Position numbers and translations under genes: made by a program. A stretch of DNA of 55,985 nt from Ignavibacteriales bacterium (GTDB lineage Bacteria; Bacteroidota; Ignavibacteria; Ignavibacteriales; Ignavibacteriaceae). How positions within the stretch are numbered: the stretch's first letter is position 1; every line of letters starts with the position of its first letter. The DNA is taken from contig PLLW01000113.1 of the NCBI GenBank assembly GCA_003141435.1, positions 12,232 to 68,216 on the forward strand. Reading direction: 5' to 3'. The notes beneath the pieces are model-generated. The model had not been told where the DNA came from and did not search any database. It saw nothing but the letters and a program-made list of their open reading frames with translations. Positions 1 through 55,985 of this stretch are shown piece after piece.

Positions 1-509
1 CTTAAATCTTCCGGATTGCCAGCATAAACACCGGCTACAAAAGGATTGATTGCATAATCTAGAAATTCCTGCCCAAGCCTTCTTTTAACAAAATCAGCTA
101 TGCTCTGGTAATAGCCATCTTTGGAACGTCCTATAAAAAGTTCAGCAAATAATCTGAACTTTCCGCTTGTCGAAAATAATTTTGATTTTAAAAAACTTCT
201 AGGGTTCATTGGCAGAGGATGAAGTATATCGTCTCTTAAAATGTACCTTTTATTTCCTTTCCGATTTGCATAAACAAACTGATCCGAAATGTTCAGTTCA
301 TTAACAATCTGTTCGATCAATGGGGTTGTCTCAAGTCCGCTGTTAGGACCCCTGTCAAATAAATATCCTTTTTCAAAAACAGTTTCAATAGAACCACCTG
401 TTTCATTTTTTTTCTCAAGGACTGTTACGTCAAATCCTTCTTTGTCTAAAAGATAAGCTGCGGTTAATCCTGAAATACCTGCACCTAGCAAAACGATTTT
501 ATTGTTCAT
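1..509 (-). CDS. Protoporphyrinogen oxidase, HemY/HemG-type flavoprotein (3' end missing)
   Basis: The first 169 codons are present and the rest runs off the window. The N-terminus reads MNNKIVLLGAGISGLTAAYL, a GxGxxG dinucleotide-binding fold for FAD, followed by an acidic residue (VLEKK) and GYLFDRGPNSG. This is the layout of FAD-dependent amine-oxidase-like protoporphyrinogen oxidases, which make protoporphyrin IX with oxygen as acceptor. The ATG at 509 is the natural start because the GxGxxG motif follows within ten residues. It is the last visible gene of the minus-strand haem operon, 21 bp after hemN. The pathway position fits the enzyme: HemN makes protoporphyrinogen IX and this protein would oxidise it. 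A related carotenoid-type amine oxidase cannot be excluded from the fragment alone, but the operon context argues against that. Confidence 0.85.
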   Translation of the reverse strand, partial: MNNKIVLLGAGISGLTAAYLLDKEGFDVTVLEKKNETGGSIETVFEKGYLFDRGPNSGLETTPLIEQIVNELNISDQFVYANRKGNKRYILRDDILHPLPMNPRSFLKSKLFSTSGKFRLFAELFIGRSKDGYYQSIADFVKRRLGQEFLDYAINPFVAGVYAGNPEDL

Positions 510-530
510 TAATTTTATTTTTGTTAAAAT

Positions 531-1907
531 TTATACTGTTCTTGAATACCTTGCCTTATCTTCTTTTCTTTCACCATAGCCATCAAAATTCATAGCTATG
601 TTCCGGATGAGCAATCTCCCCATATCATGAACGGAGATCTTTCCATCCGAGATACTAACAAGATTATCGACTTCCATCTCTTTCATGTTATTAAGACCCC
701 ATTCAAAATATTTCTTAAAATCTATATCAAATTTCTGTTCAACAGCCGCAATGTCAATTTCAAAATCGCACATAATTTTCATTATGACATATCTTCGAAT
801 AATATCATCCCCATTAAGTTTATATCCTTTTACTACAGGAAGAATTTCCTCATCCAGGGCTTTGTAATAATCTTTCTCTGTTTTATAATTCTGTGAATAA
901 ATATTCTCCAGCTGGCTAATTCCTGTAATACCCATGGCATAAAGATCCGCCCCTGCATTTGTGCTATAGCCCTGAAAATTACGGTATAACTTCTTTTCTT
1001 TAAATGCCACAGCAAGTTCATCATCAGGTTTTGAAAAATGGTCCATACCTATACATATATAACCTGCACCAGTTAATTTTTCAACTGTCATTTTTAAGAT
1101 TTGGAGTTTCTCTTCTGGTAGGGGAATATCTTCGGGATGAATCAGTCCCATATGTTTCTTCATCCATGGCACATAAGCATAATTAAATACAGCAATCCTA
1201 TCTGGGGAAATATCAATTATCCTGTCTACTGTATCCGCAAAGGAATCCACAGTCTGAAAAGGGAGCCCATATATAAGATCAAGATTGAAACTATGAAATT
1301 TTAATTCCCTGATCCAGTCAATTGCCTGTCTTGTCATATCTTCGGGTTGAATCCTGTTAACAGCCTTCTGTACTTTCTCATTAAAATCCTGCACGCCCAT
1401 ACTGATCCTGTTAAACCCATTAAACCGCAGGGCTTCAAGATGGTCTTTGGTTAAACCACGTGGATCGATCTCACAGCTGTTTTCTGAATCTTCCCTGAAC
1501 TTAAATGATTCCTGAATATAAGAAGCAAGATTGGCTATTTCATCCGGATTAAGATGTGTGGGAGTACCCCCGCCCCAATGAAGCTGCGCGACCTGCCTGT
1601 CAACATTCAGATAACTTCTGATCATGTCCATTTCTTTCTTCAAATAGGATTGATATTCTTTAACCCTGTCGCGGTTCCTTGTAATAATCATGTTGCATCC
1701 ACAGAAATAACATAGGGTATCACAATATGGAAGATGGAAATAAAGTGAAAGATCGGGAAGATTATCCCCATAGTTAGTTTTTACTATTTCATCAAGATAG
1801 TTTTCATGTTTAAAGTTTTCATTAAACTGGGGAGCTGTTGGATAACTTGTATACCTTGGTCCCGGTTTATCATATTTCCTGATTTTTGCTAAATCAATTT
1901 CAAACAT
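531..1907 (-). CDS. hemN: Oxygen-independent coproporphyrinogen III oxidase (radical SAM)
   Basis: 458 residues, the normal length for HemN. It converts coproporphyrinogen III to protoporphyrinogen IX by radical SAM chemistry in the cytoplasm. The N-terminus has PRYTSYPTAPQF, specific to true HemN. The cluster motif follows as C62, C66, C69 and C71 (CxxxCxxCxC), then GGGTPTHL for SAM binding. These features separate it from HemW-type paralogues, which lack the N-terminal tripwire region. It starts 1 bp after the hemE stop, so translation is probably coupled. Pairing an oxygen-independent HemN with a HemY-like oxidase in one operon suggests a facultative or microaerobic lifestyle (inference). 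Confidence 0.95.
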   Translation of the reverse strand: MFEIDLAKIRKYDKPGPRYTSYPTAPQFNENFKHENYLDEIVKTNYGDNLPDLSLYFHLPYCDTLCYFCGCNMIITRNRDRVKEYQSYLKKEMDMIRSYLNVDRQVAQLHWGGGTPTHLNPDEIANLASYIQESFKFREDSENSCEIDPRGLTKDHLEALRFNGFNRISMGVQDFNEKVQKAVNRIQPEDMTRQAIDWIRELKFHSFNLDLIYGLPFQTVDSFADTVDRIIDISPDRIAVFNYAYVPWMKKHMGLIHPEDIPLPEEKLQILKMTVEKLTGAGYICIGMDHFSKPDDELAVAFKEKKLYRNFQGYSTNAGADLYAMGITGISQLENIYSQNYKTEKDYYKALDEEILPVVKGYKLNGDDIIRRYVIMKIMCDFEIDIAAVEQKFDIDFKKYFEWGLNNMKEMEVDNLVSISDGKISVHDMGRLLIRNIAMNFDGYGERKEDKARYSRTV

Positions 1908-1908
1908 T

Positions 1909-2982
1909 TTACGTTCCTTTGTTTAAACTTTCTTTCACATGGAAGCGGGGACTTTCTTTTTTTACGAAATCAACCAATGCCTTCGCATTTTCCGGTTCAA
2001 CATCGGGTAATATACCATGTCCCAAGTTAAATATATGTCCGTTTCCGCATCCATAAGACTCTAAAACTTTTATTACTTCACTTTTAATTTTTTCCTTATT
2101 TGCATAAAGTACTGCGGGATCCAAATTACCCTGCAAGGCTGTTTTTCCCTGCAGTATATTTCTAACTTTCCCAATGTCTACAGTCCAGTCTAAGCCTAAA
2201 ACATCGGCCCCGGTTGAAGCCAGTTTTGTTGGATCATAATTAACTCCTTTTGCAAAAAAGATAACCGGTTCTTTTTTTCTTTTCATCAAAGAGATGATTT
2301 TAGCAACGTATTGAAGGGAGAATTCTTCAAAGTCGTTTGGAGATAATATTCCCCCCCATGTATCAAATATCTGGACCGCATTAACACCTGCTTCAATTTT
2401 TGCAGAAAGATAATCTGCTACTGCTTCAGTAAGTTTATTAAGAATTTCGTGAGCCAGGGAGGGATAATTATATATAAGCTTTTTTACAATTGAAAAATTC
2501 TTAGACCCCTTTCCTTCCACCATATAAGTTAATAATGTCCATGGTGACCCGCTGAATCCAATAAGGGGAACCCGGCCATTCAATTCTTTTTTAGCCAGAG
2601 AAACAGCATCCATCACATACTTCAAATCCTTCCATGGGTCTATCCTTTTTAAGCGTGAAACATCATCTCTGGTTCTGACCGGATTATGAAACATCGGACC
2701 CTTACCTTCATGCATTTCAAGATTCATCCCCATTGCCTCGGGGATAACAAGTATGTCTGAAAAAATAATAGCTGCATCGACACCGATAATATCTACCGGC
2801 TGGAGAGTAACCTGGGCAGCTAATTCAGGTGTTTTGCACATAGTCAGAAAATCAGCTTTCTCACGAATCATCCTATATTGAGGAAGATACCTTCCTGCCT
2901 GGCGCATAATCCATACAGGAGTGCGTTCTGTCTCTTCCCTTCTACAGGCTCTTAAAAACAGATCATTTTGTAAATTGCTCAA
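1909..2982 (-). CDS. hemE: Uroporphyrinogen decarboxylase
   Basis: 357 residues, full length. It removes four carboxyl groups from uroporphyrinogen III to give coproporphyrinogen III. The substrate-binding signature RTPVWIMRQAGRYLPQYR lies near residues 20-37. GFSGSPWTLLTYMVEG, the second family signature, is in the middle, and GLDWTVDIG and NLGHGILP follow. The start codon is TTG at 2982, which overlaps the stop of the TetR-HemD gene by four bases (TTGA), a typical translational coupling arrangement. The family sequence begins a few residues after this TTG, so no other start is plausible. Confidence 0.95.
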   Translation of the reverse strand: MSNLQNDLFLRACRREETERTPVWIMRQAGRYLPQYRMIREKADFLTMCKTPELAAQVTLQPVDIIGVDAAIIFSDILVIPEAMGMNLEMHEGKGPMFHNPVRTRDDVSRLKRIDPWKDLKYVMDAVSLAKKELNGRVPLIGFSGSPWTLLTYMVEGKGSKNFSIVKKLIYNYPSLAHEILNKLTEAVADYLSAKIEAGVNAVQIFDTWGGILSPNDFEEFSLQYVAKIISLMKRKKEPVIFFAKGVNYDPTKLASTGADVLGLDWTVDIGKVRNILQGKTALQGNLDPAVLYANKEKIKSEVIKVLESYGCGNGHIFNLGHGILPDVEPENAKALVDFVKKESPRFHVKESLNKGT

Positions 2983-4391
2983 AACTTCTCCATATTCTTC
3001 TTATAATAATTAACTATTGCTTTTGCCAGTCCTTCAATTGTGTATTCATTCGGAATAATATTCACTTTTAATTTCCTGCTTTCAATTGCAATCCTGGTAG
3101 TTGGACCTATTGCCGCAATAAGAGCGTCTGAAAAATAGTGAGCCGGCACGGTTATTTTTAGGATTTGCAGAAAGTTATCAAATGTAGAGGGACTCGTAAA
3201 TATATAAAGATCAGGTCGGCTTTTTTTTAATTTATCGATATAAGGTGCAATATTTTCCTCTGATGGAACTGAAACATTATATACTGGAACTGATTTAATG
3301 ATAGCGCCTAATTCTTCAAGACCAACCGGCAGTTCTTCCCTGCCTATCGCAGAGCGAGGGATGAATATAATTTTATTATTCAGTTTGAATTTCAACAATT
3401 CTGAAATAACTCCCTCACTGCTGAAATTCTTAGGGATAATATTTATGGGGATTCTATATTTTTCGCAAATCGCAGAAGTCTTATTACCTACCGCCACTAC
3501 TTTAACCGTGGAATAATTAATTATTTCATTCAACTCTTCAAGGCGCTTTCTAAACATCTTAACAGCATGAGCAGAAGTAAAGATTATGAAGTCAATTTTA
3601 TTCTTATTTAAGATAAAATCATCAAATTGCTTCCAACTGTCGGGAGGGACTATATCAAGAGTAGGAAATGTTATTACATTAGCACCTAACTGAATAAATA
3701 TTTCTGCAGACTCTTTTGATGTTTCAACTGCCCTAGTGATAACAATTGTTTTGTTTTTCAGAGGAAGAGTTTCATTATTCTGGAAACCCGAGAATAATCC
3801 GTGTAATATAAAATCATAAATACTCTCTCTCTCATTTATTTTCTGATCCTCATTCAAATTCTTTTCAATTCCACGATGAACAGATCCATATATACTTCCA
3901 AGGACAAGGTCAATACAGAATTCCTCATCAAGATTTCTAAAAATATCTTCATTTTTCCCGGACCTAATTATTTTTCTTAATATTCCTTTGAGGTCCTTTT
4001 CAAGTTTTATTAATTCTAAACATAAAGCATTTTCAGCGCTTAATGATTCTTTTCTGTACATCAAAAAGAAATTTTGATGTTTCATCATAAACATATACAA
4101 GTGAATAATAAATGAGCGTAGGGAATCAACACTGCTCTGAGGTCCCGAAATATTTTCTTTTAGTGAAAGGTTGAGTTTTTCCATCCTTCCCTGCATGATA
4201 GAAAAATACAGATCTTCCTTAGAAGCAAAATAATTATAAACAGTTCCTTTAGCTATTGAAGCCAGTTTCGCCACTTCTTCCATCATAACTTCATGATAGC
4301 TTTTCCGGGAAAATAGAATTGAAGCAGAATCAATAATTTTTTTCTTTTTAAGCTGTTTGCTATTTTCTTTTTTTGTTTCGGGAACTACCAT
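2979..4391 (-). CDS. hemD: TetR-family regulator fused to uroporphyrinogen-III synthase
   Basis: A single frame of 470 codons joins two unrelated domains. From the ATG at 4391, residues about 14-62 form a TetR helix-turn-helix (FSRKSYHEVMMEEVAKLA, AKGTVYNYFASKEDLYFSIM), with a helical effector-binding region to about 203. Residues about 211-470 are HemD-like (LKNKTIVITRAVETSKE at the domain start, IDFIIFTSAHAV, IFTSPSTFDNFL, AAIGPTTRIAIE), the fold that closes hydroxymethylbilane into uroporphyrinogen III. It sits between hemC and hemE, exactly where hemD is expected, and no other hemD is in the window. An upstream ATG at 4421 would overlap the preceding gene; 4391 lies 14 bp past its stop and is preferred. 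There is no stop or frameshift at the junction. The regulator could sense a haem intermediate and control this operon (inference). Confidence 0.88.
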   Translation of the reverse strand: MVVPETKKENSKQLKKKKIIDSASILFSRKSYHEVMMEEVAKLASIAKGTVYNYFASKEDLYFSIMQGRMEKLNLSLKENISGPQSSVDSLRSFIIHLYMFMMKHQNFFLMYRKESLSAENALCLELIKLEKDLKGILRKIIRSGKNEDIFRNLDEEFCIDLVLGSIYGSVHRGIEKNLNEDQKINERESIYDFILHGLFSGFQNNETLPLKNKTIVITRAVETSKESAEIFIQLGANVITFPTLDIVPPDSWKQFDDFILNKNKIDFIIFTSAHAVKMFRKRLEELNEIINYSTVKVVAVGNKTSAICEKYRIPINIIPKNFSSEGVISELLKFKLNNKIIFIPRSAIGREELPVGLEELGAIIKSVPVYNVSVPSEENIAPYIDKLKKSRPDLYIFTSPSTFDNFLQILKITVPAHYFSDALIAAIGPTTRIAIESRKLKVNIIPNEYTIEGLAKAIVNYYKKNMEKF

Positions 4392-4405
4392 GACATTTAT
4401 TACTC

Positions 4406-5005
4406 TTAATTCACATGCCAATCGTTCATTTCGAGCACCAGTCCGGAATTCGGATCTATAATAATTTCTTTTCCATATCCCCTAAAACCCTCAGAGCTCT
4501 TGGATTCTGAACTAGTTGAAAGAATATGCCATGTATATTGTTTCAATTTGGGATCCCAGAGAAAACCAGTTTTCCATGGGTTGATCCCTTTTTCCAACCC
4601 ACTGTCGGTTGCAATTTTAATTGCCTGTCCTTCTGTAACATTAAAATTACATCCTCCTTCTGCACAATCAGGAATTCCTATAATATCCCTGTCTTTAATA
4701 ACATTGCCTGTACTGTCAATTGAAAATTGTATAACAGTGTTTACATATGGTTTGTCAGGTATTATTAGTCTGTAGGTTAAGAAATAAAAAGGAGGGGTAA
4801 GCTTGGTCCTGATAAAGTCCGGAGATATATACTTTTCAAAAAAATCATTTCCTGTTCTTTGTTTAATATAATTATTTGCCTTTTCCAATAAATCTGACGG
4901 AACGACTGTTTCCTCCTGCTTTGAACAGGAAGAACAACTACAGGCATCTATAAAAAAACTCATAAAAATAATGCTTACAATAATGAATACAGATAATGAT
5001 TTCAT
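4406..5005 (-). CDS. Small Cys-rich exported protein with PepSY-like fold, in haem operon
   Basis: 199 residues that I cannot place in a named family. The N-terminus (MKSLSVFIIVSIIFMSFFIDAC) is a hydrophobic export signal ending in an imperfect lipobox (IDAC), so C22 may be lipidated. CSCSSCS follows at once, and a second cysteine pair occurs in PDCAEGGCNF. The C-terminal part (VTEGQAIKIATDSGLEKG, YTWHIL, GKEIIIDPNSGLVLEM) resembles a PepSY-like repeat. It overlaps hemC by 4 bp (ATGA) and lies just before the TetR-HemD gene, so it is co-transcribed with the haem genes. A role in haem or metal handling at the membrane is possible but only inferred from position. Confidence 0.7.
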   Translation of the reverse strand: MKSLSVFIIVSIIFMSFFIDACSCSSCSKQEETVVPSDLLEKANNYIKQRTGNDFFEKYISPDFIRTKLTPPFYFLTYRLIIPDKPYVNTVIQFSIDSTGNVIKDRDIIGIPDCAEGGCNFNVTEGQAIKIATDSGLEKGINPWKTGFLWDPKLKQYTWHILSTSSESKSSEGFRGYGKEIIIDPNSGLVLEMNDWHVN

Positions 5006-5946
5006 TTGTTCCTCATATTATGGTAAATGTCATCCAGAATTTCTTTAGCGCCAGCCTTTATTAAATTCTTAGCTAGTTTATCTCCTAGTTTTTCAGGATT
5101 AAATTTACTACCTCTTAATTTACTTCTGAATGCAAGTGAACCATCAATAGCACCTACATACGCATCAAGATAAAGTCCGTTCGGTTTTACTTCCGCGTAT
5201 GCACCTATTGGCACCTGACATCCCCCTTCTAAAGTTCTTAATAATTCTCTTTCGGCTGATATAGCATAATATGTATCATTATCATGTATTGAATTCAGAA
5301 TCTCCATTACTAGTTTATTATCTTCATGTACTTCAATACCCAATGCACCCTGGCTTACTGCGGGAAGGATTTCTTCTTTTTCAATAACTGAAGAAATAAA
5401 CTTATTAAGTTTTAACCTTTCAACACCGGCTCGTGCGAGAATCATACCATCCCATCTTGATCTGAAAAATTTTTCAATCCTTGAGGGAACATTTCCCCTA
5501 ATCTCTTCCACTTTAATATCAGGACGAATATGAAGCAGCTGAGACCTTCTTCTTAAAGAACCGGTAGCTATTACAGCATTCTCCCGGATGTTAGAAATCG
5601 TAGTCCCTTTTTTCCTTGTTATAAGGACATCTTCAACGGCATGACGTTTTGATACTGCCCCCAAAAGCAATCCTGCAGGAATTTTTGTCTGCAGGTCTTT
5701 AAGGCTATGGACAGCAATATCAATTGATTTATTAAGCAGTTCAACCTCAAGTTCCTTAGTAAACAAGCTTTTATCCCCAATCCTGGATAAAGCAACATCG
5801 AGGATCTTGTCCCCTTTTGTCTTAATTATCCTTATCTCTACAGAAATAAGTTTGTTAATTTTTTCAAGCTCTTTCTTTACGAAGCGGGACTGCCATAATG
5901 CAAGCTCACTACCTCTGGAACCTATTACAATTATAGTTTTTTTCAA
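5002..5946 (-). CDS. hemC: Hydroxymethylbilane synthase (porphobilinogen deaminase)
   Basis: 314 residues, full length. It polymerises four porphobilinogen units to hydroxymethylbilane, the substrate of HemD. It begins with the family motif IGSRGSELALWQS and contains AVHSLKDL, with the catalytic aspartate, then ATGSLRRRSQL and GNVPSRIEKF. The cofactor-attachment cysteine is C243 in TLEGGCQVPIGAY, where dipyrromethane is bound covalently. The gene lies 20 bp after hemA and overlaps the following lipoprotein gene by 4 bp, firmly inside the haem operon. Confidence 0.96.
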   Translation of the reverse strand: MKKTIIVIGSRGSELALWQSRFVKKELEKINKLISVEIRIIKTKGDKILDVALSRIGDKSLFTKELEVELLNKSIDIAVHSLKDLQTKIPAGLLLGAVSKRHAVEDVLITRKKGTTISNIRENAVIATGSLRRRSQLLHIRPDIKVEEIRGNVPSRIEKFFRSRWDGMILARAGVERLKLNKFISSVIEKEEILPAVSQGALGIEVHEDNKLVMEILNSIHDNDTYYAISAERELLRTLEGGCQVPIGAYAEVKPNGLYLDAYVGAIDGSLAFRSKLRGSKFNPEKLGDKLAKNLIKAGAKEILDDIYHNMRNK

Positions 5947-5966
5947 AAGTTGTCCCTACCAGAAAT

Positions 5967-7247
5967 CTATTCGTTGTTTTTTTTGTTATAATTTATTCCG
6001 AAAATGTCCCTTAATACGCTGACCTTTACAGCTGTTTCTTCGGGACTTGTGCCAAGTTCATTAATTTTCTTTAATTCAACAGTCGGCTGATGAAGAATTT
6101 TGTTGATAATCCTTTTTGTGATTATCTCAACCTTTTCCTGATCCTCGGATGAGAAGCGGTTCTTATTTTTACCAACCTCCTCAACCCGAATACTCTCAAA
6201 ATAATCTCTTAAATCTTTAATAGTGGGAGCAACTTCTAAGGAATTATACCAACTGACAAAAGCCTCTATTTCTTCATCAATTATTTTTTCCACACGGGGT
6301 ATTTCAAATTTTCTTTTAGAAAGATTCTGTTCAACAATTATATTCAATGCATCGATATCATGATAAAACACATAATCAATTTCTTTTGCAGCAGGATCAA
6401 TATCTCTGGGAATAGCTATATCCATAATAACCATCGAAGAATAATTCCTTTTCTTCATAGAGTTTTTGATCTCTTCTTTGGAAAGGATCGTGTTTTCGGC
6501 GCTGGTTGCACTTAAAATAATATCAAATTCGTGCAGTTTCTCTTTAAATGTACTAAAGGAAATTGCCTCAGAATCCAATGCTCTGGCTATTTTTTCCGCC
6601 CGTTCTAAGGTCCTATTTGTTATAACAAGTCTCCCTATTCCCCTATCCTTAAAATGTTTTGCAGCCAGCTCTCCAGATTCCCCTGCTCCAATAATCAAAG
6701 CAGTTTTTTTAGACAAATTAGAAAATATTTTTTCGACTAATTGAACAGCAGCATAGCTAACTGTAACCGCACCTTCACTTATTTCGGTTTCGGAGATTGC
6801 TCTTTTACCCGTTTTAGTCGCCGCATCAAAAATTCTTTTCATCAGGACACCGGCAAACTGCATTTCTTCTGAGGTGAGGAAACTTTCCTTAACCTGATGA
6901 TAAATCTGGTTGTCGCCAATCAGCAGAGAATCGATACCTGAAATCAATTTAAATAAGTGCCTTATGGCCTCCATGGAAGCAAATGTTTGAAAGTTTTCAG
7001 GTTTAACATCCCTGTTGTTTTTATAATTGAATATAAAATTCTGGATGTCAAGCACATCAAGTTCTTGATCTTTAGGGATTCCATAAAGTTCGGTTCTGTT
7101 GCATGTAGAAATAATCAGTCCTTCTGAAAACAATTCTTCTTTTGCATGATGAATCATACTTTTGATTTCATCGAGGCTCAAATGGAATGCTTCTCTAAGC
7201 TCAACAGGGGCTGTACGGTGATTTATTGAAACTGCTAGTATATTCAT
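5967..7247 (-). CDS. hemA: Glutamyl-tRNA reductase
   Basis: 426 residues from the ATG at 7247. It reduces glutamyl-tRNA(Glu) to glutamate-1-semialdehyde, the committed step of C5-pathway tetrapyrrole synthesis. The protein opens with MNILAVSINHRTAPVELREA, the canonical family start. The catalytic cysteine is C49 in ISTCNRTELYG. GIDSLLIGDNQIYHQVK and the NADPH fold GAGESGELAAKHF follow, with a C-terminal dimerisation helix bundle. A longer in-frame start at 7316 exists, but its extra 23 residues lie over the ccsA-like gene and do not match the family. The ATG follows the ccsA stop by 1 bp. The last residues are an EEK-like basic tail (NYNKKNNE) of no clear function. Confidence 0.96.
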   Translation of the reverse strand: MNILAVSINHRTAPVELREAFHLSLDEIKSMIHHAKEELFSEGLIISTCNRTELYGIPKDQELDVLDIQNFIFNYKNNRDVKPENFQTFASMEAIRHLFKLISGIDSLLIGDNQIYHQVKESFLTSEEMQFAGVLMKRIFDAATKTGKRAISETEISEGAVTVSYAAVQLVEKIFSNLSKKTALIIGAGESGELAAKHFKDRGIGRLVITNRTLERAEKIARALDSEAISFSTFKEKLHEFDIILSATSAENTILSKEEIKNSMKKRNYSSMVIMDIAIPRDIDPAAKEIDYVFYHDIDALNIIVEQNLSKRKFEIPRVEKIIDEEIEAFVSWYNSLEVAPTIKDLRDYFESIRVEEVGKNKNRFSSEDQEKVEIITKRIINKILHQPTVELKKINELGTSPEETAVKVSVLRDIFGINYNKKNNE

Positions 7248-7248
7248 A

Positions 7249-8073
7249 TCAATAAAATGAATGAAAGCTGGTAGAGAGAAAATTAGTGAACATAGTAGAG
7301 AGAATAGCAATAACAAAACCTACTATTGAAAGGAAAACAACCTTTTTCCCTCTCCATTTACCAAAAGTTTTACTCAATATTCCGATACCATAAATTATCC
7401 AGACCGTGAACGTACCAATAAGTTTCGGATCAGTAAATCTAAAATTCGGAAATGCTTTAGGAAGCCAGATTATCCCTATTATTATTGCAAAAGTCAGGAA
7501 AATAAAACCTATTACCGCAGAATAATAACTGAGCGTTTCCAAAACTTCAAGGTTAGGCAGCCTGTTAAAAATTAAACCGAACCTATTAAGTTTAATATCC
7601 TTATACAGTGTGAGATACAAAAACCCATATACTGCCGATACTGTAATACCTGAATATCCAACTAATGCATTGAACACATGAATACCTAATAGATTGCTTC
7701 GGAGGATATCCTTTACAACCGGGGTTTCTTTTATAAACACAGATGAAATAATCTGAAATATTATAGAAATAATTATTATAAACGGACCGGTTCCTCTAAT
7801 ATCAGTTACCAGTTCAAGAATGAAATAAGAGAAACTGACTGAAAAGGCAAGGATTGTAAAAATCTCGAATACATTCGTTATTGGAGGATGGTTGAAGAAA
7901 ACTGTCCTGCATAATAAATAAACCAGATGCAGAAACAGTGTTAAAAAAAGGAATACTCTTTTTGAATTGGTAAATCTTTTTCCCCCCTTCCAGAAATCAA
8001 AAGCATAGATTCCAAATGTACAAGAATAAAGAATTGGTAAAAGTATATTAAAATATATAATTGTTGAGTTCAT
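7249..8073 (-). CDS. CcsA/HemX-like cytochrome c assembly membrane protein
   Basis: 274 residues with about eight predicted membrane helices. Family landmarks are HPPITNVFEIF (compare PLxNxYE in CcsA), GIHVFNALVGYSGITVSAVYG with a probable haem-ligand histidine, and TDPKLIGTFTVWIIYG, which corresponds to the WDPKETW region of CcsA but lacks both flanking tryptophans. Proteins of this type handle haem at the membrane for cytochrome c maturation. The HemX branch is often encoded next to hemA, as here. It is the first gene of the haem operon and ends one base before hemA. Which of the CcsA or HemX functions it performs cannot be decided from sequence alone. Confidence 0.8.
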   Translation of the reverse strand: MNSTIIYFNILLPILYSCTFGIYAFDFWKGGKRFTNSKRVFLFLTLFLHLVYLLCRTVFFNHPPITNVFEIFTILAFSVSFSYFILELVTDIRGTGPFIIIISIIFQIISSVFIKETPVVKDILRSNLLGIHVFNALVGYSGITVSAVYGFLYLTLYKDIKLNRFGLIFNRLPNLEVLETLSYYSAVIGFIFLTFAIIIGIIWLPKAFPNFRFTDPKLIGTFTVWIIYGIGILSKTFGKWRGKKVVFLSIVGFVIAILSTMFTNFLSTSFHSFY

Positions 8074-8138
8074 AGAAATCCTTAACTGACTGACGGGTAC
8101 AATAATATGTAATTATTTTATTGACATCAACAACAATA

Positions 8139-8152
8139 TGACCATTCGGTCA
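8139..8152. promoter_or_regulatory. Candidate TetR-type operator upstream of the haem operon
   Basis: TGACC-ATTC-GGTCA is a perfect 5-bp inverted repeat with a 4-bp spacer, 66 bp upstream of the first haem operon gene (start 8073, minus strand). TetR-family regulators typically bind short palindromes of this size; the RutR operator has the form TTGACCAnnTGGTCAA. Related half-sites (ACTGAC twice) occur at 8086-8093. The fused TetR domain encoded downstream is the obvious candidate ligand, by inference. No promoter hexamers can be assigned with confidence. Confidence 0.5.
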
Positions 8153-8188
8153 GTAATTATTTATACCTAAATGTATTTTAATTAGAAT

Positions 8189-8653
8189 TTAATAGAAATC
8201 CACATTAAAATTTATAAGTTTTTTATTTTCATAAATAAATTTGGCGCTAAAGAATTTTTCGCCAAAGAGCCACGGAATAAATATTTGATCTCCCTCCCAT
8301 AGATTCAAAGAAAGAAGTTTATCGTTAGGAATCCATTCAAGATGTCCCTCATCAGAAATTATCAACTCTCCTTCAAATTTATCGGCAGTAAACAGGAAAA
8401 CATACCAATCATCTTTGCCATCGAAAAGAGGGAAAGTAATGATTCCATGAAGACGAGGGGATGAAATTTTCAAACCTGATTCCTCTTCTATTTCTCTTAT
8501 AACACATTCTTCCGGAGTTTCGTGAGATTCGAATTTTCCTCCGAGTCCATTCCATTTCCCTTCGTGAAAATCATTTTCTTTTTTAATTCTATGGAGCATT
8601 AAGGTACTATTTTTCTCCCTATCTATTATATAGCATAAAGTTGCAAGTTTCAT
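8189..8653 (-). CDS. Nudix hydrolase, MutT/NUDT1-like
   Basis: 154 residues. The Nudix box is complete: GGKFESHETPEECVIREIEE followed by ESGL, matching Gx5Ex7REUxEExGU with the metal-binding glutamates. WNGLGGKFE, and the later EGHLEWIPNDKLLSLNLWEG, resemble the 8-oxo-dGTP diphosphatase group (MutX/NUDT1), so nucleotide-pool sanitation is likely. Nudix specificity is hard to read from sequence and another NTP or NDP-X substrate is possible. It is 115 bp upstream of the haem operon on the same strand and separated from it by the candidate operator, so it is probably a separate transcription unit. Confidence 0.85.
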   Translation of the reverse strand: MKLATLCYIIDREKNSTLMLHRIKKENDFHEGKWNGLGGKFESHETPEECVIREIEEESGLKISSPRLHGIITFPLFDGKDDWYVFLFTADKFEGELIISDEGHLEWIPNDKLLSLNLWEGDQIFIPWLFGEKFFSAKFIYENKKLINFNVDFY

Positions 8654-8886
8654 TAAATTATCTGTTGTAATTATTATTTGGGTTTCGTTAATTGACTAAA
8701 ATAGAAAAAATAAATTAAAAAATGTTGCGCATAAATAAATTTAAAGATAATTAAATATTTATTTGGTGCTTTGAGAAAAAATAGAAATATTTAGAAGAGA
8801 ATTTATTTATTATTTTTGCATCTTAAATCACAACCTTATAAGCCCTATAGTTTGATTTTGAAATTATAAATTTAAGAAAGGAAAAC

Positions 8887-9189
8887 ATGACTGAGTTATC
8901 TTCCGACGAAAATATATTGGAATCCAAAGACGAATTTATGAACCGAGCTACTGATATTGTTAGCCATTACTCACCCAAGAAGAAGAATGACGATAGTGAT
9001 GATCTAGATAATGACGACTTTGATGACGAAGATGATGATTTAGAAGATGAAGATGATTATTATGAAGTAGACGAAGAAGAAGAACCTGTGTCTGAAGAAC
9101 CTGACGAAGAGGAGTTTTATGAAGAAGATTTTGATTTCGAAGATGAAGAGGACGATGATCTTCTTGACGAGGATGAGGAAGAGTTTTAA
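8887..9189 (+). CDS. Small highly acidic low-complexity protein
   Basis: 100 residues. About 32 residues at the N-terminus have mixed composition (MTELSSDENILESKDEF through SHYSPKKKND). From about residue 35 to the end the protein is almost entirely Asp and Glu with a few Tyr and Phe. No family is recognised. A purine-rich ribosome site (AAGAAAGG) precedes the ATG by 4-5 bp, which supports translation. The gene converges with hldD and the two stop codons overlap by four bases (9186-9189). The composition suggests an intrinsically disordered polyanion, perhaps a nucleic-acid mimic or a partner of a basic protein, but that is only a guess. Confidence 0.65.
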   Translation: MTELSSDENILESKDEFMNRATDIVSHYSPKKKNDDSDDLDNDDFDDEDDDLEDEDDYYEVDEEEEPVSEEPDEEEFYEEDFDFEDEEDDDLLDEDEEEF

Positions 9190-10151
9190 AGGTATCTGTT
9201 CTGCAGTAAATAATTTTTAACATAGTCGGCTACTCCATCCTCCAAACTAAATAATGGATGGGTATAACCGGCTTTTTTTATTTTAGAAATATCGGCTTCA
9301 GTAAAATACTGATACTTGGATTTAAGATGGGGGGGCAAGTTGATATAATCAATTTCTACAGGTTTTCCCAAAGCACTAAAAATGGATTTAACTAAATCAT
9401 TCCATGTCCTTGCTTTACCTGAACCAACATTATAAATGCCATTCTTTTCCCTATTGAACAAGAAGAATAGAGTCATTTCGACAGCATCTTTTATATATAT
9501 AAAATCTCTTTTCTGTTCTCCATCTTTATATAAAGGATTTTCAGACTTAAATAATTTTACTTTGCCTGTTTCCTTTATCTGATCGTAAGCCTTATTAACA
9601 ACACTTCTCATATCTTCTTTATGATATTCATTAGGACCATAAACATTAAAATATTTAATCCCTGCAATTTTATCTGTTAAATTATTCCGGATAGCCCATA
9701 GATCGAAAAGTTGCTTTGAGTAGCCATACATATTAAGAGGACGCAGGAGATTTATTTCGGATTCATTATCACCAAAGCCTAAGGAACCATCTCCATATGT
9801 GGCTGCAGAAGAGGCATATATAAATCTTATGTTTTTATTAACAGAATACAATGCAAGCGATTTGGTATACTCATAATTATTTTCGATTAAATAATCTGCA
9901 TCTTTTTCAGTTGTAGAAGAATTGGCACCCATGTGGATAATAGCCTCAATATCTAAATCTGTTTCTGTTTCAATTTTATCTAGGAAATCCCACTTATTCA
10001 TATAATCAGCAAATTTTAAGGAAGTAAGGTTCTTCCATTTCTCATCAATCCCTAATTCATCCACAATTAAGATATTGTCATTACCAAGCTGGTTCAGACG
10101 CCAAACAATTGCACTTCCAATAAATCCTGCGCCGCCGGTCACTACTATCAT
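9186..10151 (-). CDS. hldD: ADP-L-glycero-D-manno-heptose-6-epimerase
   Basis: 321 residues from the ATG at 10151. An extended SDR epimerase, it begins MIVVTGGAGFIGSAIVWRLN (NAD(P) Rossmann motif GGxGFIG). ILIVDELG and the DEKWKNL segment are typical of HldD/RfaD rather than UDP-sugar epimerases. MGANSSTTEKD and the catalytic YGYSKQLFD (YxxxK) follow. It makes the L,D-heptose precursor of the lipopolysaccharide inner core, which implies a Gram-negative envelope. A longer start at 10196 would add 15 residues before the Rossmann motif and is unlikely. It appears to be monocistronic, convergent with the acidic protein gene and divergent from metH. Confidence 0.93.
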   Translation of the reverse strand: MIVVTGGAGFIGSAIVWRLNQLGNDNILIVDELGIDEKWKNLTSLKFADYMNKWDFLDKIETETDLDIEAIIHMGANSSTTEKDADYLIENNYEYTKSLALYSVNKNIRFIYASSAATYGDGSLGFGDNESEINLLRPLNMYGYSKQLFDLWAIRNNLTDKIAGIKYFNVYGPNEYHKEDMRSVVNKAYDQIKETGKVKLFKSENPLYKDGEQKRDFIYIKDAVEMTLFFLFNREKNGIYNVGSGKARTWNDLVKSIFSALGKPVEIDYINLPPHLKSKYQYFTEADISKIKKAGYTHPLFSLEDGVADYVKNYLLQNRYL

Positions 10152-10236
10152 AATATTTTGATATGTCCTAGAATCTGAATTTTTAATGAATATCAATTTA
10201 ATTATATTTATAATTCTTTACAATTAATATCATGAA

Positions 10237-13200
10237 ATGGTTGAAATGAATCCGGTATTCAAACAATTAAGAAATATTCTGAGCCAAAGGATCCTTGTAA
10301 TTGACGGTGCAATGGGGACCATGGTACAGCGGCATGGATTATCTGAAGAGCAGTTCAGAGGAAATAGATTTAAAGACCATCCACATGATCTGAAAGGAAA
10401 TAATGATCTTCTTTCAATAACTCAACCTGAAATTATTAAGAACATTCACCGTGAATACTTTGAAGCAGGTTCTGATATTGTTGAAACAAATACATTCAGC
10501 GCAACATCCGTTGCACAAGCGGATTATAAACTTGAACATATAGTGTATGAACTGAATTATCAATCTGCGAAGATTGCGAAAGAAGTTGCAGCCGAATTCA
10601 CGGCTAAAACTCCGGATAAACCCAGATTTGTTGCCGGCGCATTGGGACCCACCAATAAGAGCCTTTCACTATCGCCGGATGTAAATGATCCGGGATACCG
10701 GGCCGCTACATTTGATGGTATATCCGCTGCTTATTATGAACAGGTAAGAGGATTAGTCGAAGGTGGGGTCGATATATTGTTAGTTGAGACAATATTTGAC
10801 ACCTTAAATAGCAAAGCGGCTATTTATGCTATTGAGAAATACTGCAATGAAAATAACAAACAAATTCCAGTAATGATTTCAGGAACCATTGTTGACCAAA
10901 GCGGCAGAACCTTATCAGGGCAGACAACAGAAGCATTTCTAATTTCAGTTTCGCATACTAAAAATTTACTAAGCATTGGATTAAATTGCGCTTTAGGTGC
11001 AAAACAAATGCGCCCTTTTATAGAAGAGCTGGCAAATAAATCCCCCTGGTTTATCTCAATTTATCCTAATGCCGGACTCCCAAATGAAATGGGAGAATAT
11101 GATGAGACAGCCGAATCGATGGCTTCCGTGCTTAAAGAATTTGCAGAGGATGGTTTCTTTAATATTGTAGGAGGCTGCTGTGGAACCACGCCAGATCATA
11201 TTAAAGCAATCGCAGAAATATCTAAGAAATATAAACCAAGGAAAATTCCCGAAGTTAAGTCATATTTAAGATTAAGCGGGATGGAACCGCTGGTTATACG
11301 TCCCGAAACAAATTTTGTAAATATCGGTGAAAGAACAAACATAACCGGTTCTAAGAAATTTGAAAAGCTTATCATGTCAAATGATTATGAAGGCGCTCTT
11401 ACAGTTGCACGACAGCAAGTTGAGGGAGGAGCACAAGTCCTGGACATTAATATGGATGAAGGGCTGTTGGATTCCGAACTGGCGATGACAAAATTCTTGA
11501 ATTTAATAGCCGCTGAACCGGATATTGCAAAACTTCCCATTATGATTGACTCTTCAAAATGGTCTGTTATTGAAGCCGGATTAAAATGTCTTCAGGGAAA
11601 AGGAATTGTTAATTCAATAAGTCTTAAAGAAGGAGAAAAAGTATTTAAGGAACGCGCGGAAAAAATACTTATGTACGGCGCCGCTGTTATCGTTATGGCT
11701 TTTGATGAACAAGGACAGGCAGACACATTTGAAAAGAAGAAAAAGATTTGTCAGCGTGCTTATAAAATTCTAACTGAAGAAGTAGGATTTCCTCCGCACG
11801 ATATAATCTTTGATCCAAACATTCTGACTGTCGCTACCGGAATTGAGGAGCATAATAATTATGCCGTTGATTACATTGAAACAATTAAATGGATAAAGCA
11901 GAATCTCCCTGAAGCAAAAATAAGCGGAGGAGTAAGTAATATATCCTTCTCTTTCAGGGGGAACAACTTAGTCCGCGAAGCAATGCATTCCGCATTCCTT
12001 TACCATGCTATAAAGGCAGGAATGGACATGGGCATTGTTAATGCGGGACAGCTTGAAGTATATGAAGAAATTCCTAAAGACCTCCTTGTGCTGGTTGAGG
12101 ATGTCCTTTTAAACAGGAGAACCGATGCTACAGAGCGGCTTGTTGAATTTGCAGAAACAATTAAACAAAAAGGGAAGGAAGCTGTAAAGGTAGATGAGTG
12201 GAGAAACCTTCCTGTAAAAGAACGCTTAAAGCATGCGCTAATTAAGGGCATAATTGAATATATAGATGTTGATACCGAAGAAGCCAGAAAGCTATTCGCA
12301 AAACCGATAGAAGTAATTGAGGGTCCATTGATGGACGGGATGAGTGTTGTTGGAGATCTGTTCGGATCGGGAAAAATGTTCCTCCCGCAGGTAGTAAAGA
12401 GTGCAAGGGTAATGAAGAAATCCGTTGCATATCTTATTCCCTTTATAGAGCAGGAAAAACTGGATTCAAATGATACCCGGGAAGCCGGAAAAATATTGAT
12501 GGCTACTGTTAAGGGGGACGTGCACGACATCGGAAAAAATATTGTCGGTGTTGTACTTGGTTGTAATAACTACAAGGTAATTGATCTTGGAGTAATGGTT
12601 CCCACTGATAAAATCTTGCAGACAGCTATAGATGAAAATGTTGATGTGATAGGATTGAGCGGACTGATAACCCCTTCACTTGATGAAATGGTGCATGTTG
12701 CAAAAGAAATGGAAAGGAGAGGATTCAAAATCCCACTTCTAATCGGCGGAGCTACAACTTCCAGGTTACATACAGCAGTAAAAATAGCCCCTGGATATAG
12801 CGGTTCCACAGTTCATGTGCTTGATGCTTCGAGAAGTGTTCCAGTAGTTAGTAATTTAATTAATCCCGATGATTCTGTTAAAATCAAATTCTCTAAAGGG
12901 ATAAAGGAAGAATATAAAAAATTACGGGAAGATCATCTTAAGAAAAAAGAAGCCAAGAATTATCTCAGAATTGAGGATGCAAGAAGAAATAAATTAAAAA
13001 CTGATTGGAATAAAGTAATTCCCGCCAGACCTGATAATTTGGGGGTAACTACATTTAAGAATTTCCCGTTAAGTACGCTAAGAAAATATATTGATTGGAC
13101 TCCTTTCTTTTTAACATGGGAACTGAAAGGAAAATATCCATCAATCTTTGAGAGCGAAAAGTATGGCGTTGAAGCTAAAAAGATATTTGATGACGCGAAT

Positions 13201-13950
13201 ACTTTGCTCGATAGGATAATTAATGAGAAATTACTTGAAGCCAACGGAGTGATCGGACTTTTCCCTGCAAACAGCGTAGGGGATGATGACATTGAAATAT
13301 ATGCTGATGATACAAGGAAAGGAGTCAGAGCCGTCCTCCATACGCTCCGTTCACAATTAATGAAATCAGACAAGGTGCCGAATATAGCACTGGCAGATTA
13401 TATTGCACCCAGGGAATCGGGGATTAAAGATTACATTGGTGCATTTGCAGTTACAACCGGAATCGGAATAGAAGAACTGGTTGAGAAATTTGAAAAAGAC
13501 AATGATGATTACAGCAGCATAATGACGAAAGCCATAGCAGACAGATTAGCCGAAGCATTTGCCGAATATCTTCATTTGATGGTGAGGAAACAATACTGGG
13601 GATATTCACCCAACGAGGACTTTGCATACGAAGAACTAATAAAAGAAAATTATAAAGGAATACGTCCTGCCCCCGGTTATCCTGCACAACCGGATCACAC
13701 GGAAAAGCTAATTATATGGGAATTACTGGATGTTGAAAAAAATACATCTATGAAGTTAACTGAAAGCATGGCAATGTATCCTGCTGCTTCTGTAAGCGGA
13801 TTATATTTCTCACACCCGGAATCACGGTACTTTAACGTAGGAAAAATCGGAAAAGACCAGGTGCTTGATTATCACAAGAGAAAAGGTATGAGTATTGAAG
13901 AAATTGAAAGATGGTTAGGACCCATACTTAATTATGATAAAGGGGAATAA
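10237..13950 (+). CDS. metH: Cobalamin-dependent methionine synthase
   Basis: 1237 residues, the full four-module enzyme. It transfers a methyl group from methyltetrahydrofolate to homocysteine through B12. Module 1 (about 1-330) is the homocysteine domain, with [11 protein letters not shown] at the start and zinc cysteines in GLNCALG and [10 protein letters not shown]. Module 2 (about 355-615) is the pterin-binding barrel ([23 protein letters not shown]). Module 3 (about 650-890) binds cobalamin through [11 protein letters not shown], with H763 as the lower ligand. Module 4 (about 900-1237) is the reactivation domain ([15 protein letters not shown]). It is transcribed alone. The 85-bp upstream gap is too short for a cobalamin riboswitch and shows none. 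A second in-frame ATG at 10246 is an alternative start. Confidence 0.97.
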
Positions 13951-14120
13951 TCACATATAATACTAAATTATTGCCCTAAATTATCTTCAATTTTAGTTAC
14001 TATATAAAGCGTTTTCCGCAAGTTTTCAATAACTTTACAGCCTAAAATCTAAACGTTTGAACAAACCGGTGGGTATTATAATCGGTTGATATTATATTAT
14101 TGATAAATCTGAGGCGATAA

Positions 14121-15179
14121 ATCACAGAGCAAGAACTAAATCGTTACCATAGGCATATTCTTCTGCCGGAAATTGGCACGAAAGGACAGGAAAATCTGAA
14201 AGGTGCTAAAGTATTAGTAATAGGATGCGGTGGACTGGGCTGTCCTGTACTTCAATATCTGGCAGCAGCAGGTATTGGCAGTTTAGGGATAATCGACCAT
14301 GACAGTGTAGAGGAAAGCAATCTTCAAAGGCAAATTCTTTTTTCAACAGAGGACATAGGGAAACCAAAAGTATCTGTTGCAAAGGAGAAACTTGAGAAGT
14401 ACAATCCATTTGTTGCAATTACAGCCATCCAGGAAAGGCTTGATGTTTCCAATGCTATAGATATTATCCGTCAGTTTGAAATAATTGTTGATTGCTCTGA
14501 TAATTTTTCAACCAGATACCTTGTTAATGATGCATGCGTAATACTTGACAAACCTTTAGTTTCCGGTTCAATATATAAATTTGAAGGACAGGTAACAGTA
14601 TTTAACTATTTAAAGGGACCAACATACCGGTGCCTTTATCCCAATCCATCGCAGCAGGAAATTGTTTCTAATTGTTCTGAAACAGGAGTACTTGGAACAT
14701 TAACCGGGTTAACGGGTACTTTAATGGCGAACGAAGTAATTAAAATAATAACCGGAATTGGCAATGTGCTAAGCGGAAAACTATTAACTTTCGATCTGCT
14801 GTCATCCCGTTTTCAGACATTTGATTATAAGCTTGTTCCGAAAAACAGGGAAATAACTAAACTATTTACTGATTATAATATGTCCTGTGCTGCAGAAATA
14901 AAAGAAATAACTGCACAGGAATTAAAAGAAAAACTATCGCGCAATGAGCCTATACAGATTATCGATGTGCGCGAACCGGATGAATTCCTTGAAAGAAATA
15001 TCGGGGGAATTCTAATCCCTCTGGGACAATTGGAAAAGAACCTGGATAAAATTAAAAAAGATATCCCCTCCGTGATGGTTTGCCGGTCAGGTGTTAGAAG
15101 TATGCGCGCAGCTAAAATTCTGCAGAAGAACAATTTCAATAATATATACAATTTGAAAGGCGGATTGATTAAATACTGA
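14121..15179 (+). CDS. moeB: MoeB/ThiF-type adenylyltransferase with C-terminal rhodanese domain; apparent ATC start
   Basis: An uninterrupted 352-codon frame runs from ATC at 14121. It reads ITEQELNRYHRHILLPEIGT, matching the MoeB N-terminus, then the nucleotide loop VIGCGGLGCPVLQYL, VEESNLQRQILF, DCSDNFSTRYLVND and SETGVLGTLTG. The rhodanese domain occupies about 255-352, with C321 in VMVCRSGVRS. MoeB adenylates the MoaD C-terminus and the rhodanese domain can donate sulfur. An in-frame TAA (14118-14120) directly precedes the ATC, and there is no ATG, GTG or TTG until codon 202. GAGG at 14111-14114 is well placed 6 nt upstream. The first zinc cysteine pair of MoeB is reduced to one cysteine (TYRC). 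It leads the moaA-moaD-moaE cluster. Confidence 0.88.
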   Translation: MTEQELNRYHRHILLPEIGTKGQENLKGAKVLVIGCGGLGCPVLQYLAAAGIGSLGIIDHDSVEESNLQRQILFSTEDIGKPKVSVAKEKLEKYNPFVAITAIQERLDVSNAIDIIRQFEIIVDCSDNFSTRYLVNDACVILDKPLVSGSIYKFEGQVTVFNYLKGPTYRCLYPNPSQQEIVSNCSETGVLGTLTGLTGTLMANEVIKIITGIGNVLSGKLLTFDLLSSRFQTFDYKLVPKNREITKLFTDYNMSCAAEIKEITAQELKEKLSRNEPIQIIDVREPDEFLERNIGGILIPLGQLEKNLDKIKKDIPSVMVCRSGVRSMRAAKILQKNNFNNIYNLKGGLIKY

Positions 15180-15189
15180 TGAAGTCATT

Positions 15190-16161
15190 ATGGAAATAAA
15201 GGATGAACACGGACGCACATTCAAAACATTAAGAGTTAGTCTTACCAGCCTCTGCAATTTTGGATGTGTTTATTGCGTAAACAGCGAAGATAAAGGGGGG
15301 CTGAATGATATTAATTCAAATGCCATATTACATTTAGATTATGATAAACTTGCAGACTTGGTTATCCATCTGCATAAGATCCTTCAGTTTGAATCGGTAA
15401 GACTGACAGGCGGCGAACCGATGCTGTATCAAAACCTTATTCCATTTATTCAAATTCTTAAATCATCCGGGATAAAGAATGTTAAAATGACTACCAACGG
15501 ATTCAACCTTAAGCAGAAGGCGGAGGAGCTGGCATCAGCAGGGGTTAAGGATATTAATATTTCGCTCGATTCCATTGACCCGGAGATTTTCAAGGTTATC
15601 GCCAGAAGAAATTTTCATAGGCAAGTTATTGAAGGAATTGATGCCGCGCTTAAGAATGGAATATCAGTTAAACTTAATGCTGTTATAATGCGCGGGTTAA
15701 ATGAAAACCAGGTTCTGCCATTGCTTGAATATGCAATGTCGAAGAAAATTGGACTCCGTTATCTTGAACTGATGAGGATGGGGCATTTTTACTCAAAGAA
15801 CTTTAATGAATACTTTTTCCCGATGGATGATATTCTTTCAGTTATCAATACGAAATATCCTCTTGCCACATCTGCTTACAGAAATCCTTCAGCAACCGCG
15901 AAGATATTTCAGCTGGAAAACGAATATGAATTCGGAATAATAGCTAATGAATCAGAACCATTTTGTTCTGACTGTGACAGGCTGAGATTGGACAGCGCAG
16001 GAAATATTTATGGATGCCTTAGCGAAGAGAAAAGCGAATATATTTCGGATATCGCAGGTGATGAAATTCAATTATCAGAAAAACTGATAGAAGCGTTAAA
16101 ACATAAACAACCACTGAAATTTAAAGGTAGTCCTTTAATGATGATATCTATCGGGGGTTGA
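15190..16161 (+). CDS. moaA: GTP 3',8-cyclase (molybdopterin synthesis, radical SAM)
   Basis: 323 residues, full length. With MoaC it turns GTP into cyclic pyranopterin monophosphate. The SAM cluster ligands are C22, C26 and C29 in TSLCNFGCVYC. VRLTGGEPMLYQNL and NISLDSIDPE follow. The second, substrate-binding cluster is in EPFCSDCDRLRL with a third cysteine in IYGCLSEE. The protein ends in MMISIGG, the conserved GG tail needed for activity. It begins 10 bp after moeB, so the two are probably co-transcribed. No moaC or moaB is visible in the window. Confidence 0.96.
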   Translation: MEIKDEHGRTFKTLRVSLTSLCNFGCVYCVNSEDKGGLNDINSNAILHLDYDKLADLVIHLHKILQFESVRLTGGEPMLYQNLIPFIQILKSSGIKNVKMTTNGFNLKQKAEELASAGVKDINISLDSIDPEIFKVIARRNFHRQVIEGIDAALKNGISVKLNAVIMRGLNENQVLPLLEYAMSKKIGLRYLELMRMGHFYSKNFNEYFFPMDDILSVINTKYPLATSAYRNPSATAKIFQLENEYEFGIIANESEPFCSDCDRLRLDSAGNIYGCLSEEKSEYISDIAGDEIQLSEKLIEALKHKQPLKFKGSPLMMISIGG

Positions 16162-16201
16162 TTGTTGAGCAAAAAACTTAAATAAAAACGATCAGGTATA
16201 G

Positions 16202-16444
16202 ATGAAATTAAAAATAAGAACGTATGCATCTGTAAAGGAATTATTAGGGGAAACTTTTGAAATAGAAGTTAATGATTACTGCACAATTGAAGAGCTTAAA
16301 AAGAAAATTGTATCTATAAAACCTGAGTCTGCGGGACTATTAAATATATGCCGCTTCGCAATTAATGAATCAATTGTAAATGATGAAACACAAATAAAGG
16401 AAGATGAACATGTCCACATTATCCCCCCATCAAGTGGCGGCTGA
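16202..16444 (+). CDS. moaD: Molybdopterin synthase sulfur carrier subunit
   Basis: 80 residues, a ubiquitin-like beta-grasp protein ending in PPSSGG. The terminal double glycine is adenylated by MoeB and thiocarboxylated to deliver sulfur to MoaE. KIRTYASVKELLGE and EDEHVHIIPPSSGG match MoaD. Its 3' end overlaps the start of moaE by 35-41 bases. Confidence 0.9.
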   Translation: MKLKIRTYASVKELLGETFEIEVNDYCTIEELKKKIVSIKPESAGLLNICRFAINESIVNDETQIKEDEHVHIIPPSSGG

Positions 16445-16856
16445 ACCTGAGTTCATCACCGAAAAACCAATTGATATTGATAAATTACTTCTTAATGCGC
16501 ATCATCCGGCGGCGGGAGGTATCGTTTTGTTCTGTGGTGAGGTTAGGGATAATCATGCAGGCAAAGCTGTAAAATATCTCTTATATGAATCCTATGTCCC
16601 TCTTGCAGAAAAAATAATACGGGAAATAGTTCAGACTGCTATTCAGAAATGGAATCTTCAATATGCCGCATCTATACACCGGATAGGAAAACTTAAAGCG
16701 TCTTCTTGTGCTGTAGCAGTTGTAACGGCACATGCGCACCGCAAGGAAGCGTATGAAGCAAACCAATATATTATTGACAGAATAAAACATGAGGCGCCAA
16801 TCTGGAAATGCGAATTTTACGAAGACGGCACCCATGAATGGGGAAAGAACTGCTGA
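16410..16856 (+). CDS. moaE: Molybdopterin synthase catalytic subunit
   Basis: 148 residues from the ATG at 16410. It inserts two sulfurs into cyclic pyranopterin to make molybdopterin. Motifs are GIVLFCGEVRDNHAGK, LLYESYVPLAEK, IHRIGKLKASSCAVAV, HRKEAYEANQYIIDRIK and APIWKCEFYEDG, carrying the conserved Arg, His and Lys residues of the active site. Two nearby ATGs (16404 and 16410) lie inside moaD. 16410 has the better spacing (8 nt) from the AAGGA at 16397-16401. No start exists after the moaD stop, so the two genes really do overlap in different frames. Confidence 0.93.
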   Translation: MSTLSPHQVAAEPEFITEKPIDIDKLLLNAHHPAAGGIVLFCGEVRDNHAGKAVKYLLYESYVPLAEKIIREIVQTAIQKWNLQYAASIHRIGKLKASSCAVAVVTAHAHRKEAYEANQYIIDRIKHEAPIWKCEFYEDGTHEWGKNC

Positions 16857-17569
16857 TGCTATTTTAGCCTCTGCAAAACATAACTTCCAAGAACATTTCA
16901 ACCCTATTATCTCCCCTCTAAACTAGTCCCAAAACGAGACAAATCGATAAAATTTACCCCTATATTCTACACGGCTCAGATGCGAGAGATGAGCGACTCA
17001 GATACGGCTCAGATAATACCCTCCCTTCACTGTCTCAAAATGTTCCATATAACCTAAAACATCTAATTTTTCTTACAACTTAAGGCTTTCGGGGGATGTA
17101 GAGATATGGACACTTTGCGACAAGATAAATGGCAGTCTATATCTCACAATAATTTTAACTACTTAATTAATAAAAAATATCCCATTGAAGTTTCTCAAGA
17201 ATATTCATGCTTTTATTTAAGAGAATAATTTAATATCATAAATCCTACAAATAAATCTTTGCCTTTCTACATAGAACAATTTAAGTTTGTAGAGTAGCTC
17301 TATAAATTGATCGGGATTTATGATAAGCTCATATTGATTCTATGCTATTCAAAGACAATTTCTCCCCGTAAATGCATAATTATAAAATATGTTTCCAAAA
17401 GTAAATTAAATGACATGTTTCATTTATAATATGTCAGCTATTTCTTTAGAATTGATATAAATTGTCTGATACCGCCGCTTATCGGCAATGGTATTATACC
17501 TTCTTTCCTATTTTTATTATTATGAAAGAATATAGTAAATAGAATGATAAAATATTATGTGAGGCAAAA
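16857..17569. other. 713-bp intergenic region without a gene
   Basis: No open frame with coding character is seen. The region holds the 11-bp-period array at 16967-17021 and, at 17469-17494, a hairpin (ATACC GCCG loop CGGC AAT GGTAT). It ends with the GAGG ribosome site of the metalloprotease gene. It is AT-richer than the molybdopterin genes before it. No clear T-tract terminator for moaE could be found. Confidence 0.6.
16967..17021. repeat. 11-bp-period tandem array A
   Basis: Five consecutive 11-bp units with consensus AGATACGGCTC begin at 16967, 16978, 16989, 17000 and 17011. Units diverge at one to several positions, but the 11-bp phase is exact. The unit ATGAGCGACTC at 16989 recurs with one mismatch in array B near 44.7 kb on the opposite strand. 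Confidence 0.65.
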
Positions 17570-20098
17570 ATGAAATCCTTTATTCCGTACCTCCTTTATT
17601 TCATGTTACTAACCACAAATTCATTTAATGGCCAGTCAAGAAATGTTTTAAATAGTAATTTGCGTCAGGACAGTTCACATTTCTTTCTGCAAGATATCAG
17701 GAATATAAATATTTCCATTACTCATTTGGCAGCGACCGATATTTCTAGCCCACTTTTGCAAAAGTTTATCGAAGACAGATATAATCTAATTAAAAAAATC
17801 ATAGATATTAAACCATCAGAAATAGACAATATTCGCCTAGAACAAAGTACTATTTCTCAGCTTTCGTCAAAATATGAGTCTTTAATAGAAAGAGACTTAA
17901 AGGAAATTAAAGGAAAAATCTGTATTGTCACTTATGACAATTTTGATTACTCACAATCCAAAAACGAATTTATTCTAGTTAATGAAAAGGGGTTGTATCT
18001 AATAAAGGGATGGCATAACGATAAATTAGATATTAATAAAGGTGATTTAGTGACTATTAACAATTGCCTTTTAATAAACAATACAATTCTTTCAGACAAT
18101 AAAAATATTTACAAGGAGAGCTCTACTGCTGATTCAACAGCAGAAATAAAAGACATAAAAATGTTAATGATATTAGTTTCATACTTAAATGGTGGCCAAT
18201 ATGTTTTACCGTCTGCAGATGATTTCATGAATAAATTTATGAATGCTGGGTCATCAATTCAAAATTATTTAAATGAAGTTTCTTATAGTAAGGCTAAAAT
18301 CTTAGAAATAAAGGCAGTCGGATGGGTAAAGGTGAATAGGTCTTTAGCAAGGTATGACATTGAACTTACACAAGATGAATGGAATAAGGTTGTTAATGAT
18401 TATTCGTTAGATTTATCAAAATATGATTATTTAGCATTCATTCAGGATTATTTCAATCCACTAGATCAAGGGACTCTTGGCTATGCAATTAATGGCAAAT
18501 ATTATGACACAAGATTTGGAAAATATATTGGAAGGTGTGTAGAACAAATTAACGCTGGTTTAGTCGATGACATTAAAACACCTGCTAGTTGGACATACTT
18601 TTCTCGCCCCTTTATGCATGAACTAGGGCATACATTCGGTTTTGGACATGCCAACACTTTTATTAATAATGATATTACTCAAATTAATTATTACGGTGAT
18701 TACACTGATGTAATGGGAGGGCTTTCAGGGCATTACAGCGGTTATTTTAAAGAATCGGTTAACTGGCTTGATTCAACAACAATTCTTACCATTAATAAAA
18801 GTGGGACTTATACAATCAATAATTTTGAAAATGGTTCCGGGAAAAAGCTTGCAAAAATAAAGTTAGGTAATGATAATCAGCCAAGATATCTTTATCTCGA
18901 ATATAGGAACGGTACTGGTTTTGATAATAATCCCTCAGGGTTTAATCAACTCCATCCCTATAATAACGAAGGTTTATTCCTTAAAGGAAATTATGAATAC
19001 TTCGGTTTTTTTTCTCCAGCATCTGCTAATGCCGGAGAATTGTATATGATTAATGCTCATTCTCCAATCCCCAATGGTTGGACAGAAACATTAAACGGCA
19101 CAAATGTTTATGTCGATACAATAAAACGATTTCAAGTTGGTCCAATCTTAAGCAGAACAACTTCTTCCATTACCTTTAGTGTAAATTATTTAGGAAAAAC
19201 TATAGATTACCCTATTTTATTATTACCGGTTAACGAATGGTATGTCCCAGATACAGCGACATATATCGATCTAAGGTGGGGGAAAATTTTACATGCATCT
19301 TTATATGAATTACAGATGTCATGTTGGAAAATTGGAGGTGATGCCAGCGTTTTTGAAAAAATATATTACACTAATAAATTAGCCGATACCACTATAAGAA
19401 TGTTCTTGCCGCGAGATTCTTATTTCTGGAGAGTACGGACAATTGATTCTTTAGGGAATCATAGCGAATGGTCAAAACCGTTTGCCTTCAACTGGAGCAG
19501 TTTTCCTATTCAGGTTATCCAAATTAACAACCCAAATGGTAATTCAAATTGGCTCGTCGGATCAACACAAAATATTACCTGGACATCCGCCTATGTTGAT
19601 AATGTGAAAATCGATTATTGTACCGATAATTATATAACCTTTGTAAATATTTCTCCGTCAACCCCTGCAGTATCAGGTAGTTACAAATGGGTAGTTCCCA
19701 ATATTACCACCAAGCAATGCGCAATAAGAATTACTGATGTTACTGATGGGAGAATATATAGTATCCTTTGGTTTAATATTGTCCAGACTACTAACATTAA
19801 TGATGAACATACGCCTAATGTTTTTGAGCTGGCTCAGAATTATCCTAATCCTTTTAACCCAAGCACAATTATTAATTATGCAATTCCATTTGACAGCAAG
19901 GTAAAAATTCAGTTGTACAACGCTCTCGGTCAATGTGTACGAGAGGTTAACGAAGGTTTTAGACAGTCTGGATATTATGAATTAAATTTTAATTCATCAA
20001 GATTAGCAAGCGGGGTTTATTTCTACCGCATTGAAGCTAATTCAGTTGATGGGAAAAACAATTTTACATCGACCAAAAAGATGATATTGTTAAAATAA
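17570..20098 (+). CDS. Secreted metzincin-like metalloprotease with T9SS sorting domain
   Basis: 842 residues. An N-terminal signal peptide (MKSFIPYLLYFMLLTTNSFN) is followed by a long propeptide-like region. The protease signature is HELGHTFGFGH, with H350, E351, H354 and H360, followed by DVMGG as the probable Met-turn. Residues about 545-640 look like a fibronectin III domain (YIDLRWGKILHASLYELQMS, YFWRVRTIDSLGNHSEWS). Residues about 650-740 form another beta domain (NGNSNWLVGSTQNITW). The last 85 residues are a type A T9SS sorting domain (FELAQNYPNPFNPSTIINYA, SGVYFYRIEA, KKMILLK), so the protein is probably exported and surface-attached or released. GAGGCAAAA sets the start. The gene is AT-rich and flanked by two short-repeat arrays, suggesting an accessory origin. 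Confidence 0.87.
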   Translation: MKSFIPYLLYFMLLTTNSFNGQSRNVLNSNLRQDSSHFFLQDIRNINISITHLAATDISSPLLQKFIEDRYNLIKKIIDIKPSEIDNIRLEQSTISQLSSKYESLIERDLKEIKGKICIVTYDNFDYSQSKNEFILVNEKGLYLIKGWHNDKLDINKGDLVTINNCLLINNTILSDNKNIYKESSTADSTAEIKDIKMLMILVSYLNGGQYVLPSADDFMNKFMNAGSSIQNYLNEVSYSKAKILEIKAVGWVKVNRSLARYDIELTQDEWNKVVNDYSLDLSKYDYLAFIQDYFNPLDQGTLGYAINGKYYDTRFGKYIGRCVEQINAGLVDDIKTPASWTYFSRPFMHELGHTFGFGHANTFINNDITQINYYGDYTDVMGGLSGHYSGYFKESVNWLDSTTILTINKSGTYTINNFENGSGKKLAKIKLGNDNQPRYLYLEYRNGTGFDNNPSGFNQLHPYNNEGLFLKGNYEYFGFFSPASANAGELYMINAHSPIPNGWTETLNGTNVYVDTIKRFQVGPILSRTTSSITFSVNYLGKTIDYPILLLPVNEWYVPDTATYIDLRWGKILHASLYELQMSCWKIGGDASVFEKIYYTNKLADTTIRMFLPRDSYFWRVRTIDSLGNHSEWSKPFAFNWSSFPIQVIQINNPNGNSNWLVGSTQNITWTSAYVDNVKIDYCTDNYITFVNISPSTPAVSGSYKWVVPNITTKQCAIRITDVTDGRIYSILWFNIVQTTNINDEHTPNVFELAQNYPNPFNPSTIINYAIPFDSKVKIQLYNALGQCVREVNEGFRQSGYYELNFNSSRLASGVYFYRIEANSVDGKNNFTSTKKMILLK

Positions 20099-20486
20099 CG
20101 CCAAGCGAAGCTTGGATATAACTAATTGGGTGAGACAGGGTTGAGTCCCCGCCAAGTCCCATTATTCTTTCCATAAAATCCAAATTTCTCAACTAGTAAT
20201 CCTTATAAAATAAAGACTCAGCCTACCTGAAAATCCTTTTCACTATAGTTTTGGGCAACGCCCTATATCCATATTACGTTAAATAATGAACTGCCGGGAA
20301 GAAGGGTGACGAGGTGCGTTGTTAGTGCAGTGTATTATAATTGTTACTTAATCGTACGGGGAAATGCGCACCAAATGCGCATCAAATGCGCTCGATTCAG
20401 GGTGTGAACAAAAATATTCTGTCAAAATAAATGAGGTGTTTATGGGCTGGTTAATTAAGTAAAGGGGCACCACTCCATAATAAAAC
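20099..20486. other. 388-bp intergenic region without a gene
   Basis: No coding frame is convincing. It contains a short perfect hairpin just past the protease stop (CCAAGC-GAA-GCTTGG, 20101-20115), a GGGC-AAC-GCCC stem near 20254 and the 11-bp array C at 20362-20405. The small hairpins look like structured remnants, but no known RNA family is recognised. Confidence 0.5.
20362..20405. repeat. 11-bp-period tandem array C
   Basis: Three near-identical 11-bp units (consensus AAATGCGCAYC) occupy 20362-20394, and a degenerate fourth (ATTCAGGGTGT) follows. The unit shares ATRCG and a terminal TC with the consensus of arrays A and B and has the same period. It lies downstream of the metalloprotease gene, while array A lies upstream. 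Confidence 0.6.
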
Positions 20487-20519
20487 GCCCCGAATAAGCA
20501 ATATATACTTATTCGGGGC
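20487..20519 (-). terminator. Rho-independent terminator for the subtilase gene
   Basis: A perfect 12-bp stem, GCCCCGAATAAG against CTTATTCGGGGC, with a 9-nt AT loop. On the minus strand it is followed by GTTTTATT. It lies 22 bp past the stop of the subtilase gene. Confidence 0.85.
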
Positions 20520-20541
20520 TATAAATGTTTTATTTGAGCAA

Positions 20542-23418
20542 TTATTTTAATAGAATTAGTTTCTTTGCGTCTGTATAATTGCCTGCTGTTAATTTATAAA
20601 AATAAACACCTGAAGGTAAATTCCCTGCTATAAAATTTACTGAGTAATTACCCGGTACTTTTTCTTCATTTAATAAAGTCCTCACTTCCCTGCCGAGCAT
20701 ATCATATATTTTCAAATTTACATGACTCTCCGAAGGGATAGAGAATTTAATAGTAGTAGACGGATTGAACGGGTTAGGATAATTCTGTACCAATTCAAAT
20801 TTATAAGGCACAGGATTTATATTATCATTAACTGAAGTAAGAATAACATTATATTTTGCTCTGGCATTTGCGAAGGCTGTTCTAAGATTCGGGAGACTTA
20901 TATCTGCCGCAATTGCAAAGGCAACATTGATATAACTTCCGGCAGGAATACTATATGGGCCTGATGAAGTCACATTGGCAATGTCTGCGGGTCCACCGGA
21001 AGTATTAGTTAATCCCGATGATAAGGCTGTCCATTTCTCTTGATCTGTATAACCAAAAGTTGAATTTAATATCGCATAAAAGCCATAGTTATTTGCTGAA
21101 AGGAGACCTATACCAATTGTCGTATCCGGATTTGAACCCTGATGATGAACATAACCGAAATTACCGGTATTATCATAAGCAGTAAGATCGTTTGCGCCTG
21201 AACCATCGACCATATCCCAGTCAAAAAAGAGCCCTGCATATAAATTTGAAATAGTAGCCCCCGTTGTATTGATAATGGTATATTGTAATATGATATAATT
21301 TTTATCCGCAGGATCAATGAAAGAATAGGACCGAAGCTTAACATTAACCCCCAATTTATTAGTAGCAATATTATCGTTAAAAACAGTCAACCCCTGTATA
21401 TCGCTAATGCTGCCTGGAATACTAATCTTAAAAGGCTGCACATTCAAAAAACTTACCTTTTCTTCACGTTGTGTAGAATCCCTAACCTGATCGACAACTC
21501 TATATGAAGAATTTGCAAGCATTAAAGAACCTTCAAACATATAATTAGGTCCACCGCCATAGTGGAAACCTGTACCCTGCTGATTATCCGAATAATCATT
21601 AAATCCAAGATTTCCCGCGCTGGTGATAGTAAGCGATATATCATTTCCCACCTGAGTTGCATAATTGGGATTACCTACAACCGATATCCATTGAACATCA
21701 GAATAACTCCCGTCACTAAAATGTAATAAGAAATCAAGAGGGATATTGCTGGGCATGGATTGTGACAGCGTGAATGTAAATTTGGATGAGCTATTATCGA
21801 ACGTCTGAAGTGTGCCGACTCCCCCAACACTAATGTTTCCATTTACAACAGTGGAATAGCTGTTTTTACTTTCCAAAGAAACAGAAAGGGCAGAAGCCGG
21901 GGTTAGATAATTCTTAAATTGGATGTTCACAGTGATAGTTTCGCCGGGTTCTAGAATTCCGTTATTGTTCCCTCCAGGGGTTGTATCAGAAAAAGCAACT
22001 TGTATTGCCCGTACTGATTCGGAGTTAACATTGGAAACTGAATTAAATGCATTTATTCTCCCCTTCCCTAATAAATTTGTGTATGTGGTGCTATTCTTTG
22101 AAGAAATATCATCGCAATTTACTCTCACCTGTTCTCTCACCTGTTCAGGAGTATATGATGGAAATTGACCTGCAACCAGTGCTGCCACACCCGCAGCAAG
22201 CGGCGATGCCATTGAAGTACCCGATTCATATGCGTATGTATCAGGCTGCCAGGTGGAGTAAATCCCTGGATTAGTACGAAAAGTACTGTAACCAGGGGCA
22301 CATACGCTTATACTATGCCCATAATTTGAGAAATATGCTCTGGCATCATTTTGATCTGTTGCGGCAACACAAAGAACCCCATCAAAATCAGCGGGATAGA
22401 AAAGTTCTGAACTATTGTCATTGCCGGCTGCACATACAACAAGAGCTCCTTTGCTTATAGCATAATTTATGGTTTCCTGTCCAAGCAATGAATAACCCGC
22501 TCCTCCCCAGCTGCAATTTATTACTTTTGCATGATTATCTGCCGCATATACAATACCTTCATAACCAAAAACAATATAGGGTGAACCACTATTAGGATCC
22601 CTATAATTATTCTCCGAGGTTTTGACTGGCATAATTTTACATTTAAAACCAATTGAAGCAATTCCTAAACTATCATTAGTCACGGCAGAAGCTATTCCGG
22701 CAACATGGGTGCCATGATCAGGTTGATCTTCTATCGGATTATTATCGGGAGTTGGTGTACCATCACTATTTCCAGATCCACCAAAATCCCATCCTCTTAC
22801 ATCATCTATATAACCATTATGATCATCGTCAATTCCGTTATTTGGAGTTTCTCCCCAATTATGCCAAATATTAGCAGCAAGATCAGGATGAGACCAATCG
22901 ACACCTGTATCAACAATACCAATAATAACAGAAGTATCACCTTGGATAATATTCCACGCAGCGGGAGCCTTTATTAATGGGAGCGAAAATTGAGAGTTGT
23001 AGCTTGGATCATTAGGAGTAAAGTCAGTTACATGATAAATAAATTTAGGTTCAGCCCACTCAACTTCCTTTAAGGCACTTAACTGCTTGGCAACAAAATG
23101 AGGATCCTGGTTCGAATCATACTTAACAATAATGACCCTGTCTAATGCAGTTCCACTGTTATTGTTTTGTAAAAAAGACCTTGTTGAATTCAACTTAAAT
23201 TCACTTAGTGCCTTATTTACATTATCAGATAAAAGAATACTTCTATCAGATTTTGCAAGGGGCTTAGCCTTTAATTTAATAACAACAGTATTGCTCATAT
23301 ATAAAGCATTATTAGAATTAAGTACTGTTCCTTTTTTTGAATTAAACCCAAATGCAAGCAGGGGTATAACAATAAGCAATGCCCATCTCATAAAATTGTT
23401 AATAGAAGGAAGTTTCAT
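20542..23418 (-). CDS. Secreted subtilisin-family serine protease with T9SS sorting domain
   Basis: 958 residues from the ATG at 23418, which has AGAGG 5 nt upstream; an upstream TTG at 23430 is less likely. A hydrophobic signal (WALLIVIPLLAFGF) is followed by a propeptide ending near HVTDFTPNDPSYNSQF. The S8 catalytic triad is D170 (VIIGIVDTGVDWSHPD), H235 (DHGTHVAGIA) and S402 (SGTSMASPLAAG), with oxyanion Asn in AAGNDNS. Residues about 480-860 are beta-rich accessory domains. The C-terminus is a T9SS sorting domain (FELVQNYPNPFNPSTTIKFS, PSGVYFYKLTAG, KKLILLK). The role is extracellular proteolysis or nutrient acquisition. It has its own terminator and diverges from the mutase gene. Confidence 0.93.
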   Translation of the reverse strand: MKLPSINNFMRWALLIVIPLLAFGFNSKKGTVLNSNNALYMSNTVVIKLKAKPLAKSDRSILLSDNVNKALSEFKLNSTRSFLQNNNSGTALDRVIIVKYDSNQDPHFVAKQLSALKEVEWAEPKFIYHVTDFTPNDPSYNSQFSLPLIKAPAAWNIIQGDTSVIIGIVDTGVDWSHPDLAANIWHNWGETPNNGIDDDHNGYIDDVRGWDFGGSGNSDGTPTPDNNPIEDQPDHGTHVAGIASAVTNDSLGIASIGFKCKIMPVKTSENNYRDPNSGSPYIVFGYEGIVYAADNHAKVINCSWGGAGYSLLGQETINYAISKGALVVCAAGNDNSSELFYPADFDGVLCVAATDQNDARAYFSNYGHSISVCAPGYSTFRTNPGIYSTWQPDTYAYESGTSMASPLAAGVAALVAGQFPSYTPEQVREQVRVNCDDISSKNSTTYTNLLGKGRINAFNSVSNVNSESVRAIQVAFSDTTPGGNNNGILEPGETITVNIQFKNYLTPASALSVSLESKNSYSTVVNGNISVGGVGTLQTFDNSSSKFTFTLSQSMPSNIPLDFLLHFSDGSYSDVQWISVVGNPNYATQVGNDISLTITSAGNLGFNDYSDNQQGTGFHYGGGPNYMFEGSLMLANSSYRVVDQVRDSTQREEKVSFLNVQPFKISIPGSISDIQGLTVFNDNIATNKLGVNVKLRSYSFIDPADKNYIILQYTIINTTGATISNLYAGLFFDWDMVDGSGANDLTAYDNTGNFGYVHHQGSNPDTTIGIGLLSANNYGFYAILNSTFGYTDQEKWTALSSGLTNTSGGPADIANVTSSGPYSIPAGSYINVAFAIAADISLPNLRTAFANARAKYNVILTSVNDNINPVPYKFELVQNYPNPFNPSTTIKFSIPSESHVNLKIYDMLGREVRTLLNEEKVPGNYSVNFIAGNLPSGVYFYKLTAGNYTDAKKLILLK

Positions 23419-23539
23419 AAATCCTCTCAAATATATTTAGTGATAATAAGTGAAAATAATTATAAATAACTTTAAAAACACTTCATTATTCTTTAAGTTC
23501 TCGGATGTATTTAATAACTTTTGCAAAAAGCGACCCCCG

Positions 23540-25219
23540 ATGAACAGCATAGATGAATTAAAAAATAAAATCCAGGCCGCCTACAATAATTGGGAAAAGA
23601 ATGTTTATACTAAATCAGTAAATAAGGCACCGGAGCGGGAAAAAGAATTTACCACTGCTTCATTTACAAAAATAGAACCGCTTTATTATCCCCAAAAAGG
23701 GAATGATAATTATATAGAAGATATCGGGTTCCCGGGAGAATTTCCTTATACAAGGGGAATTCAGCCAACTATGTACAGGGGAAAACTATGGACAATGAGA
23801 CAATATGCCGGATTCAGCAATGCGAAAGAATCAAACAATCGATACCGTTATTTATTAGCAAATGGAACATCCGGTTTATCGGTGGCATTTGATCTTCCGA
23901 CACAGATAGGGTATGATAGTGACGACCCACTTGCATACGGGGAAGTCGGCAAAGTTGGTGTAGCCATTGATACTCTTGCCGATATGGAAATATTGTTTGA
24001 TCAAATCCCGCTTGATAAGATATCAACCTCCATGACAATTAATGCTTCGGCTTCTGTGCTTCTTGCAATGTATATTGTTGTAGCAGAAAAGCAGGGAGTA
24101 TCAAAAGATAAAATAAGCGGAACTATACAGAATGATATTCTAAAAGAATATATTGCCAGAGGGACATATATTTATCCCCCCAAACCTTCTTTGCGTTTAA
24201 TAACCAACATATTTGAATACTGTGCAAAGGAAGTGCCTAAATGGAATACAATTTCTATCTCCGGATATCATATAAGGGAAGCAGGTTCAACTGCAGCGCA
24301 GGAAGTAGGATTTACTTTAGCAAACGGAATCACTTATGTAGATGCCGCAATTAAGGCTGGACTGGATGTGGACAATTTTGCGGGACAACTGTCATTCTTC
24401 TTTAACTCGCATAATGATCTTCTTGAAGAAGTTGCAAAGTTCCGGGCAGCAAGGAGACTCTGGGCAAAGATTATGAAAGACAGATTTCAAGCAAAAAAAA
24501 CAAGATCGATGATGCTCAGATTCCACTCACAGACTGCCGGATCGACTTTGACAGCGCAGCAAGTAGATAATAATATTGTAAGGGTGACTGTACAAACCCT
24601 TGCGGCTGTTCTTGGAGGAACCCAAAGCCTGCATACAAATTCCAAGGATGAAGCATTAGCTTTACCGACTGAAAATTCAGTAAGAACCGCTTTAAGAACC
24701 CAGCAGGTTATTGCATACGAGAGCGGAGTAACGAATACTATCGATCCCCTTGCCGGCTCATGGTATATCGAATCAATGACAGACCAGATAGAAAAAGAAG
24801 CATCTGAATATATTAATAAGATTGATTCACTGGGAGGTATGATAGCAGCGATAGAGGCGGGATATGTCCAGACTGAGATCCAGAATGCTTCTTATAAATT
24901 TGAAAAGGAAGTTGAAAGGGGGGATAGAATAATAGTCGGCAGGAATAAATTTCAGGTTAAGGAAGATGAGCAGCCGGAACTTTTAAGGATCGACTTTAAG
25001 GTTCAGGAGGAGCAGATTAAATTCCTTCACAAAGTGAGGAGTGAAAGAAATAATCCGGAAGTGGAACAAAAACTTGATGAATTAAAAGCTGCAGCCAAAG
25101 GAGAAAATAATTTAATGCCGTATATTATTGCTGCAGTGAGATCTTATGCAAGCGTTGGTGAGATCTGTAATACAATGAGAGCCATTTACGGTGAATATAA
25201 AGAAACAGTAGTTATTTAA
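23540..25219 (+). CDS. Methylmalonyl-CoA mutase, catalytic (large) subunit without B12 domain
   Basis: About 559 residues from the ATG at 23540 (an upstream ATG at 23450 adds 30 unconserved residues). It interconverts succinyl-CoA and methylmalonyl-CoA through adenosylcobalamin radicals. Family motifs are [57 protein letters not shown] (with the catalytic His) and [20 protein letters not shown]. The chain ends near [15 protein letters not shown], without the DxHxxG cobalamin-binding domain. It is therefore the split form, which needs a separate small B12-binding subunit that is not in this window. The epimerase gene begins at the next base. Confidence 0.93.
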
Positions 25220-25633
25220 ATGGAAACAACACATATAGAACATATTGGAATAGCAGTCAGGAATTTGGAAGAAGCTATTAAATTTTATGAAGAAACTTTC
25301 GGATTAAAATGCTATGCTGTTGAGGAAGTTAAAGACCAGAAGGTAAGGACTGCCTTTTTTAAAGTAGGGCAAACAAAGATAGAACTGCTTGAATCTACCG
25401 AACCTGATGGACCAATAAGTAAGTTTATTGAAAAAAGAGGGGAAGGCGTTCATCATTTAGCCTTTGCAGTTAAGAATATTGAAAGAGCATTATCCGAAAC
25501 CGAGGCAAAAGGGATTCAACTTATAGATAAACGACCCAGGAAAGGTGCTGAAGGACTTGATATTGCATTTCTTCATCCGAAATCAACTTTGGGTGTAATG
25601 ATCGAACTGTGTGAAAAGAAAGAACAAGAATAA
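25220..25633 (+). CDS. mce: Methylmalonyl-CoA epimerase
   Basis: 137 residues of the glyoxalase/VOC fold. It interconverts (R)- and (S)-methylmalonyl-CoA. [38 protein letters not shown] and GVMIELCEK carry the metal ligands (His, Gln/Glu, His, Glu) in the usual order. Its ATG abuts the mutase stop codon with no gap, so the two proteins form a methylmalonyl-CoA module for propionate metabolism. Confidence 0.94.
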
Positions 25634-25643
25634 AATTTTATAG

Positions 25644-26297
25644 ATGCCTGATATAGTTAAAAAGACTGTTTTTTTCAGAGAGTGGAAAATATTCCTGATA
25701 AGGAAGCATAATAAAAAAGAACTTTTATATACGGTTATTTTATTAGCGGGAGTGCTGTTAGGCTTCACAAGATTTTTGAACTATGTGGAATTAAGAGCCG
25801 GTTTTGTTTTCAGAGATCCCCTGCTAAATCTTTTTACACCTGTAGATCTTACATGGCTTATTTTCGGACTAATCTACGCGGGCCTTATTATTGCTATCTT
25901 CTTTTTTATAAAAGACCCGCATTTGTTTTTAACTGCATTACAAGCGTATCTGGTTTTAGTTCTATTCAGGACGGCAGCCATGTACCTGCTGCCTCTAAAT
26001 CCTCCGTTGGATATGATTCCATTAAATGATCCCTTTGTACAGATATTCGGATCAGGGGAAATATTGACAAAAGATCTGTTCTTTTCCGGGCACACTGCTA
26101 CACTATTCCTCCTTTTCATGGTTGCCAATAAAAGAATGCTAAAAATTATATTTCTTTCTTTCGCTGTAATAGTTGGGATTTCCGTATTATTACAGCATGT
26201 TCATTATTCCATAGATGTATTTACCGCTCCATTTTTTACATATACTTCTGTTAAATTTGCAGCGTATATTAAAAAAAAATACCAGCTTAAATATTAA
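25644..26297 (+). CDS. PAP2-related membrane phosphatase / sphingomyelin-synthase-like protein
   Basis: 217 residues with about six membrane helices. The conserved motifs are LFFSGHTATLF and HVHYSIDVFTAPFF, giving the H...HxxxD arrangement of the PAP2_C (sphingomyelin-synthase-like) branch of the PAP2 superfamily. These enzymes cleave or exchange lipid phosphate headgroups. The substrate cannot be read from the sequence. It begins 10 bp after mce and precedes two other membrane protein genes. Confidence 0.75.
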   Translation: MPDIVKKTVFFREWKIFLIRKHNKKELLYTVILLAGVLLGFTRFLNYVELRAGFVFRDPLLNLFTPVDLTWLIFGLIYAGLIIAIFFFIKDPHLFLTALQAYLVLVLFRTAAMYLLPLNPPLDMIPLNDPFVQIFGSGEILTKDLFFSGHTATLFLLFMVANKRMLKIIFLSFAVIVGISVLLQHVHYSIDVFTAPFFTYTSVKFAAYIKKKYQLKY

Positions 26298-26324
26298 TGT
26301 TTTCGAAACAATTACAGATAATTT

Positions 26325-26576
26325 GTGTTTAACCCCCTTAAGAACCTTAAAATAAAGGTTATTCCTTCAAATAATAAAATTATCAAGATCATATACCTTT
26401 CTTTAGGTATCTTTTTTGTGTTAATAGGAACACTAGGACTTATAATACCCATAATGCCCGGTTTCATATTTTTAATTCCAGGGGCTTATTGTCTTGCTAA
26501 AGCATCAACAAGACTACATAACCGGATGAAAGCGCACAGGCATATTGGAAAATATTTCCACAAGCATGAGGGCTGA
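26325..26576 (+). CDS. Small inner-membrane protein, DUF454/YbaN-like
   Basis: 83 residues with two membrane helices. The pattern GIFFVLIGTLGLIIPIMPGF followed by LIPGAYCLAKASTRLHNRMK and HRHIGKYFHKH matches the DUF454 (YbaN) layout: glycine-rich helix, P-x-P turn, second helix, then RLH and a basic His-rich tail. The function is unknown. The start is GTG at 26325. It is followed by the metallophosphoesterase after one base. Confidence 0.7.
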   Translation: MFNPLKNLKIKVIPSNNKIIKIIYLSLGIFFVLIGTLGLIIPIMPGFIFLIPGAYCLAKASTRLHNRMKAHRHIGKYFHKHEG

Positions 26577-26577
26577 A

Positions 26578-27786
26578 ATGTCATTTGCATCAAGAACAGT
26601 GATAGTATTTATCATCATGCTTCTGCTTGAATATTATTTCATAATAAAAGCAGGCAGGACGATTACTGCAGTTTTCCCGCGTATTGGGTGGAAAAAATTT
26701 AATACTTTAAGAAATGTAGTTTTAATATTATTAAATCTTTACCCATTAGTTCTTTTAGGATTTTACTTTTCAAATTCTAAACTCCCGGATACCCGGCTGA
26801 TTGATTACGTGTTTATTTATCCTTTCTGGATTTATATATTCATTGTGATTCAGTCAGTATTATTCTTTCCTCTTTTTCTGCTTGTACAAGGATTGATATA
26901 TCCTTTTTACAGAAAGCATAAAGATGCCTACCTGAAAATCGAGAACAAATTAATATTGGGACTTATAGTATTTTTTGTTCTCTATGTTCCTACAAGAATT
27001 ATTTTTGATTATTATGCTGTATCTATACGCAATGTCGTATTTACAAAGCAAGGAGTGAATCCGGCATTGAACAATTTCAGACTTGTTATGATAAGTGATC
27101 TTCATGCAGACAGGCATACAGATTCCAAAAGACTTGAAAATTATATTGATAAGGTTAATAATCTTAAACCTGACCTTGTGCTTATAGGCGGAGACATGAT
27201 ATCGGGCAACTCTCAATATATTAATACAGCGGCAGAATATGTTGGAAAAATTAAAGCGCGATACGGCATATTTAGCTGCCGGGGGGATCATGACTATTGG
27301 GCATACAGACCTGACATGCAAAGAAGTATTGCGGAAATGACTGATGCATTGGGCAGGAACAAAGTTCCCATGCTGAATAATGAAAATCTGAAATTAGATA
27401 TCCATGGGGCAAAGATGCTGATTTCTTTTATTACCTATACCTATCCTGATAAAATTAATCCTTACCTGCTGGATAAACTATTATCGGACAAAAAGGAAGA
27501 TTTGAATATATTATTATTGCATCAGCCCGAAGGGGGCATTCCTGAAAAAGCTGCTCAAAAGAATTATGACCTTATGCTTTCAGGACATACGCATGGGGGA
27601 CAAATTACTTTTCTTTTTCCTTTTTTTAACCTCTCCCCCACTTTAATAGAAACGAGATATGTAAGAGGAGATTTTCACATCGGAAATATGCTGCTGGTTG
27701 TAACAAGAGGGTTAGGGATGTCGCTTGTTCCTATAAGGTTAAATTCCACTCCGGAGATTACTATAATAACGATTAATGTGAATTAA
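26578..27786 (+). CDS. Membrane-anchored calcineurin-like metallophosphoesterase (YkuE/YaeI type)
   Basis: 402 residues from the ATG at 26578, which has GAGG 6 nt upstream. The first 150 residues contain four or so membrane helices. The catalytic domain starts near NNFRLVMISDLHADRHTD (DxH), continues with LVLIGGDMISG (GDx2), GIFSCRGDHDYW (GDH in place of the usual GNHD) and ends with LSGHTHGGQ (GHTHGGQ), the full metal-binding set. Members hydrolyse phosphodiesters such as UDP-diacylglucosamine or lipid substrates. It may act with the adjacent PAP2-like protein in lipid turnover (inference). Confidence 0.87.
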   Translation: MSFASRTVIVFIIMLLLEYYFIIKAGRTITAVFPRIGWKKFNTLRNVVLILLNLYPLVLLGFYFSNSKLPDTRLIDYVFIYPFWIYIFIVIQSVLFFPLFLLVQGLIYPFYRKHKDAYLKIENKLILGLIVFFVLYVPTRIIFDYYAVSIRNVVFTKQGVNPALNNFRLVMISDLHADRHTDSKRLENYIDKVNNLKPDLVLIGGDMISGNSQYINTAAEYVGKIKARYGIFSCRGDHDYWAYRPDMQRSIAEMTDALGRNKVPMLNNENLKLDIHGAKMLISFITYTYPDKINPYLLDKLLSDKKEDLNILLLHQPEGGIPEKAAQKNYDLMLSGHTHGGQITFLFPFFNLSPTLIETRYVRGDFHIGNMLLVVTRGLGMSLVPIRLNSTPEITIITINVN

Positions 27787-27921
27787 ACCACAGATAATCC
27801 ATTTAATTATATAAGGGCACTCATTTATCGAAATTTGATGGAATTTCTAGGAATTGTTTCTAAATTTTAATTACATTATAGAGTAGTTTTTTTCATTATT
27901 AACAATTTAAAGGATTATATC

Positions 27922-28335
27922 ATGAAGAGAAGCTTTTTATCATTCGCTCTGTTACTTTCAATATTATTCTGGGGTGTAAATGCAACTGCCTTTGCACAGG
28001 ACCAAGTCAAAAAAGACACAGTATTTCATAAAGTTAAAAAAGAGGTGATTAAGAAAGGCGATGTTAAAAAAGAAGTAGTTAACAAAGAAGTGACGAAAAC
28101 GGTAGAAACTAAAAAAAGTGGGGCAAAGACAGAAGTAACGAAAAAGGTCGAAGTTAAAAAAAATGGAGTGCCAAAAGAAGTTAAAGAAGTTAAAACTGTA
28201 ATTAAAGATAAAGAAATTGGTAAGACCGTTGACGGTAAGACTATCTATGAAGGTCCTAAAGGCGGAAAATATACATTAAGCAAAACAGGGAAAAGAGTTT
28301 ATATTAAGAAGGAAGTAAAAAAGCCAGATTTATGA
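27922..28335 (+). CDS. Small exported Lys-rich protein with PBCV-basic-adaptor-like C-terminus
   Basis: 137 residues. A signal peptide (MKRSFLSFALLLSILFWGVNA to about AFAQD) is followed by a repetitive Lys/Glu/Val region with runs of EVxKKV-type repeats. A C-terminal motif, KTIYEGPKGGKYTLSKTGKR with VYIKK, is like the short 'PBCV-specific basic adaptor' motif found in many Bacteroidetes envelope proteins. Function is unknown; a charged periplasmic or surface adaptor is a reasonable guess. It has its own terminator. Confidence 0.7.
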   Translation: MKRSFLSFALLLSILFWGVNATAFAQDQVKKDTVFHKVKKEVIKKGDVKKEVVNKEVTKTVETKKSGAKTEVTKKVEVKKNGVPKEVKEVKTVIKDKEIGKTVDGKTIYEGPKGGKYTLSKTGKRVYIKKEVKKPDL

Positions 28336-28346
28336 TATTTAGTATA

Positions 28347-28379
28347 TAAAAAGCCGTCCTCGAAACAGGACGGCTTTTT
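28347..28379. terminator. Bidirectional rho-independent terminator
   Basis: Stem AAAAGCCGTCCT, loop CGAAAC, then AGGACGGCTTTT, with A and T tracts on both sides. It lies between the convergent ends of the basic adaptor gene and the aromatic operon and can serve both. Confidence 0.9.
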
Positions 28380-28394
28380 ATTTGACAACCATAC

Positions 28395-29492
28395 TTATGA
28401 ATTCATTACCTTATTCTGATGATTGATACTTTCAATATGTACGGCATCAAAATATTTTTGAATAAATTCTTCACTTAATCCTAAAAGTTTTCCTTTAATG
28501 CCCGCTTTTTCAAGTATCTCATTCCACCGGGTTGGCTGAAGTATTGTAATATTATTATTTCTTTTATACTCACCTATCATATCTGCAATTTTCATTCTTT
28601 GTGAAAGAAGCTGCATAAGTTCATCATCAATCTGGTTTATCTGCTCTCTTAGTTTTTCAAGGGCAAGATTAAAAGAGTTTTCTGATGTGCTTTCATGTCT
28701 CCACTTAATACTATCGATCAGTTTTTTCAGCTGTTGCGGGGTAATCTGTTGTTTTGCATCGCTTAATGCTTTATCCGGATCGATATGACTTTCGATCATC
28801 AGACCGTCAAAATCCAGATCAATTGCTTTTTGAGAAAGTTCCTGGAGGATATCCCTTCTTCCGCAAATATGTGAAGGATCGCAGATCATCATAAGATGGG
28901 GATTCCTTCTTTTCATTTCGATAGCCATATGCCACATAGGTGCATTGCGATATTCAGTATTACCGAAGGTGCTGAATCCACGATGGATAAGGCCAATATT
29001 TTTAACACCGGCTTTAACAATCCTCTCAACCGCACCCATCCACAATTCTATATCAGGGTTCAGCGGATTTTTAATTAAGACAGGAACATCTGTTCCCTTT
29101 AAAGCATTCGCTATATCCTGAACACTCAGAGGGTTAACGGCTGAACGGGCACCGATCCATAAAACATCCACTTCAAATTGGATAGCATCCTCCACCTGCT
29201 TAGCTGAAGCCACTTCAACAGTAACAGGCAGCCCGGAAATTTTACGTGCTTTCTGAAGCCATGGAAGCCCTCTGATACCGACTCCTTCAAAGGTCCCGGG
29301 GCGGGTGCGTGGTTTCCATATTCCAGCGCGGAATATATCAACCACACCTGTTTCCGCAAGCTGTATTGCAGTCTGAATGACCTGTTCTTCAGATTCGGCA
29401 CTACATGGTCCGGAAATAATTAAGGGACGTTTTGCCCATTTATCTTTTATAAACTGCATTGTAAACTTTTTTGTTTCCATTACTCGATTCAT
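28395..29492 (-). CDS. DAHP synthase (type I-beta) fused to C-terminal chorismate mutase
   Basis: 365 residues. About residues 15-255 are a type I-beta DAHP synthase (LIISGPCSAESEEQVIQTA, IFRAGIWKPRTRPGTFEGVG, DPSHICGRRDIL, GLMIESHIDP), which makes the first shikimate-pathway intermediate from PEP and erythrose-4-phosphate. About residues 275-360 are an AroQ chorismate mutase (LREQINQIDDELMQLLSQRM, IGEYKR). This domain order is known from Porphyromonas and Prevotella, where the mutase domain also mediates prephenate feedback. It is the last gene of the operon, 3 bp after tyrA. The start may instead be the ATG at 29480. Confidence 0.93.
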   Translation of the reverse strand: MNRVMETKKFTMQFIKDKWAKRPLIISGPCSAESEEQVIQTAIQLAETGVVDIFRAGIWKPRTRPGTFEGVGIRGLPWLQKARKISGLPVTVEVASAKQVEDAIQFEVDVLWIGARSAVNPLSVQDIANALKGTDVPVLIKNPLNPDIELWMGAVERIVKAGVKNIGLIHRGFSTFGNTEYRNAPMWHMAIEMKRRNPHLMMICDPSHICGRRDILQELSQKAIDLDFDGLMIESHIDPDKALSDAKQQITPQQLKKLIDSIKWRHESTSENSFNLALEKLREQINQIDDELMQLLSQRMKIADMIGEYKRNNNITILQPTRWNEILEKAGIKGKLLGLSEEFIQKYFDAVHIESINHQNKVMNS

Positions 29493-29495
29493 TCC

Positions 29496-30335
29496 TTATT
29501 TTAATATTTTCCTGATTTCATTTGCCTGCTGGATTAGCTTATATAAAGTATCAAACTCTTCCATCTCCAATAATTTTTTTATTTGTTTTAATTGAAATAT
29601 TTGTTCATTAAGAACATCCAGGACATTACTCCTGTTCTGTTTGAAAATCGGAATCCAGGTATCGGGACTACTTTTAGCCAATCTCACAGTACTTTCGAAA
29701 CCACCGCCTGCAAGCTCAAATATTGAATCTTCTTCTTTTTCTTTTTCGAGAACCGAAAGTGCAAGAGCAAAAGAAGTGATATGCGAAATATGGCTGACAT
29801 ATGCAGCGTGAATATCGTGACTTACTGCATCCATATAAAATCTATTCATTCCTAAAGAATCATACATTTTCTCTACAATTGAAAGAGCATCTACATCACT
29901 TTCTTCACGGTTGCATATGACTGTAACTTTTCCTTTGAAGCCATCTTTAACAGCGGCAAGCGGTCCGCTATATTCAGTTCCCCATATAGGATGTGTTGCG
30001 ACAAATCTTTTCCTTTTGGAATGGGAGGATGCAATTTTAACAATCTGTTCTTTTGTAGAACCGACATCAATTACAACCTGATTATCTATCAAATCAAGAA
30101 CCTCCGGGAGAACTTTAAGAGCAACATCCACAGGAACGGCAATAATTATTAAATCAGAATTTCTTACAGCATTCTGTAAATTGTCAATCTTATCGACAAT
30201 ATTTAATTGTAGTGCAAGCTGAGCGTTAGCAATATTAGAATCAACGCCAATAACTTTAGTACAAAAGGAATTGCCTTTAAGCGTGAGCGCAAGGGAGCCG
30301 CCGATTAAACCTGTACCTATAACTGAAACAATCAT
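29496..30335 (-). CDS. tyrA: Prephenate dehydrogenase
   Basis: 279 residues. It begins MIVSVIGTGLIGGSLALTL, an NAD-binding GxGxxG fold. DVGSTKEQIVK, FVATHPIWGTEYSGPLAAV (catalytic His) and SHISHITSFALALSVL follow in TyrA order. It oxidatively decarboxylates prephenate to 4-hydroxyphenylpyruvate. There is no fused ACT or mutase domain. It overlaps the aminotransferase gene by 4 bp and is followed by the DAHP synthase-mutase fusion. Confidence 0.93.
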   Translation of the reverse strand: MIVSVIGTGLIGGSLALTLKGNSFCTKVIGVDSNIANAQLALQLNIVDKIDNLQNAVRNSDLIIIAVPVDVALKVLPEVLDLIDNQVVIDVGSTKEQIVKIASSHSKRKRFVATHPIWGTEYSGPLAAVKDGFKGKVTVICNREESDVDALSIVEKMYDSLGMNRFYMDAVSHDIHAAYVSHISHITSFALALSVLEKEKEEDSIFELAGGGFESTVRLAKSSPDTWIPIFKQNRSNVLDVLNEQIFQLKQIKKLLEMEEFDTLYKLIQQANEIRKILK

Positions 30336-31489
30336 TTCATCTCCTCCACTCTTTTAATTGCTTCATCCAATTTTTCGATTGTAGCACAAAGGCTAACTCT
30401 AATATAACGGTTGCCCGCACTGCCGAATATTGCACCCGGAGTTACAAAAACTCCAGCTTTATCCAGAATTTTATCTATGAAGGTATAACAATCTTTTTCT
30501 GAGTCATCGATTTTTGCCCAAATAAACATGCCCGCCTGGGATTCGCTAAAGACAGTCTTCAGATTTTTTAATAAAGTAAATGCTTTGTTTCTCCTGCTAC
30601 GGTATACATTATTCACATTTTCATACCATTCTAACGGGAGGGATAAAGCTTTTGCCGCTGCAAGCTGCAAGGGAAGGAACATGCCGCTATCCATATTGCT
30701 TTTAAAGCGAAGGACTTCATTGATAATCTGATCATTTCCTGCGAGCAAACCAACACGCCAGCCAGCCATGTTATGGGATTTGCTTAAAGAATTCAATTCG
30801 ACTGCTGTATCTTTTGCATTTTTTACAGATAAAAGACTTAATGGCTTATCATTGAGAATGAAAGAATAGGGATTATCATGGCAGATTAGGATATTATGTT
30901 TATTCCCAAAAGCAATTACCCGTTCAAACAGTTCTTTTGAGGGAAGCTGTCCAGTTGGCATATGCGGATAATTCAGCCACATCATTTTAACGCTGCTCAG
31001 ATCAAGGGACTCAAGGAAATTAAAATCAGGCATCCAGTTATTTTCTTCTTTCAATTCGTAATCTACACAATCAGCGCCAGTAAGATAAACTGCAGAGCGG
31101 TAAGCAGGATAGCCGGGATTAGGCACCAGGACTTTATCTCCGGGGTTAAGGAATGTCATGCATATATGAACAATTCCCTCTTTAGAACCGATTAAAGGAA
31201 GAATTTCAGATTCAGGGTCCAGATCAACATTGTACCATTGTTTATACCAACGGCACATTGCCTTACGCAAAACAACAGAGCCTCTGTAGCTTTGATACGA
31301 GTGCTGATTAGGCTTTACAGATTCCTCGTTTAACGTTTTAATAACATCGGGATGAGGAGGTTGGTCGGGGCTTCCGATACCAAGGTTAATAATCTGCCTG
31401 CCTTTTTTATTCAGATCATCAATCTCCTTAAGTTTCCGCGAAAAATAATATTCGCTGATATTATTTAATCTATCTGCTGTTTTTATCAT
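30332..31489 (-). CDS. Class I aminotransferase, probably aromatic or aspartate type
   Basis: 385 residues of PLP fold type I. LGIGSPDQPPHPDVI lies near the start, SYRGSVVLRKAMCRWY and NPGYPAYRSAV follow, the PLP lysine is in SLSKSHNMAGWRVG, and the carboxylate-binding Arg is in YIRVSLCA. The family resembles LL-diaminopimelate or aspartate aminotransferases. Overlaps of 4 bp with both pheA and tyrA imply that it transaminates phenylpyruvate and 4-hydroxyphenylpyruvate, the last step to Phe and Tyr (inference from context). Confidence 0.88.
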   Translation of the reverse strand: MIKTADRLNNISEYYFSRKLKEIDDLNKKGRQIINLGIGSPDQPPHPDVIKTLNEESVKPNQHSYQSYRGSVVLRKAMCRWYKQWYNVDLDPESEILPLIGSKEGIVHICMTFLNPGDKVLVPNPGYPAYRSAVYLTGADCVDYELKEENNWMPDFNFLESLDLSSVKMMWLNYPHMPTGQLPSKELFERVIAFGNKHNILICHDNPYSFILNDKPLSLLSVKNAKDTAVELNSLSKSHNMAGWRVGLLAGNDQIINEVLRFKSNMDSGMFLPLQLAAAKALSLPLEWYENVNNVYRSRRNKAFTLLKNLKTVFSESQAGMFIWAKIDDSEKDCYTFIDKILDKAGVFVTPGAIFGSAGNRYIRVSLCATIEKLDEAIKRVEEMK

Positions 31490-32319
31490 CTTATAGTAAT
31501 TCCTTTTTTATATATACCATACACTTTTAATTTTTCGGTAACAGAACGTATTGCATCAATAACAGAATTAAACCTATCCAATGAATCGAATTCCATATCG
31601 ACATAGAAAGAATATTTCCAATCGGTGTCAGGGATAGGGAACGACTGGAGCTTTGAAAGGTTAACACCGCCGTCTGCTATTATAGTTAAAACACGGGCAA
31701 GACTTCCTTTAGAATGATCTGTCTGAAAATAGAGGGATGATTTATTCGGATGCTCCATGTACCCTATTTTATCTTCCCTTTGAAGAATAAGAAAGCGGGT
31801 ATAATTATTTTTCAGAGTATGGATATTGGGAACTATAATATTAAGACCATACATTTTTGCAGCAAGCCTACCGGCAATAGCTGCCGCATGTTTGTTATGG
31901 TGCTGATGGATGAGCTGAGCACTAAGGGCAGTATCGTCAGACTCGACAAGTTTCCAATCGAATTTTTCGAGATAGTCCATACATTGGAGCAGAGCCATTG
32001 GATGGGAATGCACTTCCTTAATTTCATTAAACTCCACATCAGGATTAACCATCAGGTGCTGTCTGATCTGGAGATAAATTTCGCCGATAACATGCAGATT
32101 GCTTTTCTGAAGAAGGTTGTAATTAGGGAGAATGCTTCCTGCAGTTGAATTTTCGATTGCAATTACTCCCCCATCTGAAATCTTTTTATCAGAAGCCTGC
32201 CTGACAGTTTCCCTAAAAGTTGTACATGGGATAACTTTAACATTGCCTCCAAAAAAATGGTTTGCAGCTTCCTGATGGAAACTTCCCTCAAATCCTTGTA
32301 TTGCTATTCTTTTTTCCAT
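31486..32319 (-). CDS. pheA: Prephenate dehydratase with ACT domain
   Basis: 277 residues from the ATG at 32319. The family start MEKRIAIQGFEGSFHQEAA is followed by the TRF motif (NNYTRFLIL) and a C-terminal ACT domain (GSLARVLTIIADGGVNLSKL) for Phe feedback. It lacks a fused chorismate mutase. The alternative ATG at 32340 would lie inside the attenuator stem, so 32319 is chosen. It is the first structural gene of the operon and begins a few bases past the attenuator T-tract. Confidence 0.93.
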   Translation of the reverse strand: MEKRIAIQGFEGSFHQEAANHFFGGNVKVIPCTTFRETVRQASDKKISDGGVIAIENSTAGSILPNYNLLQKSNLHVIGEIYLQIRQHLMVNPDVEFNEIKEVHSHPMALLQCMDYLEKFDWKLVESDDTALSAQLIHQHHNKHAAAIAGRLAAKMYGLNIIVPNIHTLKNNYTRFLILQREDKIGYMEHPNKSSLYFQTDHSKGSLARVLTIIADGGVNLSKLQSFPIPDTDWKYSFYVDMEFDSLDRFNSVIDAIRSVTEKLKVYGIYKKGITIR

Positions 32320-32324
32320 AATAA

Positions 32325-32350
32325 TAAAAAACCCGATCATTTGACCGGGT
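32325..32350 (-). terminator. Attenuator terminator before pheA
   Basis: On the minus strand ACCCGGTCA pairs with TGATCGGGT around a 2-nt AA loop (one G-T wobble), followed by TTTTTTATTATT that runs to the pheA ATG at 32319. A terminator placed immediately before the first structural gene, and after a Phe/Tyr leader peptide, is an attenuator. Its 5' arm overlaps the 3' arm of the antiterminator. Confidence 0.88.
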
Positions 32351-32403
32351 GACTTTGTAAATTTTTTGTTTTCAGGCTCTTAATTTATGCAAAAGTCTCC
32401 CGG
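32345..32403 (-). promoter_or_regulatory. Antiterminator hairpin of the Phe/Tyr attenuator
   Basis: On the minus strand CCGGGAGACTTT (32403-32392) pairs with AAAGTCACCCGG (32356-32345), 11 of 12 positions with a single A-A mismatch. The upstream arm lies in the last codons of the leader peptide, beyond the Phe/Tyr run. The downstream arm contains most of the 5' arm of the terminator. The two structures are therefore mutually exclusive. A ribosome stalled on Phe/Tyr codons leaves the antiterminator free to form. One that reaches the stop codon covers the upstream arm. Confidence 0.8.
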
Positions 32404-32466
32404 ATTATTTCCGTAGAAATAAAAATAAAAGTAATAAAACAACAGGGACACTTTAACTTTTTTCAT
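32380..32466 (-). CDS. Phe/Tyr leader peptide of the aromatic operon
   Basis: A 28-codon reading frame that starts with ATG at 32466 and stops with TAA at 32380. It encodes MKKVKVSLL followed by FYYFYFYFY, nine consecutive aromatic codons (4 Phe, 5 Tyr), then GNNPGDFCIN. It lies upstream of the attenuator terminator, directly before genes for Phe and Tyr synthesis. Chance occurrence of such a run here is very unlikely. No strong Shine-Dalgarno is seen, which is common in this group. The peptide has no expected function beyond sensing charged tRNA-Phe and tRNA-Tyr supply. Confidence 0.85.
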   Translation of the reverse strand: MKKVKVSLLFYYFYFYFYGNNPGDFCIN

Positions 32467-32646
32467 TCGGTATTAAATTAAAAATAATTTTTTTAAGATA
32501 CAATTATAAAAGCATATAAAATGGTCTTTTTTCATCGGATTTTAATAGATTGATATGATCCAAGTCAATATTCTTTTAATATTATTAGTTTAGTTTTGCT
32601 CATTAAATAACGGAAAAATCGTTTTGTAGTTAATTCTCAGGTATAT

Positions 32647-32991
32647 ATGAAAAATGTTCTGATTGTAGAAGATGAAACGATATTCGCTTTAGATCTGAAA
32701 CGGATACTATCAAAAAGCGGTTTTAATGTTTTAAATGTTTTCACGGAGGGGAACAGTGCTGTAGAATTTGCACTCGAAGAAAAGCCTGATGTGATTTTGA
32801 TGGATATCAGCTTGAGGGGGGAATTAAATGGAGTTGATACCGCAAGAAAGATTTATAAATATTATAAACCACTAATAGTATTTATTTCTGCCCTAGATAA
32901 ACTTGCCTTTGATTTTTCGGGTCTTGAATATAAATTTATGTCAAAACCGATATTAGATAAAAACCTGATTTCTATTTTGAATTTTTCTTAA
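32647..32991 (+). CDS. Stand-alone response-regulator receiver domain
   Basis: 114 residues, a CheY-like receiver without output domain. VLIVEDETIFALDLKRIL carries the acidic pair (E8, D9). The phospho-acceptor is D53 in VILMDISLRGELNG, and the conserved Lys is in KFMSKPI. The sequence style (ILMDISLRGELNGVDTA) is that of receivers paired with HWE or HisKA_2 kinases. No kinase is adjacent. It is transcribed divergently from the aromatic operon. Confidence 0.88.
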   Translation: MKNVLIVEDETIFALDLKRILSKSGFNVLNVFTEGNSAVEFALEEKPDVILMDISLRGELNGVDTARKIYKYYKPLIVFISALDKLAFDFSGLEYKFMSKPILDKNLISILNFS

Positions 32992-33181
32992 AATTCATTT
33001 TTCCCACATCTTTTCTCCTCTTTCACAAAAAATAACCCCTAAAGAGATTTGCAAATGTATTCCGATACCCATCGTGTGATATTCGTCTAAGGGAACTCCT
33101 TAATAAAATCAGGTTTTTCCCGATTGTTACAGATGGATATATAAAATAGATTGTCAATAACATTTAAGACCAGGAAGTGAA

Positions 33182-33610
33182 ATGGAATCTGAATATATTT
33201 TGATAATTGATGAAGATAAAGAATTTTTAGCCACTACCCTTGATTTTTTAACTGTCCATATGAATTTAAATAATGTAGTATGGGCAGTTTCTTCTGAAGA
33301 GGCAGAGGAGAAAATTAAAATATATAAACCCAGATTAGTAATTCTCGATTTGGGCATGCAAAAGATACGGGGAGAGGAAATTTCATCATTAATCAACAAC
33401 TACGTGAATTCTTCTGTAATAATAATGACAAGCATTTATGACAATGACGATTACCTGGAATTAACACATGACCTTGGGGGCGATGGATTCTTTCGAAAGG
33501 ACCATGTTAAAACCGCATTACCAAAACTGATGGAATTTCTTCATTCGGATCATAGCGACATAAATCCTAACAATGACATATTCCGTAACAAATCTTACTT
33601 ATTGAATTAG
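33182..33610 (+). CDS. Second stand-alone receiver-domain protein
   Basis: 142 residues. YILIIDEDKEFLATTLDFL gives the acidic pocket, D56 in LVILDLGMQKIRGEE is the phospho-acceptor, and the Lys is in GFFRKDH. The C-terminal 20 residues (HSDHSDINPNNDIFRNKSYL) are polar and unlike any output domain. It lies 190 bp after the previous receiver gene in the same direction and may form a phosphorelay with it. No histidine kinase is in the window. Confidence 0.82.
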   Translation: MESEYILIIDEDKEFLATTLDFLTVHMNLNNVVWAVSSEEAEEKIKIYKPRLVILDLGMQKIRGEEISSLINNYVNSSVIIMTSIYDNDDYLELTHDLGGDGFFRKDHVKTALPKLMEFLHSDHSDINPNNDIFRNKSYLLN

Positions 33611-33630
33611 ACCGTTCATAACCTCCTTCA

Positions 33631-33674
33631 CCAGAAAAAATGGCTGTCCTGATAGCAGGACGGCCATTTTCTGG
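33631..33674. terminator. Bidirectional terminator hairpin
   Basis: A long inverted repeat, CCAGAAAAAATGGCTGTCCT against AGGACGGCCATTTTCTGG with a small GATAGC loop region, between the convergent receiver gene and porin-like gene. A and T tracts on both sides allow termination in both directions. Confidence 0.8.
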
Positions 33675-33748
33675 AAATCGACATTTTCTACAAAATATTT
33701 CAGATGTGCATAATTTAACAGCACGTCAATTATATCGGTTATAAGGGA

Positions 33749-35011
33749 TCAGAAATTAGCTGTGATCATCACATAAGACCAATAAGCGATATCGTTCCTT
33801 AATATTTTAGAAGTATCGAAATATGATTTCATCAGCCCACCAGGAGAGAATAAACTACCGCCCCAGGTGATGGTAGTTTTTTGCAGAAAATTATATGCTA
33901 CAGTAAGATCAAGTTCTCTTCCCAAATACGACATTCCGGCACTATTTTTTACGTTGGAATTAAGATTATGAAAATTAGCTCCAAAAGTGAAATCACAGTC
34001 CTTTGGTGTATAAAGAGATGTGAAATAGAAATCGTTTATACCAAGGTTATAGGAAGTTGAGGGAGATTTGTAAAAGTAATCCATATAACCATAAAACCGG
34101 TGTGCAGTAGCATACGAACAATAGAAAGAGTTAACCTTATCAGTTGTAGTTGGTTTAGTACCAGAGACAAGATCTACACCAAGCCCTAATTTTACATCTT
34201 CAATTTTATAAAATCCCTGCACTGAAACTAAATAAGCCTGTACATATTTGGCTCCTCTTTTTCCAGTTTGAAAAGCTGCATCAGTAAGAGAAGAAAACAT
34301 ATTGTAATCTCCCCGATGGGTTAAACCTAATGTTGCAGTTTTATTATCATCATCTTTCAAATTTGTCTGCTTACGGCTAATATCATAATAGGTAAACACA
34401 TCAAGCGAGTTGTTGTGGCATATATTAGTGTTTAACCAAAAGCCATAAATACTTGAGCTTGTATCACTCTTTGCAGGGTAACTATATGCTGAGGGGGAAG
34501 CTGAAGTTACCATAGCAGTGCCCTCATAAGTTGACAAAGCGAAAAGATCGATTTTTATTACCTGAGTGCCGAAAGAGAATTTTACTCCATCGAAACTTCT
34601 TGCTGCGTAAGTCCAGTTGCCGGCGCCAAAAAATCTTTCAGACGCATAAGACATTTCAAATCTTCCTGCCTGAACAGACATGGGGAGATCCAGAGGATCG
34701 ATAAGCTTAACAAAACCCTGGTGCAGATCAACATTTTTAATGCTGGCAGTTACCGATGGTTCTTCACCAAATATTCTTGAATCCTGCAATTGAGTATAAA
34801 AGAAGATTTTATCTGAAATATCAGCTTTTAGTCCTATTCTGGTTCTGAGACTGGTGAAAACAAGAGGATATGTATTATTCGAAAAATCTCTTCCATCAAG
34901 TTCGCTGCGTAACTGAACCTGACCATCAAACGTCCAATCAGTTTTATTTTGTGCAAAAGAAGAAATAGTGAGAACCAATAAAATAATAATTGTAGAAAAT
35001 AATTTATTCAT
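33749..35011 (-). CDS. Outer-membrane porin-like beta-barrel protein
   Basis: 420 residues. A signal peptide (MNKLFSTIIILLVLTISSFAQ) precedes alternating polar and aromatic strands (WTFDGQVQLRSELDGRD, VFTSLRTRIGLKADISDKIF, FFYTQLQDSRIFGE). The protein ends in an aromatic residue (YVMITANF), as outer-membrane barrels do. The pattern resembles alginate-export/phosphate-porin type barrels. The substrate is unknown. It sits 116 bp downstream of modA on the same strand, so it may help molybdate or another oxyanion across the outer membrane (inference). Confidence 0.75.
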   Translation of the reverse strand: MNKLFSTIIILLVLTISSFAQNKTDWTFDGQVQLRSELDGRDFSNNTYPLVFTSLRTRIGLKADISDKIFFYTQLQDSRIFGEEPSVTASIKNVDLHQGFVKLIDPLDLPMSVQAGRFEMSYASERFFGAGNWTYAARSFDGVKFSFGTQVIKIDLFALSTYEGTAMVTSASPSAYSYPAKSDTSSSIYGFWLNTNICHNNSLDVFTYYDISRKQTNLKDDDNKTATLGLTHRGDYNMFSSLTDAAFQTGKRGAKYVQAYLVSVQGFYKIEDVKLGLGVDLVSGTKPTTTDKVNSFYCSYATAHRFYGYMDYFYKSPSTSYNLGINDFYFTSLYTPKDCDFTFGANFHNLNSNVKNSAGMSYLGRELDLTVAYNFLQKTTITWGGSLFSPGGLMKSYFDTSKILRNDIAYWSYVMITANF

Positions 35012-35127
35012 TTTTGAATCCTTATAATAATTTATGAATGTATGTATTTAAATACTTTTAATAATAACAGGGGTAAAAATAGAGGGGACAGTTATATTGC
35101 TCTAAGATTGCCACTTGAAATAATTTA

Positions 35128-35877
35128 TTATTTAACCGGCAATTTGAAACCGTATTTGCTAAAAATATCTTTAACATTTTTTGTTTCAAGAAATTTTACA
35201 AAACCAAGAAGTTCTTTCTTCTTTTCCGATCTTTTCAAAATAACATATGCCTGTTCCAATTTAGAGTAACTCTTTTCATCTATTAAATAATATTTCCCTT
35301 TGGAGGACATTTCAGAGGAAAGAGCCAGGGAGAGGGCAAAAATACCAACATCTGCATTACCGGTTAAAACAAACTGAGCCGCCTGAGACACATTATCTCC
35401 CTTTACAATTTTATCTTTAATTATATCATAGAGTTTATAATATTTAAGGGTCTCCACGGCTCTCTTACCATAAGGAGCTACTTCAGGATTTGCAATAGAT
35501 ATTTTCTTTACATCTTCAGATTTGAGCAGATCAAGACCTTTTGAAACATCCTTTGCAGCACTCCACATAACAAGATGTCCGACTGCATATATTATGGGTT
35601 TACCAGCAGTCAGTTTTTGTTCTACAAGTTTTTGGGGGAAGCTGATATCTGCTGCCATGTAAAGATCGAAAGGAGCCTGGTTGGTAATCTGCTGATAGAG
35701 ATTACCGGAAGAACCATAGATAACATCAACTTTGACATCCGGACGTTTTTCTTTGTATAACTTAGTAATATCATCAAGGGCGTTGCGGAGATCAGCTGCG
35801 GCAGCGATTGTAATAGACTGTGCGTTTATTTTAATCAGTGCGAAAAACAATAAGAGGAGTAATAATTTCTTTACCAT
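35128..35877 (-). CDS. modA: Periplasmic molybdate-binding protein
   Basis: 249 residues with a signal peptide (MVKKLLLLLLFFALIKINAQ). The motifs ITIAAAADLRNALDDITKLY, VIYGSSGNLYQQI, FDLYMAADISFPQKLVE and IANPEVAPYGKRAVETL are those of ModA, including the Ser/Ala-rich anion-binding segments. It captures molybdate or tungstate in the periplasm for an ABC importer. No modB or modC gene is next to it. It fits the molybdopterin genes elsewhere in the window. Confidence 0.92.
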   Translation of the reverse strand: MVKKLLLLLLFFALIKINAQSITIAAAADLRNALDDITKLYKEKRPDVKVDVIYGSSGNLYQQITNQAPFDLYMAADISFPQKLVEQKLTAGKPIIYAVGHLVMWSAAKDVSKGLDLLKSEDVKKISIANPEVAPYGKRAVETLKYYKLYDIIKDKIVKGDNVSQAAQFVLTGNADVGIFALSLALSSEMSSKGKYYLIDEKSYSKLEQAYVILKRSEKKKELLGFVKFLETKNVKDIFSKYGFKLPVK

Positions 35878-36019
35878 AAAAGTAAGTCCTATTTGTGATA
35901 CTTAAAATTTTATGGGTTTCAAACGTAATACTTTCCTGATTAAATGCAAAATTATTTTTGAAAGCGTATTTTTAAGAAGATAATGCAGATCAAACAAGGA
36001 AAGGTATTAAAGGAAATAC

Positions 36020-39000
36020 CTAGCCATTCTCGCCGGTTAGGCGGGCAATTTGCAGAAGGCAAAACCTTAAAAGGTCCTGCTGTTTAGGTGATAATGCCTG
36101 CTCTTCAATTTTAATAATTCTCTCAACTTCTTTTATAGCGCGAATAATGTTAATGGGCACTTCAACCATTCCTTCTGAAATTACTGAGAGATATTCGAAA
36201 GCGGTTGCAAGGAATTGATGCATGTTTTCATCACCCGACATTTTTAATACATTTGACAGATCGGTGGGGAGCTTTAATTTCTTGGGCGCAAAAGAGAGCT
36301 CTTTTGTCTGCGGATTGGAAGACAATGAATATAATGCAATGGCTAATTCGACAAAACTTGCAACCCTTTGCAGTACCGGTTGTTCCAGTAAGTCCCACAT
36401 TTTTGCACGCCAGAATTTTACATCTTTAGGAACAAGCAGTAAGTTTTTAATTTCATCAAACCACTTTTTATCGACATTACCATTGATCACCGAAAGAAAT
36501 ATTCCGGGATCCGTGTTAAAGAAATCGGGCTGCAATACAATCGCAAGATCGGGACGGAGGGTTGGCAATAAATCAGAAATAAATTTATCTCCGTCAAAAA
36601 AGTCCATTGGGTTCAACCCATGTCTTCTTAAAAGCTCTCTTTGGAAAAATATTAAATATTTACCCATTGAATCGATATCTTCCCTGAGTGCAAGAAAGGC
36701 AGAATTGCCGGCGGGGAATGCATTTTCCATTCGATTCAAATAAGTTAAATCAACATCATGATAAATGCGCAAAGTGTGCAATATTTCATAGACGGGAAGA
36801 TTTGGTAAAATTCTGTCTTCAATTAAGCTAATGGATTCGCCCAAGTCAAAATATTTTTGGGAGAAGGTATCCAAAGCGCGGAATAATCCTGTTGTTAATT
36901 GGTTAATACCCAGCACGGCAGTTTGCGATTGATTATGAGATATTGCACGTAGAAGACTACCATAATGGGAAAATGGGATTGTCCCTGCAATTCTTTCAAG
37001 TATTTTTTGCCCAGCACCGCCTGAAGCTCCTTGTCCAGGGCGGACAGTAGGTCTATCCCTAAGAGGGGGAGTAGTGCGTGAAATGAAATATGAAATAATA
37101 TGAATACCGACAACGTCCTCTTCCCTTCCGTAAAGGATCTGCCTAAAGTTCTCGGTAACAATCGGCAAAAATTCATCAAAGAGATTTTCTTTTCTTCCTA
37201 CAGTAAGCCGTTCCAGTTCTTTTAGCCCGCGTGTCTTAAATTGCAGGCGGGTTTCGACAAGCGGTTCACCAGCGCGGATTATTTCTTGTTCATAAAACAT
37301 CTGGGCTTCTTTAACGTGATAGAGCAGCTGGGCTAATTCATTGACAGAAATATGACGCAGTTTTTCAGAAATGTTACTCTGAAAGGTGCGCAAATCACCC
37401 CCGGCAAAAACACCAATCAAAGGAGTGGCTGCATATTCAGTACTTTTTTTAGTTGACTCATTCAAATATTCGGAGAATCTATTCATTGAGTCTTCAGATC
37501 TAATAAATGCGGGCTGACCAACGACAGGGGAATAATATCCGCCCTGACGCTGCATCGGTTCGCCGCTTCCCATTTTCATTCTAACCATTCCCAGCAATCC
37601 TTTTTCAGCAAGCCAACTGGTTAATTGAAACTTGGCTTCTTTGTATAAGTTCATACCGGCAGTTTGCCCTATTTGCTGACTCAAATCAGAACCTGCGACA
37701 AACACTTCGGTAATTATTTCAGCAAATCTTTCACGGGTTTCCTGATTCAACCTTCTGCTTTGTAATGAGTATTCCCAAATTTTATTCAGGTAATTTTTAA
37801 GATTCTTTACCGAATCAGCATCTTCAAACAATGGTACCAGCCAGACGGAAGGAATTTCCAATTTAGGATTATCGCGAAGAATTTGCTCTCGTTGGGCGCG
37901 CAATTTCCTATCAAGAGATATCAACACCTCAGGCTTAGTAGACATGCTTACTTGCAGAGCCAATACCATCCCGGGGTTGCCGTATTTACCTGCAATTTCA
38001 TTTATCTCCATCATATTATGAAGCGTTGTGTCTATAGCAAACTGATCCTGGGCAGTAATAAGTTTTTGATGAATACGCAGGGTTATAGTAAAACGTTTCA
38101 GCAAATCCTTATACAGACAAATTTCTAAAGCCAGTTCCCGATTATTAATATTCTTTTGAATTAAAGGAAGCGATTGATGCAGAATCTTTCTTATTTTTTT
38201 ATTTAGAGAGAAATAATATTCGATAGTATCCTTTCGTTTTTTACGAAGGTCAAGCATTTTTCGTTCGAGGCGGTCATTATGGTGCCACAGAGAAGTGAGC
38301 GGATCACTTGCGATATGAAGCTGCATTCCCATCCGTCTAATTTTACCCGGTTTGACATTAAAGGGAAGGATTCCGTGATATCTTTTTTCAAGCTGCTGGG
38401 TAAGGCTTGTTATTTCATTCAATAGATAAGAGAATTGTTTATTAGTCTCCGGAAGTTTATCAATTTCAAGAAGCAGAGAAGAATCTATCTTAAAAGATTT
38501 ATCACTTTTTAAAAGCGATTGAAGCAATCTGCCCTGCCGGGCAACATTTTCAATCAGAACGGCTGCAACTAAACTGTGCCCCTGTCCCGACGGTCTATTG
38601 CTTCCATCCCAATCACTCCAAAAAGAGAGAAACGTTTGAAACGGTGTATTTGAGTGTAAGTTACTATAGTTTTCAGCAGTAATAATTGAATTCAAATCGA
38701 GGACCAATTCATCCGGTTCCTGACTTGAAACAATCGCCACATTCAATCCAAGAAATTCTTTTATTAATTCATCCGCCAATTGTTTAATCAGTGCCGGTAA
38801 AATAATTTGATTCTTAATTACGCATGCAATTAACTCTTCAAACAATAAATCGACTTTGAGCGAATACATTTGGGTTGGATGGACTGTCCGGTCATATAAT
38901 CTTTGCTTAAACTCATTTTTTCTTCTTTCCAAATTATCTTTAAAGAACTCTTTTTCAAGAGAATCAACCAGTCCTTTCCCTTTATCGGCCAAAGCCATTT

Positions 39001-41638
39001 CAATAGCTTCATTTATGATTGTCAGCCGTTCATTAAATTTCTGATTAAATATTGCCAGCCGTTCCGGTAAAAATCCTTCAATAAAATTCTTCTCATAAAG
39101 CGAATCCCGCAATAAATCGACATGGAGCTGAAATTGTTTTCCGTACCTGGAATTACATTCTTCGGAAATTTTCCGCTCTATGGAATTCCATTTAGCATAA
39201 AAATCATTATTTATAGGGGTTGTTTTTACGGCAAGCGGTTTTATCTCAAATTGTTTGCGATTATAATTTGCCGCCTCTTCACCGATCATTCTATTAAGAT
39301 CAATCAGAACTCTTCTTGTTTTTTTAAGGAGGGTTTCAGCGTTATCGGTACCACCGAGAGTTAAGCGGAATGTTTTACGTCCTGACTCAAAACCTTTTGC
39401 CGTCCGTGCAAAAGTAGAAAGAGGAATAAGACCTATACCCTGTCTTGCCAACCCAGAAGCCAGCCAATCGAGTGATAATCCTGAAGGTAATTTATTGATT
39501 ATCATTTGAGGATACATACTGCCTTTTGGCGCTTTAATATTTATACCAAATCTATTCCTATCATGAGGAAGATTGTCAGCCGCTTCTTTTAAGGAATTCA
39601 TCCTTTCCTCAAATATTGTATTACGAAGCTGCCAAAAAGCGTTGGCTGTTTCCGGTTTATTACGATAGAACATATACGCTAAAAATATAGCACCAATATT
39701 AGGTGCAACTGTTGAGCTGACATCCTTAAACTTTCTGAATAATTCACTATTACGAATTTCGATAACAGAGAGGCGCGCACCAGCAAACGAATCCGTCTTT
39801 GATACAGAATGAATAGTAATTAAGTAATTAGACTGATCTTCACTTATATAGCCATTTTTGAGAAGTTCGCAAGTTAACTGCCGGATTGTCTTTATCTGTA
39901 TTAAAACGGAGAGCGGAACAACGTTCTGGTAAGAAAGGTCGTCAATGATGAATATATTTCTTTCAAGCAGCCATTTTATTAATCGTTTTAAATCACTGCT
40001 GTTGAATACCTGTCCAGTTGCATTGTGAGGATTGTTGAGAGCAACCGCGCCATATTTATTCCAGTTTGGATCCCGGGATATTTTATTATCGACTGCGGCA
40101 ATAATGCCATCAATATCAAGTTCAAAATCATCCGTAAGAGGGACAACGGAAACTGAGGGGAAGCAATGTTCATACGTCCAACTTAAATCCGGAATCACCA
40201 CTTCTTTTATTCCGCAGTGAAATCCGAGCAAACCCAAGCCAGAGCGTGATGATCCACTGACTACCAGACAATTATTTTTCCTGTATTCCGGATGATGTTT
40301 TAAGAATGAATGAAGAAAACTGTTTGTTAATTCCTCAGCCCAATCCACAGAATCGATATTTTCGATACACCGGTCAAGAAGATCATTTATTTTAGTACTT
40401 GAAAACTCATCGAAAGAAAATATAGATGAAGCCAACTCTGATCTTTTAGCAAGGTTTGTTTCTATTTTGGAAACATTGTCAGAGATGTTTTCGATAAAGT
40501 GCGCTTTCTTATTAATTATTGAATTTAACCTATCTTCAATATTATTGAAATAAACTTCACCAATATTGCTGCCAATAATGGGAACGGGGAAAGATTCATT
40601 AGCCGGTGCAATCTCTAATTTGTTTTCTTTAAGAATGTGATTATTAGAGATCAACTTTTCTTTAATAATGAAGGAGAGCAATTCAACTTCAGATGCGGAA
40701 GGAGTACCTTTCAACTGGAAATGGATATTTTCTATAACCTTAACAAAATCGGAATTGCCAGCCAAAAAGACAATAGACAGATTTTTTAATAAAGGAGAGA
40801 ATATTTCCGGAGTCAGCAAACGAAGGACCCGATTCATCATTTTGGCTTCTCTTGCAAGAGAGAGATGGTTTGGGGCATTATTGACTTCAATAAAGAAAAG
40901 AGGGTACTCCAGACTCAATTGTCTTAGACCTCTTCTTGTATCTTCTAAAGTATTCTTACCCAGCAATAAAAAGGTTGGAACATCCGGTGAATCAGATAAG
41001 TACTGGCAAAGGTGTTCAATTAATGTTGTTTCATTTTCTGATAAAGCCTTGAATCCGAGTCCAGGGAATTGCTGTAAATGGGGGGGCAGATCAATTGCGA
41101 ACAATAGAATATTTGCAGGAAGATTTACAAGATATTCTGATAAAGCATGGAATAATATTCGCAGAGCTTCAAAAATGCCGCCAGACGATAATATAATTTC
41201 ACGGTTGCCGGATGATTCGCCCAGATTATATGATAATGCTTCCTGCTGATTTTTAATGAGCCAATCATTAAAATACTTTACAAGGTAATTGGGTTCTCCT
41301 TTTTTAAAACCGCCGCGAGACATGTATGGTGCGCTTTTATTGATGAGATTAACAAAGAATTCTAATTTCGATTTTTCATTAGAATTCCATTCAAGGTGTT
41401 CAATAATTGCATCAAGATCATCTTCGTTGAATTCTTCTTTTAGAAAATCAATTCCTAAAATCATCCGTAAATACGCAGAGGAAAGCCTTTTATCCTGTAC
41501 AGGATTTCCTATATGAAAGTTGACTTTTTCCTCTGCCGGGACAGACGAAGAAGCAGTAGCCTCACTTACTTCGGAGACTTTAGCCGCTTTTACCGGTTTA
41601 AGTTTAAAATATTCCACCGGATCAGTATATTTTATCAT
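36020..41638 (-). CDS. Giant fusion: PLP aminotransferase plus divergent phosphoenolpyruvate carboxylase
   Basis: 1872 residues in one frame. Residues about 1-430 look like a degenerate aminotransferase domain (HIGNPVQDKR, ILSSGGIFEALRILFHAL). Residues about 430-830 are a fold type I aminotransferase with N539 in NNPHNATGQ, IFIIDDLSYQN and PLP lysine K614 in SVSKTDSFAGARLSV. Residues about 850-1872 align in order with bacterial PEPC: TVHPTQ (H920; TAHPTE in E. coli), FWSDWDGSNRP (FTSWMGGDRDGNP), LALQVSMSTKPEVL (YVISMAKTPSDVL), VPLFEDADS (E1272), VFVAGSDLSQQ (D1318), GSGEPMQRQGG (R1364), IPFSHYGSLLRAI and a C-terminal glycine. The catalytic His and both metal ligands are kept. The Lys after the SD motif (K546 in E. 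coli) and the Arg of RQES are replaced. The natural product would be oxaloacetate converted to aspartate, but altered activity is possible. Confidence 0.8.
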   Translation of the reverse strand: MIKYTDPVEYFKLKPVKAAKVSEVSEATASSSVPAEEKVNFHIGNPVQDKRLSSAYLRMILGIDFLKEEFNEDDLDAIIEHLEWNSNEKSKLEFFVNLINKSAPYMSRGGFKKGEPNYLVKYFNDWLIKNQQEALSYNLGESSGNREIILSSGGIFEALRILFHALSEYLVNLPANILLFAIDLPPHLQQFPGLGFKALSENETTLIEHLCQYLSDSPDVPTFLLLGKNTLEDTRRGLRQLSLEYPLFFIEVNNAPNHLSLAREAKMMNRVLRLLTPEIFSPLLKNLSIVFLAGNSDFVKVIENIHFQLKGTPSASEVELLSFIIKEKLISNNHILKENKLEIAPANESFPVPIIGSNIGEVYFNNIEDRLNSIINKKAHFIENISDNVSKIETNLAKRSELASSIFSFDEFSSTKINDLLDRCIENIDSVDWAEELTNSFLHSFLKHHPEYRKNNCLVVSGSSRSGLGLLGFHCGIKEVVIPDLSWTYEHCFPSVSVVPLTDDFELDIDGIIAAVDNKISRDPNWNKYGAVALNNPHNATGQVFNSSDLKRLIKWLLERNIFIIDDLSYQNVVPLSVLIQIKTIRQLTCELLKNGYISEDQSNYLITIHSVSKTDSFAGARLSVIEIRNSELFRKFKDVSSTVAPNIGAIFLAYMFYRNKPETANAFWQLRNTIFEERMNSLKEAADNLPHDRNRFGINIKAPKGSMYPQMIINKLPSGLSLDWLASGLARQGIGLIPLSTFARTAKGFESGRKTFRLTLGGTDNAETLLKKTRRVLIDLNRMIGEEAANYNRKQFEIKPLAVKTTPINNDFYAKWNSIERKISEECNSRYGKQFQLHVDLLRDSLYEKNFIEGFLPERLAIFNQKFNERLTIINEAIEMALADKGKGLVDSLEKEFFKDNLERRKNEFKQRLYDRTVHPTQMYSLKVDLLFEELIACVIKNQIILPALIKQLADELIKEFLGLNVAIVSSQEPDELVLDLNSIITAENYSNLHSNTPFQTFLSFWSDWDGSNRPSGQGHSLVAAVLIENVARQGRLLQSLLKSDKSFKIDSSLLLEIDKLPETNKQFSYLLNEITSLTQQLEKRYHGILPFNVKPGKIRRMGMQLHIASDPLTSLWHHNDRLERKMLDLRKKRKDTIEYYFSLNKKIRKILHQSLPLIQKNINNRELALEICLYKDLLKRFTITLRIHQKLITAQDQFAIDTTLHNMMEINEIAGKYGNPGMVLALQVSMSTKPEVLISLDRKLRAQREQILRDNPKLEIPSVWLVPLFEDADSVKNLKNYLNKIWEYSLQSRRLNQETRERFAEIITEVFVAGSDLSQQIGQTAGMNLYKEAKFQLTSWLAEKGLLGMVRMKMGSGEPMQRQGGYYSPVVGQPAFIRSEDSMNRFSEYLNESTKKSTEYAATPLIGVFAGGDLRTFQSNISEKLRHISVNELAQLLYHVKEAQMFYEQEIIRAGEPLVETRLQFKTRGLKELERLTVGRKENLFDEFLPIVTENFRQILYGREEDVVGIHIISYFISRTTPPLRDRPTVRPGQGASGGAGQKILERIAGTIPFSHYGSLLRAISHNQSQTAVLGINQLTTGLFRALDTFSQKYFDLGESISLIEDRILPNLPVYEILHTLRIYHDVDLTYLNRMENAFPAGNSAFLALREDIDSMGKYLIFFQRELLRRHGLNPMDFFDGDKFISDLLPTLRPDLAIVLQPDFFNTDPGIFLSVINGNVDKKWFDEIKNLLLVPKDVKFWRAKMWDLLEQPVLQRVASFVELAIALYSLSSNPQTKELSFAPKKLKLPTDLSNVLKMSGDENMHQFLATAFEYLSVISEGMVEVPINIIRAIKEVERIIKIEEQALSPKQQDLLRFCLLQIARLTGENG

Positions 41639-41659
41639 ATTGCTATCAGGGGAATATAC

Positions 41660-42634
41660 CTATTGATTTTTCTCTTCGGTCTTTTTTGAATTATTTACAG
41701 CAGTTTGAAGGAATTGCTGAAACATACTGATCAATTCCGAACCCTTAGATATATCATTTGGGGACAAAGTAACGATTGTCTTTGCATTTTTTAATGACTG
41801 ACTTGCTTCCGCCAGTCGTGCTGCCTGCGGAGTAAGCATTAATAATTCAGGGCTATTTTTAAGCATGTTAAGTTCTTCATTGTCCAATTCGAGCTGCATT
41901 CTTTTTCTGCTTAATTCATCTTCTGTTCTTTTTTGAGCGAGCGACGATTCTTTTTCAAGGATTGTTTTCTTTAGGTCATACTTTTTTAATTCAAGATTAT
42001 TTTCGAGCAATGCTATTTCTTCATCTGCTTTCAATTTAGCCTTTGCTGCATTTATTCTTGCCTGTTGATTTAGAATTTCCGTTTGTTCCAAAATTCTTGC
42101 CGATTCCTGCTGGCGCATAGCTTCAGCTATTTTAGAATCGAGAGCTTCAAATGATTGAACAGTTAAGGAAATAATATCGAGTCCCAGGGTATTTCTGCTA
42201 ATATTTATTTTTTGTATTAGATACTCGTAAATCTTTGCAGAAGATAATTCTTCGATTTCGTATCTCTCGGTATATTCTTTAATAATACTATGAATAATGG
42301 TTTCGAGCTCTTTTTCAGCTTTTGCAACAGCGTTATTATTCCACCCTCCGACTCTGATTAGCTCGGGGATATGATCCAGAGCGGCTGCGACAGTAACAGC
42401 AAGTTTCAGTTTAATATCAAGATTTCCTTTTGCCGAGGCTTCAATATTCATTTGAGTTGAATATGTAGTTTTCGGCAAAGCAATACTAAAGTGTTTAGGA
42501 TAGAAGCGTGCCGTTCTTATAATAATTTTTCCACTTGATTCGCACAGAATCAACTGGTCAGGTTGTCTTTGCCGATATTCTAAAAAGAATATGACCAGAA
42601 ATACAAGCACTAAAATTCCAACAGTTATCCACAT
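41660..42634 (-). CDS. SPFH/flotillin-like membrane-anchored coiled-coil protein
   Basis: 324 residues. One N-terminal membrane helix (ITVGILVLVFLVIFFLEY) precedes a beta-rich SPFH-like domain (about 30-170). A long charged helix follows (SKIAEAMRQQESARILEQTE, then runs of LKADEEIALLENNLELKK), characteristic of flotillin and Band-7 proteins. It likely oligomerises as a membrane scaffold. It lies 21 bp upstream of the aminotransferase-PEPC gene on the same strand, so the two may be co-expressed. Its C-terminus (about 270-324) is polar and unassigned. Confidence 0.7.
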   Translation of the reverse strand: MWITVGILVLVFLVIFFLEYRQRQPDQLILCESSGKIIIRTARFYPKHFSIALPKTTYSTQMNIEASAKGNLDIKLKLAVTVAAALDHIPELIRVGGWNNNAVAKAEKELETIIHSIIKEYTERYEIEELSSAKIYEYLIQKINISRNTLGLDIISLTVQSFEALDSKIAEAMRQQESARILEQTEILNQQARINAAKAKLKADEEIALLENNLELKKYDLKKTILEKESSLAQKRTEDELSRKRMQLELDNEELNMLKNSPELLMLTPQAARLAEASQSLKNAKTIVTLSPNDISKGSELISMFQQFLQTAVNNSKKTEEKNQ

Positions 42635-42783
42635 ACAATTATCTCCTAATAATTTTCCGTCTTTATTGATTACGAAAGGAAAAGGTCTAAAAGTCGAATA
42701 TAAGCAATTTTGTTATATAATATAATATTTTTTTGCTGTTTGATAAAAAATAGTACCGCAGTTCTTTGGCCGGGGTTTTATTT

Positions 42784-42858
42784 TTAGTTGTTGTATATTA
42801 TCCCATATCTTCTGTTAAAGTCTTTTGCTAACGAGTTTTTAAACTCTAAGTAGTACAT
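42784..42858 (-). pseudogene. Remnant of a RelE/ParE-like toxin gene
   Basis: A 24-codon frame, MYYLEFKNSLAKDF then NRRYGIIYNN and a stop. The first half matches the usual RelE start (MYxLEFxxSAxKDL) and the second half resembles the C-terminal YRIIYEI strand, so the middle appears to be deleted. It begins with TGATG stop/start overlap after the Phd-like frame, the normal order of an antitoxin-toxin pair. The toxin is surely inactive. Confidence 0.5.
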
Positions 42859-43143
42859 CAGGCTAATTTAAATTTCTTTTTAAAATCAGCCTCGCTAATT
42901 ACTGGTTCATTCTCCCTTTTTCGAATTATTTTAATGCATTTAGCGTCTTCTATTAATTCAATCATGGAAGTATATACTTTATAATCAAGTAAAACGCTTT
43001 TAGGTCTGCCGTTTTTAGTATATAGAATTTGCTCATTTGGATTTATCGTTAACATAATTTTACCTTCTGTCAAATGTCAATATAACAATTCTATCTAAAA
43101 TCTTAAAGACCTTAGCTTTGGAATCTGCCAGAGAAATAGTCAT
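42858..43143 (-). pseudogene. Frameshifted Phd/YefM-type antitoxin gene
   Basis: Two frames together read as a Phd antitoxin. The upstream frame from ATG 43143 gives MTISLADSKAKVFKILDRI, very like the Phd DNA-binding N-terminus, then terminates at 43060-43062. In another frame, beginning at about 43073 (TTG) or 43055 (ATG, with AGAAGG before it), NEQILYTKNGRPKSVLLDYK and VYTSMIELIED continue the antitoxin. A frame change with a short insertion splits them. The downstream part (71 codons) could still be translated but would lack the DNA-binding segment. Confidence 0.55.
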
Positions 43144-43235
43144 GAGTAAAGGTGTGTAGACTTCTGATAAAATTTCTGATACTTTTTCTAATTAGAGGCA
43201 TAGTTGGGATAGTTTTATGGTAGGACTATAAAAGT

Positions 43236-43270
43236 AAAAAGCCTGAAAACTTTCATTTTTAGGCTTTTTT
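43236..43270. terminator. Terminator downstream of tRNA-fMet
   Basis: AAAAAGCCT pairs with AGGCTTTTT across a 16-nt loop (43236-43269). On the minus strand it follows the tRNA 3' end by 3 bp and ends in a T tract. Confidence 0.75.
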
Positions 43271-43272
43271 AG

Positions 43273-43345
<73 letters not shown>

Positions 43346-43401
43346 ATATTTAGTTAATAAAGATACTGATTTATTGGTGGTAAGTCAAATAAGGAGTATG
43401 G

Positions 43402-44535
43402 CGGTAGTGTCTCAGTTTTAATTTATTAAGGGAATAATATGAAAAATAGATTAATAGGTCATATTATCCTTAACGTTTCCCTCTACTCCACTTTTGAATT
43501 TATTCGGCTTAAGACCCACGGTAATAATCACAACATTTTTTGGGGGGTGGGTTTCCCCTATATCATATCTAACGTCAATATTGTTTTCCTTAAATATTTC
43601 CAGCAATTGGTCGGAAACATTGTATTTGTGCGTGGATTTCTCCTCCTCATACCTTTGAGGAGTGGGAAAGTACGTGCTATCAATAAGGGGGTAATCAAGT
43701 GCCGTGAAGGAAACTCCATCTCGTATAGTCTCATCAAATTTAGTCGCCTCATACTTAGATTTCCACCCAGCCATTCGTACCATTGTATTAATCATGCCCA
43801 TAAATCGGCGAGCTTCAAAATCAGGCACATATCGGATAATGGCTGTATAGTTTTTAAAACGATTAAGTTTCTTGGAGGACATGGATTGTTCAAGACTTCG
43901 TGGCGCAAGGTCTTTTTGCATTTGCATCACATTCGTCTTTTCTTGTTCCAAATTCATCATGAGCTGTATGTTCTGTTGTTCAAGCAAATCAGATTTATTT
44001 TTAAGAATTTCAGAATTGTTTTTAAGAATTTCGGTCTTTTCGTTAGTTTCTGCTGCTTGCAATTGAGTTTGAGAGATTGTCTTTTCATTTTCAGAAAGAG
44101 TCATATTCGTACTTTGCCGATATAGGGCGAAATTAGAATCTTTAATTGATGACACCTTTTTATTAAGATAAATAGATACAACAGTTAATATTAACGTAAG
44201 AGATAATGATATGATATACGCTAAGTTGATCGCACTAACCCAAGTTTCTAATGTAGATGTGTTTGATAATTCAGCCATATTCCTTGTGTCCTTAACGTCC
44301 ATATTGATAATTATATGTTGTTGCGTTTTTATGATAAGGTTTGTTATTAAATCAAAGAGAAAACCAAAAATATTTCCTTGAAGAATTAAGATAATTTACT
44401 CATTAGTTGTAAGCAAAAGCAAACAAACGGAGTGTTTATTTTTATATGGTTTGGGTTTGATGGGGCGGAAACGCTATCTATCAAGCAGTTTAGCTAAATC
44501 TTTAATATTCCACAAATCAAACTGAGACACTACCG
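43402..44535. mobile_element. 1134-bp TIR element with 5-bp target duplication and no transposase
   Basis: The left end CGGTAGTGTCTCAGTTT (43402-43418) and the right end AAACTGAGACACTACCG (44519-44535) are perfect 17-bp inverted repeats. Both are flanked outside by the direct repeat TATGG (43397-43401 and 44536-44540), the expected 5-bp target duplication. Between them is one gene, on the minus strand, for a membrane coiled-coil protein. No transposase frame exists, so the element would need to be mobilised in trans. The IS family of the ends cannot be named from sequence alone. Confidence 0.85.
43451..44302 (-). CDS. Membrane-anchored coiled-coil protein, cargo of the TIR element
   Basis: 283 residues of unknown family. 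One membrane helix near residues 24-50 (LAYIISLSLTLILTVVSIYL) is followed by a coiled coil (about 75-130) with the local repeat ILKNNSEILKNKSDLLEQQN. A C-terminal globular domain (about 140-283) contains WKSKYEATKFDETIRDG, FKENNIDVRYDIG and PPKNVVIITVGLKPNKF. Start at ATG 44302; an ATG at 44278 (MAELSNTSTLE) with AAGGAAT before it is an alternative. It is the only gene inside the TIR element and lies 33 bp from its left end. It shows no transposase or nuclease motif. A role in defence or exclusion has been seen for other small membrane coiled-coil cargo proteins, but there is no direct evidence here. Confidence 0.75.
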   Translation of the reverse strand: MDVKDTRNMAELSNTSTLETWVSAINLAYIISLSLTLILTVVSIYLNKKVSSIKDSNFALYRQSTNMTLSENEKTISQTQLQAAETNEKTEILKNNSEILKNKSDLLEQQNIQLMMNLEQEKTNVMQMQKDLAPRSLEQSMSSKKLNRFKNYTAIIRYVPDFEARRFMGMINTMVRMAGWKSKYEATKFDETIRDGVSFTALDYPLIDSTYFPTPQRYEEEKSTHKYNVSDQLLEIFKENNIDVRYDIGETHPPKNVVIITVGLKPNKFKSGVEGNVKDNMTY

Positions 44536-44617
44536 TATGGCTTACTGTTATATGCTGGTCGATATAGGTCGGCAAATATATCACTTACTCTCAGGTGATT
44601 TGGTGGGAAATAAAATA

Positions 44618-44641
44618 CCCCCGTTATACAAAAAAAGGGGG
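44618..44641 (-). terminator. Possible terminator after the ferredoxin oxidoreductase operon
   Basis: On the minus strand a C-run and GGGGG flank a T-rich loop (TTTTTTTGTATAAC) and are followed by TATTTTATTT. The stem is 5-6 G-C pairs. It lies about 190 bp past the last gene (44833), so the assignment is weak. Confidence 0.35.
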
Positions 44642-44673
44642 GAAGTTAGCTAAAAGTGTGTGTCAAATTGGCA

Positions 44674-44739
44674 GAAATGGATCTGTGTCGTATCTTTGAT
44701 GCATCTGAGTCGTATCTGTGTCGTATCTGAGTCGCTCAG
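44674..44739. repeat. 11-bp-period tandem array B
   Basis: Six consecutive 11-bp units begin at 44674, 44685, 44696, 44707, 44718 and 44729. The plus-strand consensus is GAGTCGTATCT, the reverse complement of AGATACGACTC, nearly the consensus of array A (AGATACGGCTC) about 27.7 kb away. The array lies between the TIR element and the oxidoreductase operon. No ORF crosses it convincingly. Confidence 0.65.
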
Positions 44740-44832
44740 ATTAGATTTCGGAATATGTCGAAAATCGCTTAAATTCAGGACTTTCATATTGATTCTGAGA
44801 CTGCCAGAATGGCAGACAAAGGTCTTGGATAT

Positions 44833-45102
44833 TTATCCGTCAAGGTTATTAAAGCTGGCAAAAATTCCATCGGTAGCCTGGGAACGGACATGGATTTCGT
44901 TCAGCTTTTGAATGATCCTTAGAATTTCTTTACGTCTTTCATCAACGAGGTCTAATACAAAATCACGCACATCGGGCTGGTTACATTCATCTAGAATTCC
45001 TTCATAGAATCGAACAGTTGAGGCTTCTTTCCGCAATGCTTCATTCAACATAGCACATGTGTTTTTACAAGCGTGCATACATTTTATTTCATTTTCTTTC
45101 AT
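44833..45102 (-). CDS. Small ferritin-like/four-helix protein with N-terminal cysteines
   Basis: 89 residues. The N-terminus MKENEIKCMHACKNTC carries three closely spaced cysteines (C8, C12, C16). The rest is helical with regularly placed Glu, Asp and Tyr (LNEALRKEASTVRFYEGILD, VLDLVDERRKEILRIIQKLN). The pattern suggests half of a ferritin-like bundle that would dimerise, but the usual ExxH metal motif is not seen. It follows the gamma subunit of the oxidoreductase after 32 bp on the same strand, so it is probably part of that operon and may relate to its redox function (inference). Confidence 0.6.
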   Translation of the reverse strand: MKENEIKCMHACKNTCAMLNEALRKEASTVRFYEGILDECNQPDVRDFVLDLVDERRKEILRIIQKLNEIHVRSQATDGIFASFNNLDG

Positions 45103-45134
45103 ATTTACCTCAAGAAAAGAGATAGCTTAATTTA

Positions 45135-45701
45135 TTAGTGAACTACCAGATGTTCTAATTCTTTTGCAAGCTGCTGTCCTAAAAGGAGAGCTTTTTCATT
45201 TAAAGGAATAGTGTGGTGATGTCTTTCAGGCAGCACTTTTTTTAATGCCTTTAATATATTTTCAATTTTAAGGATGGGACGAATCTGAAGGAACGCACCA
45301 ACCAAAATCATATTTGCGACCTGCTTTTTATTCAGCTTAAGGGCTTCTTCGGAAGCAGGAATACTATACACCTCTATATCATCGCGTGTAGGGGGATTTA
45401 ATATGGCAGAAGTTTCATACATCAGGAGTCCGCCGGGTTTAACTGCTTTTTCAAATTTGTCAAGCGAGGGTTGATTTAACACAATTGCGGAATCAAACCT
45501 TGCTACCATTGGCGAGCTGATTTTTGTAGGGGAAACAATTACTGTACAGTTAGCAGTGCCACCCCTCATTTCGGGACCATAGGAGGGCATCCAGCTAACT
45601 TCTTTATTTTCGATCATGGAAGCATAGGCAATAATTTGTCCCATTGACAAGACTCCCTGACCTCCGAATCCTGCGAAAATCATTTCGTGTGCTTTTTGCA
45701 T
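45135..45701 (-). CDS. korC: 2-oxoacid:ferredoxin oxidoreductase gamma subunit
   Basis: 188 residues. The N-terminus, EMIFAGFGGQGVLSMGQIIA, is the POR/KOR gamma-domain signature, and MPSYGPEMRGGTANCTVIVS follows. It supports the catalytic subunits in ferredoxin-dependent oxidative decarboxylation or reductive carboxylation of 2-oxoacids. Last catalytic gene of a delta-alpha-beta-gamma operon. Confidence 0.92.
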   Translation of the reverse strand: MQKAHEMIFAGFGGQGVLSMGQIIAYASMIENKEVSWMPSYGPEMRGGTANCTVIVSPTKISSPMVARFDSAIVLNQPSLDKFEKAVKPGGLLMYETSAILNPPTRDDIEVYSIPASEEALKLNKKQVANMILVGAFLQIRPILKIENILKALKKVLPERHHHTIPLNEKALLLGQQLAKELEHLVVH

Positions 45702-45729
45702 TATAAATTTCCTGGTTTCAATTAAACTT

Positions 45730-46494
45730 TTACTTAGAAACTTTTATGTCGCCCAAGGGGTATGTGGGAAACATATTTTCTTCTATCCACGTCATTGTTT
45801 CAAGAGGAGTCTGCTTCCAGCCGGACGGGCAGTTAGAAACTACTTCGATGAAGGAAGTACCTTTATCGAGTTTCTGGTTCTCGAATCCAATCCTGATTGC
45901 CTTTTTTAATTTCCTGCATGAATTAACATTGTTGATGGATTGTCTTGTTACATAATAAGCACCCGGAAGCATTGCAATCATTTCGGTAATTTTTAAGGGA
46001 TAGCCGATTTGTTTAACATCTCTTCCATAGGGGGAGGTAGAAGTAACCTGTCCAGCCAAAGTGGTTGGCGCCATTTGTCCGCCGGTCATTCCATAAATTG
46101 CATTGTTAATAAATATCATGAGGATATTTTCGCCCCTGTTTACAGTATGGATAGTTTCGGCAGTACCAATTGCAGCGAGATCACCATCACCCTGATAAGA
46201 GTAAACAAATTTATCGGGGCGGACTCTTTTAATACCTGTAGCAACAGCGCTTGCCCTTCCGTGAGCAGCTTCCTGCATATCTACGTTCATATAATTATAT
46301 GCAAAGACAGAGCATCCAACGGGGGCTACACCAATTGTGGTTTCCTGAATACCCATTTCCTCAACCACTTCCATAATGAATTTATGCACGATGCTATGAC
46401 CGCATCCCGGGCAGTAATGAAGCGGGGTATCAGTTAATGTAGAAGGTTTTTTATAAACGCATTCCAGATCTTCAATTACTAATTCAGATTCCAT
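45730..46494 (-). CDS. korB: 2-oxoacid:ferredoxin oxidoreductase beta subunit (TPP-binding)
   Basis: 254 residues. TPP pocket residues are in YCPGCGHSIVHK and VAPVGCSVFAYNYMN. The Mg/TPP motif is YQGDGDLAAIGTAETIHTVN with IFINNAIYGMTGGQM. Subunit composition and the TPP motif fit the KOR/VOR group. Substrate (2-oxoglutarate or branched-chain 2-oxoacid) cannot be fixed from sequence. It lies between the alpha and gamma genes with short gaps. Confidence 0.93.
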   Translation of the reverse strand: MESELVIEDLECVYKKPSTLTDTPLHYCPGCGHSIVHKFIMEVVEEMGIQETTIGVAPVGCSVFAYNYMNVDMQEAAHGRASAVATGIKRVRPDKFVYSYQGDGDLAAIGTAETIHTVNRGENILMIFINNAIYGMTGGQMAPTTLAGQVTSTSPYGRDVKQIGYPLKITEMIAMLPGAYYVTRQSINNVNSCRKLKKAIRIGFENQKLDKGTSFIEVVSNCPSGWKQTPLETMTWIEENMFPTYPLGDIKVSK

Positions 46495-46502
46495 TGTTTC
46501 TC

Positions 46503-47594
46503 CTAAAATACGCCAACACTTTGTTTTTCAATTATGCTTTCTATTTCCTCAAGAACATCCTCGGGAGAGGGGATCATTCCACCCATTCTTCCTTTAAAGT
46601 GAACAGGTTTGATTCCGTTAACAGCAAGAGCCACGTCTTCAACCATTTGTCCCGCGTTCATTTCGACATCAAGGATGAAGTCAACTTTTGCTGCCAATTC
46701 TTTTATTCTTACAGAAGGGAACGGATAAAGGGTTATTGGTCTGAGGAGTCCAACTTTAATTCCTTTTTCGCGGGCAAGTTCAACAGTTTTCTGGCAGACC
46801 CTTGCAGAGAGTCCGAAAGCAACGAGCAGTATATCTGCATCGGAAGTTTGAAACTCTTCGAAGCGCACTTCGCTTTTGAGCTTTTTATAATTTTCCTGCA
46901 GTACCAGATTTATTTCTTCCATTTTTTCAGACTGCAAATGGAGGGAAGTAATAATATTTCTTTCCCTTGATGCGGGTTTGCCCATGGTAGCCCAACCAGG
47001 AATTGTATGAGGAAGAGAACCTTCTTCGGGGAGATCAACCTTTTCCATCATCTGACCGAGGGCGCCATCGGACAATATCATAGCCGGCATGCGGTATTTT
47101 TCTGCAAGTCTGAATCCAAGGAAAACAAAGTCCGCCATTTCCTGAACAGAGGAAGGAGCTAAAACAATTAGGTGGTAATCGCCATGCCCTCCGCCTTTAA
47201 CTGCCTGGAAATAATCACCCTGGGAAGGCTGGATGGTACCAAGTCCGGGACCGCCACGAACAACATTAACCACAAGGCACGGAAGCTGGGCAGCGGCAAT
47301 ATAAGACAGACCTTCCTGCATTAAACTAATGCCGGGACTTGAAGATGTAGTCATAACTCTGGCTCCGGCACCTGCCGCGCCATAAATCATATTTATTGCG
47401 GCAAGTTCACTTTCTGCCTGTAGGACAACTCCTTTACGTTTTGGGATTTCGGTTTCAAAATATTCCAGTATTTCTGATTGGGGAGTAATAGGATAGCCAA
47501 AATATGCATCCATACCAGCTCTAATTGCTGCTTCGGCAAGGGCTTCGTTCCCTTTCATTAACCTTGCTTCGGTTTTATTTATTTTTTTTTCCAT
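46503..47594 (-). CDS. korA: 2-oxoacid:ferredoxin oxidoreductase alpha subunit (KorA/VorB-like)
   Basis: 363 residues. The motifs AYFGYPITPQSEILEYFE, LQAESELAAINMIYGAAGAG, MTTSSSPGISLMQEGLSYIA and GGPGLGTIQPSQGDYFQ are those of the VorB/KorA alpha subunit. These proteins bind substrate and couple with the beta subunit. The sequence reads closer to VorB-type proteins, yet such proteins are often the 2-oxoglutarate enzyme in this group, so specificity remains open. The start at 47594 lies 9 bp past the ferredoxin stop. Confidence 0.9.
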   Translation of the reverse strand: MEKKINKTEARLMKGNEALAEAAIRAGMDAYFGYPITPQSEILEYFETEIPKRKGVVLQAESELAAINMIYGAAGAGARVMTTSSSPGISLMQEGLSYIAAAQLPCLVVNVVRGGPGLGTIQPSQGDYFQAVKGGGHGDYHLIVLAPSSVQEMADFVFLGFRLAEKYRMPAMILSDGALGQMMEKVDLPEEGSLPHTIPGWATMGKPASRERNIITSLHLQSEKMEEINLVLQENYKKLKSEVRFEEFQTSDADILLVAFGLSARVCQKTVELAREKGIKVGLLRPITLYPFPSVRIKELAAKVDFILDVEMNAGQMVEDVALAVNGIKPVHFKGRMGGMIPSPEDVLEEIESIIEKQSVGVF

Positions 47595-47603
47595 ATAATT
47601 TCC

Positions 47604-47855
47604 TTATCCGGTTACTTCAGCAGGAGTAGTTTTCCTGGCTGGTTTTGGCTGACGGTAAACGGTTATAGCAGATTCAGGACAAATTATTGCACAATTAATG
47701 CACCCAGTACAATTATCCTTTATTAATTCCGCATATTTATAACCATTTAGATTGATATGGGTTGATAATCCGAGGCTTTCCTGAGGACATGCACTAATAC
47801 AAAGTTCGCATCCTTTGCATACCTCCAGTCCGATAATCACAGTTCCTCTAATCAT
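47604..47855 (-). CDS. korD: 2x[4Fe-4S] ferredoxin subunit (delta) of the oxidoreductase
   Basis: 83 residues. Two cluster motifs are present: CKGCELCISACPQE and CTGCINCAIICPES. The Pro after the last Cys in each is typical of bacterial 8Fe ferredoxins. It is the first gene of the oxidoreductase operon and probably carries electrons from the TPP-containing subunits. The C-terminus is a short Lys/Pro-rich tail (PKPARKTTPAEVTG). Confidence 0.9.
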   Translation of the reverse strand: MIRGTVIIGLEVCKGCELCISACPQESLGLSTHINLNGYKYAELIKDNCTGCINCAIICPESAITVYRQPKPARKTTPAEVTG

Positions 47856-47896
47856 ATTAACTTCAATTTTATTTAGAAAACAGACATATGTTTATT

Positions 47897-47915
47897 TTGG
47901 CAAGTTATATGCCAA
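47897..47915. promoter_or_regulatory. Possible operator upstream of the oxidoreductase operon
   Basis: TTGGCA-N7-TGCCAA, a perfect 6-bp inverted repeat centred about 50 bp upstream of the ferredoxin gene (start 47855, minus strand). It resembles a regulator-binding palindrome, but it could also be a short hairpin. No named regulator is proposed. Confidence 0.35.
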
Positions 47916-48051
47916 TCTATAAGATCATTTTGAGTAAATAATTTAATATAAATTGCCATAAATAAGAAGCATATTGTAATAATTCTTCTTGTTTCCGAGA
48001 AGCGAAGTATTTAAATATTCACCAAAATCATAGTTTTTGATCTTCGTCAAT

Positions 48052-48084
48052 AAACCTTCGAGGTTTCTAAAACCTCGAAGGTTT
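48052..48084. repeat. Double-palindrome hairpin at the hemH 3' end
   Basis: AAACCTTCGAGGTTT (48052-48066) and AAACCTCGAAGGTTT (48070-48084) form a perfect 15-bp inverted repeat with a 3-nt loop. Each arm is itself a near-palindrome. It abuts the hemH stop codon (48084-48086). It can act as a terminator and resembles a dispersed palindromic repeat seen in this bacterial group, from general knowledge. Confidence 0.7.
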
Positions 48085-49085
48085 TAAGAGAGTATCATAT
48101 TCTTTACCGCCTGAACCCAGTGAGGGTTGTCATTAAGGCTTTCGACCAACTGCAGGTGAGTGCCTCCATTTTGCTTAAACAGAAGAGAATAATCATGACC
48201 AATCTCCACGATAGTTTCCAGGCAATCGGCAACAAAAGCAGGGCTGAATACGAGTAGTTTTTTTGTGTCTTTTTTTGCGTGTTCGATTATGATCTTATCG
48301 GAAAAGGGTTCAAGCCATTTTTTATTAAGTCGGGACTGGAAACAGACAGTATATTTTTCCTTAGGTATATTTAATTTTTCGGCTAATAATCTTGTGGTTG
48401 CATAACAAGCAGCTTTATAGCAATATTGATTGGACGGGTTGATTTCATTTTCGCAGTTATGATCAGCGCATGGTTTTCCATCAGTATAAACTTTGTCAAC
48501 CTGCCGCACGGGCAAACCATGATAACTAAAAAGTACATGATCATAATCAGCGGGATTATATTTTTGTCCTTGTGCGACCACTGAATTTATATAATCTTCA
48601 TTATTATAGAATTGACTAATAATTTTTAATTCAGGAATAACCCACCACTTTTTAATAATCTTAAGTGCTTTTTCAATTGCAGACCCGGAGCTTGCAGAGG
48701 CATACTGTGGGAATAATGGAAGAATAATAATTCGTTCATATCCTTTTTTATTCATCCTTTTCAGGACGGTATCCATTGACGGACTTTGATAGCGCATTGC
48801 TAATTCCACTTCAAAATTACTGTCCAGTGCAGACTGTAGTTTTTCTTTAAGACTTTCACTATAAGAAAGAAGCGGTGAACCCTTTTCTGTCCAAAGCTGT
48901 TTATATAGTTTTGCCGATTTGGGAGCGCGGAAAGGTACGATAATTATATTTACAAGGAATTTCCTGAACAGGTATGGAATATCTATCACACGCGGATCAT
49001 TAAGGAATTCAGAAAGGTATTTCCTGACATCAGAAACAGAAGGGCTGTCGGGAGTACCCAATTGAATTAATAATACGCCGGTCAC
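48084..49085 (-). CDS. hemH: Ferrochelatase
   Basis: 333 residues. It inserts ferrous iron into protoporphyrin IX, the final step of the haem pathway encoded at 0-8 kb. The start MTGVLLIQLGTPDSPSVSDV, then LFPQYASASSGSA, FSYHGLPVRQVDK (catalytic His), FQSRLNKKWLEP and VFSPAFVADCLETIVEIG (catalytic Glu) are the family markers in order. It is encoded alone, about 40 kb from the main haem operon, and is not visibly preceded by the TetR-like palindrome found there. Confidence 0.95.
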   Translation of the reverse strand: MTGVLLIQLGTPDSPSVSDVRKYLSEFLNDPRVIDIPYLFRKFLVNIIIVPFRAPKSAKLYKQLWTEKGSPLLSYSESLKEKLQSALDSNFEVELAMRYQSPSMDTVLKRMNKKGYERIIILPLFPQYASASSGSAIEKALKIIKKWWVIPELKIISQFYNNEDYINSVVAQGQKYNPADYDHVLFSYHGLPVRQVDKVYTDGKPCADHNCENEINPSNQYCYKAACYATTRLLAEKLNIPKEKYTVCFQSRLNKKWLEPFSDKIIIEHAKKDTKKLLVFSPAFVADCLETIVEIGHDYSLLFKQNGGTHLQLVESLNDNPHWVQAVKNMILS

Positions 49086-49255
49086 TTAAAGCTTGCCCCT
49101 TGTTGTGTTATAAATGGGTGTATTTTAAAAGTCAGCATCAATCGTTCCGGCACAGAATTCCTTAAAATTATAATACCTGAATATACAAATGTAAATTTAT
49201 TGAAGATAATTAAAAATTTATTAGGTATTTTTTAATAAGAACAAATTACGGACTT

Positions 49256-49996
49256 ATGAAATTCACTGTCAACATTAAAGAATTAAAACTGAGCACTTCG
49301 ACAGAGGAGAAGGTTCTTCTAAAAGATATTTATTTTGAGCTTAGTGAAAATTGCATTTATACAATACTAGGGAAGAACGGGAGCGGCAAATCAACCTTAA
49401 TAAAATCGTTAGCAGGACTGCTTGATAAAAGATTTTATTCGGTTAAGGGATCGATCGTTGCAGATAATATTGAAATTACGACTGCCACTGATAATGAACT
49501 GATGAGCATAAGAAGAGAAAAGATAAAATACGTTTTCCAGGATGCAACCAACAGCTTTGATCCTCTAAGAAAGCTGGGATATTATTTTAAAAGATTTGGA
49601 CTTGATAAAGATAAATCAGAAAAATTGTTAGACTACTTTTTATTACCGTGTTTAAATGAATTAAGCCAAATGTACCCTTATGAATTAAGCGGGGGAATGG
49701 CACAGCGGTTCAGCTTTGTATTTGCATTATTAATGAAACCGGAATTGCTGATACTTGATGAACCAACTTCGGGAATTGATCCTGCAATTGCCAATCTGTT
49801 TTTATTAAAAATAAAAGAGTTTATATCGGAAGATAAAAAAACGGTATTTCTTGTTACACAGGACATTGAATTTGCGAAATCCGCAGGGGGATTTACGGCG
49901 CACATAAAGGATGGGGTTCTTTCTACTTTCAAGCCTAATGATGAATATTTCGACTCGGAAGAAATATTATTCAAGAATAGCTGGGGAGAATTATGA
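49256..49996 (+). CDS. ABC transporter ATPase, oligopeptide/nickel type (first of a pair)
   Basis: 246 residues. Walker A GKNGSGKST, Q-loop YVFQDATNSFDPL, signature LSGGMAQRF, Walker B LLILDEPTSGID and the switch region FLVTQDIEFAK are all intact. ATPases with FQDATNSFDP-type Q-loops belong to the DppD/NikD group, which energises peptide or nickel import. The next gene, overlapping by 4 bp, encodes its partner. No permease or binding protein is beside the pair, so the substrate is unknown. Confidence 0.85.
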   Translation: MKFTVNIKELKLSTSTEEKVLLKDIYFELSENCIYTILGKNGSGKSTLIKSLAGLLDKRFYSVKGSIVADNIEITTATDNELMSIRREKIKYVFQDATNSFDPLRKLGYYFKRFGLDKDKSEKLLDYFLLPCLNELSQMYPYELSGGMAQRFSFVFALLMKPELLILDEPTSGIDPAIANLFLLKIKEFISEDKKTVFLVTQDIEFAKSAGGFTAHIKDGVLSTFKPNDEYFDSEEILFKNSWGEL

Positions 49997-50778
49997 ATCA
50001 TCTTCTGAAAGCAGAAAACATATCATATAATATTGATAAGGGGAAACCAATTCTGAGTAATATTTCATTTGAATTAAATAAAGGGGAAATACTTGGAATC
50101 GCTGGTGAATCAGGGAGCGGAAAGACTACTCTAGGGAAAATTATTGCAGGTTTAATAACTCCTTCTGAAGGGAAAATTACATTTGCCAAATCCCCCGGGT
50201 GGGAAAATACGAAGGTATCCCCTATTCAGATCCTATTTCAGAATAACGGGGAGACATTGAACCCTTTCCGCAGAATTGATTCCGTAGTAAAAGAAGCCTT
50301 GAAATTAAGGAATGGAGTAATTATTAATCCAGAGGAAGAAGCTGACAAAATATTTCTATCCCTGGACCTGAAAGAAAATTTGAGAAAGAGAAAAGGATAT
50401 GAATTAAGCGGGGGAGAGCAGCAGAGGGGAGCTCTTGCGCGATTATTAGCAGTTAAGCCTGTACTACTAATTCTTGATGAACCCTTTTCAGCACAGGATC
50501 CTGATTCACAATATAACTTCCTTGATTTATTTAAAAAGATAAACAGCCAGAGAGGGGTAACCTTAATTTGTATTTCACATAATCTCAGAATACTTAAAGA
50601 ATTATGCAATAATTTGTTGATTATTTACCGGGGATCAATAGTTGAGAGGGGGAAATGCGCCACAATATTCAATAATCCTTCACATCCTTATACAAGGTTT
50701 TTATTTAAGGCAGACAATTACAAACTTTCCCATGATGAGTTCAGAAATGAACCATATAATATTCAGGAACCGGATTAA
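49993..50778 (+). CDS. ABC transporter ATPase, DppF/NikE type (second of a pair)
   Basis: 261 residues. Walker A GESGSGKTT, Q-loop ILFQNNGETLNP, signature LSGGEQQRGALARLLA, Walker B LLILDEPFSAQD, switch His in ISHNLRIL. The C-terminal extension IVERGKCATIFNNPSHPYTR is the oligopeptide-transporter type tail. It overlaps the upstream ATPase gene by 4 bp, so the two probably form a heterodimer that drives a peptide- or nickel-type permease encoded elsewhere. Confidence 0.87.
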   Translation: MNHLLKAENISYNIDKGKPILSNISFELNKGEILGIAGESGSGKTTLGKIIAGLITPSEGKITFAKSPGWENTKVSPIQILFQNNGETLNPFRRIDSVVKEALKLRNGVIINPEEEADKIFLSLDLKENLRKRKGYELSGGEQQRGALARLLAVKPVLLILDEPFSAQDPDSQYNFLDLFKKINSQRGVTLICISHNLRILKELCNNLLIIYRGSIVERGKCATIFNNPSHPYTRFLFKADNYKLSHDEFRNEPYNIQEPD

Positions 50779-51159
50779 AATTAGCAGAATAATGCTCAAA
50801 ATTCTTTTGGGAATTGAATTAAATAGTTACTTAAAATATATTTTTTATTCTATTGTTTCTTTAAAAATTGTTTAGTATGTTTTTAACTGTTGGTACCGAC
50901 AAAAAATATAAGATACCTATTAACATTATAGGAGGCTTAGTGAAGAAAAAAACAATGGGCTTTTACATATAAATTATTTTAGAATTCTTCCGGCTACCCG
51001 GAAGAAAATATGAGTAATATCTAATAAAAATTACGAGACCGGTCAGTCAAGCACTGTACCGGTTTTTTATTCTATAATTTCTCAAATATCATGCATAATA
51101 ATGGTTGTTAATTGTTTGTTTAATAGCTATTTTAGATTGATTTGATAATGGGAATCATA
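50779..51159. other. 381-bp intergenic region with hairpins and a possible micro-ORF
   Basis: At 50930-50935 AGGAGG precedes a GTG-initiated frame of ten codons (50940-50972). A perfect 9-bp hairpin, TTCTTCCGG-CTAC-CCGGAAGAA, follows at 50985-51006, and then a terminator. The region could encode a small RNA or a leader for the coiled-coil gene at 51160. No known RNA family is recognised. Confidence 0.4.
51038..51070 (+). terminator. Rho-independent terminator
   Basis: ACCGGTCAGT pairs with ACTG-T-ACCGGT (one bulged T) around a 5-nt loop, and is followed by TTTTTTATT. It lies upstream of the coiled-coil gene and downstream of the ABC ATPase pair. Confidence 0.8.
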
Positions 51160-53157
51160 ATGTTTAAGTCAAAAAAAATACAAGGTTTATTAGAGGAAAA
51201 TGAGGAACTAAAGACAAAGTTCCAGGCAATCCACAGCCGAGAAGATAATATTAAGAATCTTAATGAAGTACTTAAAAGGCTCCGGTTAGAAGTCGCCCAG
51301 TTGAATGAGGAAAGAAGAAGTCTTAAAGAATCGATCGAGGAAATTCGTATACAAGAAGAGAAAAAGAGACTTGACATTGAGCAATTAAACCAAAGGATAA
51401 GCCACCTGCATGAGATGAAGGATGAGCTTCAAAATGTTATCTTATCATATAGCAACCAAATCGATAATATTGAAAACACACTCAAGGTAAACCAGGAAAG
51501 ACTTGCTGCACAGAATGCCGATGAGCATGAAATTAATGAGATCGAGAAAATTAGTTCAGAACTTATTGATAAAAAGGAGGGGATTGAACAATGTATCAGC
51601 GATGCCCTCGATATAACAGATAAGGCGATTGAGGAGGAAGCTAAACTTGTTGACAGAAAAGAGTCAATGTCCAAGGAACTCAACCAACTCAAAGAAAAAT
51701 TATTAAAATTACGGGAAGCATATTCAGAATTAGCTACAAGAGTAAATAAGGGAAATGAAATAATCAGGGGACTTAAACTTGAAGAAAATAGATTAAAGAA
51801 AGAACTTGAGAAAAAACAAGCTGAGATATCGGCTGCGGAAATGAATCTTCTAAAGCTAAAAGAAGAAGAAAAAGTCCTTTTGAGTAAAGTCGGGGGACTG
51901 AAAGAGAATGAGAGCTTTTTATCAGGAAGGATTGGCAAGCTTCAGTCAGAAGAAAATTCAAAGATAAACAAAGTAAGAGAAATTGATTCAGTACTATCAG
52001 AAAAGACTGAACTAAAAAATTCATTGGATCGGGAACATTTAATACTGATGAATGATCTTAATGAAAAAAGGAGATTATTAACGCAATCTCAGGCAGAATA
52101 CAACAAGCTATTTGAGAATACAAAGATCAGGAAAAAAGAACTTTTTGATACTGAACAGACTTTAAGCATTAAAGCACAAAAGTTATCGAATGTTAATATT
52201 GAGCTTATGGATTATGATAAAAAATACAGTTCCCTGAGAAATGAAATAACTGAGCTTGAAACATTCAGAAATGATCTTTTAAGGAATATCCAAAAGGATA
52301 AAGATGCAGCTGATAAATTTGCTGATCAGAACAGAAAATTAACTGAGCTTGTTCCCCTTCTTGAAAAAAGGAGACAGGAAATTGAACAGGGGAATGCGGA
52401 TCTGGAAGAACGATTTACAATAATGTTCCAGAAGTTTAACCATGAGCTGAATCAGATTAATCGAAAAAGAAGCATATTAGAGCAGATAGTTCTTAAAAAA
52501 GAAAAAGATGTTGATGAAAAAGACCAGCTTTTATTTGAAAAGATTGCAGCACTTGAAGAAAGCGAAAGAGTTTTGAATATGAGACAGATCGAATTAGAAT
52601 CGATGGAGAAACAAATTGCCGGGCTTAGCGAACATAAAGAAATATTCAGAACTGATCTCATTAAGATGGAACAGGAAGCGCTCGAAAGGAAAAATTACAC
52701 CGCAGATATCAGACTAGAGATAGAGCTGCTTCTAAAGAAAAAAATTGCAATTGAGAAGAATCTTCAGGAACTACTGATGTTTATGAATGAAAGTTTCGAA
52801 CATACTAAAGGAAGAAATACTAAATTCGAAAATGAACTCGGCTATTATGAAGATCAGATTCAGGTATACAGAACCAGGATCGCAGATTCATTAAAAGAAC
52901 TTAACGATATTAAAACAGCAGTGGGTTCATTGAAAATAGAGCAGGAGGAATACCGAAGCAACATCAGCAGATTATCCGCACTGAAAAAGAAGCTACACGA
53001 AGAACTAACCAAACATCAGACCATTCTCCAGCGTTATCAAAAGATGAGGGAGAAGCTGCAAATAGAACAAACTACAGGTAAGAGCTTTGAGGATATCCCT
53101 CCAAAAGGAAAAATAGGTCAACCCAAAGAAATAAAAAATCCCCTGGTTTATAAATAA
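51160..53157 (+). CDS. Large coiled-coil protein
   Basis: 665 residues from the ATG at 51160 (GGGA 6 nt upstream; in-frame starts at 51142 and 51148 also exist). Nearly the whole protein is a heptad-repeat coiled coil, rich in Glu, Lys, Leu and Gln, with no Walker motifs, membrane helices or export signal. It begins MFKSKKIQGLLEENEELKTK and ends in a short polar tail (PPKGKIGQPKEIKNPLVYK). It resembles SMC-like or structural filament proteins only by composition. A cytoskeletal or polarity role is possible but not supported by motifs. Confidence 0.7.
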   Translation: MFKSKKIQGLLEENEELKTKFQAIHSREDNIKNLNEVLKRLRLEVAQLNEERRSLKESIEEIRIQEEKKRLDIEQLNQRISHLHEMKDELQNVILSYSNQIDNIENTLKVNQERLAAQNADEHEINEIEKISSELIDKKEGIEQCISDALDITDKAIEEEAKLVDRKESMSKELNQLKEKLLKLREAYSELATRVNKGNEIIRGLKLEENRLKKELEKKQAEISAAEMNLLKLKEEEKVLLSKVGGLKENESFLSGRIGKLQSEENSKINKVREIDSVLSEKTELKNSLDREHLILMNDLNEKRRLLTQSQAEYNKLFENTKIRKKELFDTEQTLSIKAQKLSNVNIELMDYDKKYSSLRNEITELETFRNDLLRNIQKDKDAADKFADQNRKLTELVPLLEKRRQEIEQGNADLEERFTIMFQKFNHELNQINRKRSILEQIVLKKEKDVDEKDQLLFEKIAALEESERVLNMRQIELESMEKQIAGLSEHKEIFRTDLIKMEQEALERKNYTADIRLEIELLLKKKIAIEKNLQELLMFMNESFEHTKGRNTKFENELGYYEDQIQVYRTRIADSLKELNDIKTAVGSLKIEQEEYRSNISRLSALKKKLHEELTKHQTILQRYQKMREKLQIEQTTGKSFEDIPPKGKIGQPKEIKNPLVYK

Positions 53158-53256
53158 TAATCGCTGCCTGAGACAGATTCTTATAAAAATAAAATATTTG
53201 TGAACCAGGAGCCTTATATTTGTTATTCAAATTTTATAAAATTACGGAGCACGGAA

Positions 53257-55272
53257 ATGCCGGATAGCAATAACATTGATCAACTTTCAATTAATACAAT
53301 CAGATTTTTAGCTGTAGATGCAATACAGAAAGCAAACTCCGGACACCCGGGAATGCCGATGGGATGTGCTCCAATAGGATATGCACTATTCACAAAATAT
53401 ATGAATCACAACCCTGAGAATCCGAATTGGGTTAACAGAGACAGATTTATTTTATCAGCGGGCCATGGCAGCATGCTTCTCTATTCACTTTTGTATTTGA
53501 GCGGGTATAGTTTACTCATGGAACAATTAAAACTTTTCAGACAATGGGGAAGTTTAACACCGGGACACCCGGAATATCGTCTGACTCCAGGAGTAGAAAC
53601 GACGACCGGTCCATTGGGACAAGGATTTGCAAATGCCATTGGTATTGCCTTAGCAGAAGCGCATATTGCAGCTAATTTTAATAAGGATGATATTAAAATA
53701 ATTGACCATTATGTATACGGCATTTGCAGCGACGGTGATTTAATGGAAGGGGTTTCACATGAAGCAGCTTCAATTGCAGGACATTTAGGATTAGGAAAGA
53801 TTATTTTCTTTTATGACAACAATAGCATAACAATCGATGGTAGTACATCCCTTACTTTTTCAGAAAAGGTGGGAAAAAGATTCGAGGCTTATAATTGGCA
53901 TGTACAATATATTGAAGACGTAAATGATCTTGGAGCAATAAACAAAGCGGTAAAAAAAGCACAAAAAGCAACTGACAAACCTTCATTAATTGTAACAAAG
54001 ACGCATATAGGATTTGGAAGTCCCAATAAGCAGGACACACCAGGAGCACATGGCTCCCCTCTTGGAGACGAAGAAGTTAAGTTGACCAAAAGGAATCTTG
54101 GTTGGCCTGAAGATAAAACTTTCTACATACCAGAAGTGGTTGCAGAACATTTCAATTCAGTTATCAGGAATGGGAAAAAATCTGAAAAGAAATGGAATAA
54201 ATTATTTTCTTTATATAAAACAAAATACCCAGAAGATGCACTTTTATTTGAGAAGTACATGAACGGAGATTTCGGGGATGAATGGATCACTCATTTGCCA
54301 AGATTTGAGGATGACGGTAAGAAAGTAGCTACCCGTTCTGCCGGAGGAAAAGTTATTAATTCTATTGCAAAATATCTTCCTAATTTAATAGGTGGTTCGG
54401 CAGATCTTAATCCCTCAACCAATACTTATATAAAAGAATCGAGTGCAATAAACACAGAAAATTTTAAAGGAAAGAACATTCATTTCGGAATAAGAGAGCA
54501 TGGTATGGCAAGCATACTAAACGGAATGGCACTATACGGAGGAATAATCCCCTTCGGTTCAACATTTCTTGTCTTTTCAGATTATTTAAGACCAGCGATA
54601 CGACTTGCATCTTTATCGCGCATTAGACCGATATTGGTTTTTACCCATGACAGTATTGGTTTAGGCGAAGATGGTCCCACGCATCAACCCGTAGAGCAAC
54701 TTGCTTCATTAAGGGCGATACCAAAAGCAGTCGTTATACGTCCCGCAGATGCAAATGAGACATCATATGCATGGCAGGCAGCAATTCAGCATAAAGATGG
54801 TCCTGTAATGATAATTCTGACAAGACAGGGAGTTCCTGTACTTGATCAGAACAAATATCCTTCAGCAAGTAATTTATTAAAAGGAGCATATATTCTGAGT
54901 GAAGCAGAAGGAGGAAAACCAGATATAATACTTATGGCAACCGGATCCGAAGTTTCTATAACATTGAAAGCTGCAGAAGAACTTGGAAAAGAAGGAATAA
55001 AAGCAAGAGTAGTAAGTTTCCCAAGCTGGGAACTTTTTGAACAACAGCCGGAAAGTTATAAAGAAACAGTATTCCCTAAATATATAAAAGCGCGTGTTTC
55101 AGTTGAAGCAGGGGTAAAGCAGGGATGGGAAAGATACATAGGTGATCAAGGAGCTTCGGTAAGCATTGAAACCTTCGGTCATTCAGCACCTTTGAATGTA
55201 ATTATGGACAAATATGGTTTCAGCAGCGCAAATATCAGCAACGTTGCTAAGAAAGTATTAGGAAATATTTAA
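53257..55272 (+). CDS. tkt: Transketolase
   Basis: 671 residues from the ATG at 53257, with GGAG 8 nt upstream; an upstream start at 53200 adds 19 unconserved residues. It transfers two-carbon units in the pentose phosphate pathway with TPP. Motifs are [52 protein letters not shown], the TPP motif [13 protein letters not shown] in the middle, then [32 protein letters not shown] and [20 protein letters not shown]. It is complete and follows the coiled-coil gene after about 100 bp. Confidence 0.95.
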
Positions 55273-55391
55273 TGGGAAAGTTTTGATTGGATATGAAAGA
55301 AGATGTTCTGATCCTCATCTTATATAAGTGAAAATAATTAAGCTTTTTGAATGAGTGAAATAAAAGAAGATTAAAGTAATACTGATATAAA

Positions 55392-55985
55392 ATGAAAATA
55401 AATACCGGAACTCTATACTTTATTCTAATTATTTTAATAATTATACCTTCCATTTGCTATTGTGAAGGTATTAAAGATTATTTAGAAAAAGGAGATGAAT
55501 CTTATAGTAAGTTCAACAATGTAGAAGCAATAAGCTATTACGAAAAAGCATTAAATATTACACCCTACAACTTTGAGGTTTTATTAAAACTTGTAAGGAC
55601 TTATAATGATGCAGGGGAAGAATATTATGAATACAGGAATAGAACAAAAGCTGAATATTATATTAATAAAGCTTTAGAATTCGCAGATAAATTCAGAATT
55701 AAATTTCCCGACAGTGCTGCGGTGTATAGTTATTTGGCAATGTCAAATGGAAATATTGCTTTATTTAAAGGGGGGAAAGAGAAAATAAAATATGCAAAAC
55801 TTGTAGAGCAGAACGCTAAAAAGTCTATTTCCCTAAATTCCAATGCTTACCTTCCTTATATTATTCTAGGAATTTATTATAGGGAAATTGCGGGATTAAA
55901 CTGGATAGAAAGAGCATTTGCCAATACTTTTTTGGGAGGCGTACCGAGTGGTTCAAATGAGGATTCAGAATCAATGCTGAAAAAA
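55392..55985 (+). CDS. Exported TPR-like protein (3' end missing)
   Basis: 198 codons are present and the frame is open to the window end. A signal peptide (YFILIILIIIPSICYC) leads into helix pairs with TPR-type spacing (IKDYLEKGDESYSKFNNVEA, ISYYEKALNITPYNFEVLLK, AEYYINKALEFADKFRIKFP, AVYSYLAMSNGNIALF, AKKSISLNSNAYLPYIILG). The protein probably acts in the envelope as a scaffold. No specific function can be given. Confidence 0.75.
   Translation, partial: MKINTGTLYFILIILIIIPSICYCEGIKDYLEKGDESYSKFNNVEAISYYEKALNITPYNFEVLLKLVRTYNDAGEEYYEYRNRTKAEYYINKALEFADKFRIKFPDSAAVYSYLAMSNGNIALFKGGKEKIKYAKLVEQNAKKSISLNSNAYLPYIILGIYYREIAGLNWIERAFANTFLGGVPSGSNEDSESMLKK

Follow-up and report, generated by a model that had tools for sequence, protein, structure and literature searches.

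Among the closest described counterparts of the element reported here is the enteric pheL/pheA attenuator (Rfam RF01859, Phe_leader), in which an aromatic-rich leader peptide is combined with alternative 2:3 and 3:4 helices and a terminator before pheA. In the Bacteroidota, the main text of a study of Flavobacterium psychrophilum describes, ahead of pheA and hisG, a structured 5' element that is conserved in other Flavobacteriaceae genera and has no Rfam hit, and notes strong indications that leader-peptide attenuation operates at amino-acid operons (PMC9723704); neither a leader sequence nor pairing arms nor a comparison across the phylum is given there for the pheA element. The Bacteroid-trp motif (Rfam RF01692), a candidate Bacteroidetes cis-regulatory RNA named after trp genes (PMC2864571), concerns a different operon from the pheA attenuator. 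An earlier note on the DNA analysed here had called such attenuation little described in the phylum. This is only partly right: it is hardly described, but both the F. psychrophilum element (PMC9723704, main text) and the Bacteroid-trp motif (PMC2864571) had already been reported.

Little is known of how the Bacteroidota, which are important in soil, water and gut, regulate amino-acid synthesis; their promoters and translation starts are unlike those of E. coli, whose tools therefore cannot be carried over. Vitreschak in 2004 and Lopatovskaya in 2010 are said to have treated attenuators in Bacteroidetes/Chlorobi, among other groups; in the literature searched, which included few subscription papers, neither a phylum-wide account nor Tyr-only leaders were found. 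The mechanism itself is textbook knowledge, and the comparison of genomes below indicates that it is very probably widespread in the Bacteroidota.

The pheA leader and its operon

The window analysed, a stretch of 55,985 nucleotides from an Ignavibacteriales genome, carries on its minus strand a leader situated between a predicted promoter, only approximate here and with recognisable boxes in relatives, and a Phe/Tyr biosynthetic operon. The operon consists of pheA, encoding prephenate dehydratase (31486..32319; PDT domain, with a weak ACT match below cut-off), a class I/II aminotransferase gene (30332..31489), tyrA, encoding prephenate dehydrogenase (29496..30335), and a gene for DAHP synthase fused to chorismate mutase (28395..29492), all on the minus strand. 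These are the four genes that had been named when the mixed Phe/Tyr run was said to match an operon making both amino acids, and the fit stands. A longer pheA start proposed by the ORF-finder, at 32340, was rejected; it lies inside the terminator, and both relatives and alignment favour 32319. The gene on the other side of the leader is divergent.

The leader ORF, MKKVKVSLLFYYFYFYFYGNNPGDFCIN, occupies 32380..32466 (minus strand), with its start codon ATG at 32466-32464 and its stop codon TAA at 32382-32380, and is kept by relatives. Its 28 codons include nine consecutive Phe/Tyr codons, encoding FYYFYFYFY. Arm 1, the protector (AAAGTGTCCC, 32445..32454), is able to pair with arm 2 (CCGGGAGACTTT, 32392..32403), the 5' arm of the antiterminator, which lies inside the leader ORF at codons 22-25, 9 nt beyond the run's final Tyr codon and 9 nt before the stop codon. 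Arm 3, the antiterminator 3' arm (AAAGTCACCCGG, 32345..32356), pairs with arm 2 at 11 of 12 positions, the exception being a single A.A mismatch, and overlaps the 5' arm of a terminator with which it has ACCCGG in common. The intrinsic terminator hairpin, ACCCGGTC-AAAT-GATCGGGT (32331..32350), has an 8-bp stem and is followed in the sequence by a U6 tract (32326..32331), all on the minus strand; the hairpin ends 12 nt, and the U6 tract 6 nt, before the pheA ATG at 32319. On re-reading, the coordinates of the 28-codon leader and its nine-codon run proved correct to the base, and the 11/12 pairing, the overlap of the arms and the placing of the terminator directly before pheA were all confirmed in the sequence. 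The description of the attenuator as complete holds for the window, where arm 1 is present, but the protector is weak in the genus-mate.

Compared with enteric pheL, the leaders of this type differ in mixing Phe with Tyr, and sometimes Trp, ahead of an operon that makes both amino acids. They differ also in that many begin almost at the predicted transcription start, and in the gene order of the operon, which here is pheA-aminotransferase-tyrA-aroF/CM. The RF01859 model scored 17.2 bits in the window, under its gathering cut-off of 55; in several relatives it matched the corresponding element, likewise below threshold, with a maximum of 41.5 bits (Chitinophaga) among the relatives tried.

Chance expectation and folding energetics

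When the 340-nt upstream region was dinucleotide-shuffled 20,000 times, no Phe/Tyr run within a short ATG-started ORF exceeded seven codons, a length reached in 3 shuffles; runs of eight or nine were never obtained, and nine Phe/Tyr in ten codons arose in one shuffle. Eight successive TWY codons occur in the 3.08-Mb genome as six matches at five places, two of the matches overlapping at the pheA leader, which is the only site recognised as a leader. Of the other runs, those on C8 and C43 share an identical sequence suggestive of a repeat, and a third further run lies on C9; the run on C68 was inspected and was rejected as a leader, having no terminator behind it and lying within a longer coding-like stretch.

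The pairing of arm 2 with arm 3 gave a z of -4.5 against shuffled arm 2. The arm 1:arm 2 duplex was variable, with a z of -4.0 here, -1.2 in the genus-mate and a median of -1.2 over 77 loci. Folding of the leader region, proposed as a check of the attenuator, was carried out and was uninformative by itself: folded as a whole, the leader gave a z of only -1.6, as expected of alternative structures.

With a ribosome placed at the stop codon, the terminator alone forms in the free RNA (-12.5 kcal/mol). With a ribosome stalled in the aromatic run and arm 4 unmade, helix 2:3 reaches -14 to -17 kcal/mol at most stall positions and -11.4 kcal/mol at the last Tyr codon, the terminator hairpin alone being worth -11.9 kcal/mol. 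Helix 2:3 is the stabler of the two in 53 of 79 loci. When arm 2 is free and arm 4 has been made, the fold of lowest energy consists of the terminator together with the outer part of helix 2:3 and other local pairing, and beats full antitermination (2:3 alone) by 3.6 kcal/mol. Since the equilibrium fold retains the terminator, the switch must act kinetically, by timing. Dependence on timing is usual for attenuators.

Occurrence in relatives

The earlier note had proposed comparing the leader in related genomes, and this comparison bore it out, with Phe/Tyr codons conserved and stems covarying. The leader and terminator are found in a genus-mate (G001), in five family members (L003-L006 and L031) and in one order-mate (L007). 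Across 80 pheA loci from named genomes, 78 of which had enough upstream sequence to be read, an aromatic leader followed by a terminator was present in at least 71 of the 78 Bacteroidota loci, although related loci share ancestry and such counts are not independent events. The loci span Chitinophagaceae, Hymenobacteraceae, Rikenellaceae and Flavobacteriaceae, and one lies in a metagenome-assembled genome labelled Verrucomicrobiota, whose PheA groups with Rikenellaceae. Residue counts over 79 leaders came to 452 for Phe, 289 for Tyr and 24 for Trp. When a covariance model of the element was run against 394 genomes of the phylum, 131 gave a match at E <= 0.01, the weaker matches including other amino-acid leaders and chance matches. 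One such weak match (G027, C91) and three more weak hits (L179, L180 and L182) were judged by inspection not to be leaders.

Selection at the level of the RNA

Mutually exclusive antiterminator and intrinsic terminator helices are supported both by covariation of the two stems and by an arm-swap test. In an alignment of 50 sequences, covariation was 0.157 for the antiterminator against 0.115 when shuffled, and 0.359 for the terminator against 0.181, with none of 500 shuffles as high in either case; double changes were seen in 12 of the 15 antiterminator pairs. Both helices beat every shuffle in covariation and cells paired, and both dropped when slid by one column. Native arm 2/arm 3 duplexes averaged -17.6 kcal/mol, as against -13.7 kcal/mol when arms were swapped between loci; swapping thus costs 4 kcal/mol on average, and none of 10,000 permutations was as good. 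At one locus (L095), arms 2, 3 and 4 have changed together (CCGAG/CTCGG/CCGAG).

The distance from the last aromatic codon to the antiterminator core was 7-10 nt in 57 of 80 loci, as the established model of attenuation predicts where arm 2 has to stay clear of a stalled ribosome. Outside the aromatic run, the sequence of the leader peptide is not conserved. The CGGG core of arm 2 was found in all three frames of the leader ORF (15, 26 and 8 cases), as in ..RPGMLLL.. (CCG GGA) and ..SSRVVF.. (AGC CGG GTT), and it is therefore the RNA, not the peptide, that has been kept.

Promoters and the leader 5' UTR

In F. psychrophilum, a TAnnTTTG-type box is reported at -12 to -5 relative to the transcription start, and only 5.5% of mRNAs are leaderless, according to the main text of that study (PMC9723704). 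A perfect TAnnTTTG was the best match within the 60 nt before the leader in 51 of 78 loci, against 4.9% of shuffles, and 42 of 55 perfect boxes begin 12-17 nt before the leader ATG. A TTG stands 21-26 nt further up from the box in 35 of 52 loci. Boxes of the form TTG-N-TAnnTTTG were observed ahead of leader start codons in the upstream regions L044-L123. The typical leader would thus have a 5' UTR of 0-5 nt, many leaders apparently starting 0-5 nt from the predicted transcription start.

In the window, a possible -7 box (TATTTTTA, 32479..32486, minus strand) has five of the six fixed positions of TAnnTTTG and predicts a 5' UTR of about 8 nt; an alternative box (TATAATTG, 32501-32508, minus strand) predicts about 30 nt. 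The promoter box of this genome is weak and imperfect. Both candidates lie upstream of the leader ATG and so predict transcription starting ahead of the leader, whereas a start inside it was what the earlier note had named as telling against attenuation.

Proposed mechanism and alternative explanations

We consider it highly probable that the pheA leader is a classical ribosome-mediated transcription attenuator, because conserved aromatic leaders, covarying helices, conserved spacing, promoters lying upstream of the leader in the majority of relatives, and leader codons that suit the function of the genes behind them at several operons all agree with such a reading. The stall and read-through scheme put forward in the earlier note draws its support from this same conservation. 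The sequence, its conservation, covariation and spacing and its gene context thus point to ribosome stalling, termination and a response to Phe and Tyr as the likely behaviour of the element. Polymerase would start upstream of the leader, and a ribosome would at once translate the 28-codon ORF. With ample Phe-tRNA and Tyr-tRNA, translation would proceed to the stop codon, where the ribosome would cover most of arm 2, so that arms 3 and 4 could form the terminator and transcription would end before pheA. Under a shortage of Phe or Tyr, the ribosome would stall in the nine-codon run with its front edge short of arm 2, and the free arm 2 would capture arm 3 once made, allowing read-through into pheA-aminotransferase-tyrA-aroF/chorismate mutase.

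The hairpin might instead act mainly on translation, hiding the pheA start region according to the position of the leader ribosome while transcription continues. The hairpin is indeed close to the pheA start in the window, and Shine-Dalgarno sites are rarely used by Bacteroidota, as stated in the main text of the F. psychrophilum study (PMC9723704). We nevertheless regard control of translation as very unlikely, as a T run lies behind the hairpin in nearly all relatives, a covarying GC stem followed by a U-run has the form of an intrinsic terminator, and in several relatives the hairpin stands 100-190 nt from the start of the PheA match, a distance too great for hiding the start region, provided that the match begins at the start codon.

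Two further explanations were weighed. A constitutive terminator, or the remnant of an upstream unit, could lie beside a small aromatic-rich membrane peptide with a function of its own, a notion to which the hydrophobic peptide and the capacity of T-rich DNA to yield such short ORFs lend something. However, the upstream gene is divergent and thus supplies no incoming transcript in need of termination; changes in arm 2 covary with those in the terminator; and the non-aromatic part of the peptide is unconserved, its C-terminal frame shifting relative to the conserved CGGG core, which together leave this account highly improbable. T-boxes regulate aromatic genes in other phyla, and a T-box or riboswitch, binding tRNA or a metabolite and happening to include a short ORF, is the other candidate. 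Such a leader is barely credible here, since no Rfam family reached threshold in the window except a tRNA elsewhere, and with thresholds relaxed, Phe_leader matched best among the amino-acid leaders but stayed below its cut-off.

Origin of the operon

Most order-mates have a deeply separate PheA, and among those with the other, unrelated pheA an aromatic leader was found in none of 31 loci. The PheA of the window and of the leader-bearing family members falls within the Bacteroidia PheA clade, grouped with Chitinophagaceae, and a 17-row fork in the PheA tree has support of 98/97. The simplest reading, which the tree suggests, is that the operon was transferred from a Bacteroidia donor together with its attenuator, the direction of transfer being deduced. 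It would offer a natural example of a regulated operon that has crossed between classes along with its RNA switch.

Similar leaders at other genes

The same genome carries a clear His leader, MNFNTLYHHHHFNSHIMCRR, ahead of hisG, with a terminator (G000:C48; L130:1190-1320, L142); the final part of the leader ORF pairs with the 5' arm of this terminator at -14.3 kcal/mol. Ahead of trpE stand MNQIIKNNLRSISQYWWWCAISLHTGERTD, which has three Trp codons in succession, and a strong terminator (G000:C102; L131:1253-1420, L143); the best antiterminator pairing found there was weak (-4.1 kcal/mol) and not convincing, and the Bacteroid-trp motif gave no match at this trpE locus. A 51-codon Ile/Leu-rich ORF and a weak terminator precede ilvD (L141 reverse complement, about nt 910-1170), which is suggestive only of a possible branched-chain leader. 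The lysC/thrA homologues of this genome showed no clear leader.

Taken across genomes, leader codons track gene function: Phe/Tyr(/Trp) at pheA or aroF, His at hisG, Trp at trpE, Thr/Ile at thrA and Tyr alone at phenylalanine hydroxylase. On the broader proposition, that Bacteroidota generally use near-leaderless attenuators, with promoters 12-17 nt before the leader, as their default for amino-acid synthesis, that the elements move between classes with operons and that codons track product, we find the case evenly balanced. The Phe/Tyr attenuator, for which support is comparatively good, and its His, Trp, Thr/Ile and Tyr-only versions provide a set of testable switches.

Two other genomes of the phylum (G010 and G035; L174, L175) have a TSFYFYWFYF leader and a terminator immediately ahead of a stand-alone gene for DAHP synthase-chorismate mutase (aroF), the same gene that ends the operon in the window. 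Another genome (G049) has a His leader before hisG. In G233 (C2; L178), a Thr/Ile leader, MIFNTSIITTIIITTGINQRG, and a terminator precede thrA, encoding aspartokinase-homoserine dehydrogenase, and the composition of this leader is very like that of the enteric thr leader. In a single Bacteroidota family, about a dozen genomes have Tyr-only leaders such as MKTMNNYYYYYYYRMMSFGMGVVCS and MNFSAQNYYYYYYYREASCFGAGTGMRSL, with terminators, before the gene for biopterin-dependent phenylalanine hydroxylase (L184-L190, L192, L193, L195; L183:302-440), the runs of these leaders including NNYYYYYYY and QNYYYYYYY. The phenylalanine hydroxylase leader looks like a Tyr-specific attenuator, and the set offers a natural control of specificity, a Tyr-making gene having Tyr codons and the operon that makes both amino acids having both.

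Follow-up and report, generated by a model that had tools for sequence, protein, structure and literature searches.

In the ISfinder grouping, the IS1 family includes members with a single-ORF transposase, and MIC231 is tied to IS231 of the IS4 family. Derivatives of insertion sequences (IS) that lack a transposase, namely MITEs and mobile insertion cassettes (MICs), have already been described, the type of the latter being MIC231 of Bacillus cereus (PMC3129680), and IS elements bearing passenger genes are termed transporter IS, or tIS (PMC3129680; PMC7986276). The window examined here, a 55,985-nucleotide stretch of DNA from an Ignavibacteriales bacterium, contains a further example of the transposase-less kind of cassette, now with IS1-family ends. 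As in other mobile insertion cassettes, IS ends and a target duplication surround a gene other than a transposase and no transposase is present; unlike MIC231, the cassette has ends of the IS1 family, and its mobilisation is putative. Like tIS, sister elements that share these ends combine a transposase with passengers, whereas the window cassette has no transposase. The same lack sets it apart from the single-ORF members of the IS1 family, which it resembles in a duplication within the range of 7-9 bp and in the PF03400 transposase of its sisters, a protein that the NCBIfam IS1 model scores below its cut-off. It is non-autonomous and has short terminal inverted repeats (TIRs) and a target duplication, as does a MITE, but is larger and carries an intact gene. 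The reading advanced here with high confidence is that of a non-autonomous IS1-family element, a mobile insertion cassette most likely moved by a transposase acting in trans. With an identifiable transposase family now linked to this otherwise anonymous cassette, such mobilisation can be tested.

Structure and site of the cassette

The cassette occupies positions 43403-44534 of the window (1132 bp). Its left TIR, GGTAGTGTCTCAGTTT (43403-43418, forward strand), is 16 bp long and has its exact complement, with no mismatch, in the right TIR (44519-44534, reverse strand), and the 7-bp target duplication GTATGGC is found at 43396-43402 and again at 44535-44541. These ends fit GGnnnTG, the terminal pattern of the IS1 family. 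The borders were drawn from the sequence with guidance from 60 related elements bearing 8-bp duplications; this parse is preferred because, in related elements, the base just outside the terminal GG/CC is often not the same at both ends and belongs to an 8-bp duplication. An earlier note on this DNA had described perfect 17-bp TIRs, a 5-bp TATGG duplication and an element of 1134 bp at 43397-44540. The element, the exactness of its ends and the presence of a duplication are all borne out, and the lengths and borders are revised: the outer C/G pair of the 17-bp reading is part of the duplication, and the same letters are split differently.

Within these borders lies one intact gene, P0001 (43451-44302, reverse strand), a single ORF of 283 amino acids, and a profile search with all filters off found no trace of a transposase inside the cassette, in agreement with the earlier description of a single non-transposase cargo gene. 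Upstream of the gene is a non-coding region (44303-44518) with one promoter-like match (44337-44310, reverse strand) that does not rise above chance.

The insertion adjoins tRNA-fMet (43272-43345), as had been observed. Of the dead toxin-antitoxin module also reported nearby, the antitoxin side is seen in an ORF of 71 amino acids (42858-43073) that is RelB/Phd-like by sub-threshold Pfam matches only; no toxin ORF of at least 60 amino acids lies beside it. The cassette is absent at this place from a genome of the same genus, G001, which matches the window at 96% on the tRNA-fMet side as far as GGAG, bases that immediately precede the duplication or sit at its edge; from there, G001 has approximately 240 bp before sequence homologous to the next gene, where the window has approximately 1450 bp. 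The exact empty site cannot be read in G001 owing to divergence of the flank on the right side of the junction; the uninterrupted site would be expected to be AAGGAGTATGGCTTACTG with a single GTATGGC. The comparison with relatives proposed in the earlier note thus yields an absence without a legible junction, and its description of the insertion as recent holds only in the sense of being younger than the split from G001. On the other side of the tRNA, a HEPN/nucleotidyltransferase pair in G001 (L218:198-883) stands where the window has its RelB-like remnant, which is why the spot can be regarded as accessory, as was proposed.

These data bear on whether the inverted ends could be a chance occurrence or a regulatory hairpin beside a vertically inherited gene. 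When the whole window was scanned for inverted pairs 12 bp or longer that are bordered by an exact 7-bp repeat, the cassette was the sole match, and 60 Markov shuffles of the window returned none. The element is missing from G001, the gene is present in only 2 of the 164 genomes of the order, and exact ends and duplications recur across phyla (see below). A distant homologue of P0001 in the same bacterial family (G015) speaks for vertical inheritance, yet this explanation is already contradicted by the remaining evidence and is considered extremely improbable.

Two further features of the window were noted. A short dispersed repeat resembling TCTGTGTCGTATCTGAGTCG occurs beside the cassette (44677-44731), farther off in the window at 16994-17013, and in other parts of the genome (C48, C65), with none expected by chance. 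A very long single ORF of 1872 amino acids occupies 36020-41638 on the reverse strand, and its middle part appears aminotransferase-like by eye.

Sister elements and their transposase

The ends of the cassette are widespread. Exact matches to the 17-letter end were found in 64 IMG/VR viral contigs, and genome contigs yielded at least 119 stretches having the 16-bp end plus one more fixed base; the possibility, entertained in the earlier note, that the ends are found nowhere else is thereby dismissed. Among the matches listed, carriers of the 16-bp end belong, going by the titles of their records, to Pseudomonadota, Bacteroidota, Acidobacteriota, Nitrospirota/Nitrospinota, cyanobacteria and others. 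A set of 63 paired-end elements, the window cassette included, was chosen from these matches for exact duplications, a few of its entries (L024, L061, L065) looking like one insertion in several contigs. The duplication is 8 bp long in 60 elements of this set, 7 bp in two (one being the window cassette) and 9 bp in one. With a profile of the approximately 290-residue protein shared by sister elements, a transposase or its remnant was detected in 46 of the 63, several sisters keeping remnants only, and none in the other 17, again including the window cassette. Six further transposase-less elements among these matches have one main ORF, which in two of them encodes a RibD_C-like reductase and a methyltransferase, respectively.

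The transposase of the sister elements matches Pfam PF03400 (IS1 transposase) above cut-off, and several of its plasmid homologues are annotated as 'IS1 family transposase'. The IS1595 family, an initial guess, was ruled out: in NCBIfam the best match is IS1 (E = 6.4e-20) as opposed to IS1595 (E = 3.5e-6), both below the curated cut-offs and IS1595 by a wide margin, and the Pfam assignment is to IS1. Judged by these profile matches, the transposase is a member of the IS1 family. Ends identical to those of the cassette, at 16 bp, flank PF03400 transposases, the 7-bp duplication falls within the 7-9 bp of related elements, and the cassette holds at least one other gene and no transposase gene. 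The earlier proposal of a transposase-less cargo element is accordingly upheld: its ends are those of a large IS1-family group in which sisters with and without a transposase share both ends and duplication length, and G001 is without it. Among the points that count against the mobile-cassette reading are that the duplication, at 7 bp, falls short of the 8 bp usual in the family, and that autonomous elements of the same order (L235, L237) have another end, GGTAGTGTCCTAATTT, related to but different from GGTAGTGTCTCAGTTT. A 7-bp duplication is also found at one same-order autonomous element.

Mobilisation and origin

The host assembly (3.08 Mb in 123 contigs) is 93% complete, and within it neither a second copy of the cassette nor a match to a partner transposase was found, which also counts against that reading. 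A cognate transposase in the same genome is usual, although a cassette acquired horizontally does not require one. The transposase search itself works, given that the same search matched eight other genomes. The search with the end that had been suggested for finding a partner IS and further copies therefore comes back empty in the 93% complete host assembly and succeeds elsewhere, in sister elements with the same end. Ten genomes among the matches listed hold transposase-less elements, and an intact homologous transposase accompanies them in three (G761, G762, G765), partial copies in three, and none in four. In G765, the intact transposase gene is flanked on both sides by the exact 16-bp end that also occurs in its cargo-only methyltransferase cassette, the other end of which differs by two bases.

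Given these negative results in the host assembly, mobilisation in trans is something we infer; an IS1-family transposase acting in this way would be the most economical account. The cassette, or a transposase since lost, would have arrived by horizontal transfer; a DDE transposase of the IS1 family, acting in trans, would recognise the two identical 16-bp ends, and the 1132-bp segment would be inserted between tRNA-fMet and the next gene with duplication of 7 bp. The cargo would be expressed as a coiled-coil protein that is anchored in the membrane and has an alpha/beta domain at its C-terminus.

The cassette might instead be a deletion derivative of an autonomous IS1-type transposon that moved complete with the gene as passenger and then lost its transposase in place. 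The sisters that retain only transposase remnants would suit such a history, as would the passenger-bearing IS1-type elements seen in genomes of the same order. The window cassette retains no such remnant, however, and no homologue of P0001 was found in an autonomous element, so that this course of events is regarded as rather unlikely. For the mobile cassette moved in trans, the source is probably further away than the order's own autonomous elements, as the ends of the latter differ (GGTAGTGTCCTAATTT) and those of the cassette equal the cross-phylum consensus.

Cargo of the cassette and of its sisters

P0001 has a hydrophobic transmembrane helix at approximately residues 20-46 and is predicted to form a continuous helix over residues 15-132 (helical/coiled-coil), followed by a weakly predicted alpha/beta C-terminal domain at approximately 141-265. 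The AlphaFold model, built from two sequences, has a mean pLDDT of 64. The architecture proposed earlier is seen again, with one transmembrane helix, a coiled coil, here a long one, and a C-terminal domain. A fold search of the PDB with this model gave nothing significant. The model did match the viral protein A0A516ME84 (E = 1.5e-6; TM-scores 0.34/0.47), a match treated as weak because the confident part of the model is one long helix. At the sequence level, P0001 has no match in Pfam (up to E = 1), PADLOC (up to E = 10) or PDB sequences (up to E = 1), none in IMG/VR, phages or solved structures at the E-value limits used, and in NCBIfam weak matches below cut-off only (best E = 0.034). Its sole convincing homologue is the 484-residue protein of G015 (E = 1.7e-11), which has the C-terminal domain in common with P0001 at 33% identity and lies outside any recognised element. 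Weak matches to a Haloarcula plasmid (E = 2), to a stretch of G531 running over stop codons and to an unrelated peptidase-like gene of G572 were taken as chance.

Candidate anti-phage systems are among the cargo of sister elements: an HTH-M78 protein in L197 is PD-Lambda-2_B-like in PADLOC (nearly full length; E = 7.7e-44), an AAA ATPase in the IS1-type element L033:3757-7594 matches HEC-04 (nearly full length; E = 6.6e-53), and SocA-Panacea, HTH-M78, NYN and DUF1828 proteins are also found among the sisters. From this company, P0001 might tentatively be guessed to be an accessory sensor or a stress- or defence-type protein. The narrower idea that these elements spread anti-phage or toxin-antitoxin type systems and that P0001 belongs to one of them draws on the same PD-Lambda-2_B-like and HEC-04-like proteins and their companions, and is thought somewhat less likely still: P0001 stands alone and has none of the PADLOC or Pfam matches of a known defence gene, and defence cargo is not a rule, since other single-gene cassettes hold ordinary enzymes such as the reductase and methyltransferase above.

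More speculatively, the cross-phylum IS1-type population with its one nearly invariant 16-bp end could be a shared gene-capture platform, in which a common transposase would move in trans interchangeable cassettes of one or several genes, many being defence or toxin-antitoxin modules, with P0001 as an undescribed membrane-anchored member; we view this as a doubtful proposition. Across these widespread IS1-type elements, the shared end can serve to search for small mobile cargo genes, some of them candidates for a role in defence.

Two sets of passengers recur among the sisters. One pair, made up of a RelE/HigB-like ORF and an HTH-M78 protein, is common to three IS1-type elements (L074:6685-10427, L126:2693-5942 and L197:589-3931), the first and last of which also have a third ORF in common, and these may be IS1-borne defence systems of the PD-Lambda-2 type. 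Proteins with a P63C domain, assigned by Pfam scans in L054 and L120 and by sequence similarity in L138, L141 and L150, are likewise a recurrent passenger, and L120 is transposase-less.
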